64,000 nt of DNA from Halochromatium sp. (lineage in GTDB: Bacteria; Pseudomonadota; Gammaproteobacteria; Chromatiales; Chromatiaceae): the NCBI GenBank assembly GCA_010912705.1, contig POWB01000001.1, positions 409,759 through 473,758 of the forward strand, written 5' to 3'. The translations under genes and the position numbers were made by a program. Below are positions 1 through 64,000 of this stretch, one piece after another (within the stretch, counting starts at the first letter, position 1; each line of letters begins with the position of its first letter). The notes beneath the pieces were generated by a model. It saw only the letters and a list, made by a program, of their open reading frames with translations. It ran no database searches and was not told the DNA's origin.

Positions 1-709
1 TGAGCGCTGCAACCACTAGCACGGCACCGGGCCGACTGATCAAACGCCGCAACGCCGGACGTAGCGACAACCGCGGTCCGCCGATCGGCACCAGCACCAA
101 CAATGGAATCGCCAACAGGCCGACGAGCGCGAAATAGAAGGCGCCAAACGCGGCCGATGGCAGATAGAGCAGGGCCACCTTGCCAAGGGTCGAGGTCAGC
201 CCATAGAGGAGTGCCACGCCGAGCATCATCCGCGAGCCCGCCTCCCGGCGAATCGAACTGAGCGGACGCAGCCAGGTCCGCCAGTCATCAGGCCGCGCCT
301 GCTCGACATTGAGCAGCCAGGCCCCGGCGACGATCAGCAGCACACCGAGCAGCCCGACCAAACTCAACCGCTCGCCTAACAGCAGCGCCGCGATCGCCAT
401 CGAGAACACCGGCGTAAAGGCCAGATACGGCAGGGTGAGTGAGAGCGGGTGATCCCGAATCGCGGCCATGTAGAGCAGCATCGCGCCAATCTCGAGCGGC
501 ACCAGAACGCTGAGCCAGCCCCAGAACGGCACTGGCAAGACGCCAAGATCCGGCAGCCAGAACAACAGCGGTGAGAGGAGCAGGCCGGTTAGCGTGAAGC
601 GAATCAAGGTCAGCTCGCGCGCCGAGAACCCCTGCAGCCAGGCTTTGGTGGCCGCATCGGCCGAGGCAACGCTGAAGGCACAGATGAGCGTGAGCAGCAG
701 CCAGCTCAT
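1..709 (-). CDS. EamA/DMT-family permease, 3' end cut by window edge
   Basis: Reading the minus strand from an ATG at 709 gives an open frame of 236 codons that runs off the left edge, which is why the ORF track omits it. The product starts MSWLLLTLICAFSVASADAA and consists almost entirely of hydrophobic helices; the first five or six helices are followed by a charged loop (VEQARPDDWRTW) and a second helix block, the two-repeat layout of EamA drug/metabolite exporters. An in-frame TAG lies two codons upstream, so translation cannot begin earlier. No good Shine-Dalgarno is visible. The substrate cannot be inferred. The 158-aa ORF at 288-764 is a shadow of this gene. Confidence 0.8.
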   Translation of the reverse strand, partial: MSWLLLTLICAFSVASADAATKAWLQGFSARELTLIRFTLTGLLLSPLLFWLPDLGVLPVPFWGWLSVLVPLEIGAMLLYMAAIRDHPLSLTLPYLAFTPVFSMAIAALLLGERLSLVGLLGVLLIVAGAWLLNVEQARPDDWRTWLRPLSSIRREAGSRMMLGVALLYGLTSTLGKVALLYLPSAAFGAFYFALVGLLAIPLLVLVPIGGPRLSLRPALRRLISRPGAVLVVAAL

Positions 710-757
710 CGGCTAGGAGCCAAAACGGCCAGGCAGCCGCGCTGAGACAACCCACGC

Positions 758-799
758 CAGCCAAGCTGTACCCGACACTTGGGCCGACAAGCTTGGCTG
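758..799. repeat. Inverted repeat between the EamA gene and dusA
   Basis: Perfect 9-bp arms CAGCCAAGC and GCTTGGCTG are separated by 24 bp in the 174-bp gap upstream of the EamA-family gene and downstream of dusA. There is no T-run beside it, so it is not a classic intrinsic terminator. It could form a hairpin at the end of the dusA transcript, but a role is not shown. Confidence 0.4.
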
Positions 800-883
800 C
801 GCTGGCGCCAGTGCTCAGGACAACGGATGATCACGAAACAATCTGGGATGCTCGGTAAGCAACCTGATCCACTCGGCAAAGGC

Positions 884-1915
884 TCATGCACGCGGCCGAA
901 CCCATACGGCGGCCGCGTCCAGCACCTCGATCCCAGCACCGGGGCGATGCGCCTGCTCGCTTAGCGTGCGCCGCCAGGCCTTGGCACCTGGGCAGGCATG
1001 GAAGAGACCGAGCAGATGCCGAGTCATCGACGCCAGCGGCACGCCATCGGCGAGTTGACACTCAGCGTACGGCATGAAGGCATCCAGCGCCTGCTGCGGC
1101 GTCGTGACGGGATTCTCAGCACCGAAGAGACGCCGATCAACATCGGCCAGCAGCCAGGGATTCTGATAGGCCTCGCGGCCAATCATCACGCCATCGACTT
1201 GCCGGTCGCTGAGCAGTTCCTCGACCTGATCTAGACGCGTCACGCCACCGTTAAGCACCATCGGCAGCGCCGGAAAGTCTCGCTTGAGCCTGAACACCCA
1301 ATCCCAACGCAAGGGTGGCACCTCCCGGTTCTCGCGCGGACTCAGACCCTGCAGCCAGGCCTTGCGCGCATGCAGAATTAGTGCATCACAACCAGCAGCG
1401 GCCAACGCTTGCGTAAAGGCGACCAGCTCCTCATAGCTATCGCGGTCGTCGATGCCGATGCGGCTCTTGACCGTGACCGGGACGGCGACCACCGCCTTCA
1501 TCGCCGCGACACAATCGGCCACCAACGCCGGCTCGGCCATCAGACAGGCGCCGAAACGCCCATTCTGGACGCGATCCGATGGGCAACCGACATTCAGATT
1601 GATCTCGTCGTAGCCCCAGTCAGCACCCATCCGCGCGCAACGCGCCAGCTCGGCCGGGTCCGAGCCGCCAAGCTGAAGCGCCAGCGGATGCTCGGCCGGG
1701 TCATAGCGCAAGAAGCGCGCGCGATCGCCATGGATCAAGGCGCCTGTCGTGACCATCTCAGTGTAGAGCAACGTGTGCCGCGACAGCAGTCGCGCAAAGT
1801 AGCGAAAATGCCGATCCGTCCAGTCTAGCATCGGCGCCACTGCTAGCTCCCGACCCACTGAAGTCAGTGGCTGAGCTGATCGTTTCTGGTTTTCTATCGC
1901 TTTCCGGTACAGCAT
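884..1915 (-). CDS. dusA: tRNA-dihydrouridine(20/20a) synthase DusA
   Basis: This FMN enzyme reduces uridines 20/20a in the tRNA D-loop with NADPH. The 343-aa product has the TIM-barrel Dus signature: VAPMLDWTDRHFR near residue 25, the active-site stretch INLNVGCPSDRVQNG with catalytic Cys110, and a phosphate-binding tail (VLNGGV, VMIGREAYQNPW). The short insert-free C-terminus and the LNVGCPSDRVQ motif match the DusA subgroup rather than DusB or DusC. Length equals the family norm. It is transcribed alone, divergent from nothing obvious, with the AAA/nuclease gene ending about 60 bp upstream. ATG at 1915 is used. Confidence 0.95.
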   Translation of the reverse strand: MLYRKAIENQKRSAQPLTSVGRELAVAPMLDWTDRHFRYFARLLSRHTLLYTEMVTTGALIHGDRARFLRYDPAEHPLALQLGGSDPAELARCARMGADWGYDEINLNVGCPSDRVQNGRFGACLMAEPALVADCVAAMKAVVAVPVTVKSRIGIDDRDSYEELVAFTQALAAAGCDALILHARKAWLQGLSPRENREVPPLRWDWVFRLKRDFPALPMVLNGGVTRLDQVEELLSDRQVDGVMIGREAYQNPWLLADVDRRLFGAENPVTTPQQALDAFMPYAECQLADGVPLASMTRHLLGLFHACPGAKAWRRTLSEQAHRPGAGIEVLDAAAVWVRPRA

Positions 1916-1972
1916 CGTCCACCAATCATCCCAGATAATCCATCCCTAATCACGCCCTTCCGCACCAAGGGT

Positions 1973-3769
1973 TTAGAGATCAAATTTTTTTATCTGTTCA
2001 CGATGCACCAGCTCCCAACCGCTATAAAGCAGCACCAATGGGTGCAGTTCGGCCTCACCCAGCGGCTCGCGTACACGAGCATCCCTCAAGTAACGACGTA
2101 ACTGGGCGCGTGCCTCTTCCAGTAGCTGTTCGCGTTGTTTGGGGGTGTCTTGCGCCCGACTGAGGTATTTCAGCTCGATCAGATAGGCATGGCGCATGTC
2201 GGGGTATTTCAGATAAAACGGCGCCAGGTAGAGATCGACAAAGCCGCCACCCTGTTCGGCCTCGCTGAAGACCCGGAAATAGGGCGAGAGATTGAGCCAG
2301 GCGAGCAGAAAGCCCTGGATCATTTTCTCGCCCTGCAAAAAGTCGCGCACGCTGGCCTGCTCAGCGATTTGCTCGGCCAGATAATCGAAGAAGCCTTCCC
2401 ACTCGCCGCGATAGGCCATGTGGCGCAGCTTTTCGGCCACGAGGTAGGTGCTGGGACGAAACACGCCAACCTCGTCATAGGCAGCGCGCAGATAGCCATA
2501 CATCAACTGGCGCACGGTGCGATTTGGGATCTTCAATAAGGGCGAGCCCTCGCGCTCACCCGCAAAGCTCAGCAGCCCGAGGTAGTAGACCAGGGAGACG
2601 AAGTTCTCCTGTTGCAACAGTCCTTCGGCGGGAAAGCTCGGCTGAATCGTCGCGACCTCTTCGCCGGTCTCGATGATGGCGCGCAGGCGGGAGAAGTTGC
2701 CGTTCAAACGTGCGCCGGCGCCAAGGGCCTCACGATCGGCGAGTTGGCGATCGATCTGCACCAGATGGCGCAGTTTGCCGTAGTCGATGCGCACGTTGTA
2801 GTCGATCAGGTCATCGGGTGGTGTGCCCAGATCGACCAGGGATTGCAGGTAGTAGAGCGCCATGTCGCTGTTGACGATGGCCTCGCGGCGCGACCCGTGA
2901 AAATGATAGTGGTTGTACCAGTCATCGATCACCGCGCGATGGGCGCTGAAGTCCTGCCCGAAAGCGGCGAACAAGCGCTCGAGTTCGGTGTGGGTGAAAC
3001 CGACCAGGGCATTGAAGCGCGGATCCAGGCTGATGTTGCGCCCGATGTTGAAGCCGCTAGTGACATCGTCGAGGGTGATCGGCGAGACGCCGACGATAAA
3101 CAACCGCGCCAGTCCGCTACCGGTGCGCCCGACGGCCTCTTTTAGGAGGGCGAAGAAATCCCGGAAGAAGCCGCTGCCATGCGTCAGCTCGCGATAGGCC
3201 GCTGGTCCGGCCTGCACCAGGAGTTTGTTGGCGAAGTTGTCGTATTCGTCGATGAATAGATACAGCGCCAGCCCAAGCTCGCGCAACTCGCCGACCAGGC
3301 GCTCAATGCGGCGCGCGCTACTGGGTTCGTTCAACACCGCCGTCGCGATCTCCATTGGGAGACGTTCCTTGTGGCGTTTGAAAAAATCGATGAGCAAGAT
3401 GCGGAGATGATCCTCGAAAGACTCGCGCACCTCCGCCGGGGTGGAACTGACCGCCGAGAAGTCGAAGCGCAGGCACAGATACTGGCCGCGCTCGGCGGTG
3501 GGATGGGCGTGAATCCAGGTGTCGGCGAACAACTCGTCGAAGCGCTCGGCCCAGTAGGCGTCGTAGTAGCACTCCATCACCGATTGCAGCAGGCTCTTGC
3601 CGAAGCGGCGGGGGCGGATCAGGAACAGATACTCCCCCGCCTGCTCTAGAATGGGCAGGTAAGGGGTCTTGTCGAGATAGTAGTGGCCCCGTGTGCGAAC
3701 CTTGATGAAATCCGCCACGCCATAGGGAATGCGCCAGGGTCGTCCGCTCGTGCTCGCTGTCGTGTTCAT
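1973..3769 (-). CDS. AAA-ATPase-like protein with C-terminal PD-(D/E)XK nuclease domain
   Basis: The 598-aa product has the architecture of the Pfam AAA-ATPase-like/PDDEXK_9 family. Residues 20-60 carry YYLDKTPYLPIL and the P-loop variant RPRRFGKSLL; LYLFIDEYDNF near 170 is the Walker B region; VDLYLAPF and YLIELKYL near 510-540 are a nuclease-like D...ExK core. The biological role of this family is not established; members are often multi-copy and highly variable. Its ATG overlaps by ATGA the stop codon of a degraded paralogue immediately upstream (3766-4005), so it is one of a former tandem pair. The dense 177-aa and 134-aa plus-strand ORFs here are antisense shadows. Confidence 0.85.
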   Translation of the reverse strand: MNTTASTSGRPWRIPYGVADFIKVRTRGHYYLDKTPYLPILEQAGEYLFLIRPRRFGKSLLQSVMECYYDAYWAERFDELFADTWIHAHPTAERGQYLCLRFDFSAVSSTPAEVRESFEDHLRILLIDFFKRHKERLPMEIATAVLNEPSSARRIERLVGELRELGLALYLFIDEYDNFANKLLVQAGPAAYRELTHGSGFFRDFFALLKEAVGRTGSGLARLFIVGVSPITLDDVTSGFNIGRNISLDPRFNALVGFTHTELERLFAAFGQDFSAHRAVIDDWYNHYHFHGSRREAIVNSDMALYYLQSLVDLGTPPDDLIDYNVRIDYGKLRHLVQIDRQLADREALGAGARLNGNFSRLRAIIETGEEVATIQPSFPAEGLLQQENFVSLVYYLGLLSFAGEREGSPLLKIPNRTVRQLMYGYLRAAYDEVGVFRPSTYLVAEKLRHMAYRGEWEGFFDYLAEQIAEQASVRDFLQGEKMIQGFLLAWLNLSPYFRVFSEAEQGGGFVDLYLAPFYLKYPDMRHAYLIELKYLSRAQDTPKQREQLLEEARAQLRRYLRDARVREPLGEAELHPLVLLYSGWELVHREQIKKFDL

Positions 3770-4005
3770 ATCCCCGCGCCTTCGTTGAGTTCGATCGTTG
3801 ACCCGAGCTGTTCCCGATGCACCAACTCCCAGCCGCTGTAGAGCAACACCAGCGGGTGCAGTCTCGCCTCGCCGAGCGGCTCGCGCACGCGCGGGTCGCT
3901 GAGGTACCGGCGCAGTTGCGCACGTCCATCTGCTATGAGCTACTCAGGGTGCTAGGGCGTATCTTGCGCGCGGCTGAGGTATTTCAGCTCGATCAGATAG
4001 GCATC
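3766..4005 (-). pseudogene. 3' remnant of a tandem AAA-ATPase-like/PDDEXK gene copy
   Basis: Conceptual translation from 4005 gives DAYLIELKYLSRAQDTP, then a stop and a scrambled patch, then QLRRYLSDPRVREPLGEARL and LHPLVLLYSGWELVHREQL. These match the last 75 residues of the 598-aa neighbour almost residue for residue. Only this tail survives; everything upstream has been lost, with typA starting its own terminus at 4019. Its terminal TGA overlaps the start of the intact copy. ORF 3318-3929 is an out-of-frame artefact spanning both. Confidence 0.85.
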
Positions 4006-4018
4006 TAGGCGTTGGCAT

Positions 4019-5830
4019 TTACCCCCGCCCAGCCCGCTTGCGCTCATGCTCCTTCAGAAAACGCTTGCGGATACGGATCGCGGTCGGGGTAATCTCGACC
4101 AGCTCGTCGTCCTCGATGAACTCCAGAGCCTGTTCCAAGCTGAAGCGCACTGGCGGGGTCAGCAGGATATTCTCATCCGAACCAGCGGCGCGGATGTTGG
4201 TCAGCTGCTTGGCCTTGAGCGGATTGACGACCAGGTCGTTATCGCGCGAATGGATACCGACGATCTGCCCCTCGTAAACCTCATCGCCTGGCGACGCCAG
4301 CATCCGCCCGCGCTCCTGCAGATTGAAGAGCGCATAACCAAGCACCTTGCCCTGGGCATTCGAGATCATCGCGCCATTGCGCCGCTTGGCGATGCCGCCC
4401 GAGTGCGCTGGACCATAATGATCGAAGACGTGATATTTGAGCCCGGTGCCCGAGGTCAGCGACATAAACTCAGTCTGGAAGCCGATCAGCCCGCGCGAGG
4501 GCACCTCGTAGTCGAGACGCACCCGGCCCTTGCCGTCCGGCACCATGTCCTTGAGCTCAGCACGACGCTCGCCGAGCGCCTGCATGATCGCGCCCTGGCT
4601 AGCCTCATCCAGATCGACCGTCAGCTGCTCATAGGGCTCGCAGATCTGGCCATCGATCTCGCGGAAGATGACCTCCGGGCGCGAGACCGCGAGTTCATAG
4701 CCCTCGCGGCGCATGTTCTCGAGCAGAATCGACAGATGCAGCTCGCCGCGACCGGAGACGCGGAACTTCTCCGGATCATTGCCCTCCTCCACCCGCAGCG
4801 CGACGTTATGGATCAGCTCGCGCTCGAGCCGGTCCTTGAGCTGACGCGAGGTCAGGTACTTGCCTTCCTTGCCGGCAAACGGCGAGGTGTTGACCTGGAA
4901 GGTCATCGATACAGTCGGCTCATCCACGGTCAGCGACGGCAGCGCCTCGACCGCGTTCGGGTCACAGAAGGTATCCGAGACGTTAGGCGCATCGATACCC
5001 GTCAGCGCGACGATATCGCCAGCATGGGCGCTCGGCACATCAAAACGATCCAGCCCCAGATAGCCATAGACCAGCCCCACCTTGGCCTTGTGGGTGCGAC
5101 CATCGCGCTTGATCACCATGATCTGCTGATTCGGCTTCACAACACCGCGGCGGATGCGGCCCACCGCGATGGCGCCGACGAAGCTCGAATAGTCCAGCGT
5201 CGAGACCTGCATCTGAAAGGGCGCGTCAGGAATCACCTCGGGCGGCGGGCAATGCTCGACAATAGCCTCGAACAGCGGCGTCATGTCACCCTCATGCACG
5301 GTTTCATCAAGGCCAGCGTAGCCATTGATCCCCGAGGCATAGATGATCGGGAAATCCAGCTGCTCGTCGGTGGCACCAAGCCGATCGAAGAGATCGAACA
5401 CCTGATCGACCACCCAGCTCGGCCGCGCGCCGGGCCGATCCACCTTATTGACCACCAGGATCGGCCGCAGCCCATGCTGGAACGCTTTGCTGGTGACAAA
5501 GCGGGTCTGCGGCATCGGCCCTTCTTGGGCATCGACCAGCAGCAGCACCGAGTCGACCATCGACAGCACGCGCTCGACCTCGCCACCAAAGTCGGCATGG
5601 CCGGGGGTATCGACGATGTTGATACGGTAATCGTTCCAGTCGATCGCGGTGTTCTTCGACAGAATAGTGATGCCGCGCTCGCGCTCGAGATCGTTGGAGT
5701 CCATGACCCGCTCAACCGGGCCGAAGCGATCGCCGAGCGTGCCCGATTGGGACAGCAGCTCATCGACGAGGGTGGTTTTGCCATGATCGACGTGGGCGAT
5801 GATGGCGATATTGCGCAATTGCTCGGTCAC
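4019..5830 (-). CDS. typA: Translational GTPase TypA/BipA
   Basis: Ribosome-associated elongation-factor-like GTPase involved in 50S assembly and stress and cold adaptation. All G motifs are present: [10 protein letters not shown] (G1), DTPGHADF (G3), NKVDRPGA (G4), and the ERERGITI switch; the C-terminal half has EF-G domains III and V and the BipA-specific CTD. I chose GTG at 5830 (product [11 protein letters not shown], 603 aa, the family length) with GGAG 11 nt upstream instead of the track start at 5884, which adds 18 non-conserved residues. A 724-aa plus-strand ORF covering this gene is antisense noise. Confidence 0.95.
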
Positions 5831-5976
5831 GGGACAGATAGCTCCAAGGCCAACGGCAACAGGGTGCCAATGACCAGACGTCAAGAATCAATGAGAGAGG
5901 GGAACGGTGCTCGGAGGACGCCGCGAGAGGGAGGGCACACCGCCGCCGTAAGAACCCATTATGCACCCAAACGGCA

Positions 5977-6927
5977 TCAGACGGGCCTGATACCTAGGTG
6001 TTTGCGCATCCCCGCAGGCGGCCGCCGCGACCACCAAGCCGCCAGCAATGAGCCGGAGAGGTTGTGCCAGACCGAGAACAGCGCACCCGGCAGGGCCGCT
6101 GCTGCGGAAAAATACTTCACCGCCAAGGCCACCGCCAGCCCCGAATTCTGCATGCCGACCTCAATCGCCAGGGTACGCGCGGTTCGCTCGTCGCGCGTCG
6201 CTAGCCAACCAAAGCCATAGCCCGCCGCGAGCCCGATGCCGTTGTGCAGCACGACCGCCAGCGCCACCAGCCAACCCATGGTGGCGAGATTGGCGTGATT
6301 CAGCCCGACGACGATGGCAATGATGGCGACGATCGCCACCACTGACAGCAGCGGGAATAGCTGCTGCAAGCGCGCTAAATGCGACCAGCGCCGCCCAAAC
6401 AGGCTGTTGATCAGCACCCCGAGCCCCACCGGCAAGAGCAGGATCTTAACGATCGAGAACAACATAGCGGCCACGGGCACCGGCACCCGCTCGCCCACGT
6501 AGAGCCAGGTCAGCAAGGGCGTCGCCATGATCGCCAGCAGCGTCGAGACCGTGGTCAGCGTGATCGACAGGGCCAGATCACCCCGCGCCAAGTAGCAGAC
6601 CAGGTTCGACGCGGTACCACCCGGGCTCGCACCGACCAGCACCAGCCCGGCGAGCAGCGCAGGCGGCAGACCGAGCGCGAGGGCCACTGCCCAAGCCACA
6701 AACGGCATCACCAGATATTGCAATACAAGTCCTAACCCGACACGCCCAGGGCGGCGCAGCACCGCGCCAAAGCTCTGCCAGGTCAGCGTCATGCCCATGC
6801 CGAACATCACGATGCCGAGCAGCGGCACGATCAGCGGTTTGCCCGTGGCAAAGAACTCCGGCTGCCAAAACGCGAGCAGCGAGAAGAGCAGCGCCCAGAG
6901 CGGAAAAAGGGTCGTGATACCTGTCAC
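5977..6927 (-). CDS. Bile acid:sodium symporter (BASS) family transporter
   Basis: The 316-aa product is an inner-membrane protein with about nine or ten hydrophobic helices. It carries the BASS hallmarks GASPGGTASN near residue 100 and EVGMQNSGLA near 255, both part of the sodium/substrate crossover region. Bacterial members import organic anions such as pantoate or keto acids with sodium; which one is used here is not evident. It is monocistronic, between typA and birA, starting with GTG at 6927. An 8-bp stem overlapping its stop codon could help termination but lacks a convincing T-run. Confidence 0.88.
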   Translation of the reverse strand: MTGITTLFPLWALLFSLLAFWQPEFFATGKPLIVPLLGIVMFGMGMTLTWQSFGAVLRRPGRVGLGLVLQYLVMPFVAWAVALALGLPPALLAGLVLVGASPGGTASNLVCYLARGDLALSITLTTVSTLLAIMATPLLTWLYVGERVPVPVAAMLFSIVKILLLPVGLGVLINSLFGRRWSHLARLQQLFPLLSVVAIVAIIAIVVGLNHANLATMGWLVALAVVLHNGIGLAAGYGFGWLATRDERTARTLAIEVGMQNSGLAVALAVKYFSAAAALPGALFSVWHNLSGSLLAAWWSRRPPAGMRKHLGIRPV

Positions 6928-7012
6928 GGGATACCTGTTATTGAGTCGATTACCTGCGTGGCTGTCCCCCCGCCTTATCCTCGTCCTATCCGGAAATCAC
7001 CGCGGTTGGCCA

Positions 7013-8086
7013 CTATCCGTTGCCCTTCGGCCTCGGCCTCGGCCTCAGACTAACCTCACCGGCAGCAAAGGTGCGACGACCAGCATCGGTCTCGAGCAGC
7101 AGGTTGCCCTGCGCATCAATCCCGTCATATCGACCCTGAATCCGTTGCTGACCGTTCAGCAGGCTGACAGGCTCGCCCTGATAGGCATCGAGCCGACGCC
7201 ACTCATCCAGAAAGGGCGTTAGGCCAGCGTCAGTATAGCGACTGAGTGTCGCGGTCAGACGCTCGATCAGCGCTGCGGCTAGCGCGTTGCGCCCAAGCGC
7301 CCGCTCGCCACAGACCTCGCAAAGATCGACCCAAGGCTGATCGATCGCTGCCGCTTCCTCTGCACGCAATCGCAGATTCAGGCCAACCCCGACCACGACC
7401 AGGCTTGGACCCTGCGCCTCGCCAGCCACCTCCAGCAGCAGACCAGCAAGCTTACGCCGCTGCCAGTGGACATCGTTCGGCCACTTGAGCCCAACGCCCT
7501 CAACACCGAGCTGATCAAGAGCCTGGGCAACGGCGACCCCGCAGGCCAGGCTCAAGCCACCGAGCTGTGCCGGCGCGAGCGGATAACGCCAGAGGATCGA
7601 GAGATAGATGTTACGCCCGAACGGCGAGACCCAGCGCCGCCCGAGTCGACCGCGTCCAGCGCTCTGGCGCTCGGCCAGGCAGATCTCGCCAGCATCCGCA
7701 CAGATCTCGCCAGCATTTGCAGCCAGACCAGTGCCGAAGTCGCGGGCGGAGGACTTGGCGACCAGCGCCGTTCGCCGACTGGGCTCCAGCAGATAGGCAT
7801 TGGTCGAGTCGACCTGATCGAGGATCTCGAGCACACTGATGCGTTGCCGCGACTCCGCATCGAGCTGGGTCTGGATGGCATCCGACGACAGCAATTCGAT
7901 CGGCTCCGGCAGCCGATAGCCCTGCCCGCGCACTGATTCGATGCCAAGGCCAAGCTCGGCATCAAGCTGATGCAGGATCTTCCACACCGCCGCGCGGCTA
8001 ATCCCCACTGCTGCCGCGATGGTCTCGCCCGAGCAAGGCTTGCCATCCGCCAGCAAGCGAATGATCTCACGTGCTCGTGGACTCAT
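7013..8086 (-). CDS. birA: Bifunctional biotin ligase / biotin operon repressor BirA
   Basis: Attaches biotin to carboxylase carriers, plausibly including OadA encoded in this window. The N-terminus (about 1-65) is a winged HTH (IAAAVGISRAAVWKILHQL), indicating the repressor-type BirA. The catalytic domain shows SAGRGRLGRRW, KWPNDVHW and the C-terminal SH3-like domain (GRYDGIDAQGNLLL). The protein is 357 aa, longer than the usual 320-330, partly because of a 7-residue duplication (AGEICAD/AGEICLA) just before the biotin-binding loop, produced by a 21-bp tandem repeat. Start ATG 8086 follows the expected N-terminus. Confidence 0.94.
   Translation of the reverse strand: MSPRAREIIRLLADGKPCSGETIAAAVGISRAAVWKILHQLDAELGLGIESVRGQGYRLPEPIELLSSDAIQTQLDAESRQRISVLEILDQVDSTNAYLLEPSRRTALVAKSSARDFGTGLAANAGEICADAGEICLAERQSAGRGRLGRRWVSPFGRNIYLSILWRYPLAPAQLGGLSLACGVAVAQALDQLGVEGVGLKWPNDVHWQRRKLAGLLLEVAGEAQGPSLVVVGVGLNLRLRAEEAAAIDQPWVDLCEVCGERALGRNALAAALIERLTATLSRYTDAGLTPFLDEWRRLDAYQGEPVSLLNGQQRIQGRYDGIDAQGNLLLETDAGRRTFAAGEVSLRPRPRPKGNG
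7680..7721. repeat. 21-bp tandem duplication inside birA
   Basis: Two adjacent 21-bp units, CAGATCTCGCCAGCATCCGC(A) and the same with TT for CC, lie back to back. They encode two successive copies of a seven-residue block directly upstream of the conserved CLAERQSAGRGR segment, so the frame is kept. Confidence 0.85.
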
Positions 8087-8104
8087 TGGCTAGTGCCCAT
8101 GATT

Positions 8105-8384
8105 CGTCACCTATTGAGGTCGCCTGAGGTTGTGACCTGGCAAGAAGAGGCTCGCGCAGAGACGCAGAGGCGCAAAGGAAGAAAGAGCTTGCTCGACGTT
8201 CCCAGTGCACTTCTCTTGTCCTCCTGTTCTTCTCTTCATCTTCTTCTTCTCTTCTTCTCTTCTTCTCTTCTTCTCCTCCTTACTCTTCTTCTCTGCGCCT
8301 CCGCGCCTCCGCGCGAGATCTCTTTTCCTTGTGTCGTCTACGCAACACGGCTCCATCTGATCGACATTCTGTAGGGCCGCACCC
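8105..8384 (+). mobile_element. MITE-like palindromic repeat, copy A (decayed left end)
   Basis: This fills most of the gene-free stretch between birA and the M61 gene. Reading plus, GTTGTGACCTGGCAAGAAGA, the block CTCGCGCAGAGACGCAGAGG, a long CTTCTT-rich tract, the inverse block CTCTGCGCCTCC...GCGCGAG, and CCATCTGATCGACATTCTG align in order with the reverse complement of 57753-58004. The right end GGGCCGCACCC matches the terminal repeat of that better copy; the left terminus is not recognisable. ORFs called inside it (for example 8111-8356) are low-complexity artefacts. Confidence 0.85.
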
Positions 8385-8403
8385 GGTCAAAGGCGGTCCA
8401 GGC

Positions 8404-10344
8404 CTAAGCCTGATTGACCGACTTGAGCGACGACCCCAGCCAGGTCTCGCGCCGGGCGCGGGCAGCATCAGCGGCCTCTTCGTCCAGCCGCAGCTCACAG
8501 GTATCGGCCGGTGCTGGCTCCGGCAACACATCGGTCTCGAACAGCTCATCACGACGGAAAGCATGCATCCGAATTGGCCCGACTCCGGCCGCTCGCGCGA
8601 TCAAGGCATCGAGATTAGCGGCGTTCGTCCGCAGTCCATCGACCGCGATAATCAGATCGCCGGCCGAGAGCCCAGCGCGTTGTGCCGGCCGCCCATCCAG
8701 CACGACCCCAAGCCGCGCCTCCGCACTGTCGGGCTGCAGTCGAACACCGATATCAGGCCGCGACGACCTCGGCTCGAAGCGTTCGACGCAACCGCCATTG
8801 TCCTTGGCGCTGGTCGAGGGCCGCAGCCGCATCCCGATCGCAACCGTCCTCAGCAAGGGCGCCAGATCCAGATCATCGGTCGAATCCAGCGCATGATCGA
8901 AAAACCCGGTGAGATCGAGGCCGCTGACCTCGGCCGCCACCTGCTCGACCTCACGCTCGCCGATGCCAACGCCGGTGCGTCCATAGCCCTGCCAGAGGGC
9001 GCGCATCACATCATCCAGGCTCTTGCGATGCTCGGTGCCGTTGCGGATGGTCAGATCCAGAGCCAGCGCGGTCAGGGCACCCTTGGCATAGTAGCTGACG
9101 ATGGCATTGGGCGCGTTCTCGTCCTGCTTGTAGAAGCGCGTCCAGGCGTCGAAGCTCGACTCAGCGACGCTCTGCCGCAGCCGCCCAGGATTGCGCTGTA
9201 CGCGGGTGATGAGCTCGGCGAGCAGGGTTAGATAGGCCTTGGCATCAATCACCCCGCTGCGCACCAGCGCCAGATCGTCATAGTACGAGGTGATGCCCTC
9301 AAAGGCCCAGAGCAGCCGCGTGTGCACCTCGCGCTCCAAGCCCTGCTCGGCAAAGGCACGCGGCCGAATCCGCTTCACGTTCCAGAGATGGAAATACTCG
9401 TGGCTGCAGAGCCCGAGGAAGCGTCGGTAGCCCTCCGAAGGCTGGGAGGGCGCCTGCATCGGCGTCGCCTCCCTCTCCATCGCCGTCGCCTCCCTGTCGG
9501 TCTTCGCCTCCATGTTCATGTCCGCCTCCATCGCCATCGGCCAAGCCGGTGCTGGCAGATCATCGCGATTGGCCAACAGGCTGGTCGAGAACCGATGCTC
9601 AAGGCCACCATAGCCATCGCCCACCAGCTGCGTCAGGAACAGGTAGCGGTCGATCGGCAGCTCGCCGAACAGGGCGGCATGCTCCGCACAGATGCGCGGC
9701 AGATCCAGCGTTAGCCGCCTGAGATCAGCACGATGCCGACCGCTGATCGTCATCCAATGCGGCACACCCTCAACCTTGAAGGCGATTCGATCGAAGACGC
9801 CCATCTCGACCGGGTGATCGATCAGGTCGGCATAGTCATCGGCCCGATAGCGACCAAAGCCCCAGGCCGGGGCGCCATCAGGGGCGAGACTGGTCGCCAC
9901 CTGCCACTGCGCCCCCATCGCACCCGGCGGCGGCAGGATCTCGACCTGACAAGGCCGCCCCTCGGCACCCGCCACGCAGAGGAAGAGACTGGTGCCATTG
10001 TAATAGCCGTGGCTGCGGTCAAGATGCGCCGAGCGGACGGTCAGCTCCCAGGCATAGACCTCATAGCTCAGCTGCACCGGGCCGGCCTGCGGCGAGAGCC
10101 CAGAGAGCCGCCAGGTCTGTTTGTCCAGCTTCTCCAGCGCCACCGGGCGCCCGGCTTGCCGCGCCACAAGGCTGAGCAGATTGCGCGCAAAGTCCCGAAT
10201 CATATAGCTGCCCGGTATCCAGGCCGGCAGCGAGACCTGCAGCGTTTCGGTCTCAGGTGCCGGGATCTCGAGCGTCACCTCGAAGCAGTGGGCATCAGGG
10301 CGTGCCGGGACCACACGGTATCGCAGCAGATTCGATTCAGACAT
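8404..10344 (-). CDS. M61-family metallopeptidase with PDZ domain
   Basis: A glycyl-aminopeptidase-like zinc peptidase of about 646 aa. It has the M61 N-terminal beta domain (LPAWIPGSYMIRDFARNL), the zinc site HEYFHLWNVKRIRP near residue 315 followed by the third ligand in WAFEGITSYYDD, and a C-terminal PDZ domain (GVVLDGRPAQRAGLSAGDLI). No signal peptide is obvious. ATG at 10344 is preferred over the TTG at 10362; GAAGG lies 11 nt upstream. A Met/Glu/Ala-rich segment at about 270-297 (MNMEAKTDREATAMEREAT), encoded by imperfect repeats, interrupts the domain just before the zinc motif and looks like a lineage-specific insertion. Confidence 0.9.
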   Translation of the reverse strand: MSESNLLRYRVVPARPDAHCFEVTLEIPAPETETLQVSLPAWIPGSYMIRDFARNLLSLVARQAGRPVALEKLDKQTWRLSGLSPQAGPVQLSYEVYAWELTVRSAHLDRSHGYYNGTSLFLCVAGAEGRPCQVEILPPPGAMGAQWQVATSLAPDGAPAWGFGRYRADDYADLIDHPVEMGVFDRIAFKVEGVPHWMTISGRHRADLRRLTLDLPRICAEHAALFGELPIDRYLFLTQLVGDGYGGLEHRFSTSLLANRDDLPAPAWPMAMEADMNMEAKTDREATAMEREATPMQAPSQPSEGYRRFLGLCSHEYFHLWNVKRIRPRAFAEQGLEREVHTRLLWAFEGITSYYDDLALVRSGVIDAKAYLTLLAELITRVQRNPGRLRQSVAESSFDAWTRFYKQDENAPNAIVSYYAKGALTALALDLTIRNGTEHRKSLDDVMRALWQGYGRTGVGIGEREVEQVAAEVSGLDLTGFFDHALDSTDDLDLAPLLRTVAIGMRLRPSTSAKDNGGCVERFEPRSSRPDIGVRLQPDSAEARLGVVLDGRPAQRAGLSAGDLIIAVDGLRTNAANLDALIARAAGVGPIRMHAFRRDELFETDVLPEPAPADTCELRLDEEAADAARARRETWLGSSLKSVNQA

Positions 10345-10600
10345 CGTAAAGGGCGCCTTCAAAAATGGGACTGAGATCCGACCTGAGCGCTCGAAGCCTT
10401 GGCATGCGGATCGCGGAGATCAACCTCAGCAAGATCGTATCCGAGCCAAGCAGCTCACAGGCAGGGCGTACCCGACTAGATCGGTATCGCGAGGCGCATA
10501 GCCAACCGCATGCTGCGCCGACGCTGGACTCGTGTCGGGTATAGAATCCTCGGCAAGGTCCAATCATCCCACCAGACAGCGCTCATCTCAGACTAAAATC

Positions 10601-10779
10601 TAGCCTGAATGTCTCACGCGAAGCCGCGAAGCCGCGAAGAATATGGATCTTACGGCCAACAGTTGACCTGAGTGCCTGTTTGTCGCAAACGACGCATCAG
10701 GCCACAAACAATTGTCAAAGTGCTTATTTTCCTTAGCGTCTTCGCGACTTCGCGTGAGACTCATGAAATATCCAGGCTA
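10601..10779. repeat. Imperfect palindromic repeat upstream of the DUF1656 gene
   Basis: The gene-free stretch 10345-10787 contains this element and otherwise nothing I recognise. Its ends are TAGCCTGAAT and the inverse CCAGGCTA; inside them GTCTCACGCGAAGCCGCGAAG faces CTTCGCGACTTCGCGTGAGAC. The central 100 bp is AT-richer and unique. It is a different family from the 8105/57753 elements, although both contain short direct repeats within the arms. It ends 8 bp before the DUF1656 start codon, so it probably supplies that gene's leader. Confidence 0.75.
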
Positions 10780-10787
10780 AGCAAACA

Positions 10788-11009
10788 ATGGATCAGATTC
10801 CCGTCGAGCTCAGTCTAAACGGCGTCTACTACCCGCCTTGGCTCCTCGCCGCTGGGTTCGGCCTGGTGCTGGCGATAACGCTGACCAGCCTGGCCAACCT
10901 GACAGGCCTGAGTCGCTGGGTCTGGCATCCGCCGCTCTTCTTCACCGCGTTAGTCGTCGCCTGCACGCTGTTGATCGGCTCGACGCTCGTGCCTTCCTTC
11001 TTTGCTTAA
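10788..11009 (+). CDS. DUF1656 family small membrane protein (AaeX-like)
   Basis: This 73-aa protein has two hydrophobic helices and the family signature of an N-terminal NGVYYPPWLLA turn and WVWHPPLFFTALVVA. DUF1656 proteins accompany FUSC/AaeB pumps and HlyD-type adaptors in aromatic-acid or drug efflux operons; their own role is unclear. The HlyD gene follows after 15 bp, so the two are an operon. The usual FUSC permease gene is absent on both sides: upstream is only the palindromic repeat. Confidence 0.85.
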   Translation: MDQIPVELSLNGVYYPPWLLAAGFGLVLAITLTSLANLTGLSRWVWHPPLFFTALVVACTLLIGSTLVPSFFA

Positions 11010-11024
11010 GCTCGCAGGCCACGC

Positions 11025-11936
11025 ATGAACCTCTCTGAAACCCGGCGCCAGATGCTCTTTGACTTAGTACGGGTGCTGATCACATTGCTGATGGTGGCGC
11101 TGGCCGCCGGCGGTGTCTTCTGGGTCACCCAGAAACAGCAGGCGCATCCCTGGACACGCGATGGACAGGTGCTCGCGAATGTGGTCCATGTCGCGCCCCA
11201 GGTCAGCGGCCCGGTGGTGGCTGTCCATGTCGCTGATAACCAGCGCGTCGCCCAGGGTGATCCTCTGTTCGAGATCGACCCGACGCTCTTTCAGCAGGCG
11301 GTGCAGCAAGCAGAAGCCGATCTGGCACAAGCCAGCGCCGAGGCGACGGACGCCGCGGCTGATGCTAGGCGCGCTCAAGCCCTGCATGCGCGCGGTGACC
11401 TCTCGCAGCAAGACTTCGATTTGAAGACCGCGCAAGCAGAGGCCAAAGCTGCAACGGTCGATGCCGCCAAGGTCGCGCTGGAGACCGCTCGGCTCAAGCT
11501 CGGCTACACCAAGGTCAGCGCCACCTCAACCGGCTATGTGACCAATCTCGACCTTGACGCTGGCACCTATGCCACCGCAGGCGAATCGGTGCTAGCCTTG
11601 ATCGACGCCAATTCATTCTGGGTCGCCGGCTATTTCAAAGAAACCGACCTGCCCTACATTGCGATTGGCGACCCGGCCGCGGTCACCCTGATGGGCCATC
11701 CTGATCGGCCGCTCGCCGGTCACGTCGAGAGCATCGCCTTTGGTATCGCGCGGCGCAACACCGGCACCAACCTCGGCGATCTCGCCAAGGTCGCACCCAC
11801 CTTCGAGTGGATTCGCCTGGCCCAGCGCATCCCGGTGCGCATTGCGCTCGCGTCGCCGCCGGCCGATCTGCCGCTGCGGGTCGGCTATACAGCCAGTGTC
11901 GCGATCAACCCATCGCGCACCGCCGAGCGCCGCTGA
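11025..11936 (+). CDS. HlyD/EmrA-family membrane fusion protein (AaeA-like)
   Basis: Periplasmic adaptor of an efflux pump, 303 aa. An N-terminal anchor helix (LLMVALAAGGVFWVT, about 22-40) is followed by a split lipoyl/barrel-sandwich domain (VAPQVSGPVVAVHVADNQRV and LGYTKVSATSTGYVTNLDLDAG), an alpha-helical hairpin (about 95-165) and a beta-barrel (VAGYFKETDLPYIAIGDPA). This matches AaeA-type proteins that pair with DUF1656 and FUSC proteins. Without a local permease it must work with a partner encoded elsewhere, or the operon is incomplete. Confidence 0.9.
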   Translation: MNLSETRRQMLFDLVRVLITLLMVALAAGGVFWVTQKQQAHPWTRDGQVLANVVHVAPQVSGPVVAVHVADNQRVAQGDPLFEIDPTLFQQAVQQAEADLAQASAEATDAAADARRAQALHARGDLSQQDFDLKTAQAEAKAATVDAAKVALETARLKLGYTKVSATSTGYVTNLDLDAGTYATAGESVLALIDANSFWVAGYFKETDLPYIAIGDPAAVTLMGHPDRPLAGHVESIAFGIARRNTGTNLGDLAKVAPTFEWIRLAQRIPVRIALASPPADLPLRVGYTASVAINPSRTAERR

Positions 11937-12097
11937 GGCCAGGGATTAAGGTGGCTGCAGCTGGTCATGCCCGCCTAGGATTGATAGCGCGTCGTCATCC
12001 TCGGGAATATATGAAGCCATCGCTCGAGCCGCAGATGTCGTTACAATGCCTGATCGACCAGATCAAAGAGTGCGGGACAACCGCAACAGGAGCCCCG

Positions 12098-12712
12098 ATG
12101 TATCCATCCCAGCGCCAGCGCTTCCATCTCAGCGATACCCTCAGAGCGCGCGACCTGCATCCAGCCCGGTTGTCGCGCAATGCCCTGCCCCTGCTCGCGG
12201 CTGCAGTGCTTATCGTGCTCAACGGCTGTGCCACTGATGGCCGGATCACCGACCCCTCGGTCTATCTGGGCAATCCTTTCCAACGTCCGAGCGAAACCGG
12301 CTTCCGGGCACTGGTACAGGCCGACTGCGGCCAAATGAGCATCGGCGACACGACAGTCAATGCGCTGCTCGGCAAGAATACCGCCTTCGATAGCTGGATC
12401 ACGGCGCTCTACGACGGCGATATCTCCAACGATGAATTCATGAATCAGGTGCTGCTGCAGTACCCTGCACCGGATGCCAACGTCCCCGCAACCGGTTGCA
12501 TCATGGACCAGCTCGCACAGTGCTTCGCCGAGACTTGCAAGGTCCAAACTGCCGCTGAGCGCGAGAAGATGGCTCAGGCGGAGACACAAGCGGTCGAAGA
12601 GATCGAATCAGCGGTGACCCTCGACCCCGCCGAGCTGCCGGCACAAGACGCACCTGAGGTCGAGCGCATGATTGAGACATCGAAGGAGGATGGCCCCAAG
12701 CCTCTACCCTGA
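12098..12712 (+). CDS. Putative lipoprotein of unknown function
   Basis: The track ORF (11807-12712) overlaps hlyD; ATG at 12098 with AGGAG seven bases upstream is the convincing start, giving 204 aa. A basic N-region is followed by a hydrophobic stretch and a lipobox (LIVLNGCATDG) with Cys near 48, so the product should be lipidated; no Asp directly follows the Cys, which favours the outer membrane. The mature part has six further cysteines (for example GCIMDQLAQCFAETC) that could form disulfides, and an acidic, Ala/Glu-rich tail. I do not recognise a family. Confidence 0.75.
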   Translation: MYPSQRQRFHLSDTLRARDLHPARLSRNALPLLAAAVLIVLNGCATDGRITDPSVYLGNPFQRPSETGFRALVQADCGQMSIGDTTVNALLGKNTAFDSWITALYDGDISNDEFMNQVLLQYPAPDANVPATGCIMDQLAQCFAETCKVQTAAEREKMAQAETQAVEEIESAVTLDPAELPAQDAPEVERMIETSKEDGPKPLP

Positions 12713-12738
12713 GCAGATGACTGCGATCGACTCCGGGG

Positions 12739-13548
12739 ATGCCTGAGCACTGGCCGCGATCAGACGCTGAGCAGCCGCCAACCGAGCATGAGCACACCAC
12801 CGCAGCGGCGGTCAGGCTGAGGTTGTGGCGTAAACGCCTCGGCCGCGGTCTGTCCATCCTGCTGTTCGGTCTGGCTAGCCTGGTGACGATGCTGCTGCTG
12901 ATCGACCTCGGGATCTCGCTCTCCACCCGCGGTTCGATCACCGACCAGCTGGACCAGGTGCAGCCCACCGAAGTCGCGCTCATCCTGGGCACCTCGCGCG
13001 GTATCAGAGGTCGCCTCAACCCCTTTTACCAGGCGCGCATCGAGGCTGCCGCCGAGCTGTATCACAGCTGCAAGGTGCGCGGTATCCTGGTCAGCGGCGA
13101 CAATGCCACCCGCTACTACAATGAGCCGGTGTCGATGCAGAAGGACCTGATCGCGCTCGGTGTGCCAGCCGACTACATCAGCCTCGATTACGCCGGCTTC
13201 CGAACCCTCGACTCGATGGTGCGGGCGAAAGAGGTCTTCGGGCTCGAGGAAGTGCTGGTGGTCAGCCAGCGTTTCCAGGCGGCACGCGCAATCTTCCTCG
13301 GTCGGCAATTCGGTATCGATGCACAGGGCTATGCCGCAGCTGACCCCGAGCACAGCGGCTACATCAAGGTCCGCATCCGCGAGATCTTGGCCCGCGCTGC
13401 GGCCGTGCTCGATGTCCTCACGGGCCAAGGACCAAGGTTCCTCGGCGACCCTGAGATGATTCGTCTGCGCGACGAGCTAGAACCCGCGTTAGACTTGGTT
13501 CCCGAGCAACCCAAGGTCTTGAAAGCCGCCCGATCGCACGACCCTTAA
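12739..13548 (+). CDS. sanA: SanA/YdcF-like DUF218 envelope protein
   Basis: A 269-aa inner-membrane protein with one N-terminal helix (LLFGLASLVTMLLLIDLGI, about 42-60) and a periplasmic DUF218 domain. VALILGTSRG, NPFYQARIEAAAELY, LVSGDNATRYYNEPVSM and LDYAGFRTLDSMVRAKEVFG match SanA closely; in enterobacteria SanA affects envelope barrier function and vancomycin exclusion at high temperature. It carries a charged 30-residue N-terminal extension and a C-terminal extension (RDELEPALDLV) compared with E. coli. It lies 26 bp after the lipoprotein gene and may be cotranscribed. No strong SD precedes the ATG. Confidence 0.9.
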   Translation: MPEHWPRSDAEQPPTEHEHTTAAAVRLRLWRKRLGRGLSILLFGLASLVTMLLLIDLGISLSTRGSITDQLDQVQPTEVALILGTSRGIRGRLNPFYQARIEAAAELYHSCKVRGILVSGDNATRYYNEPVSMQKDLIALGVPADYISLDYAGFRTLDSMVRAKEVFGLEEVLVVSQRFQAARAIFLGRQFGIDAQGYAAADPEHSGYIKVRIREILARAAAVLDVLTGQGPRFLGDPEMIRLRDELEPALDLVPEQPKVLKAARSHDP

Positions 13549-13598
13549 GGCGATTTCTGTCAAAGCTCAACCTTTGCCCCCACACAGAGGCATCCACT

Positions 13599-14319
13599 AT
13601 GCCGTGCTTCGACTCACTTCAGCCACTGATCAGCATTCAGCCAAGGCACCTTCTACGCGGTACCGGTCGCCTCGCCTTAATCTGTGCGCTCTGCCTCCCA
13701 TTCATCATTGGCTTGAGTGGATGTCGGGAGAAAAAACAGTTCTTGATTTTTTCTTCATTTTTTATCAAAATTTTCTATCGTAGATAGGTTATCTACAAGC
13801 GCGAAGGTTTCGCGTTCCATGGTCAGAGTCGAAGTCGAATCGCAAGGTTGTTCTCTGTTCAGGATGAACGTCGAGGCAATTTTTATGGCGCAAGCTGGGT
13901 TTCGACGGCTGAAACTGCCCATGTTGCCGGTGTTGACCGGCCATTCGGTTGAGACTGCTCAACCAGGACTCCAGTTGCTCACCCGCAAGGGTGTTATCAA
14001 CGGAGAGCGAAATGCCTAAAAGCTGCATAAGCAATTTTGTTTAGGTTTTTAGGAACAGGTGAAAGGCTTTCCCTCAGGCGCGATCACGATCAGGGTGAAG
14101 CCAGGCGACACCGGCAACTGTGCCATCTCGCCCTGCCGAGTGCTGTTCGAGATGCCGGCCGGCACCGCGGATTATCAGGTGCTCGGCAACCAGGTTAATT
14201 TCGGACGCTACCCTGCTGGCAAGACGGTTAACCTTGGCAACTTCTACGAGCCGATCGCTATCGAAGTCGTCGGCGCCAAGGTGCCCAAGACCTATGTCTA
14301 TATCCCAGTAGATTGGTAA
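13599..14319 (+). pseudogene. Small lipoprotein gene split by a 314-bp insertion
   Basis: The 5' part (13599-13739) encodes 47 residues ending in a signal peptide with lipobox (LPFIIGLSGCREKKQ). The 3' part (14059-14319) encodes KGFPSGAITIRVKPGD...YVYIPVDW. The two parts are separated by foreign AT-rich DNA bounded by the 5-bp direct repeat AACAG (13735-13739 and 14054-14058). Joining across one copy of the repeat gives CAG GTG AAA GGC and an uninterrupted 133-aa lipoprotein. As it stands translation runs into stop TAG after 15 foreign residues. The family is not recognised; the C-terminal half looks like a beta-rich secreted domain with two cysteines. Confidence 0.85.
13740..14053. mobile_element. 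314-bp hairpin-rich insertion with 5-bp target duplication
   Basis: Flanked by AACAG on both sides. It is clearly richer in A/T runs than the surroundings at its ends. It contains successive hairpins: TTGAT/ATCAA at the left end, GTAGATA-GGT-TATCTAC (13780-13796), CGCGAA-GGT-TTCGCG (13800-13814), and CCTAAAA/TTTTAGG closing at the right edge (14015-14053). Two short ORFs (66 aa plus, 81 aa minus) have no recognisable domain. No terminal inverted repeat joins the two ends. It may be an IS-derived non-autonomous element; family unknown. Confidence 0.75.
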
Positions 14320-14383
14320 GGAGAGACTGCCAGCAGGAGCTCCACGCAAGGCGGCAGACCCGGGGCACCGCGACCGCTCCGTC

Positions 14384-14563
14384 TCAGCTTGGCCCAAACA
14401 GCAGCCAGATGATCAAGCCAAACAGGGGCAACAGCAAGATCAAGACGACCCAAAGCACCTTACCCAAGGTGCCCGCATTGCTCTGTACGATCTTGATGAA
14501 GGCGTACACAACGACGATCAGATGTAACAGGCCGAGTAGGCCTCCAACTTCGATTCCCACCAC
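14384..14563 (-). CDS. Small PLDc_N-type membrane protein
   Basis: Too short for the ORF track. GTG at 14563, with GGAG eight bases upstream, opens a 59-aa frame: MVGIEVGGLLGLLHLIVVVY, a short polar loop (KIVQSNAGTLGKVLW), then VVLILLLPLFGLIIWLLFGPS. Two transmembrane helices and the closing PLFGLIIWLLFGP motif are those of the phospholipase-D nuclease N-terminal (PLDc_N) family of stand-alone membrane peptides, function unknown. It is antisense to the track ORF at 14313-14585 and divergent from sthA. Confidence 0.8.
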   Translation of the reverse strand: MVGIEVGGLLGLLHLIVVVYAFIKIVQSNAGTLGKVLWVVLILLLPLFGLIIWLLFGPS

Positions 14564-14723
14564 CGATCTCTCTCCGAGTCGCTAAAGAGCTGACACCATG
14601 TCTCAGACTCTGATCGTCGTCAACCATCGCGCAGGCACCGGCGTCAGTTAGTAGTCCCAGCACCTATGCTAACCTGAGTGTTTTCGGCAGCGCGCCACCG
14701 CAGAGCACCGAGGTAGAGGCAGT

Positions 14724-16121
<1,398 letters not shown>

Positions 16122-16123
16122 CG

Positions 16124-17581
16124 ATGACGCAGCTCCTGAGTCTATCGCGCGCGGCGCGACTCGCCGGGGTGACCCGCGCCGAGATCCAGAAGCGCATCCG
16201 CCAAGGCGAGATGCAGACATTCGAGGGCCAGGTCGCAATCAACGATCTGCTGCACGTCTACCCCAGCGTCAGCCTGGAGAAGACCGGCGATCTCGAGCGG
16301 GTCGAGCAGATCAAGGCCGATGCCCTGCCGCGCAGCCATGACGAGGATACCCGACTACCGAGCCAAGAGGTCTTGGTCAGCCGCATCCGCTCGCTGGCAA
16401 AGGCGTTGGTGCAGCGCATCGCCCGCGTCGATGCGCTCGAGACCCTGCTCGATGAGCTGCAACAGCAGCTCGACGCGCTTGCCACCTCAGATCCACAAGC
16501 GGCGCCGGCGCTCTCAGGCTGGCTGCGCGAGCGCCGCGCCGCCCTCGGCACGGAGCCCGTCGAGCCGGCCCATACTCAACTCCTGGCCAAAGATACCTTC
16601 CTGCGCATCATGTCAGCCAGCGTCAAGATGATCCCATCCGGGCATGAGTTCTTTGTCGACGGCAACGAGTCGATCCTTGAGGCGGCGGTCCGCTCTGGCC
16701 TGCGGCTGAGCTACGGCTGCGCCAATGGCAACTGCGGCGAATGCAAGGCGCGGCTGATCAGCGGTGAGGTGTATCGAATTCGTGAGCACGACTATGTGCT
16801 CAGCGAGCGTGAGAAGCAGATGGGCTACCTACTCAGCTGCTCACACACGGCAGTGACCGACATCCAGCTCGAAGCCGCCGAGGCACAGTCGCCGGCTGAT
16901 TTGCCAGAACAGGAGATCCAGGCGCAGATCCGCAAGCTGGAGCCACAGGGCGAAGGCCTCCTATTAGTGCATGTACAGACCCCACGCACCAATACGCTGC
17001 GCTTCATGGCCGGTCAGCGTGCCCGGCTGCAGCTGGGCGATGGCCTGGAGCGGGAGCTACCTATTGCCAGTTGCCCCTGTAACGGACGCAATCTGCTGTT
17101 CTCGGTTCGACGCCGCAATGATGCCTTCAGCCAGGCCGTCTTTGAGACCCTTAGGCCGCGACAACCGATCACCCTTAGTGGTCCCTATGGCAACTTCGTG
17201 CTCGCCGAAGACGCCACCGAGCCGGCAGTGTTTATTGCGCTCGACGACGGCATCGCACCGGTGAAGAGTCTGATCGAGCACGCAGTCTCGATCGACAGCA
17301 TCGAGGCCTTTCATCTGTACTGGTCGGTGCCCGCAACGCAGATGCACTATCATCAGCCCTGGTGTCGCGCACTCCGTGAAACCCTCGACAATTTCGCCTA
17401 CACGCCGCTGGTCGAGGCGGCCTGTGCCGATCTGCTAGCGTTGCTAGAATCGGATCTCGAGGATTTCAAGGCAGCCCGCTACTACATCGCCGGTCCAAGC
17501 AGTGCCATGTTGGCGGTCGCCTCAACACTCCTTGAGTCAGGCATACCAGAGGAGCGCCTGGCAACCGAAGCTGTGGACTGA
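16124..17581 (+). CDS. HTH / 2Fe-2S ferredoxin / ferredoxin-NAD(P)H reductase fusion
   Basis: A 485-aa three-part protein. Residues 1-50 (LSRAARLAGVTRAEIQKRIRQGEM) look like a MerR/excisionase-type helix-turn-helix; 85-140 is probably coiled coil; 160-250 is a plant-type ferredoxin with Cys199, 204, 207 and 239 (CANGNCGEC ... LLSC). The rest is an FNR-like FAD/NAD domain (RFMAGQRARLQL, SGPYGNF, GPSSAM). The flavin motif usually RxYS reads RELPIAS, and the nucleotide-binding GTGIAP reads LDDGIAPVKSL, so cofactor use may differ. It follows sthA by 2 bp. Either a redox-sensing regulator or an electron carrier with a vestigial HTH; function not assigned. Confidence 0.85.
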   Translation: MTQLLSLSRAARLAGVTRAEIQKRIRQGEMQTFEGQVAINDLLHVYPSVSLEKTGDLERVEQIKADALPRSHDEDTRLPSQEVLVSRIRSLAKALVQRIARVDALETLLDELQQQLDALATSDPQAAPALSGWLRERRAALGTEPVEPAHTQLLAKDTFLRIMSASVKMIPSGHEFFVDGNESILEAAVRSGLRLSYGCANGNCGECKARLISGEVYRIREHDYVLSEREKQMGYLLSCSHTAVTDIQLEAAEAQSPADLPEQEIQAQIRKLEPQGEGLLLVHVQTPRTNTLRFMAGQRARLQLGDGLERELPIASCPCNGRNLLFSVRRRNDAFSQAVFETLRPRQPITLSGPYGNFVLAEDATEPAVFIALDDGIAPVKSLIEHAVSIDSIEAFHLYWSVPATQMHYHQPWCRALRETLDNFAYTPLVEAACADLLALLESDLEDFKAARYYIAGPSSAMLAVASTLLESGIPEERLATEAVD

Positions 17582-17627
17582 CCTGCAGGGGTTAACGAGC
17601 GCCCATCAAGAGACGCGGGGAAGAGAG

Positions 17628-17816
17628 TCAGGCAGCCACCTTTTCAGCGACCCGGTTTTGGCGCGGCGGCAAGAAAACGGTACCCTTGCCGAAGCGATTG
17701 ACGGCCTCGTTCCGAACCCAACTTGGCGCATCGGTATAGAAGCGCACGTAGGTAAAGCCACAATCACCACGCTCAATGCTAGCGACCCACTCGCTAAAGC
17801 TGTTGTTCTCGTTCAT
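17628..17816 (-). CDS. Hypothetical small protein
   Basis: I do not recognise this 62-aa product (MNENNSFSEWVASIERGDCG..., ending RQNRVAEKVAA). ATG at 17816 has GGAG five bases upstream, a better start than the 119-aa track ORF from 17987, whose first half reads as non-protein-like repeats of G/T/C residues. It is convergent with the fusion gene. The composition is plausible for a soluble protein, but no motif is visible, so it may equally be a remnant. Confidence 0.4.
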   Translation of the reverse strand: MNENNSFSEWVASIERGDCGFTYVRFYTDAPSWVRNEAVNRFGKGTVFLPPRQNRVAEKVAA

Positions 17817-18183
17817 CGGCACTCCATTCTGGCCACTTGGAAGTTTGATCGTCCCTGAGCCATAACATCCGTGGCCTGTTTTTGTTGCATCAGGACCCGT
17901 CAGGATCGCCCCAGTTTGGCTGCCGTTGGTTCCACAACGACAGGCTGCGATAAGTCTGCCATGCGTATTGTCATGGACAGGAGGCATTGAGACTCAACGC
18001 CCTATCACTCTACCGCCAATCCCAAACAGGAAGCAACTTCTGTTCCGGCACCGACGACTCGGGATCAACCCAGCCCTCGTTGCCTCAGCACAGGGACAAG
18101 ACACCTCAGAACCTAAAAGCGCTGGCGCCAGTTGCGACCTGTGCAGCTCTTGGTGCATCATCTCAACGCTGACCTAGCACCTC
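17817..18183. other. Gene-free stretch upstream of rfaH
   Basis: Several short ORFs on both strands cross this 367-bp interval, but none has a ribosome binding site and a protein-like composition together. It probably carries the rfaH promoter and possibly decayed coding DNA. I see no repeat, tRNA or terminator in it. Confidence 0.4.
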
Positions 18184-18738
18184 ATGACAACTCAAGCTTC
18201 AACAAGCGACGAACAGCAAGCCTCGCAGACGTCAACCTCTGCCCCCGGTAAGCCGCGATGGTATCTGGTGCAAGCGCGCCCGAATCAGGCCGGGCGCGCC
18301 GAGGAGAATCTGATGCGACAGGGCTACACGACCTTTCTGCCGCGGTATTCCACGCATCGTATCCGGTGTGGCCGCCGGGTTAAGGTTGAGGCCGAGCTCT
18401 TTCCCAACTATCTCTTCATTCGCCTCAGCCGTTGGTCGGATAATTGGTATCCGTTGCGCTCAACCCGGGGCGTTTCCCGGCTCGTGACCTTTGGCGCCGA
18501 TCCGCTTCCAGTACCGGATCGCCTTATTGAAGCCATCCAGGCGCGGGTCGCAGAGCAGCCCATAGAACCGGCATTCAAGCCCGGCGAGCGCGTGGAGCTC
18601 GTAGACGGACCCTTTGCCGGGCTAAACGCCATCTTTGCCGCTCAACGCGACGAAGAACGTGTCGTGTTGCTGATCGAACTGCTCCATCGTCAGCATCGTG
18701 TCACCACGCCTGTCGCCAGCATCCGCAAAAGCCTATAA
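18184..18738 (+). CDS. rfaH: Transcription antitermination protein RfaH (NusG paralogue)
   Basis: RfaH binds RNA polymerase paused at ops sites in long surface-polysaccharide or conjugation operons, prevents Rho termination and recruits ribosomes. After a 24-residue polar leader, residues 25-130 form the NGN domain (WYLVQARPNQAGRAEENLMRQGYTTFLP, ELFPNYLFIRL, RGVSRLVTFG) and the C-terminus is a KOW domain (FKPGERVELVDGPFAGLNAIF). The 184-aa length is slightly above E. coli RfaH because of the leader. No polysaccharide operon follows in this window, so targets lie elsewhere. Confidence 0.92.
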   Translation: MTTQASTSDEQQASQTSTSAPGKPRWYLVQARPNQAGRAEENLMRQGYTTFLPRYSTHRIRCGRRVKVEAELFPNYLFIRLSRWSDNWYPLRSTRGVSRLVTFGADPLPVPDRLIEAIQARVAEQPIEPAFKPGERVELVDGPFAGLNAIFAAQRDEERVVLLIELLHRQHRVTTPVASIRKSL

Positions 18739-19165
18739 GGGTGCCGCTGCTCGATTCTCAGCAAGCTTAGATGACAAATGGCGAACCACCCACGGCGCAA
18801 ACTCAACACGGACGTCATCGCCGCATCGGCAGCCGAGTACAGCAGGCGGTTTGACTGGAAGCGCGCCGACCGGAGTGCCTACCTGGCTGCGGCGAAGCGC
18901 GGGCTCATCAGATAACACCTGCGCGCAAAGCCCAGTCTTTCTGACCTCAGTATCTACAGCGATAACGCCCCCGCTCACTTACCGATTTCCGCCGCTTAGC
19001 TGACTCGGAGCAACGCAGTTTTCTGCGTTTATAACCATCCAGCTCGATGGCGTTGTACTCTTGAGACTCGAGTACAAGCCGGCAGCTCACGCACGATAAG
19101 GCTCCCCCCGCCTCTCCTCAATGGCAACCGGATGCATCGCCAAGTTCCCACAGGATGTGCTGATC
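18739..19165. other. Gene-free stretch between rfaH and the DUF262 gene
   Basis: No ORF here reads as a protein. It probably marks the left edge of the defence island that runs to the tRNA at 23405. The only clear structure is the palindrome at 19053-19077. Confidence 0.4.
19053..19077. promoter_or_regulatory. Palindrome upstream of the DUF262 gene, possible operator
   Basis: Perfect 8-bp arms TTGTACTC and GAGTACAA flank a 9-base centre (TTGAGACTC). It lies about 90 bp upstream of the chosen start of the DUF262 nuclease gene and is not followed by a T-run, so a protein-binding site is more likely than a terminator. No regulator gene is adjacent. Confidence 0.4.
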
Positions 19166-21520
19166 ATGAACACCTACACCGCGGACCAACCCAAGTCAAT
19201 CGACGGACGCGCCCGCACCGTTCGCGAACTCCTCGACAAGGCCAAGTATGCGATCGACTTCTACCAGCGTGAGTTCGCCTGGCAGGAACGCCAAGTCCGC
19301 GAACTGATCGACGACCTCACCGGCAAGTTCCTCAATGACTACGACGATGGCCACGCTCGCCATGAGGTCGAACGCTATGGACACTACTTCCTAGGATCGG
19401 TTGTCCTGAGCCACAAGCGCGGTGCGCTCTATGTCGTCGACGGCCAGCAACGCCTCACCACCCTGACCCTGCTGCTGATCTATCTGCACAACCTTCAGCA
19501 AGATCGCGACGAGCGCGTCGATGTCCGCAACCTGATCTACTCCGAGAAGTACGGACGCAAGAGCTTCAATCTCAACGTCCCCGATCGCGAAGAGGTCATG
19601 CAGACCCTCCTCAACGGAAGGAAACCAGAGGTCGATGATGCCAGCGAATCGGTCCGCAACATCGCTGCTCGCTACGCGAATATTGTCGATCACTTCCCCG
19701 AGGAGATTGCCGCCGACTGCCTCCCCTTCTTCATCGACTGGCTGACCGAGAACGTCCACCTGGTCGCCATCGAAGCCTATTCCGATGAAGACGCCTACAC
19801 CATCTTCGAGACGATGAACGACCGCGGGCTCTCGCTCAGCCTGCCGGAGATGCTCAAGGGCTATGTGCTGGCCAACATCAGCCATGAACAGGATCAACGC
19901 ATAGTCAACGCTGCGTGGAAAGCCCAGATGCAGGTGCTGCGTGAGATCGGCGAAGAGGAAGACGTCGACTTCTTCAAAGACTGGTTGCGAGCGCAGCACG
20001 CGCAAACCATCCGCCCTGGCAAGAAGGGCGCAGAGAACAAGGATTTCGAGCGCATCGGCTCGGAGTTTCACCGCTGGGTGCGTGATCAGAAAGACGCCCT
20101 TGGGCTGGTCGATGCCGACAGCTTCAAGCGCTTCGTCAATCGCGACCTCGACTTCTACGCACGGGAATACCTGAAGATCCGCCGTGCATCTGAGACGCTG
20201 GTACCTGGCTGGGCATCGATCCGCTACAACGCCGATCGCGGATTCACGCTGCAGACGCAGGCCATGCTTGCGGCGCTCACCCCCGACGACTCCAGCGACG
20301 ACGTGCGTCGCAAGATCACCCTGGTTGCCGATTTTCTCGATATCTGGCTTGCTCGCCGCGTCTGGTGCTTCCGCACCATCGCCTATTCATCCGTCCGCTA
20401 CACGCTATTCCAGCTCACGAAGGATTTTCGCAACCGAGACCTTGCCTCGCTCGCGAACTACCTGCGCGAGCAGCTCGATGACCAACCAGAGCGCTTTGCC
20501 CGCGAGCCTCGGTTCCGGCTGCACATGCAGAACTACCGGCAGGTGCGCCATATCCTGGCGCGGGTCACGCATTGGCTTGACCAGCAGTGCGGCATCGCCT
20601 CACATTTCGAGGACCTCATTTCCCAAGGACAGGCGCGGCCGTTTGAGATCGAACATATCTGGGCCGACAAGTACGAACGCTTCACCAAGTGGTTTCAGCA
20701 TCCAGCCGACTTCGAGACCGAACGCAATCGGATCGGCGGACTCGTCTTGCTTCAGCGAGGCATCAACCAGAGCCTCGGCGATGCCAGCTATGAGGCCAAG
20801 CGCGACGCCTATGCCGCCCACGGTGCGAACCTCCTCGCCCGCAGCCTCCACCCGCTCGCCTATCAGAATAATCCGGTGTTTGCTGCCCTGATCGAAAGGA
20901 CCGGGCTCGCGTTTGAGCCGTTTGAGACCTTCGGACCCGAAGAACAACTGGCACGACAGGAACTCTACATTCGCCTCGCCGAGTGGGTCTGGAACCCCTC
21001 GCGACTTGATCTGGATGGCGAGAAGCCAGCCGTGCACGAACCGCTCGGGGAACGCCCAGACGGCAGTCATCAATCGGAGCAGGCGCTCAAGCATCGCCAC
21101 GTCATGCGCCTAGCGTTCTGGAAGCGTTTGCTCGAGCAGGCAAATCGGCATTCGGACCTACACGCGCGGATCTCGCCGAGCAAGAACAACTGGATCTGCG
21201 CGAAACGCCACGGGATCTCCTGGTGCTACGCGGTCCAGGAGGACAGTGCCGCTGCCGCACTTTATCTTGAGCACCAAGACGCCGCCGTTAACAAAGCGCT
21301 CTTCGATGCACTTCTCGCCGAGCGGGAAACGATTGAAGCAACCCTCGGCGAACCGCTCAACTGGCATCGACTGAATAACAGGAAGAGCTGTTGGATTGGC
21401 GTCAACTACCCCGGCGGCTGGCGCGACGAGTCGACCTGGCCAGCGGCCATCGACCACAGTGTCGATGCCATGCAGCGGCTCTATCGCGAATTCACACCGC
21501 GCATTCGGGAACTTCTCTAG
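19166..21520 (+). CDS. DUF262-DUF1524-DUF4268 nuclease, probable anti-phage restriction protein
   Basis: The 784-aa product has an N-terminal DUF262 (ParB-like) domain with FYQREFAWQERQVRELIDD and the signature VVDGQQRLTTL, a FETMNDRG motif near 240, a DUF1524 HNH-type domain (IEHIWADKYERF ... ERNRIGGLVLLQRGINQSLGD, about 520-570) and a C-terminal DUF4268-like domain (ISPSKNNWICAKRHGISWCY). DUF262/DUF1524 proteins include GmrSD type IV restriction enzymes and SspE-like effectors, where DUF262 hydrolyses nucleotide and DUF1524 cuts DNA. ATG at 19166 is preferred to 19121, which lacks a ribosome site. It appears intact, unlike the type I genes beside it. Confidence 0.85.
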   Translation: MNTYTADQPKSIDGRARTVRELLDKAKYAIDFYQREFAWQERQVRELIDDLTGKFLNDYDDGHARHEVERYGHYFLGSVVLSHKRGALYVVDGQQRLTTLTLLLIYLHNLQQDRDERVDVRNLIYSEKYGRKSFNLNVPDREEVMQTLLNGRKPEVDDASESVRNIAARYANIVDHFPEEIAADCLPFFIDWLTENVHLVAIEAYSDEDAYTIFETMNDRGLSLSLPEMLKGYVLANISHEQDQRIVNAAWKAQMQVLREIGEEEDVDFFKDWLRAQHAQTIRPGKKGAENKDFERIGSEFHRWVRDQKDALGLVDADSFKRFVNRDLDFYAREYLKIRRASETLVPGWASIRYNADRGFTLQTQAMLAALTPDDSSDDVRRKITLVADFLDIWLARRVWCFRTIAYSSVRYTLFQLTKDFRNRDLASLANYLREQLDDQPERFAREPRFRLHMQNYRQVRHILARVTHWLDQQCGIASHFEDLISQGQARPFEIEHIWADKYERFTKWFQHPADFETERNRIGGLVLLQRGINQSLGDASYEAKRDAYAAHGANLLARSLHPLAYQNNPVFAALIERTGLAFEPFETFGPEEQLARQELYIRLAEWVWNPSRLDLDGEKPAVHEPLGERPDGSHQSEQALKHRHVMRLAFWKRLLEQANRHSDLHARISPSKNNWICAKRHGISWCYAVQEDSAAAALYLEHQDAAVNKALFDALLAERETIEATLGEPLNWHRLNNRKSCWIGVNYPGGWRDESTWPAAIDHSVDAMQRLYREFTPRIRELL

Positions 21521-21615
21521 ACTTTTCCGGTACGACAACGGCAAGATGCACTAGCCTGAATCGTCGCCGACTAGCCTGCTTAGACCAAGACTGATTGATT
21601 GCACAGAGGACGCTG

Positions 21616-22005
21616 ATGATCACAGGAGAACTCAAGTCGAGGATCGACCGCACCAAGACGAACTCGGGCGGCACCGACCAAGTCTGGTTCTACGACATGC
21701 GCGCCGACGGCTTTTCGCTGGATGACAAGCGCACCCCGCAGCCGGATAAGAGCGACTTGCCGGATATTCTTGCCCGCTGGCAAAACCAGGAGGCTGAGAC
21801 CGAGCGCAAACGCACCGAGCAGAGTTTCCTGGTGCCCAAGGCCGAGATCCCCGGCAACGATTATGACCTGTCGATTAACCGCTACAAGGAGGTTGAGTAC
21901 GAGGCGGTTGACTATGATCCGCCGGCGGTCATTCTGGAGAGGTTGGCGAAGTTAGAGGAGGAGATTGTTACCGGGCGGAAGGAGTTGGCGGGGATGCTGG
22001 AGTGA
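21616..22005 (+). pseudogene. hsdM: Type I restriction-modification methylase HsdM with large internal deletion
   Basis: ATG at 21616 (AGAGG seven bases upstream) opens with MITGELKSRIDR, the usual N-terminus of one HsdM group, but jumps directly to TKTNSGGTDQVWFYDMRADG, a segment normally close to the C-terminus, and ends in the typical YDLSINRYKEVEYE...ELAGML tail. Everything between, including the SAM-binding DPACGTGG-like and NPPF/Y catalytic motifs, is missing, leaving 129 of about 500 residues. The frame is kept across the junction. The product cannot methylate DNA. It overlaps hsdS by GTGA. Confidence 0.85.
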
Positions 22006-22600
22006 GTTGGGCAATCGCCAAAATCGGTGATGTGTGTGAGGTCGTTTCGGGAGCAACACCGAAAACGACCAACCCCAGCTACTGGGAGGGTGACGTGCCA
22101 TGGGTCACTCCGAAGGACCTAAGCGAGCTTGCCTCCAAGGTTCTCCTGGATACTCCTCGCAAGATTACGGGGGCTGATTTGAACAGTTGTTCGGCAAGGA
22201 TGTTACCTGCTGATTCGGTACTGTTCAGCTCGCGGGTACCTATCGGTCTCGTTGCTATCAACGCAATCCCTGTTTGCACCAATCAGGGTTTCAAGAGCAT
22301 GGTGCCAAGGGAAGGCCACATATTTTCCGGCTATCTATTCTGGTGGTTAACGATTCATCGAGATCAACTGCAAAACCTTGGGCGTGGTGCAAATTTCAAA
22401 GAAGTTTCCAAGCAGATCGTAGAAGATATACAAATCCCCCTCTCGCCGAACAGAAGCGGATTGCGGCGATTCTGGATGCGGCGGACACCTTGCGAGCCAA
22501 GCGCCGCGAGTCCCTGGCCCAGCTCGACAGGCTCCTGCAATCGACCTTTCTTGAGCTGTTTGGTAATCCTGTTACCAATCCGAAGGGATGGTCCCTACGG
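22002..22600 (+). pseudogene. hsdS: Type I specificity subunit HsdS, frameshifted and truncated
   Basis: GTG at 22002 starts a first target-recognition domain ([49 protein letters not shown]). Near 22440 the frame breaks: the conserved central helix continues in another frame as [20 protein letters not shown] and [16 protein letters not shown]. After [10 protein letters not shown], where the second target-recognition domain should begin, the homology stops and the nucleotidyltransferase gene follows. So this is about half a HsdS with a frameshift, and it cannot direct specificity as it stands. No hsdR is present. Confidence 0.85.
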
Positions 22601-22624
22601 AACGGGGCCGATGTTCATTCACTC

Positions 22625-22915
22625 ATGCGCCCATCTGAAGCCCTGAAGCTACATCGAGACCACATCCGCGAGATCGCCCTCAGCCATCGCGTCACCAACG
22701 TGCGCGTGTTCGGTTCGGTGATCACCCATGAAGATAGCGAGGAAAGCGACCTCGATCTGCTGGTGCAGCCAACGAGCGAGACAACCTACTTCGACCTTGG
22801 CGCGATCCAGTACGAACTGTCGGATCTACTCGACTTAAACGTCGAAGTGCTGACACCCGACTCCCTGCCTGCACGCTTTTGCGAGCAGGTGCTGCACGAG
22901 GCGCAACCACTATGA
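22625..22915 (+). CDS. MNT-family minimal nucleotidyltransferase
   Basis: The 96-aa product from ATG 22625 has the pol-beta nucleotidyltransferase signature: [21 protein letters not shown], with GS and SDxD separated as usual, and the closing DVLTP-like [13 protein letters not shown]. MntA-like proteins act as antitoxins that AMPylate HEPN toxins. The expected HEPN partner is absent; the next gene instead overlaps by ATGA and resembles the antitoxin of a PIN toxin. The 5' side abuts the broken hsdS without an obvious SD. The enzyme itself looks intact. Confidence 0.8.
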
Positions 22916-23154
22916 CCATGCAGACCGTCAGTCGTGAACATTTGAAGGCCGAGATCGATCAGCTCGACAGCGAGTATTTGGGGCTCGCCTATCAGATCAT
23001 TCGTCAGTTTCCCCATCGAATGGATCGGCAACGCCCCGAGAGGTCAACATTCTCAACACGCTGGCGCGGCAGGCTTGGGAGGGCATCCTTCAGTGACCAA
23101 TCGTTGCAGGATGACCCCAAATTGGCCTATCTCGCAAAGCGGTATGGCCTATGA
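22912..23154 (+). pseudogene. Antitoxin-like gene with internal frame disturbance
   Basis: ATG 22912 overlaps the MNT stop. The first 35 residues ([35 protein letters not shown]) are protein-like and resemble small antitoxins that precede PIN toxins. From about 23040 to 23090 the read frame gives an implausible Arg/Ser-rich string, whereas another frame reads EVNILNTLARQAWEGILQ, typical of such antitoxins. The original frame resumes as LQDDPKLAYLAKRYGL. Two compensating indels would explain this. The gene overlaps the PIN gene by ATGA, keeping operon structure. Confidence 0.6.
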
Positions 23155-23402
23155 GGGTCTTCGTGGACTGTGATGTTCTTCTGGACGTCGCGCTGGATCG
23201 AAAACCCTTCGTGGCTGCTTCGGGCAAGCTGCTCGACCACCTGGAAACGGGGCAAGACAGCGCTGCAATGGCGTGGCACTCATCGAGCGCCACCTGGAGC
23301 TGTAAGAACATGACCAACTTCGCGTTTGAGTCACGATCCAGTCACGCTGAAGCGTACCCTCTTCAAGAGGCTGCCCAGCAACTTGGTAACCTATTGATTT
23401 AA
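23151..23402 (+). pseudogene. PIN-domain toxin, N-terminal fragment
   Basis: The start MRVFVDCDVLLDVALDRKPF carries the first PIN acidic residues, and KLLDHLETGQDSAAMAWHS is the usual second helix region. After that the ORF continues with 35 unrelated residues and stops at 23402, so the remaining acidic residues and two thirds of the domain are lost. The final stop is three bases from the encoded CCA end of the tRNA-Leu, so loss of the 3' part may be tied to an event at the tRNA. It should be inactive as an RNase. Confidence 0.75.
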
Positions 23403-23404
23403 AA

Positions 23405-23489
<85 letters not shown>

Positions 23490-23665
23490 ATGAGGCAATG
23501 CCTTGAGCCAATCTGGCATCAGGCAGGGATAGTTTAGCGGCTTTCAGGGTCTCCGGTCACGCGCTGAGATTCCATTCGAGTATGATTTTGATGAGACTCA
23601 GGAATATGAGCAGTTCGATGCCAAGGCACCCAAGGATGTTACGGCAATCGCTTGGGGATCTGCAC

Positions 23666-25336
23666 TCAACCCTGATCAAGTGGCGTAGAGATAACCTCAA
23701 GCGCTGTATCCGCCGGTAGCTCGCGAATCCATAGATCAAGCGCACCTAGCTCCTCAGGTAGGTCTGCACTCGCTTGCTGGGCAGCGGCTCGATCTTGGTA
23801 AAGACTGTGGATCAGCACGAACCAGGGTCGCCCGCGAAAGGTCTCCTCACGGAGATAGACCTGATCAGGCAAGGGGTTTCGAGCAATGAAGTCATCGAGC
23901 AGCTCACGGCTGTAAAAGCCAATCAGCTGCAATGCAAAGGGACGATCGTCGACAAGGACCCGCCCAGAGGTCGAGGCTGGCATCCTCTGCGCAGCTGACG
24001 CAGGATTGCCAGCGCCCTCGCCGACCTGCTGCGCTTCGTTGGCTAGCTCAGTGTTTGGCTCAGCCTCCATTGTCTGACGCGGGCGGAGCGCAGGGGCTGA
24101 AAATTCGCGCGCGAGACGTTGATAGTGGCGATCGATTTCGTCTAGACGGCGATCGTTCAAGCGGCGATCAATGAGCGCATTCACCAATGCCTCGACGGAC
24201 TGGCTATCCTGGGTCTCATCGGCTTGGGGCTCATCAGTTTGGGTCTCATCGGCCAGGGTCGTCTCTAGCTTGTCTGCCGGTACAGGTCCGGCAGTCTTCA
24301 CCAGTGCTGGCTCTGTCGGAGGAGTCGGCGCCTGCGGCGCTTCAGGGGCAGACTCAGGCTCCAGCTCAGGCAGCCCTTCAGCAAGTCCCCCCCTAACACC
24401 TTGATCCTGGGTGCCGGTACCATCTCCCTGCTTAGTCACCGCTGTCACCGAAGCCTCAGACATCGGTACCTCGGACATCTTGGCCGCTGACACATCCGTT
24501 TGCGGCACACTCGGCTCTAGTGCCTCGATCTCAGGGACTGGGTTTGCTGGTGCACTCGAAGCAGGTGCAGCCGGAACTTGATCGACCGTTGCCGAACGCC
24601 CGGCCAGGGCATCTAGTCGCGGAATTACTGGCTCTTTTGATCGCTCAATTGGGACCTCTCCGCTGGTCTGTCCCTTGAGCGGCTGATCCGTTACGACAGT
24701 AGCAGACGCCGCCATCGGTCGCGTCAGGGGTGCGGCAGCGGTCGTGCTGTTCGTCTTCATGGCCGCCACAGCACTGCCCTTCGCCTTGATCTCGTTGACA
24801 TCGACGATCAAGCTTGCGAGATGCTTGCGCAATACAGCAAGTTGTCCCTCCATCGCCTCTTGCTCTAACGCGCTCGGCGGCACCGTTTCAACCCCCTCGA
24901 CGGTGGGAGAAGCAGGCATCGAATCTTGAATCTGAGCGACTCGCTGCTGCAACTGCTCAATCCTAGTATTCAAGTCATGATGCGTATTTCTAAGCTGAAA
25001 CTGCTGAATGCCAACCGAGAGGGTCGTCAGGAGTATCATCAACACCGCCACCAAGGCGATTCCCATGCGATGGCGCTTGACCAAGACGGCGAGCTCACTG
25101 CGCTGGGTCTCGAGCGCCCGATGCAACTGTGTCGCCGAGCGCCGCCGCTCGTCATCAACACCCGCAATGCGCTCAACGAGCGAGCTTTGCAGGGTTTCCA
25201 TGCGTGCATCCGGTCGCTGACGAGCGGTATTCACATCTGGATCAGGCAGCAGAGGATTATCGCCCGAGGCCTCATGGTGAAGAAAGCCAGCAACGTCCGG
25301 CGGACGTTCCGAATTAGGATCAGATGGATGAGCCAT
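23666..25336 (-). CDS. SPOR-domain membrane protein, DamX-like
   Basis: The 556-aa product has a cytoplasmic N-terminus of about 90 residues, one transmembrane helix (MGIALVAVLMILLTTLSVGI), a periplasmic coiled-coil stretch (LNTRIEQLQQRVAQIQDS), a long Pro/Ala/Glu-rich disordered linker, and a C-terminal SPOR-like domain (PFALQLIGFYSRELLDDFIARN ... RPWFVLIHSLYQDRAAAQQ). SPOR domains bind denuded septal peptidoglycan, so a cell-division role is likely. It is monocistronic, and in E. coli the equivalent damX sits with aroKB, which is not the case here. The linker includes ETQTDEPQADETQ-type repeats. Confidence 0.75.
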   Translation of the reverse strand: MAHPSDPNSERPPDVAGFLHHEASGDNPLLPDPDVNTARQRPDARMETLQSSLVERIAGVDDERRRSATQLHRALETQRSELAVLVKRHRMGIALVAVLMILLTTLSVGIQQFQLRNTHHDLNTRIEQLQQRVAQIQDSMPASPTVEGVETVPPSALEQEAMEGQLAVLRKHLASLIVDVNEIKAKGSAVAAMKTNSTTAAAPLTRPMAASATVVTDQPLKGQTSGEVPIERSKEPVIPRLDALAGRSATVDQVPAAPASSAPANPVPEIEALEPSVPQTDVSAAKMSEVPMSEASVTAVTKQGDGTGTQDQGVRGGLAEGLPELEPESAPEAPQAPTPPTEPALVKTAGPVPADKLETTLADETQTDEPQADETQDSQSVEALVNALIDRRLNDRRLDEIDRHYQRLAREFSAPALRPRQTMEAEPNTELANEAQQVGEGAGNPASAAQRMPASTSGRVLVDDRPFALQLIGFYSRELLDDFIARNPLPDQVYLREETFRGRPWFVLIHSLYQDRAAAQQASADLPEELGALDLWIRELPADTALEVISTPLDQG

Positions 25337-25644
25337 CGGCTCAGGCTCCTCATAAAGTCTGCTGTAAGCCCCCCATCATCGGTCAGGATGGCGCCGCTGC
25401 CAAGACCAGCGGAGGCTGTTCAGCTCGGTTAGCGACCCTTGGACCTGACTCAGCTCAAGATTGACCAGGATCAATTCCGGAAAGATACGTCCTGATCAGC
25501 ATCATACAATGATCGGTTTTCATCGCTTCCGACCCAACCAATACCAATTCTGATGCGCAGCAGCATTGACCCAAGCTCGGCGGCAGCGCTTCCAACAGTC
25601 GATCGGGACCTGACACCGATTGATCGACATCACGAGGATCTTCG
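25337..25644. other. Divergent intergenic region
   Basis: These 308 bp separate the SPOR gene and the SDR gene, which are transcribed away from each other, so promoters for both should lie here. I see no ORF, repeat or strong hairpin. GAGG eight bases before 25645 serves the SDR gene. Confidence 0.5.
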
Positions 25645-26502
25645 ATGGATTTAGCAACAAAAACGGCGCTGGTCACCGGCGCTAACTCTGGGCTCGGCAA
25701 GGCGGTCTCGCGGGCGCTGGCCGCTCGCGGCGCACGCGTGCTGATGGTGGCGCGGAATCAGCAGCGAGGCGAGACCGCCCTCGCAGAGCTCAAGGCTGCA
25801 ACCGGTAACGACCGGCTCGAGCTCTTGATCGCGGACCTGAAGTCGCAAGCCCAGGTCCGCCGTCTGGCCAACGAGGTCAGCGAGAAGGCGCCGCTGCTCG
25901 ACTTCTTGGTCAACAATGCCGCAACCGCCTACCCCAAGCGCTGCCTAAGCGAGGATGGCATCGAATGCACGCTAGCGGTCAATCATCTCGCACCCTTCCT
26001 GCTCACCAACCTGCTGCTCGATCCGCTCAAGGCTGCAGCACCATCGCGGGTCATCAACGTAGGAACTCGCATCAACTATGCGATGGAGCTCGGCGATCTG
26101 AACTGGGAAGGTCGCTCGTTCCGAATGATGCGCGCCTATATCGAGTCAAAACTCGGCATGCTGCACTTCACACGTCAGCTCGCAAAGCAGCTCAAGGGCA
26201 CGGGCGTCACCGTCAACTGCGTCTTTCCTGGGGTGTTCAAGTCAAACCTAGGCGGCACCGACGATGCTCAGGGCCTGTTCTGGAAATCCGTTAGCTTTCT
26301 GCTCGGTTGGAGCCTAGCACAGCCTGAGCAAGCCGCAGAGCGCGTCCTCTATCTGCTCGAATCACCCGAGGTTGCCGATGTGAGTGGCGAATACTTCGGT
26401 GATTGCCGCATCATCTCGATGCCGGCTCAAGCGCGCGATCCCGCGGCCAATGCCCGCGTCTGGGAGATCAGCGAGCGCCTTGCCAATCTTGACGAGAGCT
26501 AG
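25645..26502 (+). CDS. Short-chain dehydrogenase/reductase, retinol-dehydrogenase-like
   Basis: A 285-aa Rossmann enzyme with TGANSGLG (13-20) for the cofactor, Arg in VARNQQRG favouring NADPH, VNNAAT, and the active-site AYIESKLG (Tyr-x-x-x-Lys). The catalytic serine normally found in a VNVSS strand is replaced: the strand reads RVINVGTRIN, leaving Gly-Thr. Thr may substitute, but activity could be altered. A 3' extension (SVSFLLGWSLAQPEQAAE...) matches the retinol dehydrogenase 11-14-like group. Substrate unknown. Its stop overlaps the convergent tatD stop by four bases. Confidence 0.85.
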   Translation: MDLATKTALVTGANSGLGKAVSRALAARGARVLMVARNQQRGETALAELKAATGNDRLELLIADLKSQAQVRRLANEVSEKAPLLDFLVNNAATAYPKRCLSEDGIECTLAVNHLAPFLLTNLLLDPLKAAAPSRVINVGTRINYAMELGDLNWEGRSFRMMRAYIESKLGMLHFTRQLAKQLKGTGVTVNCVFPGVFKSNLGGTDDAQGLFWKSVSFLLGWSLAQPEQAAERVLYLLESPEVADVSGEYFGDCRIISMPAQARDPAANARVWEISERLANLDES

Positions 26503-27296
26503 GAGGCAGGCATGGCTAAAGTACCAGCCCCAGTGAACAACCTGGAAAAATTCTCGGTGGTCAGCTCGGCGATCTCTGCGACCGACAGACCGCGCAATGC
26601 CGCAAGCTGTTCGGCAACATGGGCAACAAAACGTGGCTCGTTCTTTTTCCCCCGGTGCGGCACCGGCGCAAGATAGGGTGAGTCGGTCTCAATCAGCAAA
26701 CGCTCTAAGGGGACCGAGCGTGCGACCTGGCGCAGGGGCTCGGCGTTCTTAAAGGTCAGGATGCCTGAAAATGAGATATAAAACCCGAGATCAAGCGCTT
26801 GCTTGGCCATCTCCCAAGTCTCTGTGAAGCAATGCATGACGCCGCCAGCAGTATCGGCGCCAGCGTCACGCATGATCCTGATGGTATCGTCGCGGGCATC
26901 CCTGGTATGGATGATCAAGGGCTTTCCAACCCTCCTTGCGGCCTCGATGTGAGCCCTAAAGCGCTGTCGCTGCCAATCCAGATCACCCACGTTGTAATGA
27001 TAGTCGAGTCCGGTCTCACCAATCGCAACCACCGCTGGATCAGCCCCCAGTCGAGCCAAATCCTCAACCGAAGGCTCGTCGTCGCAGCGCTCGCTTGGAT
27101 GTACGCCGACTGAAACCGAGATATTTGGATAGGCGCTGACCAAACGACGCATCGCCTCGTAATGCGCAAGGTCGATGCAGACGCAAAGCATGTGCTGAAC
27201 ACCGGCCTCAGTCGCTCGTGCCAGCATTTGGCGGAAATCGCCCGCGTAGGGGGTCAGGTCAACGCGATCGAGGTGGCAGTGAGAGTCAACGAACAT
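26499..27296 (-). CDS. tatD/ycfH: TatD-family metal-dependent hydrolase
   Basis: A 265-aa metallo-dependent TIM-barrel nuclease. Metal ligands are visible in order: FVDSHCHLD, AIGETGLDYHYN, IIHTRDARDDT, MHCFTE and IETDSPYLAPVPHRGK. This is the YcfH paralogue that closes the tmk-holB-pilZ-tatD run. TatD enzymes have 3'-5' DNase or deacylase activity. The gene begins about 90 bp after pilZ. Confidence 0.93.
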   Translation of the reverse strand: MFVDSHCHLDRVDLTPYAGDFRQMLARATEAGVQHMLCVCIDLAHYEAMRRLVSAYPNISVSVGVHPSERCDDEPSVEDLARLGADPAVVAIGETGLDYHYNVGDLDWQRQRFRAHIEAARRVGKPLIIHTRDARDDTIRIMRDAGADTAGGVMHCFTETWEMAKQALDLGFYISFSGILTFKNAEPLRQVARSVPLERLLIETDSPYLAPVPHRGKKNEPRFVAHVAEQLAALRGLSVAEIAELTTENFSRLFTGAGTLAMPAS

Positions 27297-27387
27297 AAAC
27301 CATCAACATCTAGTCGGTGAGATCAGCGACAAGTCTGCCCTCAGCGGGCAGTCGCGCAGATCAAAAGGGCCTCTGATCAACAGCGGC

Positions 27388-27828
27388 TCACATCGTATGA
27401 GTTGGACGCTGAGCGTCAGCACCCGTTGGCAAGTATTGCTCGAACTTGTGCCGGATATCATTCTTTTCCTGCTCCTTGAACTGGATGCCAACACCGGCCG
27501 CGCGGTTGCCTTCGGCACCGATGGGAGTGACCCAAACCACCTGGCCAGCAACCGGGATGCGATCAGGCTCATCCAACAACTGCACCAGCAGAAACAGCTC
27601 ATCGCCGAGCTGGTAAGGCTGATTAGTCGGTACGAAGAGGCCTCCATTCTTGACGAACGGCATGTAGGCCGCATGCAACGCCCGGCGATCCTTAATGACC
27701 AGACTGAGGATACGACGGCGTCCCTCAGGCTGCTGACCGGTTCGCTCTGATTGCGCGATGGAAACCACCTCCTGAAGAATCTTATCTGGGGTCTTCGCCA
27801 GACCACTCGACGCAGACTGAAGATGCAT
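27388..27828 (-). CDS. pilZ: Type IV pilus PilZ-domain protein
   Basis: The C-terminal 100 residues form the short PilZ domain (RRILSLVIKDRRALHAAYMPFVKNGG, LFVPTNQPYQLGDELFLLVQL, GQVVWVTPIGAEG, GVGIQF). In Xanthomonas and Pseudomonas this protein, located like here between holB and tatD, is needed for type IV pilus assembly and does not bind c-di-GMP. The N-terminal RxxxR and D/NxSxxG motifs are not evident, as in that group. The ATG follows directly on the holB stop. The N-terminal 40 residues are longer than in most PilZ proteins, so an internal start is possible. Confidence 0.88.
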   Translation of the reverse strand: MHLQSASSGLAKTPDKILQEVVSIAQSERTGQQPEGRRRILSLVIKDRRALHAAYMPFVKNGGLFVPTNQPYQLGDELFLLVQLLDEPDRIPVAGQVVWVTPIGAEGNRAAGVGIQFKEQEKNDIRHKFEQYLPTGADAQRPTHTM

Positions 27829-28905
27829 CTAAGTCGCAGACCTAGCCAGACAGGCCCAACGGACCAGCAGGGCCTCAAACAGGATCTGTCTATTCAGGGG
27901 CGCATCGATTGACGCCCGTGCTTGCAGCAAGATCTGCAAGAGCCGATGGGCCGCGACCAGCTCGGTCTGCGCGACTAGCGCTGCAAGGGCATCACGCGCA
28001 CCGAGATTGATGATGCGGGCGCCAGTTGGGTCAACTGCTAAACGTAACACATCCATCAGACCATCAATCATCGCGCCAAGTGCCAGCGATGGCTCATGCC
28101 GCTGCCAATCATTGGCGACTGCGAGTGGATCACGCTCGCCACGCGCAACATTGATCAAGTCATCCAGCAGCCTTTGACGCTGCTCCAATGCACCGGTCTC
28201 CGCCAACGCCAATGCACGCAACGGAGCACCCTGCGCCAACGCCAAACAGCGTGCCGCAGGCTCTGCAGGCCCCTCTGAGCCGGCATGCGCCGCAGGGAAC
28301 ACTGTCGATGCGCCTTGCGACAGCAGCCGCGACTCAAGCCAGGGCAGTGCCTGTGTCGCCGGCGGCGAGGTCAAGTTGATCTGCTGGCAACGACTACGAA
28401 TGGTCTGGCTCAGGCGTTGTGGCTGTTCGGTGATCAGCATCCATACCGTCGACTCGACGGGCTCTTCCAGGGTCTTCAAGAGGCTATTGGCAGCAAACAG
28501 ATTCATCGCATCCGCGGGCACAACCATCAAGACTTTTGTCGCGCCTCGCATTGGGGTCAAGGTCTCGCGGGCACAGAGCTGTCGAACCTGCTCAGCCCGA
28601 ATCTCACCGCTGGCCCCATCTGCATCCGGCTCGAGCAACAGCCGGTCTGGGTGATGCCCTGTCGCTAACAGATGACAGTCAGCACAGGTCCCGCAGGGAT
28701 TTCCATCCGCATCAGGCGCAGTGCAGAACAGCAGCCGTGCAAAATGGTCAGCGAGGAGCCGCTTGCCAACCCCTAAGGGTCCACTGATGAGCAAGGCCTG
28801 ACCGAGACGGGCATGACGATGGGCCTCGCGCAACCGCAGCCAGGTCGCATCAAGCCATGGCGGCATCGGCTCCAGCAGCGGCGTTGAGGCGGCCATCTGT
28901 GCCAC
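27829..28905 (-). CDS. holB: DNA polymerase III subunit delta-prime HolB
   Basis: Stationary subunit of the clamp loader. The 358-aa product has a P-loop (SGPLGVGKRLLADHFARLL), a zinc module (NPCGTCADCHLL, with the upstream LFCT), the helix VLMVVPADAMNLFAANSLLKTLEEP and the SRC-type arginine motif IRSRCQQINL. The C-terminal half is the helical collar domain. Translation may start at GTG 28905 or ATG 28896, 5-14 bases after tmk. Confidence 0.92.
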   Translation of the reverse strand: MAQMAASTPLLEPMPPWLDATWLRLREAHRHARLGQALLISGPLGVGKRLLADHFARLLFCTAPDADGNPCGTCADCHLLATGHHPDRLLLEPDADGASGEIRAEQVRQLCARETLTPMRGATKVLMVVPADAMNLFAANSLLKTLEEPVESTVWMLITEQPQRLSQTIRSRCQQINLTSPPATQALPWLESRLLSQGASTVFPAAHAGSEGPAEPAARCLALAQGAPLRALALAETGALEQRQRLLDDLINVARGERDPLAVANDWQRHEPSLALGAMIDGLMDVLRLAVDPTGARIINLGARDALAALVAQTELVAAHRLLQILLQARASIDAPLNRQILFEALLVRWACLARSAT

Positions 28906-28909
28906 GGAC

Positions 28910-29596
28910 TCAGGCGCCCCCGAGTAAGCGTTGAGTCACAGAGGCCTTGACCGCAGCGGCGACAGCGGCCTCGGTTTGATCGGCATGGATCAGACAGACG
29001 CGTTCAGATGAGCGCTCGGCGATTTCTTGATAGGCCGCTCGCACACGCTCGAAAAAGGCCAGATCCTCGGCCTCGAAACGATCCGGCGCCGAGCGCTGTC
29101 TGGCGCGCGCCAAGCCGCTGGCAACCGACAGATCGAACAAGAGGGTCAGATCGGGCTGGAGACCACGCTGGACGAAGCGCTCCAACGCCTCGATCCGCGA
29201 CCGATCCAACCCGCGCCCACCACCTTGATAGGCATAGGTGGCATCGGTAAAGCGGTCGCAGACTACCCAGCGACCAGCGGCCAATGCAGGCTCGATGCAC
29301 AGCGTCAGATGATCGGCACGCGCGGCAAAGACGAGCAACAGCTCTGCGTCTGCGGACAGCTCAGCATTCGCCGAATCCAGCAACAGCGCACGAATCCGCT
29401 CCGCAGCCGCCGTCCCCCCCGGCTCGCGCGTCACCAACGGATCAATCCCCTGCCCCTGCAGCCAGTCGACTAAGCGCTTGAGCTGCGTCGTCTTGCCCGC
29501 GCCTTCACCGCCTTCTAGGGTGATAAAACGGCCGCGACCCGCACCCTGCCTAGACGACCTAGCCTCAGTCGCAGAGATCGAGGCAGTCGTCATCAT
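28910..29596 (-). CDS. tmk: Thymidylate kinase Tmk
   Basis: Phosphorylates dTMP to dTDP. The P-loop GGEGAGKTTQLKRL, dTMP-binding VTREPGGT, VCDRFTDATYAYQGGGRGL and LID region RSAPDRFEAEDLAFFERVRAAY are present. ATG 29596 overlaps the mltG stop as ATGA and has GGAGGAG five bases upstream, so it is preferred to the track start inside mltG. The product is 228 aa, with about 20 extra N-terminal residues compared with E. coli. Confidence 0.93.
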   Translation of the reverse strand: MMTTASISATEARSSRQGAGRGRFITLEGGEGAGKTTQLKRLVDWLQGQGIDPLVTREPGGTAAAERIRALLLDSANAELSADAELLLVFAARADHLTLCIEPALAAGRWVVCDRFTDATYAYQGGGRGLDRSRIEALERFVQRGLQPDLTLLFDLSVASGLARARQRSAPDRFEAEDLAFFERVRAAYQEIAERSSERVCLIHADQTEAAVAAAVKASVTQRLLGGA

Positions 29597-30672
29597 GGCT
29601 GCTCCTCCGAATGCGCTTCGATCATCTCGCAACGCCCACCGAGCTGGTACTTGCGCACGGCACAGTTATGCTCGCTCAGCGTCGCCGAGAAGTGATGGCT
29701 GCCATCGCCGCGGGCAACGAAGTACAAGGCATCGCCCGGCGCTGGATGCAAGGCCGCATGGATCGCCTCGCGACCCGGTAGCGCGATCGGGGTTGGTGGC
29801 AGCCCGTCGATCACATAGGTGTTGTAGGACGTCTTTCGGCGCAGATCCTCACGTCGGATATTGCCGTCGTAGGCATCGCCCATGCCGTAGATCACGGTCG
29901 GGTCGGTCTGCAGACGCATGCCCTGCTGCAGCCGCCGAATAAACACCCCGGCAATATCCGGACGCTCCTCGGCAAGGCCGGTCTCCTTTTCGATGATCGA
30001 GGCAAGGATCAGCGCCTCGTAGGGCGTTTCGATCGGCAAGCCCTCAGCACGCTGTTCCCACTCTTCGCTCAGTACCTGTTTCATCCGCGCATGGGCGCGT
30101 TTCAGCAGTTCGACATCGGTGCTCTTGCGCGCGACCAGATAGGTATCTGGAAACAGCCAGCCCTCAGGATGCTCATCCTCGATACCCAGCTGCCGCATCA
30201 GCTCAGCATCTGACAATCCGCTCAGCTCATGCGTGAGCACCTCATTGTCTGCGAGGCTATCGACCGCATCGCGAAAGGTTCGACCTTCGATCAGGGTCAC
30301 CGGAAATTGCACTGAGCGACCAGTTGCGAACAACTCCAACAGGTCCAGCGGACGCATGCCATCAACAAGCGCATATTCGCCAGCCTTGATCTGATCTTGC
30401 AAACGCTGCTGGTACGCGAGGGCGATGAAGAAGTAAGGATCACTGATCAGGCCCTCATCCGTCAGCCGGGTCGCCAGTGCACGCAGTCGTGTGCCGGGGC
30501 GGATCGGGAACAGTATCTGCTTGGGCTGAGGCGCCCCCTCAGCGACAGGCGCATCAGGATTGATCAGCACGATGGGGGTTGCTAAGAAACGCTGGTACTC
30601 GAGCAAGAGTACAGCGGCAACCACGACGCCGGCGAAGATCAGCGACAAGAGACCAGAAAAGAAGGCTCTCAC
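29593..30672 (-). CDS. mltG: Endolytic murein transglycosylase MltG
   Basis: Inner-membrane enzyme that cleaves nascent glycan strands and sets their length. One N-terminal helix (FFSGLLSLIFAGVVVAAVLLLEY) precedes a LysM-like part (FPIRPGTRLRALATRL) and the YceG catalytic core with ASIIEKETGLAEERPDIAGVF (Glu of EKET catalytic) and LQTDPTVIYGMG. GTG at 30672 overlaps the pabC stop (GTGA) with GGAG eight bases before it, so I use it instead of 30726. Product 359 aa. Confidence 0.92.
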   Translation of the reverse strand: MRAFFSGLLSLIFAGVVVAAVLLLEYQRFLATPIVLINPDAPVAEGAPQPKQILFPIRPGTRLRALATRLTDEGLISDPYFFIALAYQQRLQDQIKAGEYALVDGMRPLDLLELFATGRSVQFPVTLIEGRTFRDAVDSLADNEVLTHELSGLSDAELMRQLGIEDEHPEGWLFPDTYLVARKSTDVELLKRAHARMKQVLSEEWEQRAEGLPIETPYEALILASIIEKETGLAEERPDIAGVFIRRLQQGMRLQTDPTVIYGMGDAYDGNIRREDLRRKTSYNTYVIDGLPPTPIALPGREAIHAALHPAPGDALYFVARGDGSHHFSATLSEHNCAVRKYQLGGRCEMIEAHSEEQP

Positions 30673-31568
30673 CAAAGGGACTCCGGTTGCAGCAGCCGCG
30701 TGCGAGCCCGCTCGATCAACGGCCAAGGCAGTAAGGACAGCTCAAAATCGCGGCCTGCAAAGGAGCGAATTGGCCAAACGCCAATCAGCGCATTGGTCAA
30801 GAAGGCGCCTTGCGCCTTGACCAAATCATCTAGGGTCAGCCGCCGTTCTTGAACCCTGAGACCAGCCTCACGCGCCAAACGGAGCGTCATTGAGCGAGCT
30901 GTGCCAGCGACGCCACAGCGATCAATCATTGGCGTCTGAAGCCCTTCTGCAGTGATCAAGAACAGATTGCTCATGGTACCGCAAACTAGCGTGCCTTCGG
31001 CATCAAGCATCAACCCCTCAGCAATGGCCGGCTCGCTCCATTCAGACCGAGCAAGCACCTGCTCAAGCCGATTCAGATGTTTGAGACCCGCGAGTTGGGG
31101 ATTGATTCCGAGCCGGGTGTCACAGAGTCGAACGCAGACGCCCTGCTCCGCTCGGCGATCAGCAGCGATGTCAGCCCAGTCTCTACCCCTGCCCTGATCT
31201 TCTGGCGGCCCATCAACGAGCAGGATACGCGTCGGTTGTGGCTGTGGCGGCGGTCGATAGCCCCGCGCAGAAGGACCGCGCGTTAGCATGATCTTTAGGC
31301 TGCCAACCTCAATGCCCTCAAGGAGCTGCCTAGCCTCCGCCTGCAACCGCGCCGGTGAGGGTAATGGCAACCTGAGCCGGGCAGCGCCAAGCGCGAGACG
31401 GTCGAGGTGATCGAGCCAGCAGCAGGGGCGCCCGCAGCGAACAGCGATGGTCTCGAATAGGCCATCACCATAGGCGAGGCCGCGATCCAGGATATCGATA
31501 TCGGAGCGCAGCTCGCCATTGACGAGACAGCGTAACCGGCACTGCCGCGACGCTGGGGCCTTAGGCAA
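30669..31568 (-). CDS. pabC: Aminodeoxychorismate lyase PabC
   Basis: PLP enzyme that converts 4-amino-4-deoxychorismate to p-aminobenzoate and pyruvate for folate. Fold-type IV motifs are visible: ILDRGLAYGDGLFETI, the PLP lysine in LAGLKHLNRLEQVLA, and CGTMSNLFLI. The frame is open back into fabF (31643), but only TTG codons are available; TTG 31568 with AGGTG nearby gives the best-placed N-terminus ahead of VNGELRSDI. The exact start is uncertain. It overlaps mltG by four bases. Confidence 0.88.
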   Translation of the reverse strand: MPKAPASRQCRLRCLVNGELRSDIDILDRGLAYGDGLFETIAVRCGRPCCWLDHLDRLALGAARLRLPLPSPARLQAEARQLLEGIEVGSLKIMLTRGPSARGYRPPPQPQPTRILLVDGPPEDQGRGRDWADIAADRRAEQGVCVRLCDTRLGINPQLAGLKHLNRLEQVLARSEWSEPAIAEGLMLDAEGTLVCGTMSNLFLITAEGLQTPMIDRCGVAGTARSMTLRLAREAGLRVQERRLTLDDLVKAQGAFLTNALIGVWPIRSFAGRDFELSLLPWPLIERARTRLLQPESLW

Positions 31569-31596
31569 GGCACCTAGCGTCGATTGTGCAGCGCGG

Positions 31597-32835
31597 TTAG
31601 AGTCGCTTGAAGACGAGAGTACCGTTGGTGCCCCCAAAGCCAAACGAGTTGCTCAAGGCCACGTCGATCTTCATCTCGCGCGCGGTATTCGGCACATAGT
31701 CCAGATCGCAGTCTGGGTCCGGCGTCTCGTAGTTGATGGTCGGCGGCGCAACCTGATCACGCATCGCAAGCAGGGTAAAGATCGCCTCGGCACCACCAGC
31801 TGCTCCGAGCATGTGCCCGGTCATCGACTTCGTGGAGCTGACGGCCAATTCATAAGCCCGATCGCCAAAGGCTCGCTTGATCCCCTTGGTCTCGGCGATG
31901 TCACCCGCCGGCGTCGAGGTGCCATGTGCATTGATATAGTCGACTTCGGACGTATCGAGACCAGCATCAGCGAGCGCCATCAGCATGCAGTCGCTGGCAC
32001 CCTCACCGGTCAAGGAGGGTGCGGTCATGTGATAGGCATCGGAGTTCATGCCAATGCCAACGACCTCGGCATAGATGCGCGCTCCACGCGCCTTCGCATG
32101 CTCATACTCTTCTAGCAGCATCACACCAGCGCCGTCACTCAGCACGAAGCCATCCCGATTCTTGTCAAACGGGCGACTAGCCCCTTGGGGATCATCGTTA
32201 CGCGTTGAGAGCGCACGCGCCGCAGCGAAACCGCCAAGTCCAACAGGCGAGGTTGCCATCTCGGCCCCCCCAGCAAGCATCGCGTCGACCACACCATGGC
32301 GAATCATGAATGCGGCATCGCCGATGTTGTGTGTCGCCGTACTACAGGCGGAGACGATCGAGTAGTTCGGCCCCTTGAGCCCATATTTAATCGAAAGATC
32401 ACCGGCAACCATATTGACGATATTCGCCGGGACAAAGAAGGGTGAGATCTTCCGCGGGCCGCCCTCTAGGTAGGCCCCATAGTTATTCTCGATGCCGGTA
32501 ATACCGCCAATGCCCGAGCCGATCACCACACCGATGCGGCGGCAATTCTCTTCAGTAATCTCGAGGCCCGAATCTTCGATCGCTTGCGTGCCGGCGGCAA
32601 TGCCATAATGGATGAAGGCATCCATCTTGCGCGACTCTTTCTTGGTCACATACTGGGTGACGTCGAACCCATAGATTGGACCGCCGAAGCGACTGCTAAA
32701 GGGACTCACGTCGAAGTGGGTGATTGGTTGAATCCCACTCCGCCCCGCCAGGATGCTCTCCCAAGCGGACGGAATGTCGAGGCCCACCGGCGCCACGATA
32801 CCAAGGCCGGTGACGACTACCCTTCTGCCAGACAT
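31597..32835 (-). CDS. fabF: Beta-ketoacyl-ACP synthase II FabF
   Basis: Condensing enzyme that extends acyl-ACP with malonyl-ACP. The 412-aa product has the Cys-His-His set: [25 protein letters not shown] and GHMLGAAGG, and ends in the glycine-rich [18 protein letters not shown]. It follows acpP after 156 bp, as in E. coli, in the fab cluster. Full length for the family. Confidence 0.96.
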
Positions 32836-32991
32836 GAATTACCCCTCAAATCTAGATGGCGACGCCAAGCCGCCGAACACTGCAGGCTCAACGCCGGGTC
32901 ATTGCGAGCTGCGCTCTTCAACCCGGCACGAGAGCCTGGAAGATTACGGCTGACGTGCCCCGGTAGACACCGGACAATCACGGGTTCAGGA

Positions 32992-33228
32992 TCAACCAAG
33001 ATGCGCGTTGACGTAATCGACAGCCTCTTTGACCTTGGTGATCTTCTCAGCGTCCTCGTCTGGGATCTCGGTCTCAAACTCTTCTTCAAGCGCCATAACA
33101 AGCTCAACCGTATCCAGCGAGTCGGCGCCCAAGTCATCGACGAAGGACGCATCCATGGTCACTTCCTCTTCCTTGACGCCGAGCTGCTCGACGACGATCT
33201 TGCGCACCCGCTCTTCAACGCTACTCAT
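32992..33228 (-). CDS. acpP: Acyl carrier protein AcpP
   Basis: The 78-aa acidic carrier has the phosphopantetheine site [15 protein letters not shown] with Ser37 as attachment point. ATG 33228 gives the standard N-terminus [12 protein letters not shown], with GAGGG about ten bases upstream; the track start at 33258 adds ten unrelated residues. It sits between fabG and fabF with gaps of 150 bp on each side, consistent with its own strong promoter as known in E. coli. Confidence 0.97.
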
Positions 33229-33381
33229 GATTGATTTACCCTCAGGATGTGGAGACACGTCACCTTCTCTTAGAGAGGCCGCGCCATTTTAGAGACAAAC
33301 ACCAGCGGACGAAAGCTGAATCGACATCCAGCAACATCCACCCAACAGCCGCGATTCGAGGTTTCAAATCAGCGGTCTAAT

Positions 33382-34134
33382 TCAGACCATGAGCATCCCG
33401 CCATTGACATGAAGGGTTTGGCCCGTGATGTACGCGGCCGTCGGCAAGGCCAAGAAGGCGACCGCGGCAGCGATCTCGTCCGCAGACCCAAGCCGGCCAA
33501 GCGGGATGCTCGAGAGCAGTGCTTCGCGCTGGGCCTCGGGGAGCTCGCGGGTCATATCGGTATCAATGAAGCCAGGCGCGACGACATTGACCGTGATGCC
33601 GCGCGGGCCAAGCTCGCGGGCGAGCGACTTGCTAAAGCCAATCAGGCCCGCCTTGGAGGCCGCGTAGTTGCATTGTCCAGCGTTACCACTAACGCCCACC
33701 ACCGAGCTGACATTGATGATCCGGCCATGGCGTGCCTTGGTCATCGGTCGTGAGCAGGCTTTACAGAGGCGGAAGGCAGAGGTCAGGTTAGTGTCCAGGA
33801 TCGCATCCCATTCCTCTTCTTTCATGCGCATCAGCAGATTGTCGCGCGTGATCCCGGCGTTATTGACCAGGATCGACGGCTTTGACCCAAACTGCTCCTC
33901 GACCGCCGCTAGTGCCGCATCAACGGATGCCTGCTGGGTCACGTCCAGGCATAAGCCAATACCACCGCTCGAGCCAGCCAGACGCTCAGTAATTCGCGCC
34001 GCGCCGGCTTCGGTGGTTGCCGTCCCAGCCACCTTAGCGCCCAGGCGCGCCAACTCGTCGGCAATCGCGGCACCAATACCGCGGCTGGCACCGGTCACCA
34101 GTGCAATCTCAGCATCAAGCATGGAATCAGCCAT
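33382..34134 (-). CDS. fabG: 3-oxoacyl-ACP reductase FabG
   Basis: NADPH-dependent SDR of fatty acid elongation, 250 aa. TGASRGIGAAIADELA binds cofactor; NNAGITRDNLLMRM, INVSSVVGVSGNAGQCNYAASKAG (Ser, Tyr and Lys of the triad) and the closing HVNGGMLMV are classic FabG. ATG 34134 overlaps the fabD stop by eight bases and has GAGGCGAG just upstream. Confidence 0.96.
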   Translation of the reverse strand: MADSMLDAEIALVTGASRGIGAAIADELARLGAKVAGTATTEAGAARITERLAGSSGGIGLCLDVTQQASVDAALAAVEEQFGSKPSILVNNAGITRDNLLMRMKEEEWDAILDTNLTSAFRLCKACSRPMTKARHGRIINVSSVVGVSGNAGQCNYAASKAGLIGFSKSLARELGPRGITVNVVAPGFIDTDMTRELPEAQREALLSSIPLGRLGSADEIAAAVAFLALPTAAYITGQTLHVNGGMLMV

Positions 34135-35071
34135 GAGTACTCGCCTCAAGTGCGCTCGACAACCCTTCCGGGTCGAATACCGGCAGGATTGTCAGCCGTT
34201 TATCAATTCGTTTTCCGAGCCCAGTGAGGACCTTACCAGGTCCTGCTTCGATGCCGAGCCGAGCACCAGGATCTGCGATGGCGCGAATGGTCTCTACCCA
34301 GCGCACCGGGCTAAACAACTGCTCTGCCAAGCGCTGACGAATCAGCGCTGGCGACTCGGCCATCTCGATACTCACGTTGTGGATCACCGGGATCGATGGC
34401 AGATGAAATTCAGTCTGCTCTAGTTGCACGGCTAGCTCAGTCGCCGCCTCGCGCATCAGCGCACAGTGCGAGGGCACGCTCACTGGCAAGAGCACCGCCC
34501 GCTTGGCACCAGCAGCCTTAGAGGCATCGATCGCTCGCTGCACCGCGGCGCGCTCTCCTGCAATCACCACCTGTCCAGGCGCGTTAAAGTTGACCGGCTC
34601 GAGGATCTGACCTGCCGCCTGCGACCGACAGAGCTCAGCAACCGCGTCATCATCCAATCCAAGCAGCGCCGCCATAGCACCCGCCTCGCCAGGCACTGCT
34701 GACTGCATCAAGCGCGCTCGCTCGGCCACCAAACGAACCGCATCTTCAAAGGTCAAGGCCCCCGCACAAGACAGCGCACTGTACTCGCCGAGACTATGCC
34801 CCGCCATGACCGAGGGCATTGCACCGCCTTGCTCACGCCAGACGCGCCAGACAGCAACACCGGCGGCAAGCATCGCCGGCTGGGTATTCAGCGTTTGATC
34901 GAGCGCCTCTTTCGGCCCTTCCTGCGAGAGCCGCCAGAGATCTCGGCCGAGCACTTGCGAGGCCTCATCGAAAGTCGCTTGAACCTGCGGAAATGCGGCC
35001 GCTAGCTCAGCGAGCATGCCGATGGCCTGCGAGCCTTGCCCAGGAAAGAGGAAAGCGGGATGCGTCGTCAT
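34127..35071 (-). CDS. fabD: Malonyl-CoA:ACP transacylase FabD
   Basis: Loads malonyl units on ACP. FLFPGQGSQ at the N-terminus, GHSLGEYSAL with the nucleophilic serine near residue 93, VPSHCALM with the catalytic histidine, and EAGPGKVLTGL at the C-terminus are all present. ATG 35071 gives 314 aa; the track's 35083 uses TTG. It is 15 bp downstream of fabH. Confidence 0.95.
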   Translation of the reverse strand: MTTHPAFLFPGQGSQAIGMLAELAAAFPQVQATFDEASQVLGRDLWRLSQEGPKEALDQTLNTQPAMLAAGVAVWRVWREQGGAMPSVMAGHSLGEYSALSCAGALTFEDAVRLVAERARLMQSAVPGEAGAMAALLGLDDDAVAELCRSQAAGQILEPVNFNAPGQVVIAGERAAVQRAIDASKAAGAKRAVLLPVSVPSHCALMREAATELAVQLEQTEFHLPSIPVIHNVSIEMAESPALIRQRLAEQLFSPVRWVETIRAIADPGARLGIEAGPGKVLTGLGKRIDKRLTILPVFDPEGLSSALEASTHG

Positions 35072-35086
35072 CAAAAGCCCCAACGA

Positions 35087-36046
35087 TCAGTAGCGCAGTA
35101 GCGCCGAACCCCAAGTAAAGCCGCCACCGAAGGCCTCCATCAGCACGATCTGACCACGCTGGATGCGACCATCGCGAACCGCCTGATCGAAGGCCAGAGG
35201 GATCGACGCGGCTGAAGTGTTGCCATGCTCACCGACCGTAACCACCACCTGCTCCATCGCCAGATCCAGCTTCCGTGCCGTTGCTTTGATGATGCGCAGG
35301 TTGGCCTGATGTGGAACCAGCCAGTCGATATCGGCGCGGGTCATATGATTGGCCGCCAGGGTGTCATCGACGATCGCGCCCAGCGTCGTCACGGCAACCC
35401 GAAACACCTCGTTGCCCTTCATCTGCATGTAGGGTGAGCCATTGCCACCGTTGCCGATACCTGCCGGCACCTGCAGCAGCTCGCGATAGGCGCCATCGGC
35501 ATGCAAGTGGGTCGAGATGATGCCTGGCTCATCGGCGGCACCAATCACCACCGCCCCGGCACCATCGCCAAATAGGACGCAGGTACCGCGGTCGGTCCAA
35601 TCAAGGATGCGTGAGAGGGTCTCAGCTCCCACCACTAGGGCGCGCTCGGCACTGCCGGTGCGAATGAACTTTTCGGCAACCGCGAGGGCATAAATGAAGC
35701 CAGTGCAGACCGCCTGGACATCGAAGGCAGGACAGCCGTGACTATCCAGGCGCTCTTGTAGCAGGCAGGCACTACTCGGAAAGGTCTGGTCCGGCGTCGT
35801 TGTCGCCACCACGATTAGATCAAGCTCAGACGCCTTAACGCCGGCAGCGCTTAATGCCGCCAGCGCCGCCCGCTCGGCCAGATCGACGCAGGTTTCATCC
35901 TCTGCAGCGATATGCCGTTGGCGAATGCCGGTGCGCTCCCGAATCCAATCATCGGAGGTGTCGACCAAACGCTCCAGCTCTTGATTGGTCAGGATCTTTG
36001 CCGGCAAGGCGCTGCCCGTGCCGAGGATCTGAGTAAAACGATTCAT
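35087..36046 (-). CDS. fabH: Beta-ketoacyl-ACP synthase III FabH
   Basis: Starts fatty acid synthesis by condensing acetyl-CoA with malonyl-ACP. The triad is Cys in [14 protein letters not shown], His in [10 protein letters not shown] and Asn in [13 protein letters not shown]; the product is 319 aa. Its ATG overlaps the plsX stop (ATGA), indicating translational coupling in the plsX-fabHDG operon. Confidence 0.96.
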
Positions 36047-37104
36047 GCTGAGACCCTCTCGGCCTGCAGCCTGGTGGCGCGGGCAGCGCGGGCCTCGCCC
36101 ATGTGCGCTTCCACCTCCCGCTCGATGCGCGCAATGACGCCAGAGCGAACCTCGTGATCGGCGATGCGCAAGGCATTCTCAAACGCCAGCGCATCGGCAC
36201 CACCATGGCTCTTGATCACGATTCCCCGCAGTCCGAGCAGGCTGGCACCGTTATATCGGCGCGGATCAACCTCGGCGCGAAAGCCCCTCAGGACCGGCAG
36301 CGCTACCAGACCGGACAGGCGACTGAGCCAGGTGCGCCGAAAACGTCGCTTCAGCATTTCAGAGATCAGTTTGGCAACACCCTCGCTCGCCTTCAACGCA
36401 ACATTCCCAACGAAGCCATCCGAGACAACCACATCGACATCCCCAAGATAGACGTCGTCACCTTCGACATAACCGACATAGTTCAACGAGCTTGCGGCGA
36501 GCAGCTCGTGGGCGCCTCGTACCTGGTCGTTACCCTTGATCTCCTCTGCACCGATATTGAGCAGCCCGACCCTGGGCATCGGAAGACCCTGCACGGCGCG
36601 CACCAGCTCGCTGCCCATGACGGCGAATTGGAACAGATGCTCGGCGGTGCAGTCGACGTTGGCACCGAGGTCGAGCATGTGGGTCTGGCCCTTGAGCGCC
36701 GGGATCGCGGTGATGATGGCCGGGCGGTCGATATGTGGCAGCGTCTTGAGGACGAATCGAGCCGTGGCCATAAGCGCACCGGTATTCCCGGCACTGACAC
36801 AGGCATCGGCCTCACCACGCTTGACCAGATCGATCGCAACCCGCATCGACGAGTCTTTTTTGCCACGCAAGGCCTTGGAAGGCAGCTCATCCATCGCTAC
36901 TTCTTGAGAGGCAGGCTGGATGCGGATACGCTCATCATTGACTGCTGAGCGCGGTAGATGGTTGGCGATGGCCTCTTCGCGGCCGACGAGGATGAGATTG
37001 CACTGCGGTCGATCCGCTAGGAATCGCAGTGCCGCGGGAACCACGACGCCTGGGCCGTGATCGCCACCCATGGCATCCAACGCAAGGGTCTGTCGAACAG
37101 CCAA
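36043..37104 (-). CDS. plsX: Phosphate acyltransferase PlsX
   Basis: Peripheral membrane enzyme that makes acyl-phosphate from acyl-ACP for phospholipid synthesis. [12 protein letters not shown] at the N-terminus, [23 protein letters not shown] and [14 protein letters not shown] are family hallmarks. At 353 aa it is the usual size. It heads the coupled plsX-fabH pair, 128 bp after rpmF. Confidence 0.95.
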
Positions 37105-37232
37105 GTCGGTGTCTCCTTGTGGATAGAGCCTATTCGCAAGCAGGGCGGACGCATGCGGCCTCGGCTCGTCAGAGCACGACTGCCGCTTGAATGGCGTCAG
37201 CCGCCGCGACCTGACTGAATAAATGCGACGCT

Positions 37233-37409
37233 TTAGTCTTGTTTATCAATGACTTTGCGACCACGGTAGAAACCATCTGGGGTCACATGATGACGTCGAT
37301 GGATCTCGCCGGTGGTCCCGTCTTCCGACAGCGTTGGGCGGGAGAGTGCATCGTGGGAGCGACGCATGCCGCGCTTAGAGGGGGTCTTACGATTTTGTTG
37401 AACGGCCAT
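37233..37409 (-). CDS. rpmF: 50S ribosomal protein L32
   Basis: Missed by the ORF track because of its size. ATG 37409 opens a 58-aa basic protein [20 protein letters not shown]..., ending [15 protein letters not shown], which is bacterial L32. The zinc-binding CxxC pairs found in some L32 proteins are absent ([13 protein letters not shown]), so this is the cysteine-less form seen in most gammaproteobacteria. yceD upstream and plsX downstream are its standard neighbours. Confidence 0.96.
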
Positions 37410-37438
37410 TTCGATCTCCGCGTGGGTCGCGATTAATC

Positions 37439-38035
37439 CTAATGCTCAGAGTCATCTCGTTTTGTTTTTAGCGCTGCCAGACCCGCAAAGGGATGCCCTC
37501 TACCCTGATCTGCTGGTGACAACTGCTTGGAGGCTGCAGGGGCTAAATCACCGCTAGCAAGGGCGCGCGGTGGCTCACAGGCACCCTCAGGATGTCTCGG
37601 GATCGCTGGCACCTCCAGAATAAGCTCATCTTCAATCAGATCGGACGGTCGCATCAGGCGATCCTCGATCATCAATGGCTCATACTGGGGCGGTAGCGCC
37701 CTAGCCTCATCGATCCCAGCAACCAGCGCGAGACTCACCGATGTATCGACGGCGAGGTCATAGCGCTCGAAACAGCGTTGGCAGCGCAGCGGTAAGACCG
37801 CAGCCACCTTGCCCACCACTGTTGGTCGCTGATCGGCATCACGCCCAAACGCGAAACGATAGCGAACCGCGCCACCAATGGGATCATCAGTCCTTTGCGC
37901 CGGCGCCTCGCGCTCAGGCTGCCAGAGCAGTTTCGCGAGCCGCGGCAGGCGCCTTAGCGCCATTTCGCCCTCAAAGACCGCAGACTGCGCAACCGCTTTT
38001 TTTGGGTCGAGGAGATCCGGAAAAGAGACCGACAT
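37439..38035 (-). CDS. yceD: YceD/DUF177 protein (23S rRNA accumulation factor)
   Basis: The 198-aa product contains the DUF177 core: [26 protein letters not shown], with a CxxC pair, and [17 protein letters not shown] near 140. Family members bind near rRNA maturation and are nearly always encoded next to rpmF, as here (29 bp away). The C-terminal tail ([13 protein letters not shown]) is also conserved. The N-terminus is slightly longer than E. coli YceD. Confidence 0.92.
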
Positions 38036-38042
38036 AAGCCGT

Positions 38043-38072
38043 TAAATATAAAACGACAGCATTGCTGCTGTC
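38043..38072 (-). terminator. Intrinsic terminator after oadB
   Basis: On the minus strand, GACAGCA-GCAA-TGCTGTC forms a 7-bp stem closed by a GNRA-type tetraloop and is followed by GTTTTATATTT. It lies directly after the oadB stop codon and before yceD, ending the oadGAB transcript. Confidence 0.85.
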
Positions 38073-38076
38073 AATA

Positions 38077-39210
38077 TCAGCTTCCGGTCAAGGCGAGCAG
38101 CACGCCCGCTGCCACGGCGGAGCCGATGACGCCAGCCACGTTCGGTCCCATCGCATGCATCAATAGGAAATTGTGCGGATCAGCATCAAGGCCGACGCGA
38201 TTGACCACGCGCGCGGCCATTGGCACTGCCGACACGCCGGCCGCCCCGATCAGTGGATTCACCTTGCCGCCCGTCGCCCGGTACATGATCTTGCCCATCA
38301 GCACGCCGGCTGCGGTACCGATTGAAAAGGCCAAAGCGCCAAGAACCAGGATGCCGAGGGTCTCGAGGGCAAGAAACTTGTCCGCCGAGAGCTTCGAGCC
38401 GACGGCCAGGCCCAGCATGATGGTGACGATGTTGATGATCTCATTCTGCGCCGCCCGACTCAGGCGCTCGACCACGCCGCTTTCGCGCAACAGGTTACCG
38501 AACATCAGCATGCCGATCAGCGGTGCTGCCGACGGTAACAGCAGCGCACAGAGGGTCAGCACAACAAAGGGGAACAGGATGCGCTCGAGCCGCGAGACCG
38601 GCCGTAATTGCTGCATGACCACCGCACGCTCCTTCTTGGTGGTCAGCAGCCGCATGATCGGCGGCTGGATGATCGGCACCAGCGCCATGTACGAGTAAGC
38701 GGCAACCGCAATGGCCCCTAGCAGATCAGGCGCCAGTCGTGAGGCGAGGAAGATCGCCGTCGGACCATCCGCGCCACCGATGATCGCGATGGCAGAGGCG
38801 TCCTGAAGCGTGAAGTCGAAGCCCGGCAGCAGATTCAGAGCCACCGCACCGATCAGGGTCGCGAAGATACCGAATTGTGCCGCAGCCCCAAGCAAGAGCG
38901 TCGATGGGCGCGCGATCAAGGCACCAAAATCGGTCAGCGCACCAACGCCCATGAAGATCAGCAGCGGGAAGATCCCCGTCTCGACACCCGCCGTGTAGAT
39001 CATCCCGATCAGACCATCGGGACCACCAATGCCAGCTACAGGAATATTGCAGAGCACCGCGCCGAAGCCGATCGGCACTAGCAACAGGGGCTCAAACTTC
39101 TTCGCAATCGCCAGGTAGATCAGACCGCAGCCAACCGCGATCATCAGTACCTGACCCCAGTCGAAATTGGCAATCCCGGTCGATTGCCATAGCTTCAGCA
39201 GCTCGTCCAT
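38077..39210 (-). CDS. oadB: Oxaloacetate decarboxylase beta subunit (sodium pump)
   Basis: Integral membrane carboxybiotin decarboxylase that couples CO2 release to sodium export. The 377-aa product has about nine helices and the family motifs GIADFDWGQ near the start, [13 protein letters not shown] near 145 and the [19 protein letters not shown] closing helix that carries functional residues. It is 4 bp downstream of oadA and is followed by a clear terminator, so it ends the oadGAB operon. Confidence 0.95.
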
Positions 39211-39214
39211 CGCG

Positions 39215-41005
39215 TCAGCCTAACGCGAGCAGCGGCGCACCGAGCGCCACCGCATCACCCTCTTTGACCCGGATATCGCCGACGCGTCCGGCCGAAGGCG
39301 CCCGGATCTCGGTTTCCATCTTCATCGCCTCCAGCACGACCAAGACATCACCGGATTCGACGGACTGATCGCTGCGCACCGTGACGCGGACGATGTTGCC
39401 AGCCATGGGCGCGGTAATCACCCGTCCCTCGATGATGGTCGATACCTCATCGGCCGTCTCCACTGAGCGGACATGCTCAACGGCCCCTTGCGGCGATACC
39501 CTCACATCATAACCCTTGCCATTGACCTCGACCCGGTAGGACTCAGGCTCGGTACTGGCGGCGGGCGCAGCGACAGCGGCTGTCGGCGCGGCAGCAGGCT
39601 CTTCGATGGTCCAGGGCGGCGGCTCAAAGGCCGCGGCGTCACCCCGGTTCTCGAGGAACTTGAGCCCAACCTGCGGAAACATGGCATAGATCAGCACGTC
39701 ATCGACCCTGTCCTTAGCCAGCTCGATCTGGCGCTCGCTGGCCAGGTCCGCCAGCTCCCCGGTCAGTCGATCCATCTCCGCCGCGATATCGTCAGCGGGC
39801 CGACCGGTGATCGGCTCCTCGCCATCCTTGAGCACCTTCGCCTGCAGCTCAGCATTCACCGGCGCCGGTGTCGCCCCATAGGCGCCGCGCAGCACCCCCG
39901 CCGTCTCGTTGGTGATGCTCTTATAGCGCTCCCCCATCAGCACATTCAGGACCGACTGGCTGCCAACGATCTGCGAAGTGGGCGTCACCAGCGGGATGAA
40001 GCCCAGATCTTCACGCACCCGCGGGATCTCGGCCAGCACCTCGTCCATGCGATCGGTCGCGCCCTGCTCGCGCAGCTGATTCTCCATGTTCGTCAACATA
40101 CCACCAGGTACCTGGGCAACCAGGATGCGTGAATCGACCCCCTTCAACGAGCCCTCGAAACGCGCATACTTCTTGCGCACCTCACGGAAATAGGCGGCGA
40201 TCTCCTCAAGCAGCAAGAGGTCGAGGCCGGTATCGCGCTCGGTGCCATCGAGGATGGCGACTAACGACTCAGTCGGCGAATGACCATAGGTCATGCTCAT
40301 CGACGAGATCGCCGTGTCGACCATATCGATGCCGACCTCGGCGGCCTTGATATAGGTCGCGGTGCTCATGCCGGTGGTCGCGTGACAATGCAACGCGATC
40401 GGCACCGCACAGCTCTCCTTTAAGCGCCTGATCAGCTCCTCACAGACGTAGGGGCGGAGCAGCCCAGCCATGTCTTTGATACAGATCGAATGGCAGCCGA
40501 GATCCTCGAGCCGCTTGCCCATATCGACCCAGTAATCGACGTTGTGCACAGGGCTAACCGTGTAAGACATGGTCCCTTGCGCATGGGCGTCGGTCTCGAG
40601 CGCGGCACGGATGGCCTGCTCAAGGTTACGCAGATCGTTCATCGCATCGAAGATGCGGAAGACATCGATGCCGTTCTTCGCCGCCCGCTCGACGAAGGTA
40701 TCCACCACATCGTCCGCATAGTGGCGATAGCCGAGCAGGTTTTGGCCACGCAACAGCATCTGCTGACGTGTGTTTGGCATCGCCGCCTTGAGCTGCCGCA
40801 ACCGCTCCCAGGGATCTTCGCCTAAGTAACGGATGCAGGCATCGAAGGTGGCACCACCCCAAGTCTCCAACGACCAATAGCCGACCTGGTCGAGCTTGGG
40901 GGCGATCGGGAGCATATCCTCGATACGCATGCGCGTCGCCAACAGCGACTGGTGGGCATCGCGCAGGACGATATCGGTAATGCCGAGAGGTATGGGTTCG
41001 CTCAT
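39215..41005 (-). CDS. oadA: Oxaloacetate decarboxylase alpha subunit (biotin carboxyltransferase)
   Basis: Transfers the carboxyl of oxaloacetate to biotin. The N-terminal DRE-TIM barrel shows [16 protein letters not shown] and [16 protein letters not shown] with HCHATTGMS (metal ligands); after the conserved PYC-OADA domain, a Pro/Ala linker leads to a biotinyl domain with [12 protein letters not shown] (biotin on Lys). ATG 41005 is the probable start (596 aa). Upstream TTG 41068 would add a repeated NLEP extension encoded by four 12-bp units; that DNA more likely is untranslated leader. BirA in this window would biotinylate it. Confidence 0.95.
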
Positions 41006-41013
41006 GGGCCTGT

Positions 41014-41061
41014 GTTCCAGGTTAGGTTCCAGGTTAGGTTCCGGGTTGGGTTCCAGGTTGG
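41014..41061. repeat. Four 12-bp tandem repeats in front of oadA
   Basis: Units GTTCCAGGTTAG, GTTCCAGGTTAG, GTTCCGGGTTGG and GTTCCAGGTTGG are head to tail, ending 9 bp before the oadA start. In the oadA frame each reads Asn-Leu/Pro-Glu-Pro. They occupy the spacer between oadG and oadA, so copy number could change spacing or, if TTG 41068 is used, an N-terminal tail. Confidence 0.85.
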
Positions 41062-41126
41062 ATTTCAAGTAGAGACCGTCATCATCGCGGCTCAGGACAG
41101 GCTTGCGGCCGGTCCAAAACCAGGGC

Positions 41127-41381
41127 TCAGTGCCGCCGCTGCGAACGATATCGCGCTACTGCAGCACTGATCACAGCAATCAGCTCGGCATCGGCGGCCT
41201 GCTTGTCGCGCATGACCGGCGCCGGCGATAGGGCTGGCTCCGTCGCGCCTGGGACTAGCTTATCCGCCAGCCAAGACATGCCCCTAAGCAACAGCACCAG
41301 TAACAGCAGAAAGCTGAACACCGTGCCCATGCCGATCGCCATCAGGTTCAGGCTGTCTGCTATCAGGGTCGACTGAGGCAT
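41127..41381 (-). CDS. oadG: Oxaloacetate decarboxylase gamma subunit
   Basis: This 84-aa protein has one transmembrane helix ([20 protein letters not shown]) with the GMGxVF motif of OadG, and a hydrophilic C-terminal part ending in [19 protein letters not shown], the segment that contacts the alpha subunit. It is first in oadGAB. The Pro/Ala linker is short. Confidence 0.92.
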
Positions 41382-41528
41382 CAAGGCACTCCACTAAGCA
41401 GTCGCAAGGTCAAAGACGAGGGCCGGCACTCGTCGGCAGCGACGAGTATCCCGCGAACCCTCATCGCGCGTCGCCACCCCGGAAGATGAAGCGGCTGTTT
41501 CAGCATCAGGCTGGCCCAACATCAATTA

Positions 41529-42857
<1,329 letters not shown>

Positions 42858-42929
42858 TCAATCGATCGCTCCACCGGTTTGGCGTTGGCGCCTTATATGG
42901 CACCAGGCCGACCCAAATGGCGGCTCAGC

Positions 42930-44123
42930 TCAGGCGGCATCATCCGGCACCAGTTGCCAGACGCCGTCGACCTTGGCTAGTCGATCGCAACAGTTGTAGT
43001 CACGCGGCGTACCGCACTGATCAGGTAATTCATAACGCACCTCTCGACCCTCGGCTCGCAGGCGCTCGACGATGCGCTGTAGCTGCGGATCAGCGTCCCA
43101 AGGCGCCATCACCGAGCTTACCTCGGTCTCGGGGCTGGCAGTCTGCGCCGAGAGCGCAATCAACCCTTTCAGGTCAGAGCTGAAGCCAACCGCTGGCCGC
43201 GCGCGCCCGAACACCCGCCCGATGTCGTCGTAGCGCCCACCGCGCGCGATCTCGAGTCCCCAGCCGGGTACGAAGGCGGCAAACACCACTCCCGTCTTGT
43301 ACGTGTAGCCGCGCAGCTCCGCAAGATCGAAGTGCACCGGCAGCTCCGGCAGCCAGTGCCGCAGCTCATCGGCGACTCGCTGCAGCCGATCGAGCGCCGC
43401 CAACACCGGCGGATCAGCCGCCCGCAGCATCGAGCTGGCGCGCGACAGGGCATCTTCGCCGTTGAACTCAACCAGCGCCAACAGCATACTGCCAACCGGG
43501 ACGGCGACCTCGGTCTCAGCGATGATCGCCTCGATCTCCGCGCTCGCCTTGCGCTGCAGGGCATCGAACAGGCGCAGCTCATCGGCGCGCGACAGCCCCG
43601 CCTGCTGGATCAGCCCACGATAGACGCCAACATGACCAAGGTCTAAGTAAGGCGATTCGATACCTGCGGTCTCTAAAGTCTGAACCAGCAGGCGCAGCAC
43701 TTCGACATCGCTCGCTGGGCCGTCATGACCATAGATCTCAGCGCCAATCTGCAGCGGGCTGCGCGTGCCGGCGAAGCCATCGGTCCTTGTGTGCAGCACG
43801 GTGCCCAGATAGCAGAGCCGGGTTGCGGTCTCACGCCGCAGATGATGGGCGTCGATCCGCGCGACCTGTGGGGTCATATCGGCACGCACCCCAAGCAATC
43901 GCCCGCTGAGCTGATCGGTCAGCTTAAAGGTCTGCAGATCAAGATCACTGCCAGTCCCGGTCAGCAGGCTCTCCAGGTAGTCGATGAACGGCGGGATGAC
44001 CAGTTCGTAGCCCCAGCTTTGATAGAGATCGAGCAAGCGCCGCCGCAGCCGCTCAAGCTCCGCCGCCCGGGCGGGCAAGACTTCTTCGATGCCGGTCGGC
44101 AACAGCCAACGCTCGTCGTTCAT
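42930..44123 (-). CDS. hisZ: ATP phosphoribosyltransferase regulatory subunit HisZ
   Basis: HisS-like protein without synthetase activity that complements the short HisG in the first histidine step. WLLPTGIEEVLPARAAELERLRR, FKLTDQLSGRLLGVRADMTPQVARI and the late GGRYDDIGRVFGRARPAVGFS are HisZ signatures. Presence of HisZ implies that the organism has a short-form HisG elsewhere. ATG 44123 gives 397 aa; the track start overlaps the upstream gene. It lies 10 bp after the DUF2065 gene. Confidence 0.94.
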   Translation of the reverse strand: MNDERWLLPTGIEEVLPARAAELERLRRRLLDLYQSWGYELVIPPFIDYLESLLTGTGSDLDLQTFKLTDQLSGRLLGVRADMTPQVARIDAHHLRRETATRLCYLGTVLHTRTDGFAGTRSPLQIGAEIYGHDGPASDVEVLRLLVQTLETAGIESPYLDLGHVGVYRGLIQQAGLSRADELRLFDALQRKASAEIEAIIAETEVAVPVGSMLLALVEFNGEDALSRASSMLRAADPPVLAALDRLQRVADELRHWLPELPVHFDLAELRGYTYKTGVVFAAFVPGWGLEIARGGRYDDIGRVFGRARPAVGFSSDLKGLIALSAQTASPETEVSSVMAPWDADPQLQRIVERLRAEGREVRYELPDQCGTPRDYNCCDRLAKVDGVWQLVPDDAA

Positions 44124-44133
44124 CAGTTCAGGC

Positions 44134-44319
44134 TCAATTAACCAGGTAGAGAAGTGCCACACCGCTGAGCATGCTCAGAAGCCCCGAGATCCGCAGGCTG
44201 CGGGCATCCTGAGACGCGACCTGTAACAGGAGTCGACGGAAGCCATCAGGAGCGATAAACGGCAGTAGCCCCTCGATCACAAGCATCAGGGACAGTGCCA
44301 ACAGCAAGGCATGCCACAT
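44134..44319 (-). CDS. yjeT: DUF2065 small membrane protein (YjeT)
   Basis: 61 aa with two hydrophobic helices: MWHALLLALSLMLVIEGLLP and SLRISGLLSMLSGVALLYLV, with the conserved FIAPDGFRRLL turn. Found between hflC and hisZ/purA in most gammaproteobacteria. Function unknown. It is separated from hflC by a terminator, so it starts the hisZ-purA unit. Confidence 0.9.
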   Translation of the reverse strand: MWHALLLALSLMLVIEGLLPFIAPDGFRRLLLQVASQDARSLRISGLLSMLSGVALLYLVN

Positions 44320-44464
44320 GGATCAACCGGCGCACTCAGCGAACATTTGCAAGAAAGATTGAATGTCTCAGAAGCTAGGGCTGCAGCTAGAACAGCGGCG
44401 ATGATTGCAGAACCATTGCGGCCTGTCTATGCGGCGGGTCAGATGGCGAGGCTTGACTGAGCGC

Positions 44465-44499
44465 AAAAAATAAGGCCCGGTAGCCTCGCCACCGAGCCT
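44465..44499 (-). terminator. Intrinsic terminator after hflC
   Basis: On the minus strand AGGCTCGGT and ACCGGGCCT form a 9-bp stem (one G-U) with a 9-base loop, followed by TATTTTTTG. It lies 23 bp after the hflC stop and closes the hfq-hflX-hflK-hflC transcript. Confidence 0.9.
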
Positions 44500-44521
44500 C
44501 TGAGCAGCCAAACAGTCGCGA

Positions 44522-45445
44522 TCAGCGCGCAGCTGTGCCCGGAAATCCGGGCGCACCACTCAAGGCTGCCGCAGCACCAGGGTCTTGTGAGTTAAAGAAG
44601 CGGAAGAACTCAGAATCCGGTGAGAGCACCAAGGTGCTTCCATTGTTAGCAAAGGTGCGGCGATACGCATCTAGGCTTCGATAGAAGGCGTAGAAGTCCG
44701 GGTTACGCTGATAGGCCGTGGCATAGATCTCAGCTGCCTGGCCATCTCCTTGACCGCGAGTCTCCTCAGCCTCTTTGTAGGCATCGGCAATGATCACAGT
44801 GCGTTGACGATCAGCGTCGGCACGGATGCGCTCGGCTGCCTCAGCACCTTTTGCGCGCAGATCACGAGCCACTCGCTCACGCTCGGCACGCATCCGATTG
44901 TAGACCGACTCGCTGACCTCAGGTGGCAGATCGATCTTCTTTACGCGTACATCCAGCACCTCAACACCCAGCTCACCGGCCTGAGTATCACTGACCTTGG
45001 TCAGTGCCCGCATCAGCTCCAAGCGATCTTCGGTCACGACCTCTTGAATCGTGCGCTTGCCGAACTCGTCACGAAGCGCGGTATTGATACGCTCGCCAAG
45101 CAGTCGCTCAGCGCGTGCACTATCGCCGCCTGTCGAACGAAAGAATTGCGCCGCGTCGTTGATGCGCCACTTGGTGTAAGAATCGACGATCACGTCCTTC
45201 TTCTCGATCGTCAAGAATCGCTGTGGCCTCGAGTCGAGGGTTTGAATGCGTGCATCGAAGTGCATGATGTTATTTAACAGCGGCACTTTGAAGTGTAGGC
45301 CGGGATCGTAATCGCCGCGCACAATCTCACCAAGCCTCAGCTTGATGGCCGTTTCCCATTGCTGCACCGTGAAGGTGGAGGCGTAGACGATCAGGGCCAA
45401 CAACGCGACCGCAATAGGGATCAAGATCTTCTTGGTATCATCCAT
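44522..45445 (-). CDS. hflC: FtsH modulator HflC
   Basis: Membrane-anchored SPFH-domain protein that with HflK forms a cage around FtsH protease. An N-terminal helix (ILIPIAVALLALIVYASTF) precedes the band-7 domain (VQQWETAIKLRLGEI, PQRFLTIEKKDVIVDSYTKWRI) and the helical part (RADADRQRTVIIADAYKEAEETRGQGDGQAA). 307 aa, somewhat shorter than E. coli. The start overlaps the hflK stop by one base. Confidence 0.95.
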   Translation of the reverse strand: MDDTKKILIPIAVALLALIVYASTFTVQQWETAIKLRLGEIVRGDYDPGLHFKVPLLNNIMHFDARIQTLDSRPQRFLTIEKKDVIVDSYTKWRINDAAQFFRSTGGDSARAERLLGERINTALRDEFGKRTIQEVVTEDRLELMRALTKVSDTQAGELGVEVLDVRVKKIDLPPEVSESVYNRMRAERERVARDLRAKGAEAAERIRADADRQRTVIIADAYKEAEETRGQGDGQAAEIYATAYQRNPDFYAFYRSLDAYRRTFANNGSTLVLSPDSEFFRFFNSQDPGAAAALSGAPGFPGTAAR

Positions 45446-46623
45446 CAGCGCGAGCTCCGATCGCGGGACACATCTCGGATCTGAGACGTGGTTGGTGGCG
45501 CATTGTATTGGTTAGCATCATTGCCATTGGTCATTGAGGTCCGCGGCTGCGGAACCCTCGCCGTCTGGTTGCGCATGATTTGATCCAGCGGCAGATACAT
45601 CAGACTATTCCCCTGAGGCACGTCGATCAGCACCATATTGCTGCCAGTGAGCACGGATTCGATGGTCTCCAGATAGAGACGCTCGCGAGTCACCTCAGGG
45701 GCCTTCTCGTACTGGGTCCGAATCGCGTCGAAGCGAGAGGTTTCACCCTCGGCCGAGGCGATCACCCGATCTCGGTAGGCCTTGGCATCAGCAATAGCTC
45801 GCGCCGCCTCACCGCGTGCCTGCGGCAGGATCTCGTTAGAGTAGGCCTCGGCCTTGTTTTCGAGTCGCTCCTTGTCCTCTCGCGCCTTGATGGCGTCATC
45901 AAAGGCGTCCTTGACCTGCTCTGGCGGCTTCGCCGGCTGCATATTGACCGAGGTGACGAGCAGCCCGGTCTTATACTCATCCATCAAGGATTGAACACCT
46001 TGCTGGATCATCGCAGCGACCGCGCTACGTCCTTCAGTCAGGATGAAGTCAAGCTTCTCCCCGCCGATCGTCTTGCGCACCACGGTCTCGGTCGCATCGC
46101 GCAAGGTCTTCATCGGGGCTTGGTCTTGGAACAGATAGTTAGATGCGTCTTGAATCCGCGACTGTACCGTCAGCTCGACATCGACGATGTTTTCATCGCG
46201 CGTCAGCATCGCCGCCTTATGGCTGAATGAAGAGATCTCATCGACGTTGACGATCTCAACCCGTTCTATTGGCCAGGGAATATGCCAATGGGGTCCTGGT
46301 GCCGTGGTCTTCACGTAAGCACCAAAGCGCAGCACAACCCCGCGCTCAGCTGGGGCGACAATGTAGATGCCAGTGAAGAGCCAAACGACAAAGAGACCGG
46401 CGATGATGATGCCGATTGTCTTCAGGCTGACATCCACCGCACTAGGACCACCGCCGCCACCACCACTCGATGATGACCCCTGACTCCCGAACAGGCCACT
46501 GACCCGCTCCTGAAGTTTGCGGACGATCTCATCGAGATCCGGCGGCCCACCCTGATTTCCAGGGCCGCCCTGGTTGCTACCCCAGGGGTCCCGGTTGCCA
46601 CCTCCCGGTTCATTCCAGGCCAT
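45445..46623 (-). CDS. hflK: FtsH modulator HflK
   Basis: Partner of HflC. The cytoplasmic N-terminus is Gly/Asn-rich (MAWNEPGGGNRDPWGSNQGG), then a helix (LKTIGIIIAGLFVVWLFTGIYIV), band-7 domain (VAPAERGVVLRFGAYVKT) and coiled coil (PQARGEAARAIADAKAYRDRVIASAEGE). Product 392 aa. A serine/glycine run (SSSSGGGGGG) precedes the helix. A 229-bp gap separates it from hflX. Confidence 0.95.
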   Translation of the reverse strand: MAWNEPGGGNRDPWGSNQGGPGNQGGPPDLDEIVRKLQERVSGLFGSQGSSSSGGGGGGPSAVDVSLKTIGIIIAGLFVVWLFTGIYIVAPAERGVVLRFGAYVKTTAPGPHWHIPWPIERVEIVNVDEISSFSHKAAMLTRDENIVDVELTVQSRIQDASNYLFQDQAPMKTLRDATETVVRKTIGGEKLDFILTEGRSAVAAMIQQGVQSLMDEYKTGLLVTSVNMQPAKPPEQVKDAFDDAIKAREDKERLENKAEAYSNEILPQARGEAARAIADAKAYRDRVIASAEGETSRFDAIRTQYEKAPEVTRERLYLETIESVLTGSNMVLIDVPQGNSLMYLPLDQIMRNQTARVPQPRTSMTNGNDANQYNAPPTTSQIRDVSRDRSSR

Positions 46624-46852
46624 ACTTGCTCCGATTACACTTTAGTTGTGTCGTGTCGTGACGTCGACCGTTGACTGCTGACGAATCAGACAACTCGGCT
46701 GCAGGGTTGCAGCCCGCCGACCGTTACCGCCCCTCGACGGCCTCTGCAATGATCGGCCGACAATGCTGACAGCTTCTAGGATGGAAAAGTGCCGCCCCTG
46801 CGTCGGTTATCAAGGACGCACGCTGAGTCAAAACAGCACATTGTACGTGGCG

Positions 46853-48235
46853 TTAGCCGGTCTCGACAACGCCGACCCGCCCGCTGACTCGATCGCCATC
46901 AGTGGTTGACAGCTGCTCGTGACTATCAGTGGTGCCCGGCATCGCCTCCGCACCCTCGAGCCGACAGCCCTGCCAACGCGCATCAGCATTGAGATAACGC
47001 TCGACCTGCTGCCGCGCAAGCTCCACCTCCATTCGCCAGCCCCCCTCATCGGTGCCCATATCATCCAAGACTCGAGCATGCTCGAACAGCCAGGCGCGCA
47101 AGGCGCCATCGGCGGGACCGAGCAACAGCGACTCGCGCACCAGCTCACCGCGCAATCGCTCGCTCAAGGCCTGAGTCAGCAACTCGACGCCAGCACCGGT
47201 CTGCGCCGACATCCAGATGCGCCAGACGCGACCATCAGCATCGCGGTCTAGGCGCGGTGGCTGATCCGCAACCAGATCAATCTTGTTATAGACCAAGAGC
47301 TGCGGGCAGTCCTGCGCGCCGATCTCGGTTAGCACGGCTTCGACATCACGGATACGGCGGTCGCGCTCGGGCGATGCCGCATCAACGACATGCAGCAGCA
47401 GCGAGGCTTCGCGCGTCTCCTGCAGCGTTGAGCGGAAGGCCGCGACCAGCTCATGCGGCAGGCCGTTGATAAAGCCGACCGTATCGGCCAGTACCGCGAC
47501 CGGACCGCCAGGCAAGCGCAGCCGGCGCAGGGTCGGGTCAAGCGTCGCAAACAGCTGATCGGCCTGATAGACACCCGCCTCGGTCAGTCGATTGAAGAGC
47601 GTCGACTTGCCAGCGTTGGTGTAGCCCACCAATGAGATGGTCGGAATCTCGGCGCGATCCCGCGCGCGTCGCCCCTGCCCGCGCTGGGTCTCGACATGGG
47701 CCAGGCGATCGTTGAGCAGCGCAATGCGTCGGCCAAGCAGCCGGCGGTCGGTCTCAAGCTGCGTCTCACCCGGACCACGCAGACCGATGCCGCCCTTCTG
47801 ACGCTCGAGATGGGTCCAGCCGCGCACCAGCCGGGTCGACAGATGCCGCAATTGCGCCAGCTCGACCTGCAGCTTGCCATCGGCCGAGCGGGCACGCTGA
47901 GCGAAGATATCCAGGATCAGGCCACTGCGATCGACGACACGGCAGGCGAGCAGACGCTCAAGGTTACGCTCCTGTGCCGGACTCAGCGCATGGTCAAAGA
48001 TCACCAGCTCGGCGCCCGTGGCCTCGACCAGCGCTTTTAGCTCATCGGCCTTACCAGAGCCAATGAAGAGGCGAGGATCTGGGGTGTCCCGTGAGCCACT
48101 GAGGCTGCCAACCACCTCGGCACCAGCGGCCTTGGCGAGCAGCCGAAACTCCTCAGCCGCGTCGTCGGTGACCGGCTGGCCCATCGCGATCTGGACCAAG
48201 ATCGAGCGCTCGCCAGCCTGGGGGCGCTCAAACAT
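46853..48235 (-). CDS. hflX: Ribosome-associated GTPase HflX
   Basis: Splits stalled ribosomes during stress. The N-terminal HflX domain includes FIGSGKADELKALVEATGAELVIFD and FAQRARSADGKLQVELAQL; the GTPase domain has GYTNAGKSTLFNRLT, DTVGFI and YNKIDLV. The 460-aa length includes a C-terminal extension (EGAEMPGTTDSHEQ-like tail) beyond the usual 426 aa. It sits 57 bp downstream of hfq. Confidence 0.95.
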   Translation of the reverse strand: MFERPQAGERSILVQIAMGQPVTDDAAEEFRLLAKAAGAEVVGSLSGSRDTPDPRLFIGSGKADELKALVEATGAELVIFDHALSPAQERNLERLLACRVVDRSGLILDIFAQRARSADGKLQVELAQLRHLSTRLVRGWTHLERQKGGIGLRGPGETQLETDRRLLGRRIALLNDRLAHVETQRGQGRRARDRAEIPTISLVGYTNAGKSTLFNRLTEAGVYQADQLFATLDPTLRRLRLPGGPVAVLADTVGFINGLPHELVAAFRSTLQETREASLLLHVVDAASPERDRRIRDVEAVLTEIGAQDCPQLLVYNKIDLVADQPPRLDRDADGRVWRIWMSAQTGAGVELLTQALSERLRGELVRESLLLGPADGALRAWLFEHARVLDDMGTDEGGWRMEVELARQQVERYLNADARWQGCRLEGAEAMPGTTDSHEQLSTTDGDRVSGRVGVVETG

Positions 48236-48292
48236 GGGATTGCCTCAGGCTACCGCTACGATCGGCTCGCCTAGAGTATTGGGGTAAGACGA

Positions 48293-48541
48293 TCAGCCGT
48301 CGTCCTCCTCGGCCATATCCTGCGGCAGCGGTAGCTTGACGTTGCGGGTCGGCACCACGGTCGAGATGGCGTGCTTGTAGATCATCTGACTGACATTGTT
48401 CTTCAGCAGCACGACAAATTGATCGAAGGATTCGATCTGGCCTTGCAGCTTGATGCCGTTGACGAGAAAGATCGAGACCGGCACACGTTCTTTACGCAAG
48501 GCGTTCAAAAATGGGTCTTGTAGACTTTGCCCCTTAGACAT
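48293..48541 (-). CDS. hfq: RNA chaperone Hfq
   Basis: The 82-aa Sm-like hexamer subunit has Sm1 ([22 protein letters not shown]) and Sm2 ([10 protein letters not shown]) and an N-terminus [20 protein letters not shown] as in other gammaproteobacteria. The C-terminal tail is very short ([13 protein letters not shown]). AAGGAG lies eight bases before the ATG. Just upstream, GATAACAATTGTGATAACAA holds two direct GATAACAA copies. A 257-bp gap separates it from miaA, so it probably has its own promoter. Confidence 0.97.
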
Positions 48542-48798
48542 GGGCGCTTCTCCTTGTTGTTATCACAATTGTTATCATGGACCGGTTCTCGTCACAAGGC
48601 GGCATGCGACGCATCCGGGAAAGCATTGCAAGATAGCACAGAGGATAGAGCAGATGCCGCGGTAAACCGCAAGCCTCGAAACCGAAACGACAGCAAACAC
48701 CCGCAGGTCGCCCGACCCCGAGGCAGCCAGCAACAATCCGCATTCACCGGTAGCTCTGCTACCTACTGACCAAATAGTTCAGTCTTTTCGCCGCGAGG

Positions 48799-49755
48799 TC
48801 AAGGGATACTGAGAAAGCTCTCCACCTGCTGCAGCGCCGCTTGCTCCACATCAGCCCCGTCCCAGAGCCACACCGCATCCTGTTCGCTGCGCAGCCAGCT
48901 GTACTGTCGCTTCGCCAGTTGCCGAGTCGCGGCCAAGGCTTGCTCACGCATCTGCTCCCAGCTCAGCGCGCCACTCAGATAGGCCCAGAGCTGCCGATAG
49001 CCAACCGAGCGCATCGAGGGTAGATCGGCATTCAGGTCGCCGCGCTCATACAACGCACGCACCTCATCTTCAAACCCAGCCGCCAGCATCGCCTGCAGGC
49101 GCATCTCGATGCGCTGATGCAGCGTCGAGCGCTCAGGTGGGGAGCGCACCAGCCGCAGCAGGCGATAGGGCAAGGCCATGCCGGCGTCTTGACGCCAGAG
49201 CGCGCTCATCGGCTGGCCGGTCACCAAGAACACCTCGAGCGCCCGCTGCACGCGCTGTGGATCATTCTGATGGACTCGAGCCGCGGTCACCGGATCAACC
49301 TCAGCGAGCCAAGCATGCATGGCCGCCGAGCCCTCCGCTGCATAGCGTGCGGCCAGCTGTGCACGGATCTGCGGCTGCGCGGTCGGCAGCGGCGACAGAC
49401 CGCCAACCAATGCGCGCCAATAGAGCATGGTGCCACCGACCAAGAGCGGGATGCGGCCAGCCGCCGTGATCTCGGCCAGCGCGGCCAAGGCATCGTCACG
49501 AAAGCGTGCCGCCGAATAGGCCTCGCTGGGATCGCAGATGTCGACCAAGCGATGCGGAAAACGCGCCAGCAGGCTCGGCGCCGGCTTCGCCGTACCGATA
49601 TCCATGCCGCGATACACCAGCGCCGAATCGACGCTAATCAGCTCGCAAGGCAGCTGCTCTGCCAGCGCGAGCGCCAGATCGGTCTTGCCAGAGGCGGTGG
49701 GTCCAGTGACCAGGATCGCCGGCGGCAGCCCCCGGTCGCCCTGCTCAGCGACCAC
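48799..49755 (-). CDS. miaA: tRNA dimethylallyltransferase MiaA
   Basis: Adds the isopentenyl group to A37 of UNN-decoding tRNAs. [21 protein letters not shown] (P-loop), [38 protein letters not shown] and the [18 protein letters not shown] segment are diagnostic. 318 aa. GTG start overlaps the mutL stop by 11 bases. Confidence 0.95.
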
Positions 49756-51730
49756 GCCAGAATAATCTGTCTAGCTCTTGATGAGAGAGCTTGATCCAGG
49801 TCGGCCGACCATGATTGCACTGATCAGCGCGCTCAGTGCGCTCCATCGACCGCAACAGCGCATTCATCTCCGGCAAGGTCAGCTGACGATTGGCACGCAC
49901 CGCACCATGGCAGGCCATGGTCGAGAGCACACGGTTGATCTCAGCGCGGACGCGATCACTGCTTCCCTCCGCCAGCAGATCGGCGAGCAGGTCGCGCAGC
50001 AACTGCTCAGGATCGGCACCACTGAGGATCGCCGGGATCGCCCGCAGCAGCAGGCGCTCGGGACCTACCCGATCAACACTGACCCCGAGGGTTGCTAGGA
50101 GCCCCTGCTGCTCCTCAGCAAGATCGGCCTCGCGTGCGGAGACGGCAACCGCGATCGGCACCAACAGCGGTTGCTGCAGCACCTCGCCCTGGCTCCAGCC
50201 CCGCTTCAACCGCTCATAACCAATACGCTCATGGGCTGCATGCATGTCGACCAAGATGAGACCATCTGCCCCCTGTGCCAGGATGTAGACCCCATTCAGC
50301 TGCCCGATCGCGAACCCGAGTGGTGGCAGATCCTGCTCCTGCTCCTGCTCCCGATGAAGATCCGATGCGGCTGCTGGAGCAAGCTCCCCGGCGCCCCGCG
50401 GCTCGCCACCGGGGCCGGCCAACTCAGGATCGAGGACGCTCGCTGGCGCTGCATCCGGCATCTGCAACGCCAAAGCCGCTGCATAAGCGCTGCGGCCATC
50501 GCTGATCCGCAACGGCAGACGCGATTGCGTCGGCGTCGGCACCGACGCAGCGCCTTGGCTCAGAGAGGATCCTGACAACCCTTGGTCCCTTGCCTGACAG
50601 GCGGGCACGGTCGCAGGATGCTGCGAAGATAGAGTATCGCCAATCCCTTCTGCCAATCGCCGATGCAGGCTGCGAAACAGGAAGTCGTGCACCTGCCGAC
50701 CCTCACGGAAGCGCACCTCCTGCTTGGCCGGATGGACATTGACATCCACTTGGCGCGGATCGAGCTGCAGATAGAGCACATAGGCGGGATGACGACCCTG
50801 ATGCAGCACATCCTGGAAGGCTTGGCGAATCGCATGCGCCACCAGCTTATCGCGCACCATGCGGCCGTTGACGAAGAAGAACTGCAGATCGGTTTGGCTA
50901 CGCGAGAAGGCCGGCCGCGCTACCCAGCCGCGCAATGCCAGGCCCACCGCCTGTTCATCGACCGCGAGCGCCTGTTCCACAAAGGCCTCGCCAAGCAGCG
51001 CCTGCAGGCGTTCAACCGGCGCCCTAGCCCAAGCTTGCGCCCGACCTTCCGTACTCCCTTCAGCGCCAGCATCCGCTCCCCCCTCTGGCCTCGCTTCTGT
51101 AACGAGCGGCACGGGGTTGAGGCAGGCACGCAGATCGAACAGCTCACGACCATTGTGCTGCACGCGAAAGCCGACATCGGCACGCGCCAGCGCCATCCGC
51201 CGGATTAATTGCTCGATGTGGCCGAGCTCGGTGCGCTCGGTGCGCAGAAACTTGCGCCGCGCTGGCACTCGGTAGAACAGATCAGAGACCTCGACCGAGG
51301 TACCGACCGGATGCGCTGCCGGCGCCGGCTCGCCGACATCATCGCTGCCATCGGCACTCAACCGCCAGCCGTGCTCAGCGCCCGGCTCACGCGAGATCAG
51401 CTCAAGCCGCGCCACCGAGGCCATGCTCGGCAACGCCTCACCACGAAAACCCAGGCTAGCAACGGCCTCGAGATCGTCCAGGCTGCTGATCTTACTGGTC
51501 GCGTGGCGGGAAACGGCAAGCGCGAGGTCGTCACGACTGATACCACAACCGTCATCCCGCACCAAAATGCGCTTGATGCCAGCTTGTTCTAGCTCGACCG
51601 AAATCTGACGTGCCCCGGCATCGAGGCTGTTCTCGATCAGCTCTTTCACCACCGACGCCGGGCGCTCGATGACCTCGCCGGCGGCGATCTGATTGATCAA
51701 GAGAGGAGACAGCGAATGGATACCTGGCAT
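49745..51730 (-). CDS. mutL: DNA mismatch repair protein MutL
   Basis: GHL ATPase linking MutS to MutH or other effectors. N-terminal motifs: [55 protein letters not shown] and [17 protein letters not shown]. The C-terminal dimer domain ends with [22 protein letters not shown]. The Q/D HxxxxE endonuclease motif is not obvious in the part I read. A low-complexity linker ([12 protein letters not shown]) joins the halves. 661 aa. Confidence 0.95.
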
Positions 51731-51781
51731 GCGCTGATGGAAGCAGAAACGCCCGCTCGCGGCAAGCGGCTCGACCGCCAG

Positions 51782-51820
51782 ACTCAGCGACCAGGCTCAG
51801 CTACCAGGCTCAGCTACCAG
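51782..51820. repeat. 13-bp tandem repeats over the amidase stop codon
   Basis: Two exact copies of GCTCAGCTACCAG (51795-51820) and a third imperfect one (ACTCAGCGACCAG) lie head to tail. The TGA of the amidase gene is inside the last unit, so the repeat extends from the coding end into the gap before mutL. Confidence 0.85.
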
Positions 51821-53303
51821 GGATGATCAGCACCTGACCGGCGCGAATCTGATCGCCTTGCAGTTGGTTGATATCCCGCAGCACACTGAGCTTTACGTTA
51901 TAGCTGTCGGCGATCTCGGACAGGGTATCGCCCGGTGCGATGCGGTGTTGCCGTGCCCCCGAGGTGGTTGCTTGGGCCAGGGTCTGGGCCGGTGTCTTGG
52001 CGAAGTGGGTGCCCGGCGGCGGATACTCGGCGAAATACTCGACAATGCCCTCCAGGATAGCCTGGGCAAGCTTATCCTGATAGCTCGAGCTCAACAGCCG
52101 CTTCTCTTCGTCCGGATTCGAGATGAATGCGGTCTCGACCAGCATCGACGGGATATCCGGTGATTTCAGCACGGCAAAGCCGGCCTGCTGAATACGCTGC
52201 TGATGCACCTCGCCAAGCCGCTGCAGCTTCGACAGCACCTTGGCTGCGGCGACACCACTGAGCTCGATGGTCGCATTCTGGCTCATCTCGAGCAGCACAC
52301 TGGCAAGTAGATCATCGCGCTGCTGGAGATCGACACCGCCGATCAAGTCGGCGCGGTTCTCGCGCTCGGCCAGCCAGCGCGCGGCCTCACTGGTCGCGCC
52401 GCCAGAGGAGAGCGTGAACACCGATGAGCCACGCACCCGTGGATCGGTAAAGGCGTCGGCATGGATCGAGACGAAGAGATCCGCCCGATGCTGGCGCGCG
52501 ATCTCGATGCGCTTGCGCAAACGAAGGTAGTAGTCGCCGTCGCGAACCAGCACCGCGCGCATCCCGGAATAGGCATCGATCCGCTTCGCCAGCTTGCGCG
52601 CGATGGCCAGCGTGATGCCCTTCTCCTGCGTACCGCGCCCGCCCACTGCACCTGGGTCCTTACCACCGTGTCCGGCATCAACGGCAATAATGAGGTCGCG
52701 ATTCGATGGCGCTGTGCTGCGAATCGAGGGATGCCTATCGCCTGGGCTGATTGTTCTTAGGTCGATGGCCGCGGGCGCGGTGCGCGCCTCGACGGCAGCG
52801 ACAGAGCCAGCCTTGCTGCTGCTAGAGCTAGAGCTAGAGCTAGAGCTAGAGCTAGAGCTAGAGCTAGGCCCTGATTCTGCCGTCGATGCCACCACCGAGC
52901 CAGCCTTCGGCGAGAGATCGATCACCAATCGATGACCATAGGATCCTTTGGGCCCCAGATTGAAGCTCTTGGCCCGCACCTGCTGCTTCAGATCGAGCAC
53001 GATGCGCAGATCATCGCCCTCGCGAATCCCGCTCCGCAGTCCAGCAACGACCCGATCGCCAGCCTCGGGCTTGGCCAACTGGCCTTGAAGCCGCGCATCG
53101 ATCAGATCGATCACCAGTCGGTGGGGATCATCTAGCGCAAAGACCCGATGCTCGACCGGCGCCTCAACGTCGACCACCACGCGGGTGTACTCAGGACCGC
53201 TCCAAAGGCGCGCACCCTCGACCCCCACCTGACCGGCAAGGGTCAGGCAGGCAAAGCTCGCGAAAAAGATCCAGAGGCTGTATCGAGCCAGCGTCAAAAG
53301 CAT
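51810..53303 (-). CDS. amiC: N-acetylmuramoyl-L-alanine amidase with AMIN and LysM domains
   Basis: Periplasmic septum-splitting amidase of the AmiB/AmiC group. A signal peptide (LARYSLWIFFASFACLTLAGQ) is followed by an AMIN domain (ARLWSGPEYTRVVVDVEAP), a polyserine linker, the zinc amidase domain (IAVDAGHGGKDPGAVGGRG, later VSIHADAF and MLVETAFISNPDEE with catalytic Glu) and a C-terminal LysM (YRIAPGDTLSEIAD-type, written HRIAPGDTLSEIADSYNV). ATG 53303 gives 497 aa; the track's start adds an unlikely leader. The polyserine comes from an 8-unit hexanucleotide repeat. Confidence 0.93.
   Translation of the reverse strand: MLLTLARYSLWIFFASFACLTLAGQVGVEGARLWSGPEYTRVVVDVEAPVEHRVFALDDPHRLVIDLIDARLQGQLAKPEAGDRVVAGLRSGIREGDDLRIVLDLKQQVRAKSFNLGPKGSYGHRLVIDLSPKAGSVVASTAESGPSSSSSSSSSSSSSSSSSKAGSVAAVEARTAPAAIDLRTISPGDRHPSIRSTAPSNRDLIIAVDAGHGGKDPGAVGGRGTQEKGITLAIARKLAKRIDAYSGMRAVLVRDGDYYLRLRKRIEIARQHRADLFVSIHADAFTDPRVRGSSVFTLSSGGATSEAARWLAERENRADLIGGVDLQQRDDLLASVLLEMSQNATIELSGVAAAKVLSKLQRLGEVHQQRIQQAGFAVLKSPDIPSMLVETAFISNPDEEKRLLSSSYQDKLAQAILEGIVEYFAEYPPPGTHFAKTPAQTLAQATTSGARQHRIAPGDTLSEIADSYNVKLSVLRDINQLQGDQIRAGQVLIIPGS
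52821..52868. repeat. Hexanucleotide repeat (GCTAGA)n encoding polyserine in amiC
   Basis: Seven perfect GCTAGA units and one GCTAGG follow each other. On the coding strand they read alternating AGC and TCT serine codons and form most of an 18-19 residue serine run between the AMIN and catalytic domains. Confidence 0.95.
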
Positions 53304-53462
53304 CAGTGAGGGCACCTGTCCGTCGTCGCCACCACCTCGGCAGAAGGTGGTATTTTTACCTCTAGAGCATAGACGCATCTGAAACGATTTCCAAGCCTAA
53401 ACGGCGGCTTGAAACGACTTCTTGATGATCAACCGAGATGAGAGTAGCGCGAACGCAACAGG

Positions 53463-53502
53463 GTATCAAGCTGAATTTCCGCGACTTATTGCGGCTTGAT
53501 AC
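53463..53502. repeat. Hairpin between tsaE and amiC
   Basis: Nine-base arms GTATCAAGC and GCTTGATAC are perfect complements, with a nested CCGC/GCGG stem in the loop. It lies in the 240-bp gap after the tsaE stop. There is no T-run on the minus side, so it may be an RNA processing or attenuating structure, or a REP-like unit. Confidence 0.5.
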
Positions 53503-53542
53503 GTCCAGGCTTAACTCGGTAGCTCAGGCAGAGCGACGGCAA

Positions 53543-54151
53543 TCAATGAGCGCCGGCTGAATCCAGCGCATCCTGCGCGGTCGATGGCGCCGACAGGGCG
53601 GCCACCACCGGCGCCCAGCGCGGACAGGCACGGACCCGAATCCGGCGCCGCTCGCCAGCATCTGCGATCTGTAGCTCAAGATCGGCTGGCGGCAGCGCAC
53701 CAGCACCCCGCTCCGGCCACTCGACCAGGATCAGACCAGGGTGTTCGAGCAGATCGCGCAGCCCTAGGTAATCCAGCTCTTCCGGATCAGCCAGGCGATA
53801 CAGATCCAGATGCACAACCGGCGGCTCGACCGTCTCATAGGGCTCGATCAGGGTATAGGTCGGACTGCGTACCGCCCCCTGATAGCCCAGTCCACGCAGC
53901 AGACCACGGACCAGCGTGGTCTTACCGGCACCCAGATCACCGCGCAGATAGACGATGCCGCGATAAGCACGCAACAGCTCGGCCAGACGCGCACCAAGCA
54001 TCAATTGCGCGCTCTCACCAGCAACCTCAAGCTCGATCTCGGCTGGCAGCCGGGCCGGAGGCTGATCTAGAGGCTGAGGCTGCGCCGAAGACGGCAGGCT
54101 CACCTGGTCCGTCTTGTGATCGCCGCGTTTGAGATGACCTGATCCGCTCAT
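53543..54151 (-). CDS. tsaE: tRNA threonylcarbamoyladenosine biosynthesis ATPase TsaE
   Basis: ATPase that cycles the TsaBD complex in t6A37 synthesis. YLRGDLGAGKTTLVRGLLRGLG (P-loop), VRSPTYTLIEPYE and VHLDLYRLADPEELDYLGL are the hallmark motifs, then LVEWPERG. The 202-aa product has a 35-residue N-terminal extension and a longer C-terminus than the typical 150-aa TsaE; a later start is possible. Its ATG overlaps the nnr stop (ATGA). Confidence 0.93.
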   Translation of the reverse strand: MSGSGHLKRGDHKTDQVSLPSSAQPQPLDQPPARLPAEIELEVAGESAQLMLGARLAELLRAYRGIVYLRGDLGAGKTTLVRGLLRGLGYQGAVRSPTYTLIEPYETVEPPVVHLDLYRLADPEELDYLGLRDLLEHPGLILVEWPERGAGALPPADLELQIADAGERRRIRVRACPRWAPVVAALSAPSTAQDALDSAGAH

Positions 54152-55677
54152 GATGCCGCATCCGCCAAGCCAGCATCCGCCAAGCCAAGCAGTGGCTGCA
54201 AGGCGGCGATCAGATCGCTGACGATCAGGCCGCGCTGACCCTGCTCAGCGGCCCGATCGCCGGCGGCACTGTGCAAGCAGACGCCCACCTCAGCCGCCAA
54301 CGCCAGTTCCATCCCCTGCCCGATCAGGGCACCGATGATGCCGGTCAGGGCATCGCCCATGCCGGCGCTGGCCATGCCTGGATTGCCATCGACACAGACC
54401 GCGGCAGGACGCAGCCCGGGGCCGCTGATCAGACTGCCCGCACCTTTGAGCACAACCACCCCCCCGTAACGGTCCTGTAGCTGCCGCAGTGCTGCAAAGC
54501 GATCTTGCTCAACCTCAGCAACCGAGCAGCCGAGCAGCCGTGCCGCCTCCCCCGGATGCGGTGTCAGCACCCAGTCATCGCGGCGCTGCGGGTCTTGCGC
54601 AAGCAGGTTGAGGCCATCGGCATCCACCACCAATGGCTGCTTGGCGGCGAGCAGGTGCCGGAACAAGGCCCGCCCCCAGTCCTCCTGGCCGAGCCCAAGG
54701 CCAAGCGCGACCAGGGTCGCGCGCTGCAACAAGGCATCGAGCGCTGCCGGTGTCGACACGCCATGGACCATCAGCTCGGGCCGCGTGAGGTTCAGCACGG
54801 CTGCATGCGCTGGGTGCGTCGCGATCGCAACCCGGCCAACGCCAGCCCGCAGCGCCGCCTCCCCCGCCAGACGCGCCGCGCCGCTCATCCCCAGATCACC
54901 GCCGACCACCAGCAGATAGCCACAATCACCCTTGTTCGCGCTACGCCGACGCCGCGGCAGCAGACGCGCCTGCTGATGCCAATCGATACGGCGTGCGGTC
55001 GGGATCTCGCTCGCATAGATCAGCGCCGGCACCCGCAGGCCATCGAAGAAGACCTCACCGCTATAATCTGAACCCAGCCCGGTGAACAGACCACACTTGA
55101 GACCGATGAAACTGATGGTGGCCGCAGCCTCGATCGCCACACCCAGAGCCCGGCCAGTATCAGCATGCAGCCCTGAGGGGATATCCAACGCCAGCGTCGG
55201 CGCGCGAGAGGCATTGCTCTGCGCAACCGCATCCGCCCAGAGACCGGTCAGCGGCCGCTCGAGGCCGGTTCCCAGCATCGCATCGACGATCAGCTCGGCA
55301 TCCGGTGGTAGCCGCTCAAAGGGCTCGATGCTGCCGCCGAGCGCCTGATAGGCCTCGGCAGCGGCCAAGGCCGCACCCTGCAGCCGGCGATGATCGCCAA
55401 GCGTCAGTACGCGCACGCCGAGCCGATAACGATGCGCCAGCCGCGCCAGCACATAGCCGTCGCCACCGTTGTTGCCGGCGCCGGCCAGCACCAGCAGCGA
55501 TTGTGCTTGCGGCCAGCGTGCGCGCAGCAGCGAGAAGGCCGCCGCGCCGGCGCGTTCCATCAGTTCCTCAGCGGGAATCCCCTGCTGCTCAATCGCGATC
55601 CGATCTAAGGCCCGCACCTGCTCGGCACGATACAATGCACGCGGTAGCTGTCGGGTTTCGGGTAAGGCTCTCGTCAT
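54148..55677 (-). CDS. nnr: Bifunctional NAD(P)H-hydrate epimerase / ADP-dependent dehydratase
   Basis: Repairs hydrated NAD(P)H. The N-terminal YjeF domain (about 1-225) shows AGAGNNGGDGYVLARL and VDAMLGTG; the C-terminal ribokinase-like domain has GDCGYLLVVGGDLGMSGAARLAGEAALR, TPHPGEAARLLG and the NPGMASAGMGDALTGIIGAL active site. 509 aa. The protein ends LGLADAGLADAAS because of a 15-bp tandem duplication. It lies 3 bp after orn and overlaps tsaE. Confidence 0.95.
   Translation of the reverse strand: MTRALPETRQLPRALYRAEQVRALDRIAIEQQGIPAEELMERAGAAAFSLLRARWPQAQSLLVLAGAGNNGGDGYVLARLAHRYRLGVRVLTLGDHRRLQGAALAAAEAYQALGGSIEPFERLPPDAELIVDAMLGTGLERPLTGLWADAVAQSNASRAPTLALDIPSGLHADTGRALGVAIEAAATISFIGLKCGLFTGLGSDYSGEVFFDGLRVPALIYASEIPTARRIDWHQQARLLPRRRRSANKGDCGYLLVVGGDLGMSGAARLAGEAALRAGVGRVAIATHPAHAAVLNLTRPELMVHGVSTPAALDALLQRATLVALGLGLGQEDWGRALFRHLLAAKQPLVVDADGLNLLAQDPQRRDDWVLTPHPGEAARLLGCSVAEVEQDRFAALRQLQDRYGGVVVLKGAGSLISGPGLRPAAVCVDGNPGMASAGMGDALTGIIGALIGQGMELALAAEVGVCLHSAAGDRAAEQGQRGLIVSDLIAALQPLLGLADAGLADAAS
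54158..54187. repeat. 15-bp tandem duplication at the nnr 3' end
   Basis: GCATCCGCCAAGCCA is present twice back to back, a few bases before the nnr stop. It duplicates five residues (LADAG/LADAA) in frame. Confidence 0.85.
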
Positions 55678-55680
55678 CGC

Positions 55681-56223
55681 TCAGACTCGAAGCAGCTCAG
55701 CGCGGTAGTGAACAAGCTCGCCGATCGACTCCTTAATGTCGGACAGCGCCAGATGGGCACCCTCTTTCTTGAACGCCTCGGCCACCTCCGGCGCCCAGCG
55801 TTGCGCTAGAATCTTGACCGTGCTCACATCCAGGTTGCGATAGTGAAAGAAGGATTCGAGGCGCGGCATCCAGCGCGCCAGGAAGCGTCGATCCTGACAG
55901 ATACTGTTTCCGCACAGCGGCGATGCGCCGGCCTTGCACCAGGCCTCAAGAAACGCCAATGTCTTTAGCTCAGCCGAGCGCTCGTCCTCCTGGCTGATAC
56001 GGACTCGCTCGATGAGGCCAGACGCGCCATGGTGGCTGCGGTTCCAGTCATCCATGGCGGCAAGGACGTGCTCCGGCTGGTGGACGGCAATCACCGGGCC
56101 TTCAGCGAGTATATTCAGGTCAGAATCCGTCACCAAAGTCGCGATCTCGATGATCTGGTCGCGAAACGGATCAAGCCCGGTCATCTCAAGATCAATCCAG
56201 ATCAGGTTATCTTCGTTTACCAC
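55681..56223 (-). CDS. orn: Oligoribonuclease Orn
   Basis: Degrades 2-5 nt RNAs and pGpG to mononucleotides. The DEDDh motifs are [13 protein letters not shown], the second Asp in [14 protein letters not shown]-adjacent helices, [13 protein letters not shown] and [21 protein letters not shown] 56223 ([13 protein letters not shown]) yields 180 aa, the standard size; the track start adds 38 unrelated residues. It is divergent from the cytochrome c gene. Confidence 0.95.
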
Positions 56224-56387
56224 AGGCACCCCGCTCGGTTCGATAAAGCAATCCCATCCACAACAACCAACAGCGTAGCGCGACTGCTCAAGTTTTGCTG
56301 CGCCCTTTTGCGCACACCTTTGCACACACCTTTTCACGCATCATCTACTGCTTCACCCACTCTCTCATCCGTTCCCTGGAGGATCTC

Positions 56388-56675
56388 ATGATTCAACGCG
56401 CTCTATTCAGCCTTGCCGCCGCGTCCTTGATCACTGCTGCCGTCACTACCCAGGCCAATGAGGCCGTCGATGCCCCAGTCCTGCTCGAGCAGAACTGCAC
56501 CAGCTGCCATGGCTCCGAGGTCTACACGCGTGAGGATCGACGCGTCAACTCGCTTGACGCCTTGCACGGCCAAGTCCGCATGTGCGAGCAAAACCTTGGC
56601 CTGACCTGGTTCGACGATCAGGTCGAGGGCGTTACCGCACTCCTCAATCGCGAATACTACAAATTCAAGCCTTGA
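56388..56675 (+). CDS. Small periplasmic c-type cytochrome
   Basis: ATG 56388 has GGAGG six bases upstream and yields 95 aa: a signal peptide ([20 protein letters not shown], cleaved near residue 24), then [19 protein letters not shown] with a single CxxCH heme site at 37-41, and a tail ending in [21 protein letters not shown] distal Met ligand may be the one in VRMCEQNLG. It resembles the single-heme 'green cytochrome'-like proteins of sulfur bacteria. It sits between orn and rsgA, 21 bp before rsgA. Redox partner unknown. Confidence 0.85.
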
Positions 56676-56696
56676 TCGCGGACGGGCTAGGCTAGC

Positions 56697-57707
56697 ATGC
56701 CTCGGCGGAGGCTCTCAGAGCGACAGATCGCGCGCATCCAGCGCATTCAAGAGCGTCGCCGTAGCAAGGTTGAGGCGCGCGCTGAGCTTGCCTTGGCCCA
56801 ACTCGACGACGAGGCCGCCCGCAATGGTCTTATCGTCGTTCGCCATGGCGCCAATCTGATCGTCGAGGACAGCGAAGGCGCCTGTCATCATTGCGTCACA
56901 CGACAACATATCGGTCAACCAGTCTGCGGTGATCTGGTCGTCTGGCAGCCCTGCGGCCCAAACGCGGGGGTGATCACCGCACTACAGCCACGCGAGACCC
57001 TGCTCAGTCGGCCTGGCACCAACGGCCAAGACAAGCCGTTGGCAGCCAACATCAGCCTACTGACCATCGTCATCGCACCGGAGCCGGCGCCAACCGGCTT
57101 TCTCCTCGATCAGTATCTGGTTGCCGCAGAGCGCATCGGCGTACCGGCACTGATCCTCTGCAACAAGATGGACCTGCTTGATGAAACCGGGCGCGCAGCC
57201 TTCCTCGGCGGACTCGAACACTACGCCAAGATCGGCTATCCGCTACTGCCGCTGAGCCTCAAACAGGACCCCAGCCTCGGACCGCTGCGCGAGCACTTCG
57301 CCAGCCGCTCCGGTATCCTGGTCGGGCAATCCGGCGTCGGCAAGTCATCCTTGATCAAGGCCTTGCTGCCCGATCAGGAGGTCCAGATCGGAGCACTCTC
57401 AACCGCCACCGGCCTCGGTCGCCATACGACGTCAGCCGCGACCAGCTACCGTCTCGACAGCGGCGGGCGTCTCATCGACTCCCCTGGCGTGCGCAGCTTT
57501 CGACTCGGTGCGATCGAGCGTACCGAGCTTGAGCAGGGATTCCCAGAATTTCGCCCGTTCATTGGCCGCTGTCGCTTCAGCAACTGTCAGCATCAGCACG
57601 AGCCTGAATGCGCCATCCTAGCCGCACGCGCTGCGGGCAGGATTGCGCCTGATCGGTTGCTCGCCTTTCAACAGTTGGCAAAGGCCGTCGTCCGCAATCC
57701 GGACTGA
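56697..57707 (+). CDS. rsgA: Ribosome small subunit-dependent GTPase RsgA
   Basis: 30S maturation factor. An OB domain (about 30-110) precedes the circularly permuted GTPase: ILCNKMDLLD, then GQSGVGKSSLIKALLPDQEV, then DSPGVRSFRLG. The zinc domain is CRFSNCQHQHEPECAI. 336 aa. The small cytochrome gene upstream is 21 bp away, so the two may be cotranscribed. Confidence 0.95.
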   Translation: MPRRRLSERQIARIQRIQERRRSKVEARAELALAQLDDEAARNGLIVVRHGANLIVEDSEGACHHCVTRQHIGQPVCGDLVVWQPCGPNAGVITALQPRETLLSRPGTNGQDKPLAANISLLTIVIAPEPAPTGFLLDQYLVAAERIGVPALILCNKMDLLDETGRAAFLGGLEHYAKIGYPLLPLSLKQDPSLGPLREHFASRSGILVGQSGVGKSSLIKALLPDQEVQIGALSTATGLGRHTTSAATSYRLDSGGRLIDSPGVRSFRLGAIERTELEQGFPEFRPFIGRCRFSNCQHQHEPECAILAARAAGRIAPDRLLAFQQLAKAVVRNPD

Positions 57708-57752
57708 GGCGATTTCTATCAATCGCCAGAAGGCGTTACTCACAACGAGAGG

Positions 57753-58004
57753 GGGCGCGGCCTCCGCATAATGTCAATCAGATGGTGCCATGTCGCGTAG
57801 ATGACATCATAAAAAGATATCTCGCGCAGAGATGCAAAGGCGCAGAGAAGAAGAGAGGAAGAGAGGAAGAGAGGAAGAGAAGGACAAGAGAAGCGCACTG
57901 GGAACATTGAGCAAGTTCTTTCTTCCTTTGCGCCTCTGCGTCTCTGCGCGAGCCTCTTCTTGCCACGTCACAACATCACGCGACATCATGTCGAGGCCGC
58001 ACCC
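57753..58004 (-). mobile_element. MITE-like element, copy B, with TIRs and 8-bp target duplication
   Basis: The 252-bp element is bounded by GGGCGCGGCCTC (57753) and GAGGCCGCACCC (ending 58004), a 12-bp inverted repeat with one mismatch, and flanked by perfect copies of ACGAGAGG (57745-57752 and 58005-58012). The interior has a second inverted pair: CTCGCGCAGAGATGCAAAGG versus CCTTTGCGCCTCTGCGTC...GCGCGAG, and an AGAGGA-rich tract. It encodes no transposase. The right target copy contains the Shine-Dalgarno of the EVE gene. ORFs 57778-57989 inside it are artefacts. Confidence 0.9.
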
Positions 58005-58020
58005 ACGAGAGGAAATGCAA

Positions 58021-58491
58021 ATGGCCTATTGGCTGCTGAAATCCGAGCCCGACGCCTTTGGCATCGAGGATCTTAAGACCCGTCGCAACCAAACCGAGCC
58101 TTGGGATGGGGTGCGCAACTACCAGGCGCGCAATATGATGCGCGATCAGATGCAGATCGGCGATCTCGGTTTCTTTTACCACTCCAACGTCAAAGAACCA
58201 GGGATCGTCGGCATCATTGAGGTGGCGAGCACCGGCTATCCAGACCCAACCGCGTTCGATCCAGACTGCAAATACTTCGACCCCAAGAGTGACCCAGCGC
58301 ACCCTCGCTGGTATCTGGTCGATGTCCGCTTCGTGCGTGAGATGAAGCGCAATATCAGCCTAAACGAGCTAAAGGAGTACGCAACGACTGCGTTAGAGGG
58401 ATTTCCACTGGTGCGCAAAGGTAATCGACTGTCGATCATGCCTGTCACCGAAGCCCAGTGGGACTTCATCCTGAGCCTTGAGAAGACATGA
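58021..58491 (+). CDS. EVE-domain (YTH-like) nucleic-acid binding protein
   Basis: ATG 58021 gives MAYWLLKSEPDAFGIEDL, the standard start of bacterial EVE proteins (156 aa); GAGG lies eight bases upstream, at the edge of the MITE. WDGVRNYQARNMMRDQMQIGDLGFFYHS, EPGIVGIIEVAS and HPRWYLVDVRFV complete the PUA-like fold. EVE proteins recognise modified bases and occur in restriction systems as well as free-standing. The 219-aa track ORF extends falsely into the MITE. Confidence 0.92.
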   Translation: MAYWLLKSEPDAFGIEDLKTRRNQTEPWDGVRNYQARNMMRDQMQIGDLGFFYHSNVKEPGIVGIIEVASTGYPDPTAFDPDCKYFDPKSDPAHPRWYLVDVRFVREMKRNISLNELKEYATTALEGFPLVRKGNRLSIMPVTEAQWDFILSLEKT

Positions 58492-58722
58492 TGATGCTGA
58501 CTCGATTCAGATTGACCGGATTCAGATCAAGACTGATGTCAGTAGCCGATCTTACCGATATTCCGTATGCAAACCTAAGCAACTGACCAAAAAGACAATA
58601 TTATTTTTCAGGAATTTAAATGTTATTTATCTCAGCTTGTTACGCGCACAGATGAAGAATGCAGGATCTTAGCAAGCGCCCATCAAACGCTTTGCGATTG
58701 ACAGCCACCTTAGGCATTTAAC

Positions 58723-58998
58723 TCAAGCTCGGCTCTCAGGGTCCGGCAGCACGATATTCAGTTCCAGGATCTCGTGCCGGTCTTCCTGCTCGTAGTGCAC
58801 CGAGACCGCATCGTTGTCGACCTCCACGTACTTACGAATCACGGCTAAGATCTCCTGCTGCAATCGAGGCAGGTAGGAGGGGCGATCCCGGGCCGCACGG
58901 TCATGCGCGACCAGGATCTGGAGCCGTTCTTTTGCGACCGAGGCCGAGCCTTTACCGGCCCCACCAGGGCTGCGGAGATAATCGAGTAGTCCCATCAA
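58723..58998 (-). CDS. minE: Cell division topological factor MinE
   Basis: The 91-aa protein has the MinD-binding N-terminus (SASVAKERLQILVAHDRA) and the topological domain (LQQEILAVIRKYVEVDNDAVSVHYEQ). The stop of minD and its start codon are adjacent (58998/58999), so translation is coupled. Family length. Confidence 0.96.
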   Translation of the reverse strand: MMGLLDYLRSPGGAGKGSASVAKERLQILVAHDRAARDRPSYLPRLQQEILAVIRKYVEVDNDAVSVHYEQEDRHEILELNIVLPDPESRA

Positions 58999-59808
58999 TC
59001 ACCCCCTGAAAAATCGGCTGAATAACCCCTTCCGCTCAGGCTCGAGAAAGTGCATCGGCCGCTCTTCACCGAGATAGCGAGCCACCATATCGGCGTAGGC
59101 CTGGCCGGCATCCGACTCATGATCCAGGATCACTGGATTGCCGGCGTTGGAGGCATTGAGCACGGCCATCGATTCCGGGATCACGCTCAATAGATTGAGA
59201 GAGAGGATCTCCTGTACGTCCTCGACCCCCAGCATCTCACCGCGCGCCACGCGCTCGGGTGAATAGCGGGTTAAGAGCAGAAACTCGCGGATCGGCTCGT
59301 CGTTCTCGAGCGCTCGACGCGACTTACTCGCGAGGATGCCAAGCATGCGATCGGAGTCCCGTACCGACGAGACCTCTGGATTCGTTACCACAACCGCATC
59401 GTCGGCAAAGAACATCGCCATCACGGCACCATGCTCGATACCTGCCGGAGAATCGCAGACGATGTAGTCATAGGTCTTACCCAGCTCATCGAGCACCTGC
59501 CCGACACCCTCCTGCGTCAGCGCCTCCTTATCCCGGGTCTGTGACGCTGGCAAGATAGACAGATGCTCGCAGCGCTTGTCGCGGATCAATGCCTGATTCA
59601 GGTTTGCCTCGCCATTGATGACATTGGCAAAGTCATAGACGACACGCCGCTCGCAGCCCATGATCAGGTCGAGGTTGCGCAGGCCGACATCGAAGTCGAT
59701 CACCGCCGTCCGTTGCCCACGTTGTGCGAGGCCCATGGCCATCGCGGCGGCCGTCGTTGTCTTGCCGACGCCCCCCTTCCCCGAGGTAATGACGATAGTT
59801 CTGGCCAA
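58999..59808 (-). CDS. minD: Septum-site determining ATPase MinD
   Basis: Deviant Walker A VITSGKGGVGKTTTAAAM, IDFDVGLRNLDLIMGCE, CDSPAGIE and the C-terminal amphipathic membrane helix (ERKGLFSRFFRG) are intact. 269 aa. It works with MinC and MinE to place the Z-ring. minC lies 82 bp upstream. Confidence 0.97.
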   Translation of the reverse strand: MARTIVITSGKGGVGKTTTAAAMAMGLAQRGQRTAVIDFDVGLRNLDLIMGCERRVVYDFANVINGEANLNQALIRDKRCEHLSILPASQTRDKEALTQEGVGQVLDELGKTYDYIVCDSPAGIEHGAVMAMFFADDAVVVTNPEVSSVRDSDRMLGILASKSRRALENDEPIREFLLLTRYSPERVARGEMLGVEDVQEILSLNLLSVIPESMAVLNASNAGNPVILDHESDAGQAYADMVARYLGEERPMHFLEPERKGLFSRFFRG

Positions 59809-59889
59809 GAAGGACTCCCCTTATGTGTGTTGACCCAGTTCGAAAACCAGCTTGCGACCGATCACCAGCTTGGCACTCGCGCTAGCGCA

Positions 59890-60672
59890 CTAGAATGGCT
59901 CGATTCGCAGGACATCATGGTCCAGAAAGACCTGCGTTAGGCAGCCCTTTAGATTCGCTGGGATACTGTCGCTGACCCGATAGTGACCGGCCACCGATAC
60001 CAGCTCTGCTTGCAGATCTGAACAGAAGATACGCGCCTTCGTGTCTCCACGCAGCCCCGCAATCGCACGCCCCCGCAGCGGTGCATAGACGTGGATATTG
60101 CCATCGGCCATTAATTCGGCGCCAGAATTGACTGCAGCAATCACGGTCAGATCACCACCAGCGGCATAGACGCGCTGCCCTGAGCGCACTGGACGATCAA
60201 TCAGGTGCGAGCCAGTCTCGACCCCTACCGGAGATCCAATCGCCTGGGCGGCAACCGCTGGCTCGGGCGCGACATCATCACCAACTGACGTCTTCACTGG
60301 CTTTGTTTTGTCGCTTAGGATCGCGAGTTCCATCGCCTTCGCTGCCTCGTGCTGAGCACCTCCGCCACCACGCACCCCAACCGGTATCATGCCCAGGCCA
60401 CGCAACAGCCCAACTAGCTGCGGAAAGCCAACCTCTTCGTCCTCCGATGGCAGGGCGCTCAGCTCGATGACCACTGGCGTGTGCTGAAAAAACGCCGGAG
60501 CCTGCTGCACCTTCGGCATCAGCTGCGCTTCAACGGCATCCATATCGAGGCGCAATAGCCGGATCACGGGCATGATAAATGCCGCCGCCTTCAGCTCGAA
60601 GGCTGGCGCTGAGCTTGCCGGCGGATCGCCGACAGGCTGATCCTTAGCCGGTACTCCAGTGGTCAATGACAT
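59890..60672 (-). CDS. minC: Septum-site determining protein MinC
   Basis: FtsZ inhibitor. The N-terminal domain (FELKAAAFIMPVIRLL, FFQHTPVVIEL) is followed by an Ala/Pro-rich linker and the beta-helical C-domain (RSGQRVYAAGGDLTVIAAVNSGAELMADGNIHVYAPLRGRAIAG). 260 aa. First gene of minCDE. Confidence 0.95.
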   Translation of the reverse strand: MSLTTGVPAKDQPVGDPPASSAPAFELKAAAFIMPVIRLLRLDMDAVEAQLMPKVQQAPAFFQHTPVVIELSALPSEDEEVGFPQLVGLLRGLGMIPVGVRGGGGAQHEAAKAMELAILSDKTKPVKTSVGDDVAPEPAVAAQAIGSPVGVETGSHLIDRPVRSGQRVYAAGGDLTVIAAVNSGAELMADGNIHVYAPLRGRAIAGLRGDTKARIFCSDLQAELVSVAGHYRVSDSIPANLKGCLTQVFLDHDVLRIEPF

Positions 60673-60724
60673 GATCTCGACGATACTCCTCGCGACGCTG
60701 CCAGCGGCCGCACTGATACAGTAA

Positions 60725-61069
60725 TCAGCCAGGGGGCCATTGCAACGGCCGCCCGCCGATCAGGTGGACGTGCAGATGGTAGACGGTTTGGCCACCGCCA
60801 GCGTTACAGTTAATGACGGTTCGGTAGCCTTGCTCGGCAATCCCTTCCTGTTTGGCCACCTTAGCTGCGGCCAGCAGCAAGCGGCCGATCAGCTCAGCAT
60901 CTTCCGGCTCAGCCTCATTCAGGGTTCGGATCGGCTTACGTGGGATCAGGAGCACATGCACTGGTGCTTGTGGATTGAGATCGCGGAACGCAACCACCTC
61001 ATCATCTTCGTAGATGAGATCCGCCGCCACCTCACCAGTGGCGATCTTGCCGAAGATCGTATCAGACAT
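60725..61069 (-). CDS. hinT: HIT-family nucleoside phosphoramidase HinT
   Basis: IFGKIATGEVAADLIYEDDEVVAFRDLNPQAP opens a 114-aa histidine-triad protein; the triad is VYHLHVHLIGG near the C-terminus. The length and VLLIPRKPI loop fit the HinT branch (AMP-lysine/phosphoramidate hydrolase). It lies between recR and minC on the same strand. Confidence 0.94.
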   Translation of the reverse strand: MSDTIFGKIATGEVAADLIYEDDEVVAFRDLNPQAPVHVLLIPRKPIRTLNEAEPEDAELIGRLLLAAAKVAKQEGIAEQGYRTVINCNAGGGQTVYHLHVHLIGGRPLQWPPG

Positions 61070-61099
61070 CGGTCTCTCTGCTCTTGCTATCGATATGCA

Positions 61100-61696
61100 T
61101 TAAAGTCCTAACCGACCCGCAAAGGCATGCGCCAGGGTATTGCCGTCCACAAACTCGAGCTCGCCGCCGAGGGGCACCCCATGGGCAATACGGCTCAGGC
61201 GCAGCTGTGATCCCTGAGCCAGGTCAGTGATGTAATGTGCCGTCGCAAGCCCCTCAACCGTTGGGCTGATCGCCAGGATGGCCTCGCTAAGCTCGGGCTC
61301 TTGAAAACGCGCCTCGAGCCGATCAAGACCAAGCTCTTCGGGCCCGATACCATCGAGCGGAGACAATCGACCACCGAGCACGAAATAAAGTCCCCTGTAA
61401 TCTGTCGCCTGCTCAATCGCGACGATATCTGACGGCTGCTCGACAATACAGAGCAAACTGGCGTCGCGCCGACTGCTCGTGCAGAGGTGGCAGCGTGTAT
61501 GCTCAGTCAGGGTCCGACAGCGCTCGCAACGACCGATTTGCTCCATCGCCGTTGCCATCACCTGAGCCAGTTGGCGCCCAGCGTCGCGATCGCGCTCGAG
61601 CAGATGGAAGGCCATGCGCTGCGCAGATTTTGGCCCAATGCCCGGCAACCGCCGCAATGCCTCTATCAGTTGATTCAGTAGACTTGACTCGGACAC
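61100..61696 (-). CDS. recR: Recombination mediator RecR
   Basis: With RecF and RecO loads RecA on SSB-coated gaps. The HhH motif [19 protein letters not shown] is near residue 14, the zinc site [16 protein letters not shown] follows, and the Toprim domain ([32 protein letters not shown]) ends in [14 protein letters not shown] 61696 aligns with the family start ([14 protein letters not shown]) and gives 198 aa. Confidence 0.95.
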
Positions 61697-61764
61697 CGCA
61701 ATCAAGGCGACTCACTGAGAGGGCTTCATTCGAGAGGGCTTGCTTCAAATCGGGCCATCATAAA

Positions 61765-62088
61765 CTAAAACGGCAGCTTCATCCCTGCTGGCAATGGTAG
61801 CCCAGCGGTCAGCTCCGCCATGCTCTCTTGCGCCTTCTCGCTAACGCGGCGCGCCGCATCGTTACAGGCTGCAGCAATCAGATCCTCCAGCATCTCTTTG
61901 TCATCTGCCATCAGCGAGGGATCGATCTCAACCCGCTTGACCTCATGCCGGCCGTTCATGGTGACCTTAACCAGCCCAGCACCGGCCTCGCCGATCGTCT
62001 CTTCAGTCGAGAGACGCTCCTGCGATTTTTTCATCTCCTCTTGTAGCTTTTGGGCCTGCTTCAGCATCCCGCCTAATCCGTTCTTCAT
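61765..62088 (-). CDS. ybaB: YbaB/EbfC nucleoid-associated protein
   Basis: The 107-aa DNA-binding dimer subunit has the typical [22 protein letters not shown] start, [19 protein letters not shown] and [17 protein letters not shown] end. It lies between dnaX and recR, its conserved place. Confidence 0.95.
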
Positions 62089-62184
62089 TGTTCAACCTCT
62101 TCTGATTGATGTTCTCATCATCCAGCTCAACGGACCCGCATTGGGTCAGCCGAGTCGGCGCCAAAATCTGCACCATCGCAGACC

Positions 62185-63924
62185 TCATGGCCTCGCGACT
62201 TCAGGGTGCGCAGGCAGTGCGGTCAGTGTGCCCGGCACCCATTCCGCCGCAAAGCGCTCACGCAATTGCTGAGCGATAGGATCGGCCTGCAAGCAAAGCT
62301 CAGCCTCAGTCAAGCGTTTCGCCTCATCACGAGCACGCCGCAGCGCCGGCGTCTCGTCAAGGACCGCATCGGTGAGGATATCCAAATGCAGGTCGCCTGC
62401 AAGCGCCTTAGCCGCTGCCGCCGCAAGCCGTTGCTCAGCACCCGCCGTGCGCAGATGCAGGTGACCTGGATCAAGCACCAGACGCAAGCGTTTTCCATCC
62501 CAGGCGCTCAACGCGCAATGCCGCGCCAGCTCTAGCGCGAGCCCTTCTAATCCCATACTCGCGACCAGCTGCTCCCAGTCTTGTGCCGAGCGGAGTGGGC
62601 GGGCCGCGGAGGTAAGCCTAGGCTCGACCGCGGAGACGACCGCGGCCGCTACCTTGCTGGGGCCATCCGCTGAGCCCGCGTCAGTCGTCGAGCGATCGCC
62701 CGTGCCAGCGCTTGGCGACAAAGATGGGGCTGCACTAGGGCCCCTATCAGGCGATCCAGAACTCATCCGGGAGTCTGAATCTCGACTCGTCCCCGACCCT
62801 GCCGGCGGTGCCGAGGAGGTCGGTCCGGCAGAGGCTGGCGTCGCCGGGCGAAAGGCCAATGCACGTAACAGCACCATCTCCAGACCCGCGCGCGGATCGG
62901 GCGCAAGATCGAGGTCGCCCTGCCCGGTCAGCAGCACCTGGTAATAGAGCTGGACGTCTTCAGCCGACAACTGTGCCGCGAGTGCCGCGAGACGCTCATC
63001 ATCGGGATCATCGCCGCGCAGGATTGCCGGCACCTGCTGCGCGAGCGCGATACGATGCAAGGCGGCAATCAGGTCGACCAGCACAGCTGAGAAATCCGGC
63101 GTCAGCTCGGCAACGCGACCAATCTCGGCCAGGACTCGCGCCGCATCGGCCTGCGCCATGGCCTCGAGTAGGTCAAGCATCAGCTCACCGCCGCGGGTAC
63201 CCAGCATGGCCCGCACCTCATCGACCTTGACCTGGCCAGCGCCAAAGGCGATCGCTTGATCCAGCAGACTCAGCCCATCGCGCATGCTGCCGTCAGCGGC
63301 GCGAGCAAGCAGGCTCAAGGCCGGTAGCTCAAAGCCAATATCTTCAGCCTCGAGCACGGTAACAAAACGATTGCGAATCTGCTCCGGCAACAGGCGCTTA
63401 AGATTGAACTGTAGGCAACGCGAGAGCACCGTCGCCGGTAGCTTCTGCGGATCGGTGGTCGCAAGCACGAACTTCACATGCGGAGGCGGCTCTTCTAACG
63501 TCTTCAGCAGCGCATTGAAGCTGCTCGCCGAGAACATGTGCACCTCGTCGATCAGGTAGACCTTGTGACGACCGCGCACCGGCGCAAAGGGGACGTTATC
63601 CAGCAGCTCTCGGGTCTGATCGACCTTGGTGCGCGAGGCAGCATCGACCTCGAGCAGATCGACGAACCGCCCGGCATCGATCTCGGTACAGGCCGAGCAG
63701 ACCCCACAGGGATTCGGGCCTACGCCTTGCTCGCAGTTCAGGGTCTTCGCCAGGATGCGGGCCAAGGTGGTCTTGCCGACCCCGCGGGTACCGGTAAACA
63801 GATAGGCATGATGCAGCTGGCCGCGTTCGAGGCCGTTGACCAGCGCCCGAACCACATGCTCTTGGCCGACGAGATCGGCGAAGGACCGGGGGCGCCATTT
63901 GCGCGCGAGGACCTGATAGGTCAT
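62185..63924 (-). CDS. dnaX: DNA polymerase III subunits tau/gamma DnaX
   Basis: Clamp loader ATPase. ATG 63924 gives MTYQVLARKWRPRSFADLVGQ (579 aa). TGTRGVGKTTLARILAKTLNC, the zinc module NPCGVCSAC, LIDEVHMFSASSFNALLKTLEEPP and LSRCLQFNLKRL follow; then a Pro/Ser linker (about 370-450) and a tau C-terminal domain. I did not see the E. coli-type slippery A AAA AAG in the gene, so a programmed gamma product is not indicated. The track ORF reads past the true start into ffs. Confidence 0.95.
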   Translation of the reverse strand: MTYQVLARKWRPRSFADLVGQEHVVRALVNGLERGQLHHAYLFTGTRGVGKTTLARILAKTLNCEQGVGPNPCGVCSACTEIDAGRFVDLLEVDAASRTKVDQTRELLDNVPFAPVRGRHKVYLIDEVHMFSASSFNALLKTLEEPPPHVKFVLATTDPQKLPATVLSRCLQFNLKRLLPEQIRNRFVTVLEAEDIGFELPALSLLARAADGSMRDGLSLLDQAIAFGAGQVKVDEVRAMLGTRGGELMLDLLEAMAQADAARVLAEIGRVAELTPDFSAVLVDLIAALHRIALAQQVPAILRGDDPDDERLAALAAQLSAEDVQLYYQVLLTGQGDLDLAPDPRAGLEMVLLRALAFRPATPASAGPTSSAPPAGSGTSRDSDSRMSSGSPDRGPSAAPSLSPSAGTGDRSTTDAGSADGPSKVAAAVVSAVEPRLTSAARPLRSAQDWEQLVASMGLEGLALELARHCALSAWDGKRLRLVLDPGHLHLRTAGAEQRLAAAAAKALAGDLHLDILTDAVLDETPALRRARDEAKRLTEAELCLQADPIAQQLRERFAAEWVPGTLTALPAHPEVARP

Positions 63925-63965
63925 GAGAACAGATACAGGCGAGCCTGACGCAGCCGGGGGAAAGA

Positions 63966-64000
63966 GGTGGCGAGCCGCGCCAGCCACACCCCGGCACACA
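63966..64000 (-). ncRNA. ffs: 4.5S RNA (SRP RNA), 3' end only
   Basis: The minus strand at the right edge reads GTGTGCCGGGGTGTGGCTGG followed by CGCGGCTCGCCACC. This matches the 3' arm of bacterial 4.5S RNA, where GUGUGCCGGGAUGUAGCUGG precedes the closing stem. The 5' part lies outside the window. ffs directly upstream of dnaX is the known arrangement in many gammaproteobacteria. The exact 3' end is estimated. Confidence 0.85.

Follow-up and report, generated by a model that had tools for sequence, protein, structure and literature searches.

A protein-less IS607-family mini-element in a lipoprotein gene of Halochromatium sp. and its putative TnpB guide RNA

Here, we propose that the DNA interrupting a lipoprotein gene of Halochromatium sp. 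is a non-autonomous element of the IS607 family that encodes no protein and is, with fair probability, a stand-alone gene for a structured guide RNA. Comparison with related genomes shows a precise insertion of the IS607 type, spread in multiple copies, a conserved RNA, and kinship of its 3' domain with the right ends of tnpB elements. The initial annotation, which had been made from the window (the whole 64,000-nucleotide stretch analysed), recognised neither the kinship to IS607, nor the origin of the right end from tnpB, nor the covariation in the RNA. The features under study are collected in Table 1.

Table 1. Coordinates of the interrupted gene, the inserted element and its parts within the window
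Feature	Position	Strand	Basis
5' part of interrupted lipoprotein gene	13599..13730	+	Signal peptide, lipobox LSGC, 44 codons to the insertion point; colinear with intact orthologues L017, L018
GGGAG target motif left of the insertion, host-derived; putative TnpB target-adjacent motif (TAM)	13726..13730	+	Found in empty sites too
Inserted element, protein-less IS607-family mini-element, 328 bp	13731..14058	+	Empty sites; full-length copies within this genome and elsewhere
Left end AAAAAACAG (CAAAAAACAG in most copies)	13731..13739	+	Equals left end of autonomous IS607 element L069
Weak sigma-70-like promoter, TTGATT-17-CAAAAT	13743..13771	+	8 bases upstream of first hairpin; individually not above shuffles
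5' RNA domain, model R1, ~167 nt: two GGU-loop hairpins, long arm with near-invariant AGGAUGA loop, GCCGGU/ACCGGC hairpin	13780..13945	+	Covariation
Hairpin GTAGATA-GGT-TATCTAC	13780..13796	+	Folding, covariation model
Hairpin GCGCGAA-GGT-TTCGCGT	13799..13815	+	Folding, covariation model
tnpB 3' coding remnant (TnpB residues 430-454, 84% identical), no start	13943..14017	+	Presumably kept as RNA
3' domain, putative omega-RNA (reRNA) scaffold and IS607 right end, 113 nt	13946..14058	+	Homologous to 3' end of tnpB elements; fold z -4.7
Terminal hairpin CCTAAAA...TTTTTAGG	14015..14053	+	Stem covaries between subfamilies
3' part of interrupted lipoprotein gene	14059..14319	+	Matched by orthologues
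Predicted guide of read-through RNA, host sequence GTGAAAGGCTTTCCCTCAGG	14059..14078	+	Inferred from reRNA architecture (PMC10711439, PMC11061315)

The interrupted gene and the spread of the insert

The gene lies between a SanA-like/DUF218 gene (12739-13548) and a soluble transhydrogenase gene (14724-16121) in a 4.19-Mb assembly of 43 contigs that is about 90% complete (G000). It comes from a purple sulfur bacterium that, to judge from its relatives, falls into one genus-level group with Lamprobacter modestohalophilus and Halochromatium roseum. The initial annotation had described it as a lipoprotein gene interrupted by a transposase-less mobile element that consists of hairpins and leaves an intact reading frame once precisely removed, and this description is borne out: the insert holds no transposase ORF, orthologues are uninterrupted in Lamprobacter modestohalophilus (L017/L060) and Halochromatium roseum (L018/L061), and other genomic copies of the insert exist. 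In both orthologue species the empty site reads CGGGAG followed directly by GTGAAGGGC, with flanks that align without a gap, which places the insertion at 13731-14058 (328 bp) and gives an intact protein of 130 aa that reads SGCREVKGFPSG across the joint. The boundaries may equally be drawn as the same 328 bp shifted by 2 bp, an ambiguity due to AG, the sole sequence common to both joints of the window copy.

These limits correct the earlier ones, which began 9 bases too far to the right. Deleting 13740-14058, as had been suggested, does leave an open 133-aa frame by arithmetic on the sequence, but the empty sites of the relatives give 130 aa; the intact orthologue that had been foreseen is thus found in two species, at 130 rather than 133 aa. 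The AACAG pair (13735-13739 and 14054-14058) is present as reported. However, it is not the target-site duplication that had been implied, as the empty sites place both copies inside the element, and as almost every full-length type-A element retains them although it sits at an unrelated site. A repeat of 5 bases is by itself within chance, and it is the multiple copies together with the empty sites that make the insertion into the lipoprotein gene certain; chance as an explanation of the AACAG pair is ruled out by the multiple copies.

Two side observations concern the host gene. The broken lipoprotein has a paralogue in its own genome (L026, G000:C7:44901-45140) that is 56% identical and has an open frame of 128 aa. 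In addition, the right end of the element places TAGGAACAG (14050-14061) immediately before the GTG of a downstream frame of 86 aa, where it could act as ribosome-binding site for a shortened lipoprotein that lacks the signal peptide.

The further genomic copies that had been anticipated include a second full copy in the same genome (C40:131131-131453, 97% identical), and others in G005, G011 and G093 (90-98%), one of which, 90% identical, full-length and unannotated, is carried by plasmid pAt1 of Allochromatium tepidum; the matches always span AACAG to AACAG, with GGAGCAAAA upstream. The second copy in the own genome breaks a response-regulator gene (reverse strand, MSKAHLLIVDDEPDIL), and the empty site in relatives, GACGATGAGGAG followed by ATGCGCCTTGCTCAT (also given as GATGAGGAG followed by ATGCGCC), indicates that the target keeps GGAG. 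The left flank of type-A copies is GGAG with one exception (AGAAG), and is AGAG in G052; copies with other left ends also mostly have GGAG before them, and AGAG in G073. The mobility of the element is therefore well supported.

One contig of the own genome starts inside another right end (L066, G000:C18:1-108, 97% identical), which probably represents either a third copy or a break of the assembly at the repeat. Elsewhere, a mini-element (L067, G005:C70) and a truncated tnpB element (L068, G002:C7) lie in opposite orientation, about 26 bp apart, at the start of the same gene; this gene begins MMSAEPQPHLSFDDWLAIER and is, we presume, possibly Uma2-like.

A structured RNA of two domains

The 5' domain of the element is a strongly covarying RNA family that is absent from Rfam and, as far as can be judged from Rfam and the papers searched, undescribed. 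It includes the two GGT-loop hairpins that had been recognised in the initial annotation (Table 1). The region 13780-14058 folds with a z-score of -4.1, and 13 copies fold into seven helices with 44 pairs, half of which (22) carry compensatory changes on both sides. In the R1 alignment 96.3% of paired cells can pair, compared with 36-46% when partners are slid, and covariation is 0.45 compared with 0.25 in shuffles. Pairing was also held in six sequences from another family that took no part in model building (88.7% of cells against 31-44% slid, with 14 compensated pairs), in an alignment fitted to the model. Thus, the presence of a conserved RNA in the element is well supported.

Searching with R1 yielded 36 copies in nine of 210 family genomes (12 in G073, 9 in G093) and, in a second family, nine copies in two genomes, for a total of 11 genomes in two bacterial families; the order-level search covered the same genomes as the family-level search. 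Beyond the class, a single weak match (29.5 bits) was found among 399 genomes of the phylum. Phage records gave no match to the element, and 21 viral contigs matching the pattern of the second hairpin proved not to contain the RNA (best score 15 bits).

No counterpart of 13780-13945 was seen in the tnpB elements compared, and none of the 39 RNA loci carries tnpA or tnpB, apart from a remnant of 25-31 residues. Three kinds of left end precede the RNA module: CAAAAAACAG; CTAGACTCTAGT, which belongs to a second TnpA subtype (L062/L077); and ATTTTAACTGC, in G073. Different ends are thus combined with one and the same RNA, which suggests that it is the RNA that is retained. The 5' domain may lend stability to the transcript or stand in for part of the tnpB mRNA. 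Its loop A(A)GGAUGA (AGGATGA at 13861-13867 of the window) is nearly invariant across R1 loci, degraded in a few copies, and may be protein-binding; it resembles what we take to be the binding-site consensus of CsrA/RsmA.

The 3' domain is presumably the scaffold of a TnpB guide RNA. Element positions 212-324 are 85-89% identical to the right ends of several tnpB elements, and type-A 3' domains retain about 25 startless codons of the end of tnpB. The domain forms three hairpins, each with compensations: GTTG/CAAC, the CTCC-GTTG/CAAC-GGAG arm, and the terminal hairpin, whose closing CCTAAAA/TTTTTAGG had been pointed out before and is indeed present. While the window copy's 3' domain has a fold z of -4.7, single tnpB right ends folded alone do not rise above shuffles.

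Nearly all 3' domains compared in G073, G093, G133, G325 and G440 find their best match in a resident tnpB right end, and in G093 mini-element and tnpB right ends agree in 112 of 112 bases. L086 is the exception, and the 3' domains of G000, G005 and G011 match another genome best. G073 (L079-L111) has two types of right end, of which the commoner is without a close tnpB match there among the loci compared (0.6 of the maximum score).

TnpB itself tends to be found where the RNA is. Of 204 family genomes, 20 encode relatives of TnpB (E up to 1e-60), namely eight of the nine RNA carriers and 12 of the ~195 others (Fisher 1.7e-8, ignoring phylogeny), and both RNA carriers of the second family also encode TnpB; no TnpB was found in the low-quality assembly of the carrier G196. 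Published work on IS607 TnpBs reports the TAMs AGGAG and GAGGG, a right-end RNA running into the flank, and the RAGATH-18 RNAs of these TnpBs (PMC11061315), or again a right-end RNA running into the flank with the TAM GGG (PMC10711439). The GGAG before nearly all type-A copies resembles these TAMs. Rfam, including RAGATH-18, has no match in 13500-14400 at E up to 5, and at related loci (E up to 1) it matches just a tRNA; the putative scaffold is thus recognised by its homology to tnpB right ends.

Kinship with IS607 and other mobile elements

The ends of the insert, left and right, match those of a complete IS607 element in G002 (L069), which consists of the left end GGGAGCAAAAAACAGTT, tnpA, tnpB and the right end GTTTTTAGGAACAG. 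Its TnpA, with MerR and Resolvase domains, passes the NCBIfam model transpos_IS607 (NF033518) with 217 bits against a cut-off of 110. A related TnpB, that of L077, passes guided_TnpB with 106.9 against a cut-off of 100 and contains the motifs GVDK, EDL and DQNA. Loci that share merely the right 113 bp with the insert carry tnpB. A kinship with IS200/IS605 (Y1), suspected from the hairpins, is ruled out, the linked transposase being a MerR-HTH serine recombinase.

IS607 inserts at GG without duplication (PMC6188088). Comparison with empty sites likewise reveals no target-site duplication, and a crossover of 2 bp would fit, but the dinucleotide common to both joints is AG, immediately preceded by GG, which we take as a subfamily difference. 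As the insert contains no transposase ORF and none of the 39 RNA loci adjoins tnpA or tnpB, it is a non-autonomous IS607 derivative and not a full member. No TnpA of the matching subtype was found in its own genome, in the about 90% of it that is assembled, where the sole TnpA is 49% identical; a TnpB is encoded there (C33), in an element whose terminal hairpin differs from that of the insert.

L062 (G000:C33) and L077 encode TnpBs closely related to that of L069 (about 85% identical to L077), whereas the TnpA subtypes are merely 48-50% identical and differ in left ends and terminal hairpins. The transposase is thus exchanged modularly around one TnpB and its scaffold. A mini-element in G093 (L086, G093:C1:655837-656002) is a natural hybrid, whose left end is that of the first TnpA subtype and whose right end is that of the second.

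With the IS607 family, whose members include IS607, ISXfa1 and ISFba1, the insert shares ends identical to those of a local autonomous member, the lack of target duplication and of terminal inverted repeats, a G-rich target, and a right end continuous with the putative reRNA. It differs from them in having neither tnpA nor tnpB, in its presumed AG core, and in the extra 167-nt 5' domain of its RNA, which probably has its own promoter. Like TnpB omega-RNAs (reRNAs), the RNA lies at the right end, with a predicted scaffold followed by flank as guide and an AGGAG-type motif in the left flank. In contrast to them, it matches no Rfam model, RAGATH-18 included, and its scaffold, which in this clade overlaps the 3' coding region of tnpB, is detached and fused to a new 5' domain.

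PATEs and similar MITEs are protein-less relatives of IS200/IS605 elements that keep both ends and use a transposase in trans, and are known for the hairpin ends of Y1 transposases. The insert is also non-autonomous with both ends kept, but is of the serine-recombinase IS607 type and has a long covarying RNA. It does not resemble a classical MITE, as no inverted repeat between the ends is visible by eye and the AACAG pair lies inside the element.

Proposed role and alternatives

If the insert is a gene for a guide RNA, how might it work? Comparison shows that the element entered the lipoprotein gene precisely after GGGAG and without target duplication, as IS607 serine recombinases do, with crossover probably over the shared AG. 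Its RNA combines a 5' domain specific to such protein-less elements with a 3' domain that is homologous to tnpB right ends. Transcription may start at the left-end promoter and read through the right end into the flank: weak -35/-10 matches occur in most lineages, with the -10 ending 6-12 bases before the first hairpin, although a stricter scan of the window gave no promoter, and no terminator was found at the right end. The RNA would bind TnpB encoded elsewhere in the genome and guide it by the ~20 nt that open the right flank, a function that we infer from the likeness to reRNAs in sequence and layout. On excision of the element by TnpA in trans, TnpB with its RNA would cleave the empty site formed by rejoining (TAM GGGAG followed by GTGAAAGG...), and the element would be regained through repair from a sister copy. 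In this way it would parasitise both the IS607 transposase and the nuclease.

The insert could instead be an IS607 element reduced by ordinary deletion to a MITE-like form, of which TnpA needs the ends alone, its internal RNA-like structure being a relic or DNA hairpins. Non-autonomous IS are common, and the insert does lack a protein gene and have the ends of an autonomous element. We nevertheless find this rather unlikely, since the 5' domain comes from no tnpA/tnpB element seen, covaries, and stands under three left ends in two bacterial families; DNA hairpins in particular fit poorly with IS607 mobility, which uses double-stranded ends and not hairpins (PMC6188088, PMC10711439). Nor is 280 nt of paired structure, maintained across swapped ends, expected from plain deletion. 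Distinctly unlikely, in our estimate, is a regulatory small RNA of a different kind, which might bind CsrA through the AGGAUGA loop or damp tnpA/tnpB expression, with the tnpB-like 3' part acting as a right end for transposition alone. It would account for the confinement of the 5' domain to protein-less elements and for the almost invariant A(A)GGAUGA loop with its presumed likeness to the CsrA consensus. However, that loop is degraded in some copies, and a right end for TnpA should be short, yet the inner ~65 nt (CGGTTG...GAGCGAA) are conserved, compensatory changes included, and vary with the resident tnpB.

The splicing suggested in the initial annotation finds no counterpart in the sequence, as Rfam reveals neither a group I or group II intron nor any further family in the element, even at permissive thresholds. 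IStrons, which unite an IS with a self-splicing group I intron (PMC4227781), are also structured RNAs on IS-type elements inside genes, and precise removal of the insert does restore the frame; but the frame is restored because the DNA insertion is precise, and an intron-like element that lets the lipoprotein still be made is scarcely credible. The insert, then, is real, IS607-derived and protein-less, and most likely serves as a mobile, stand-alone TnpB guide-RNA gene.

In the literature searched, which was partially covered, no paper describing a guide-RNA-only IS607 element was found. Stand-alone omega-RNAs have been mentioned for IscB. TnpB and its guide RNA are thought to aid the persistence of transposons, and the guide normally overlaps or follows tnpB. 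A more far-reaching reading, on which we are evenly divided, is that these loci form a class of RNA-only selfish elements: mobile TnpB guide-RNA genes that bring a promoter of their own and a novel RNA domain, with TnpA moving them and TnpB keeping them in place, both in trans, in at least two gammaproteobacterial families, each jump giving the host TnpB a new target. If true, a guide-only transposable unit would separate mover, cutter and guide in nature, comparable to a CRISPR array apart from its nuclease. It would also provide natural multi-target sets for one TnpB, with nine copies in one complete genome, and would make it testable whether a guide RNA alone benefits a transposon.
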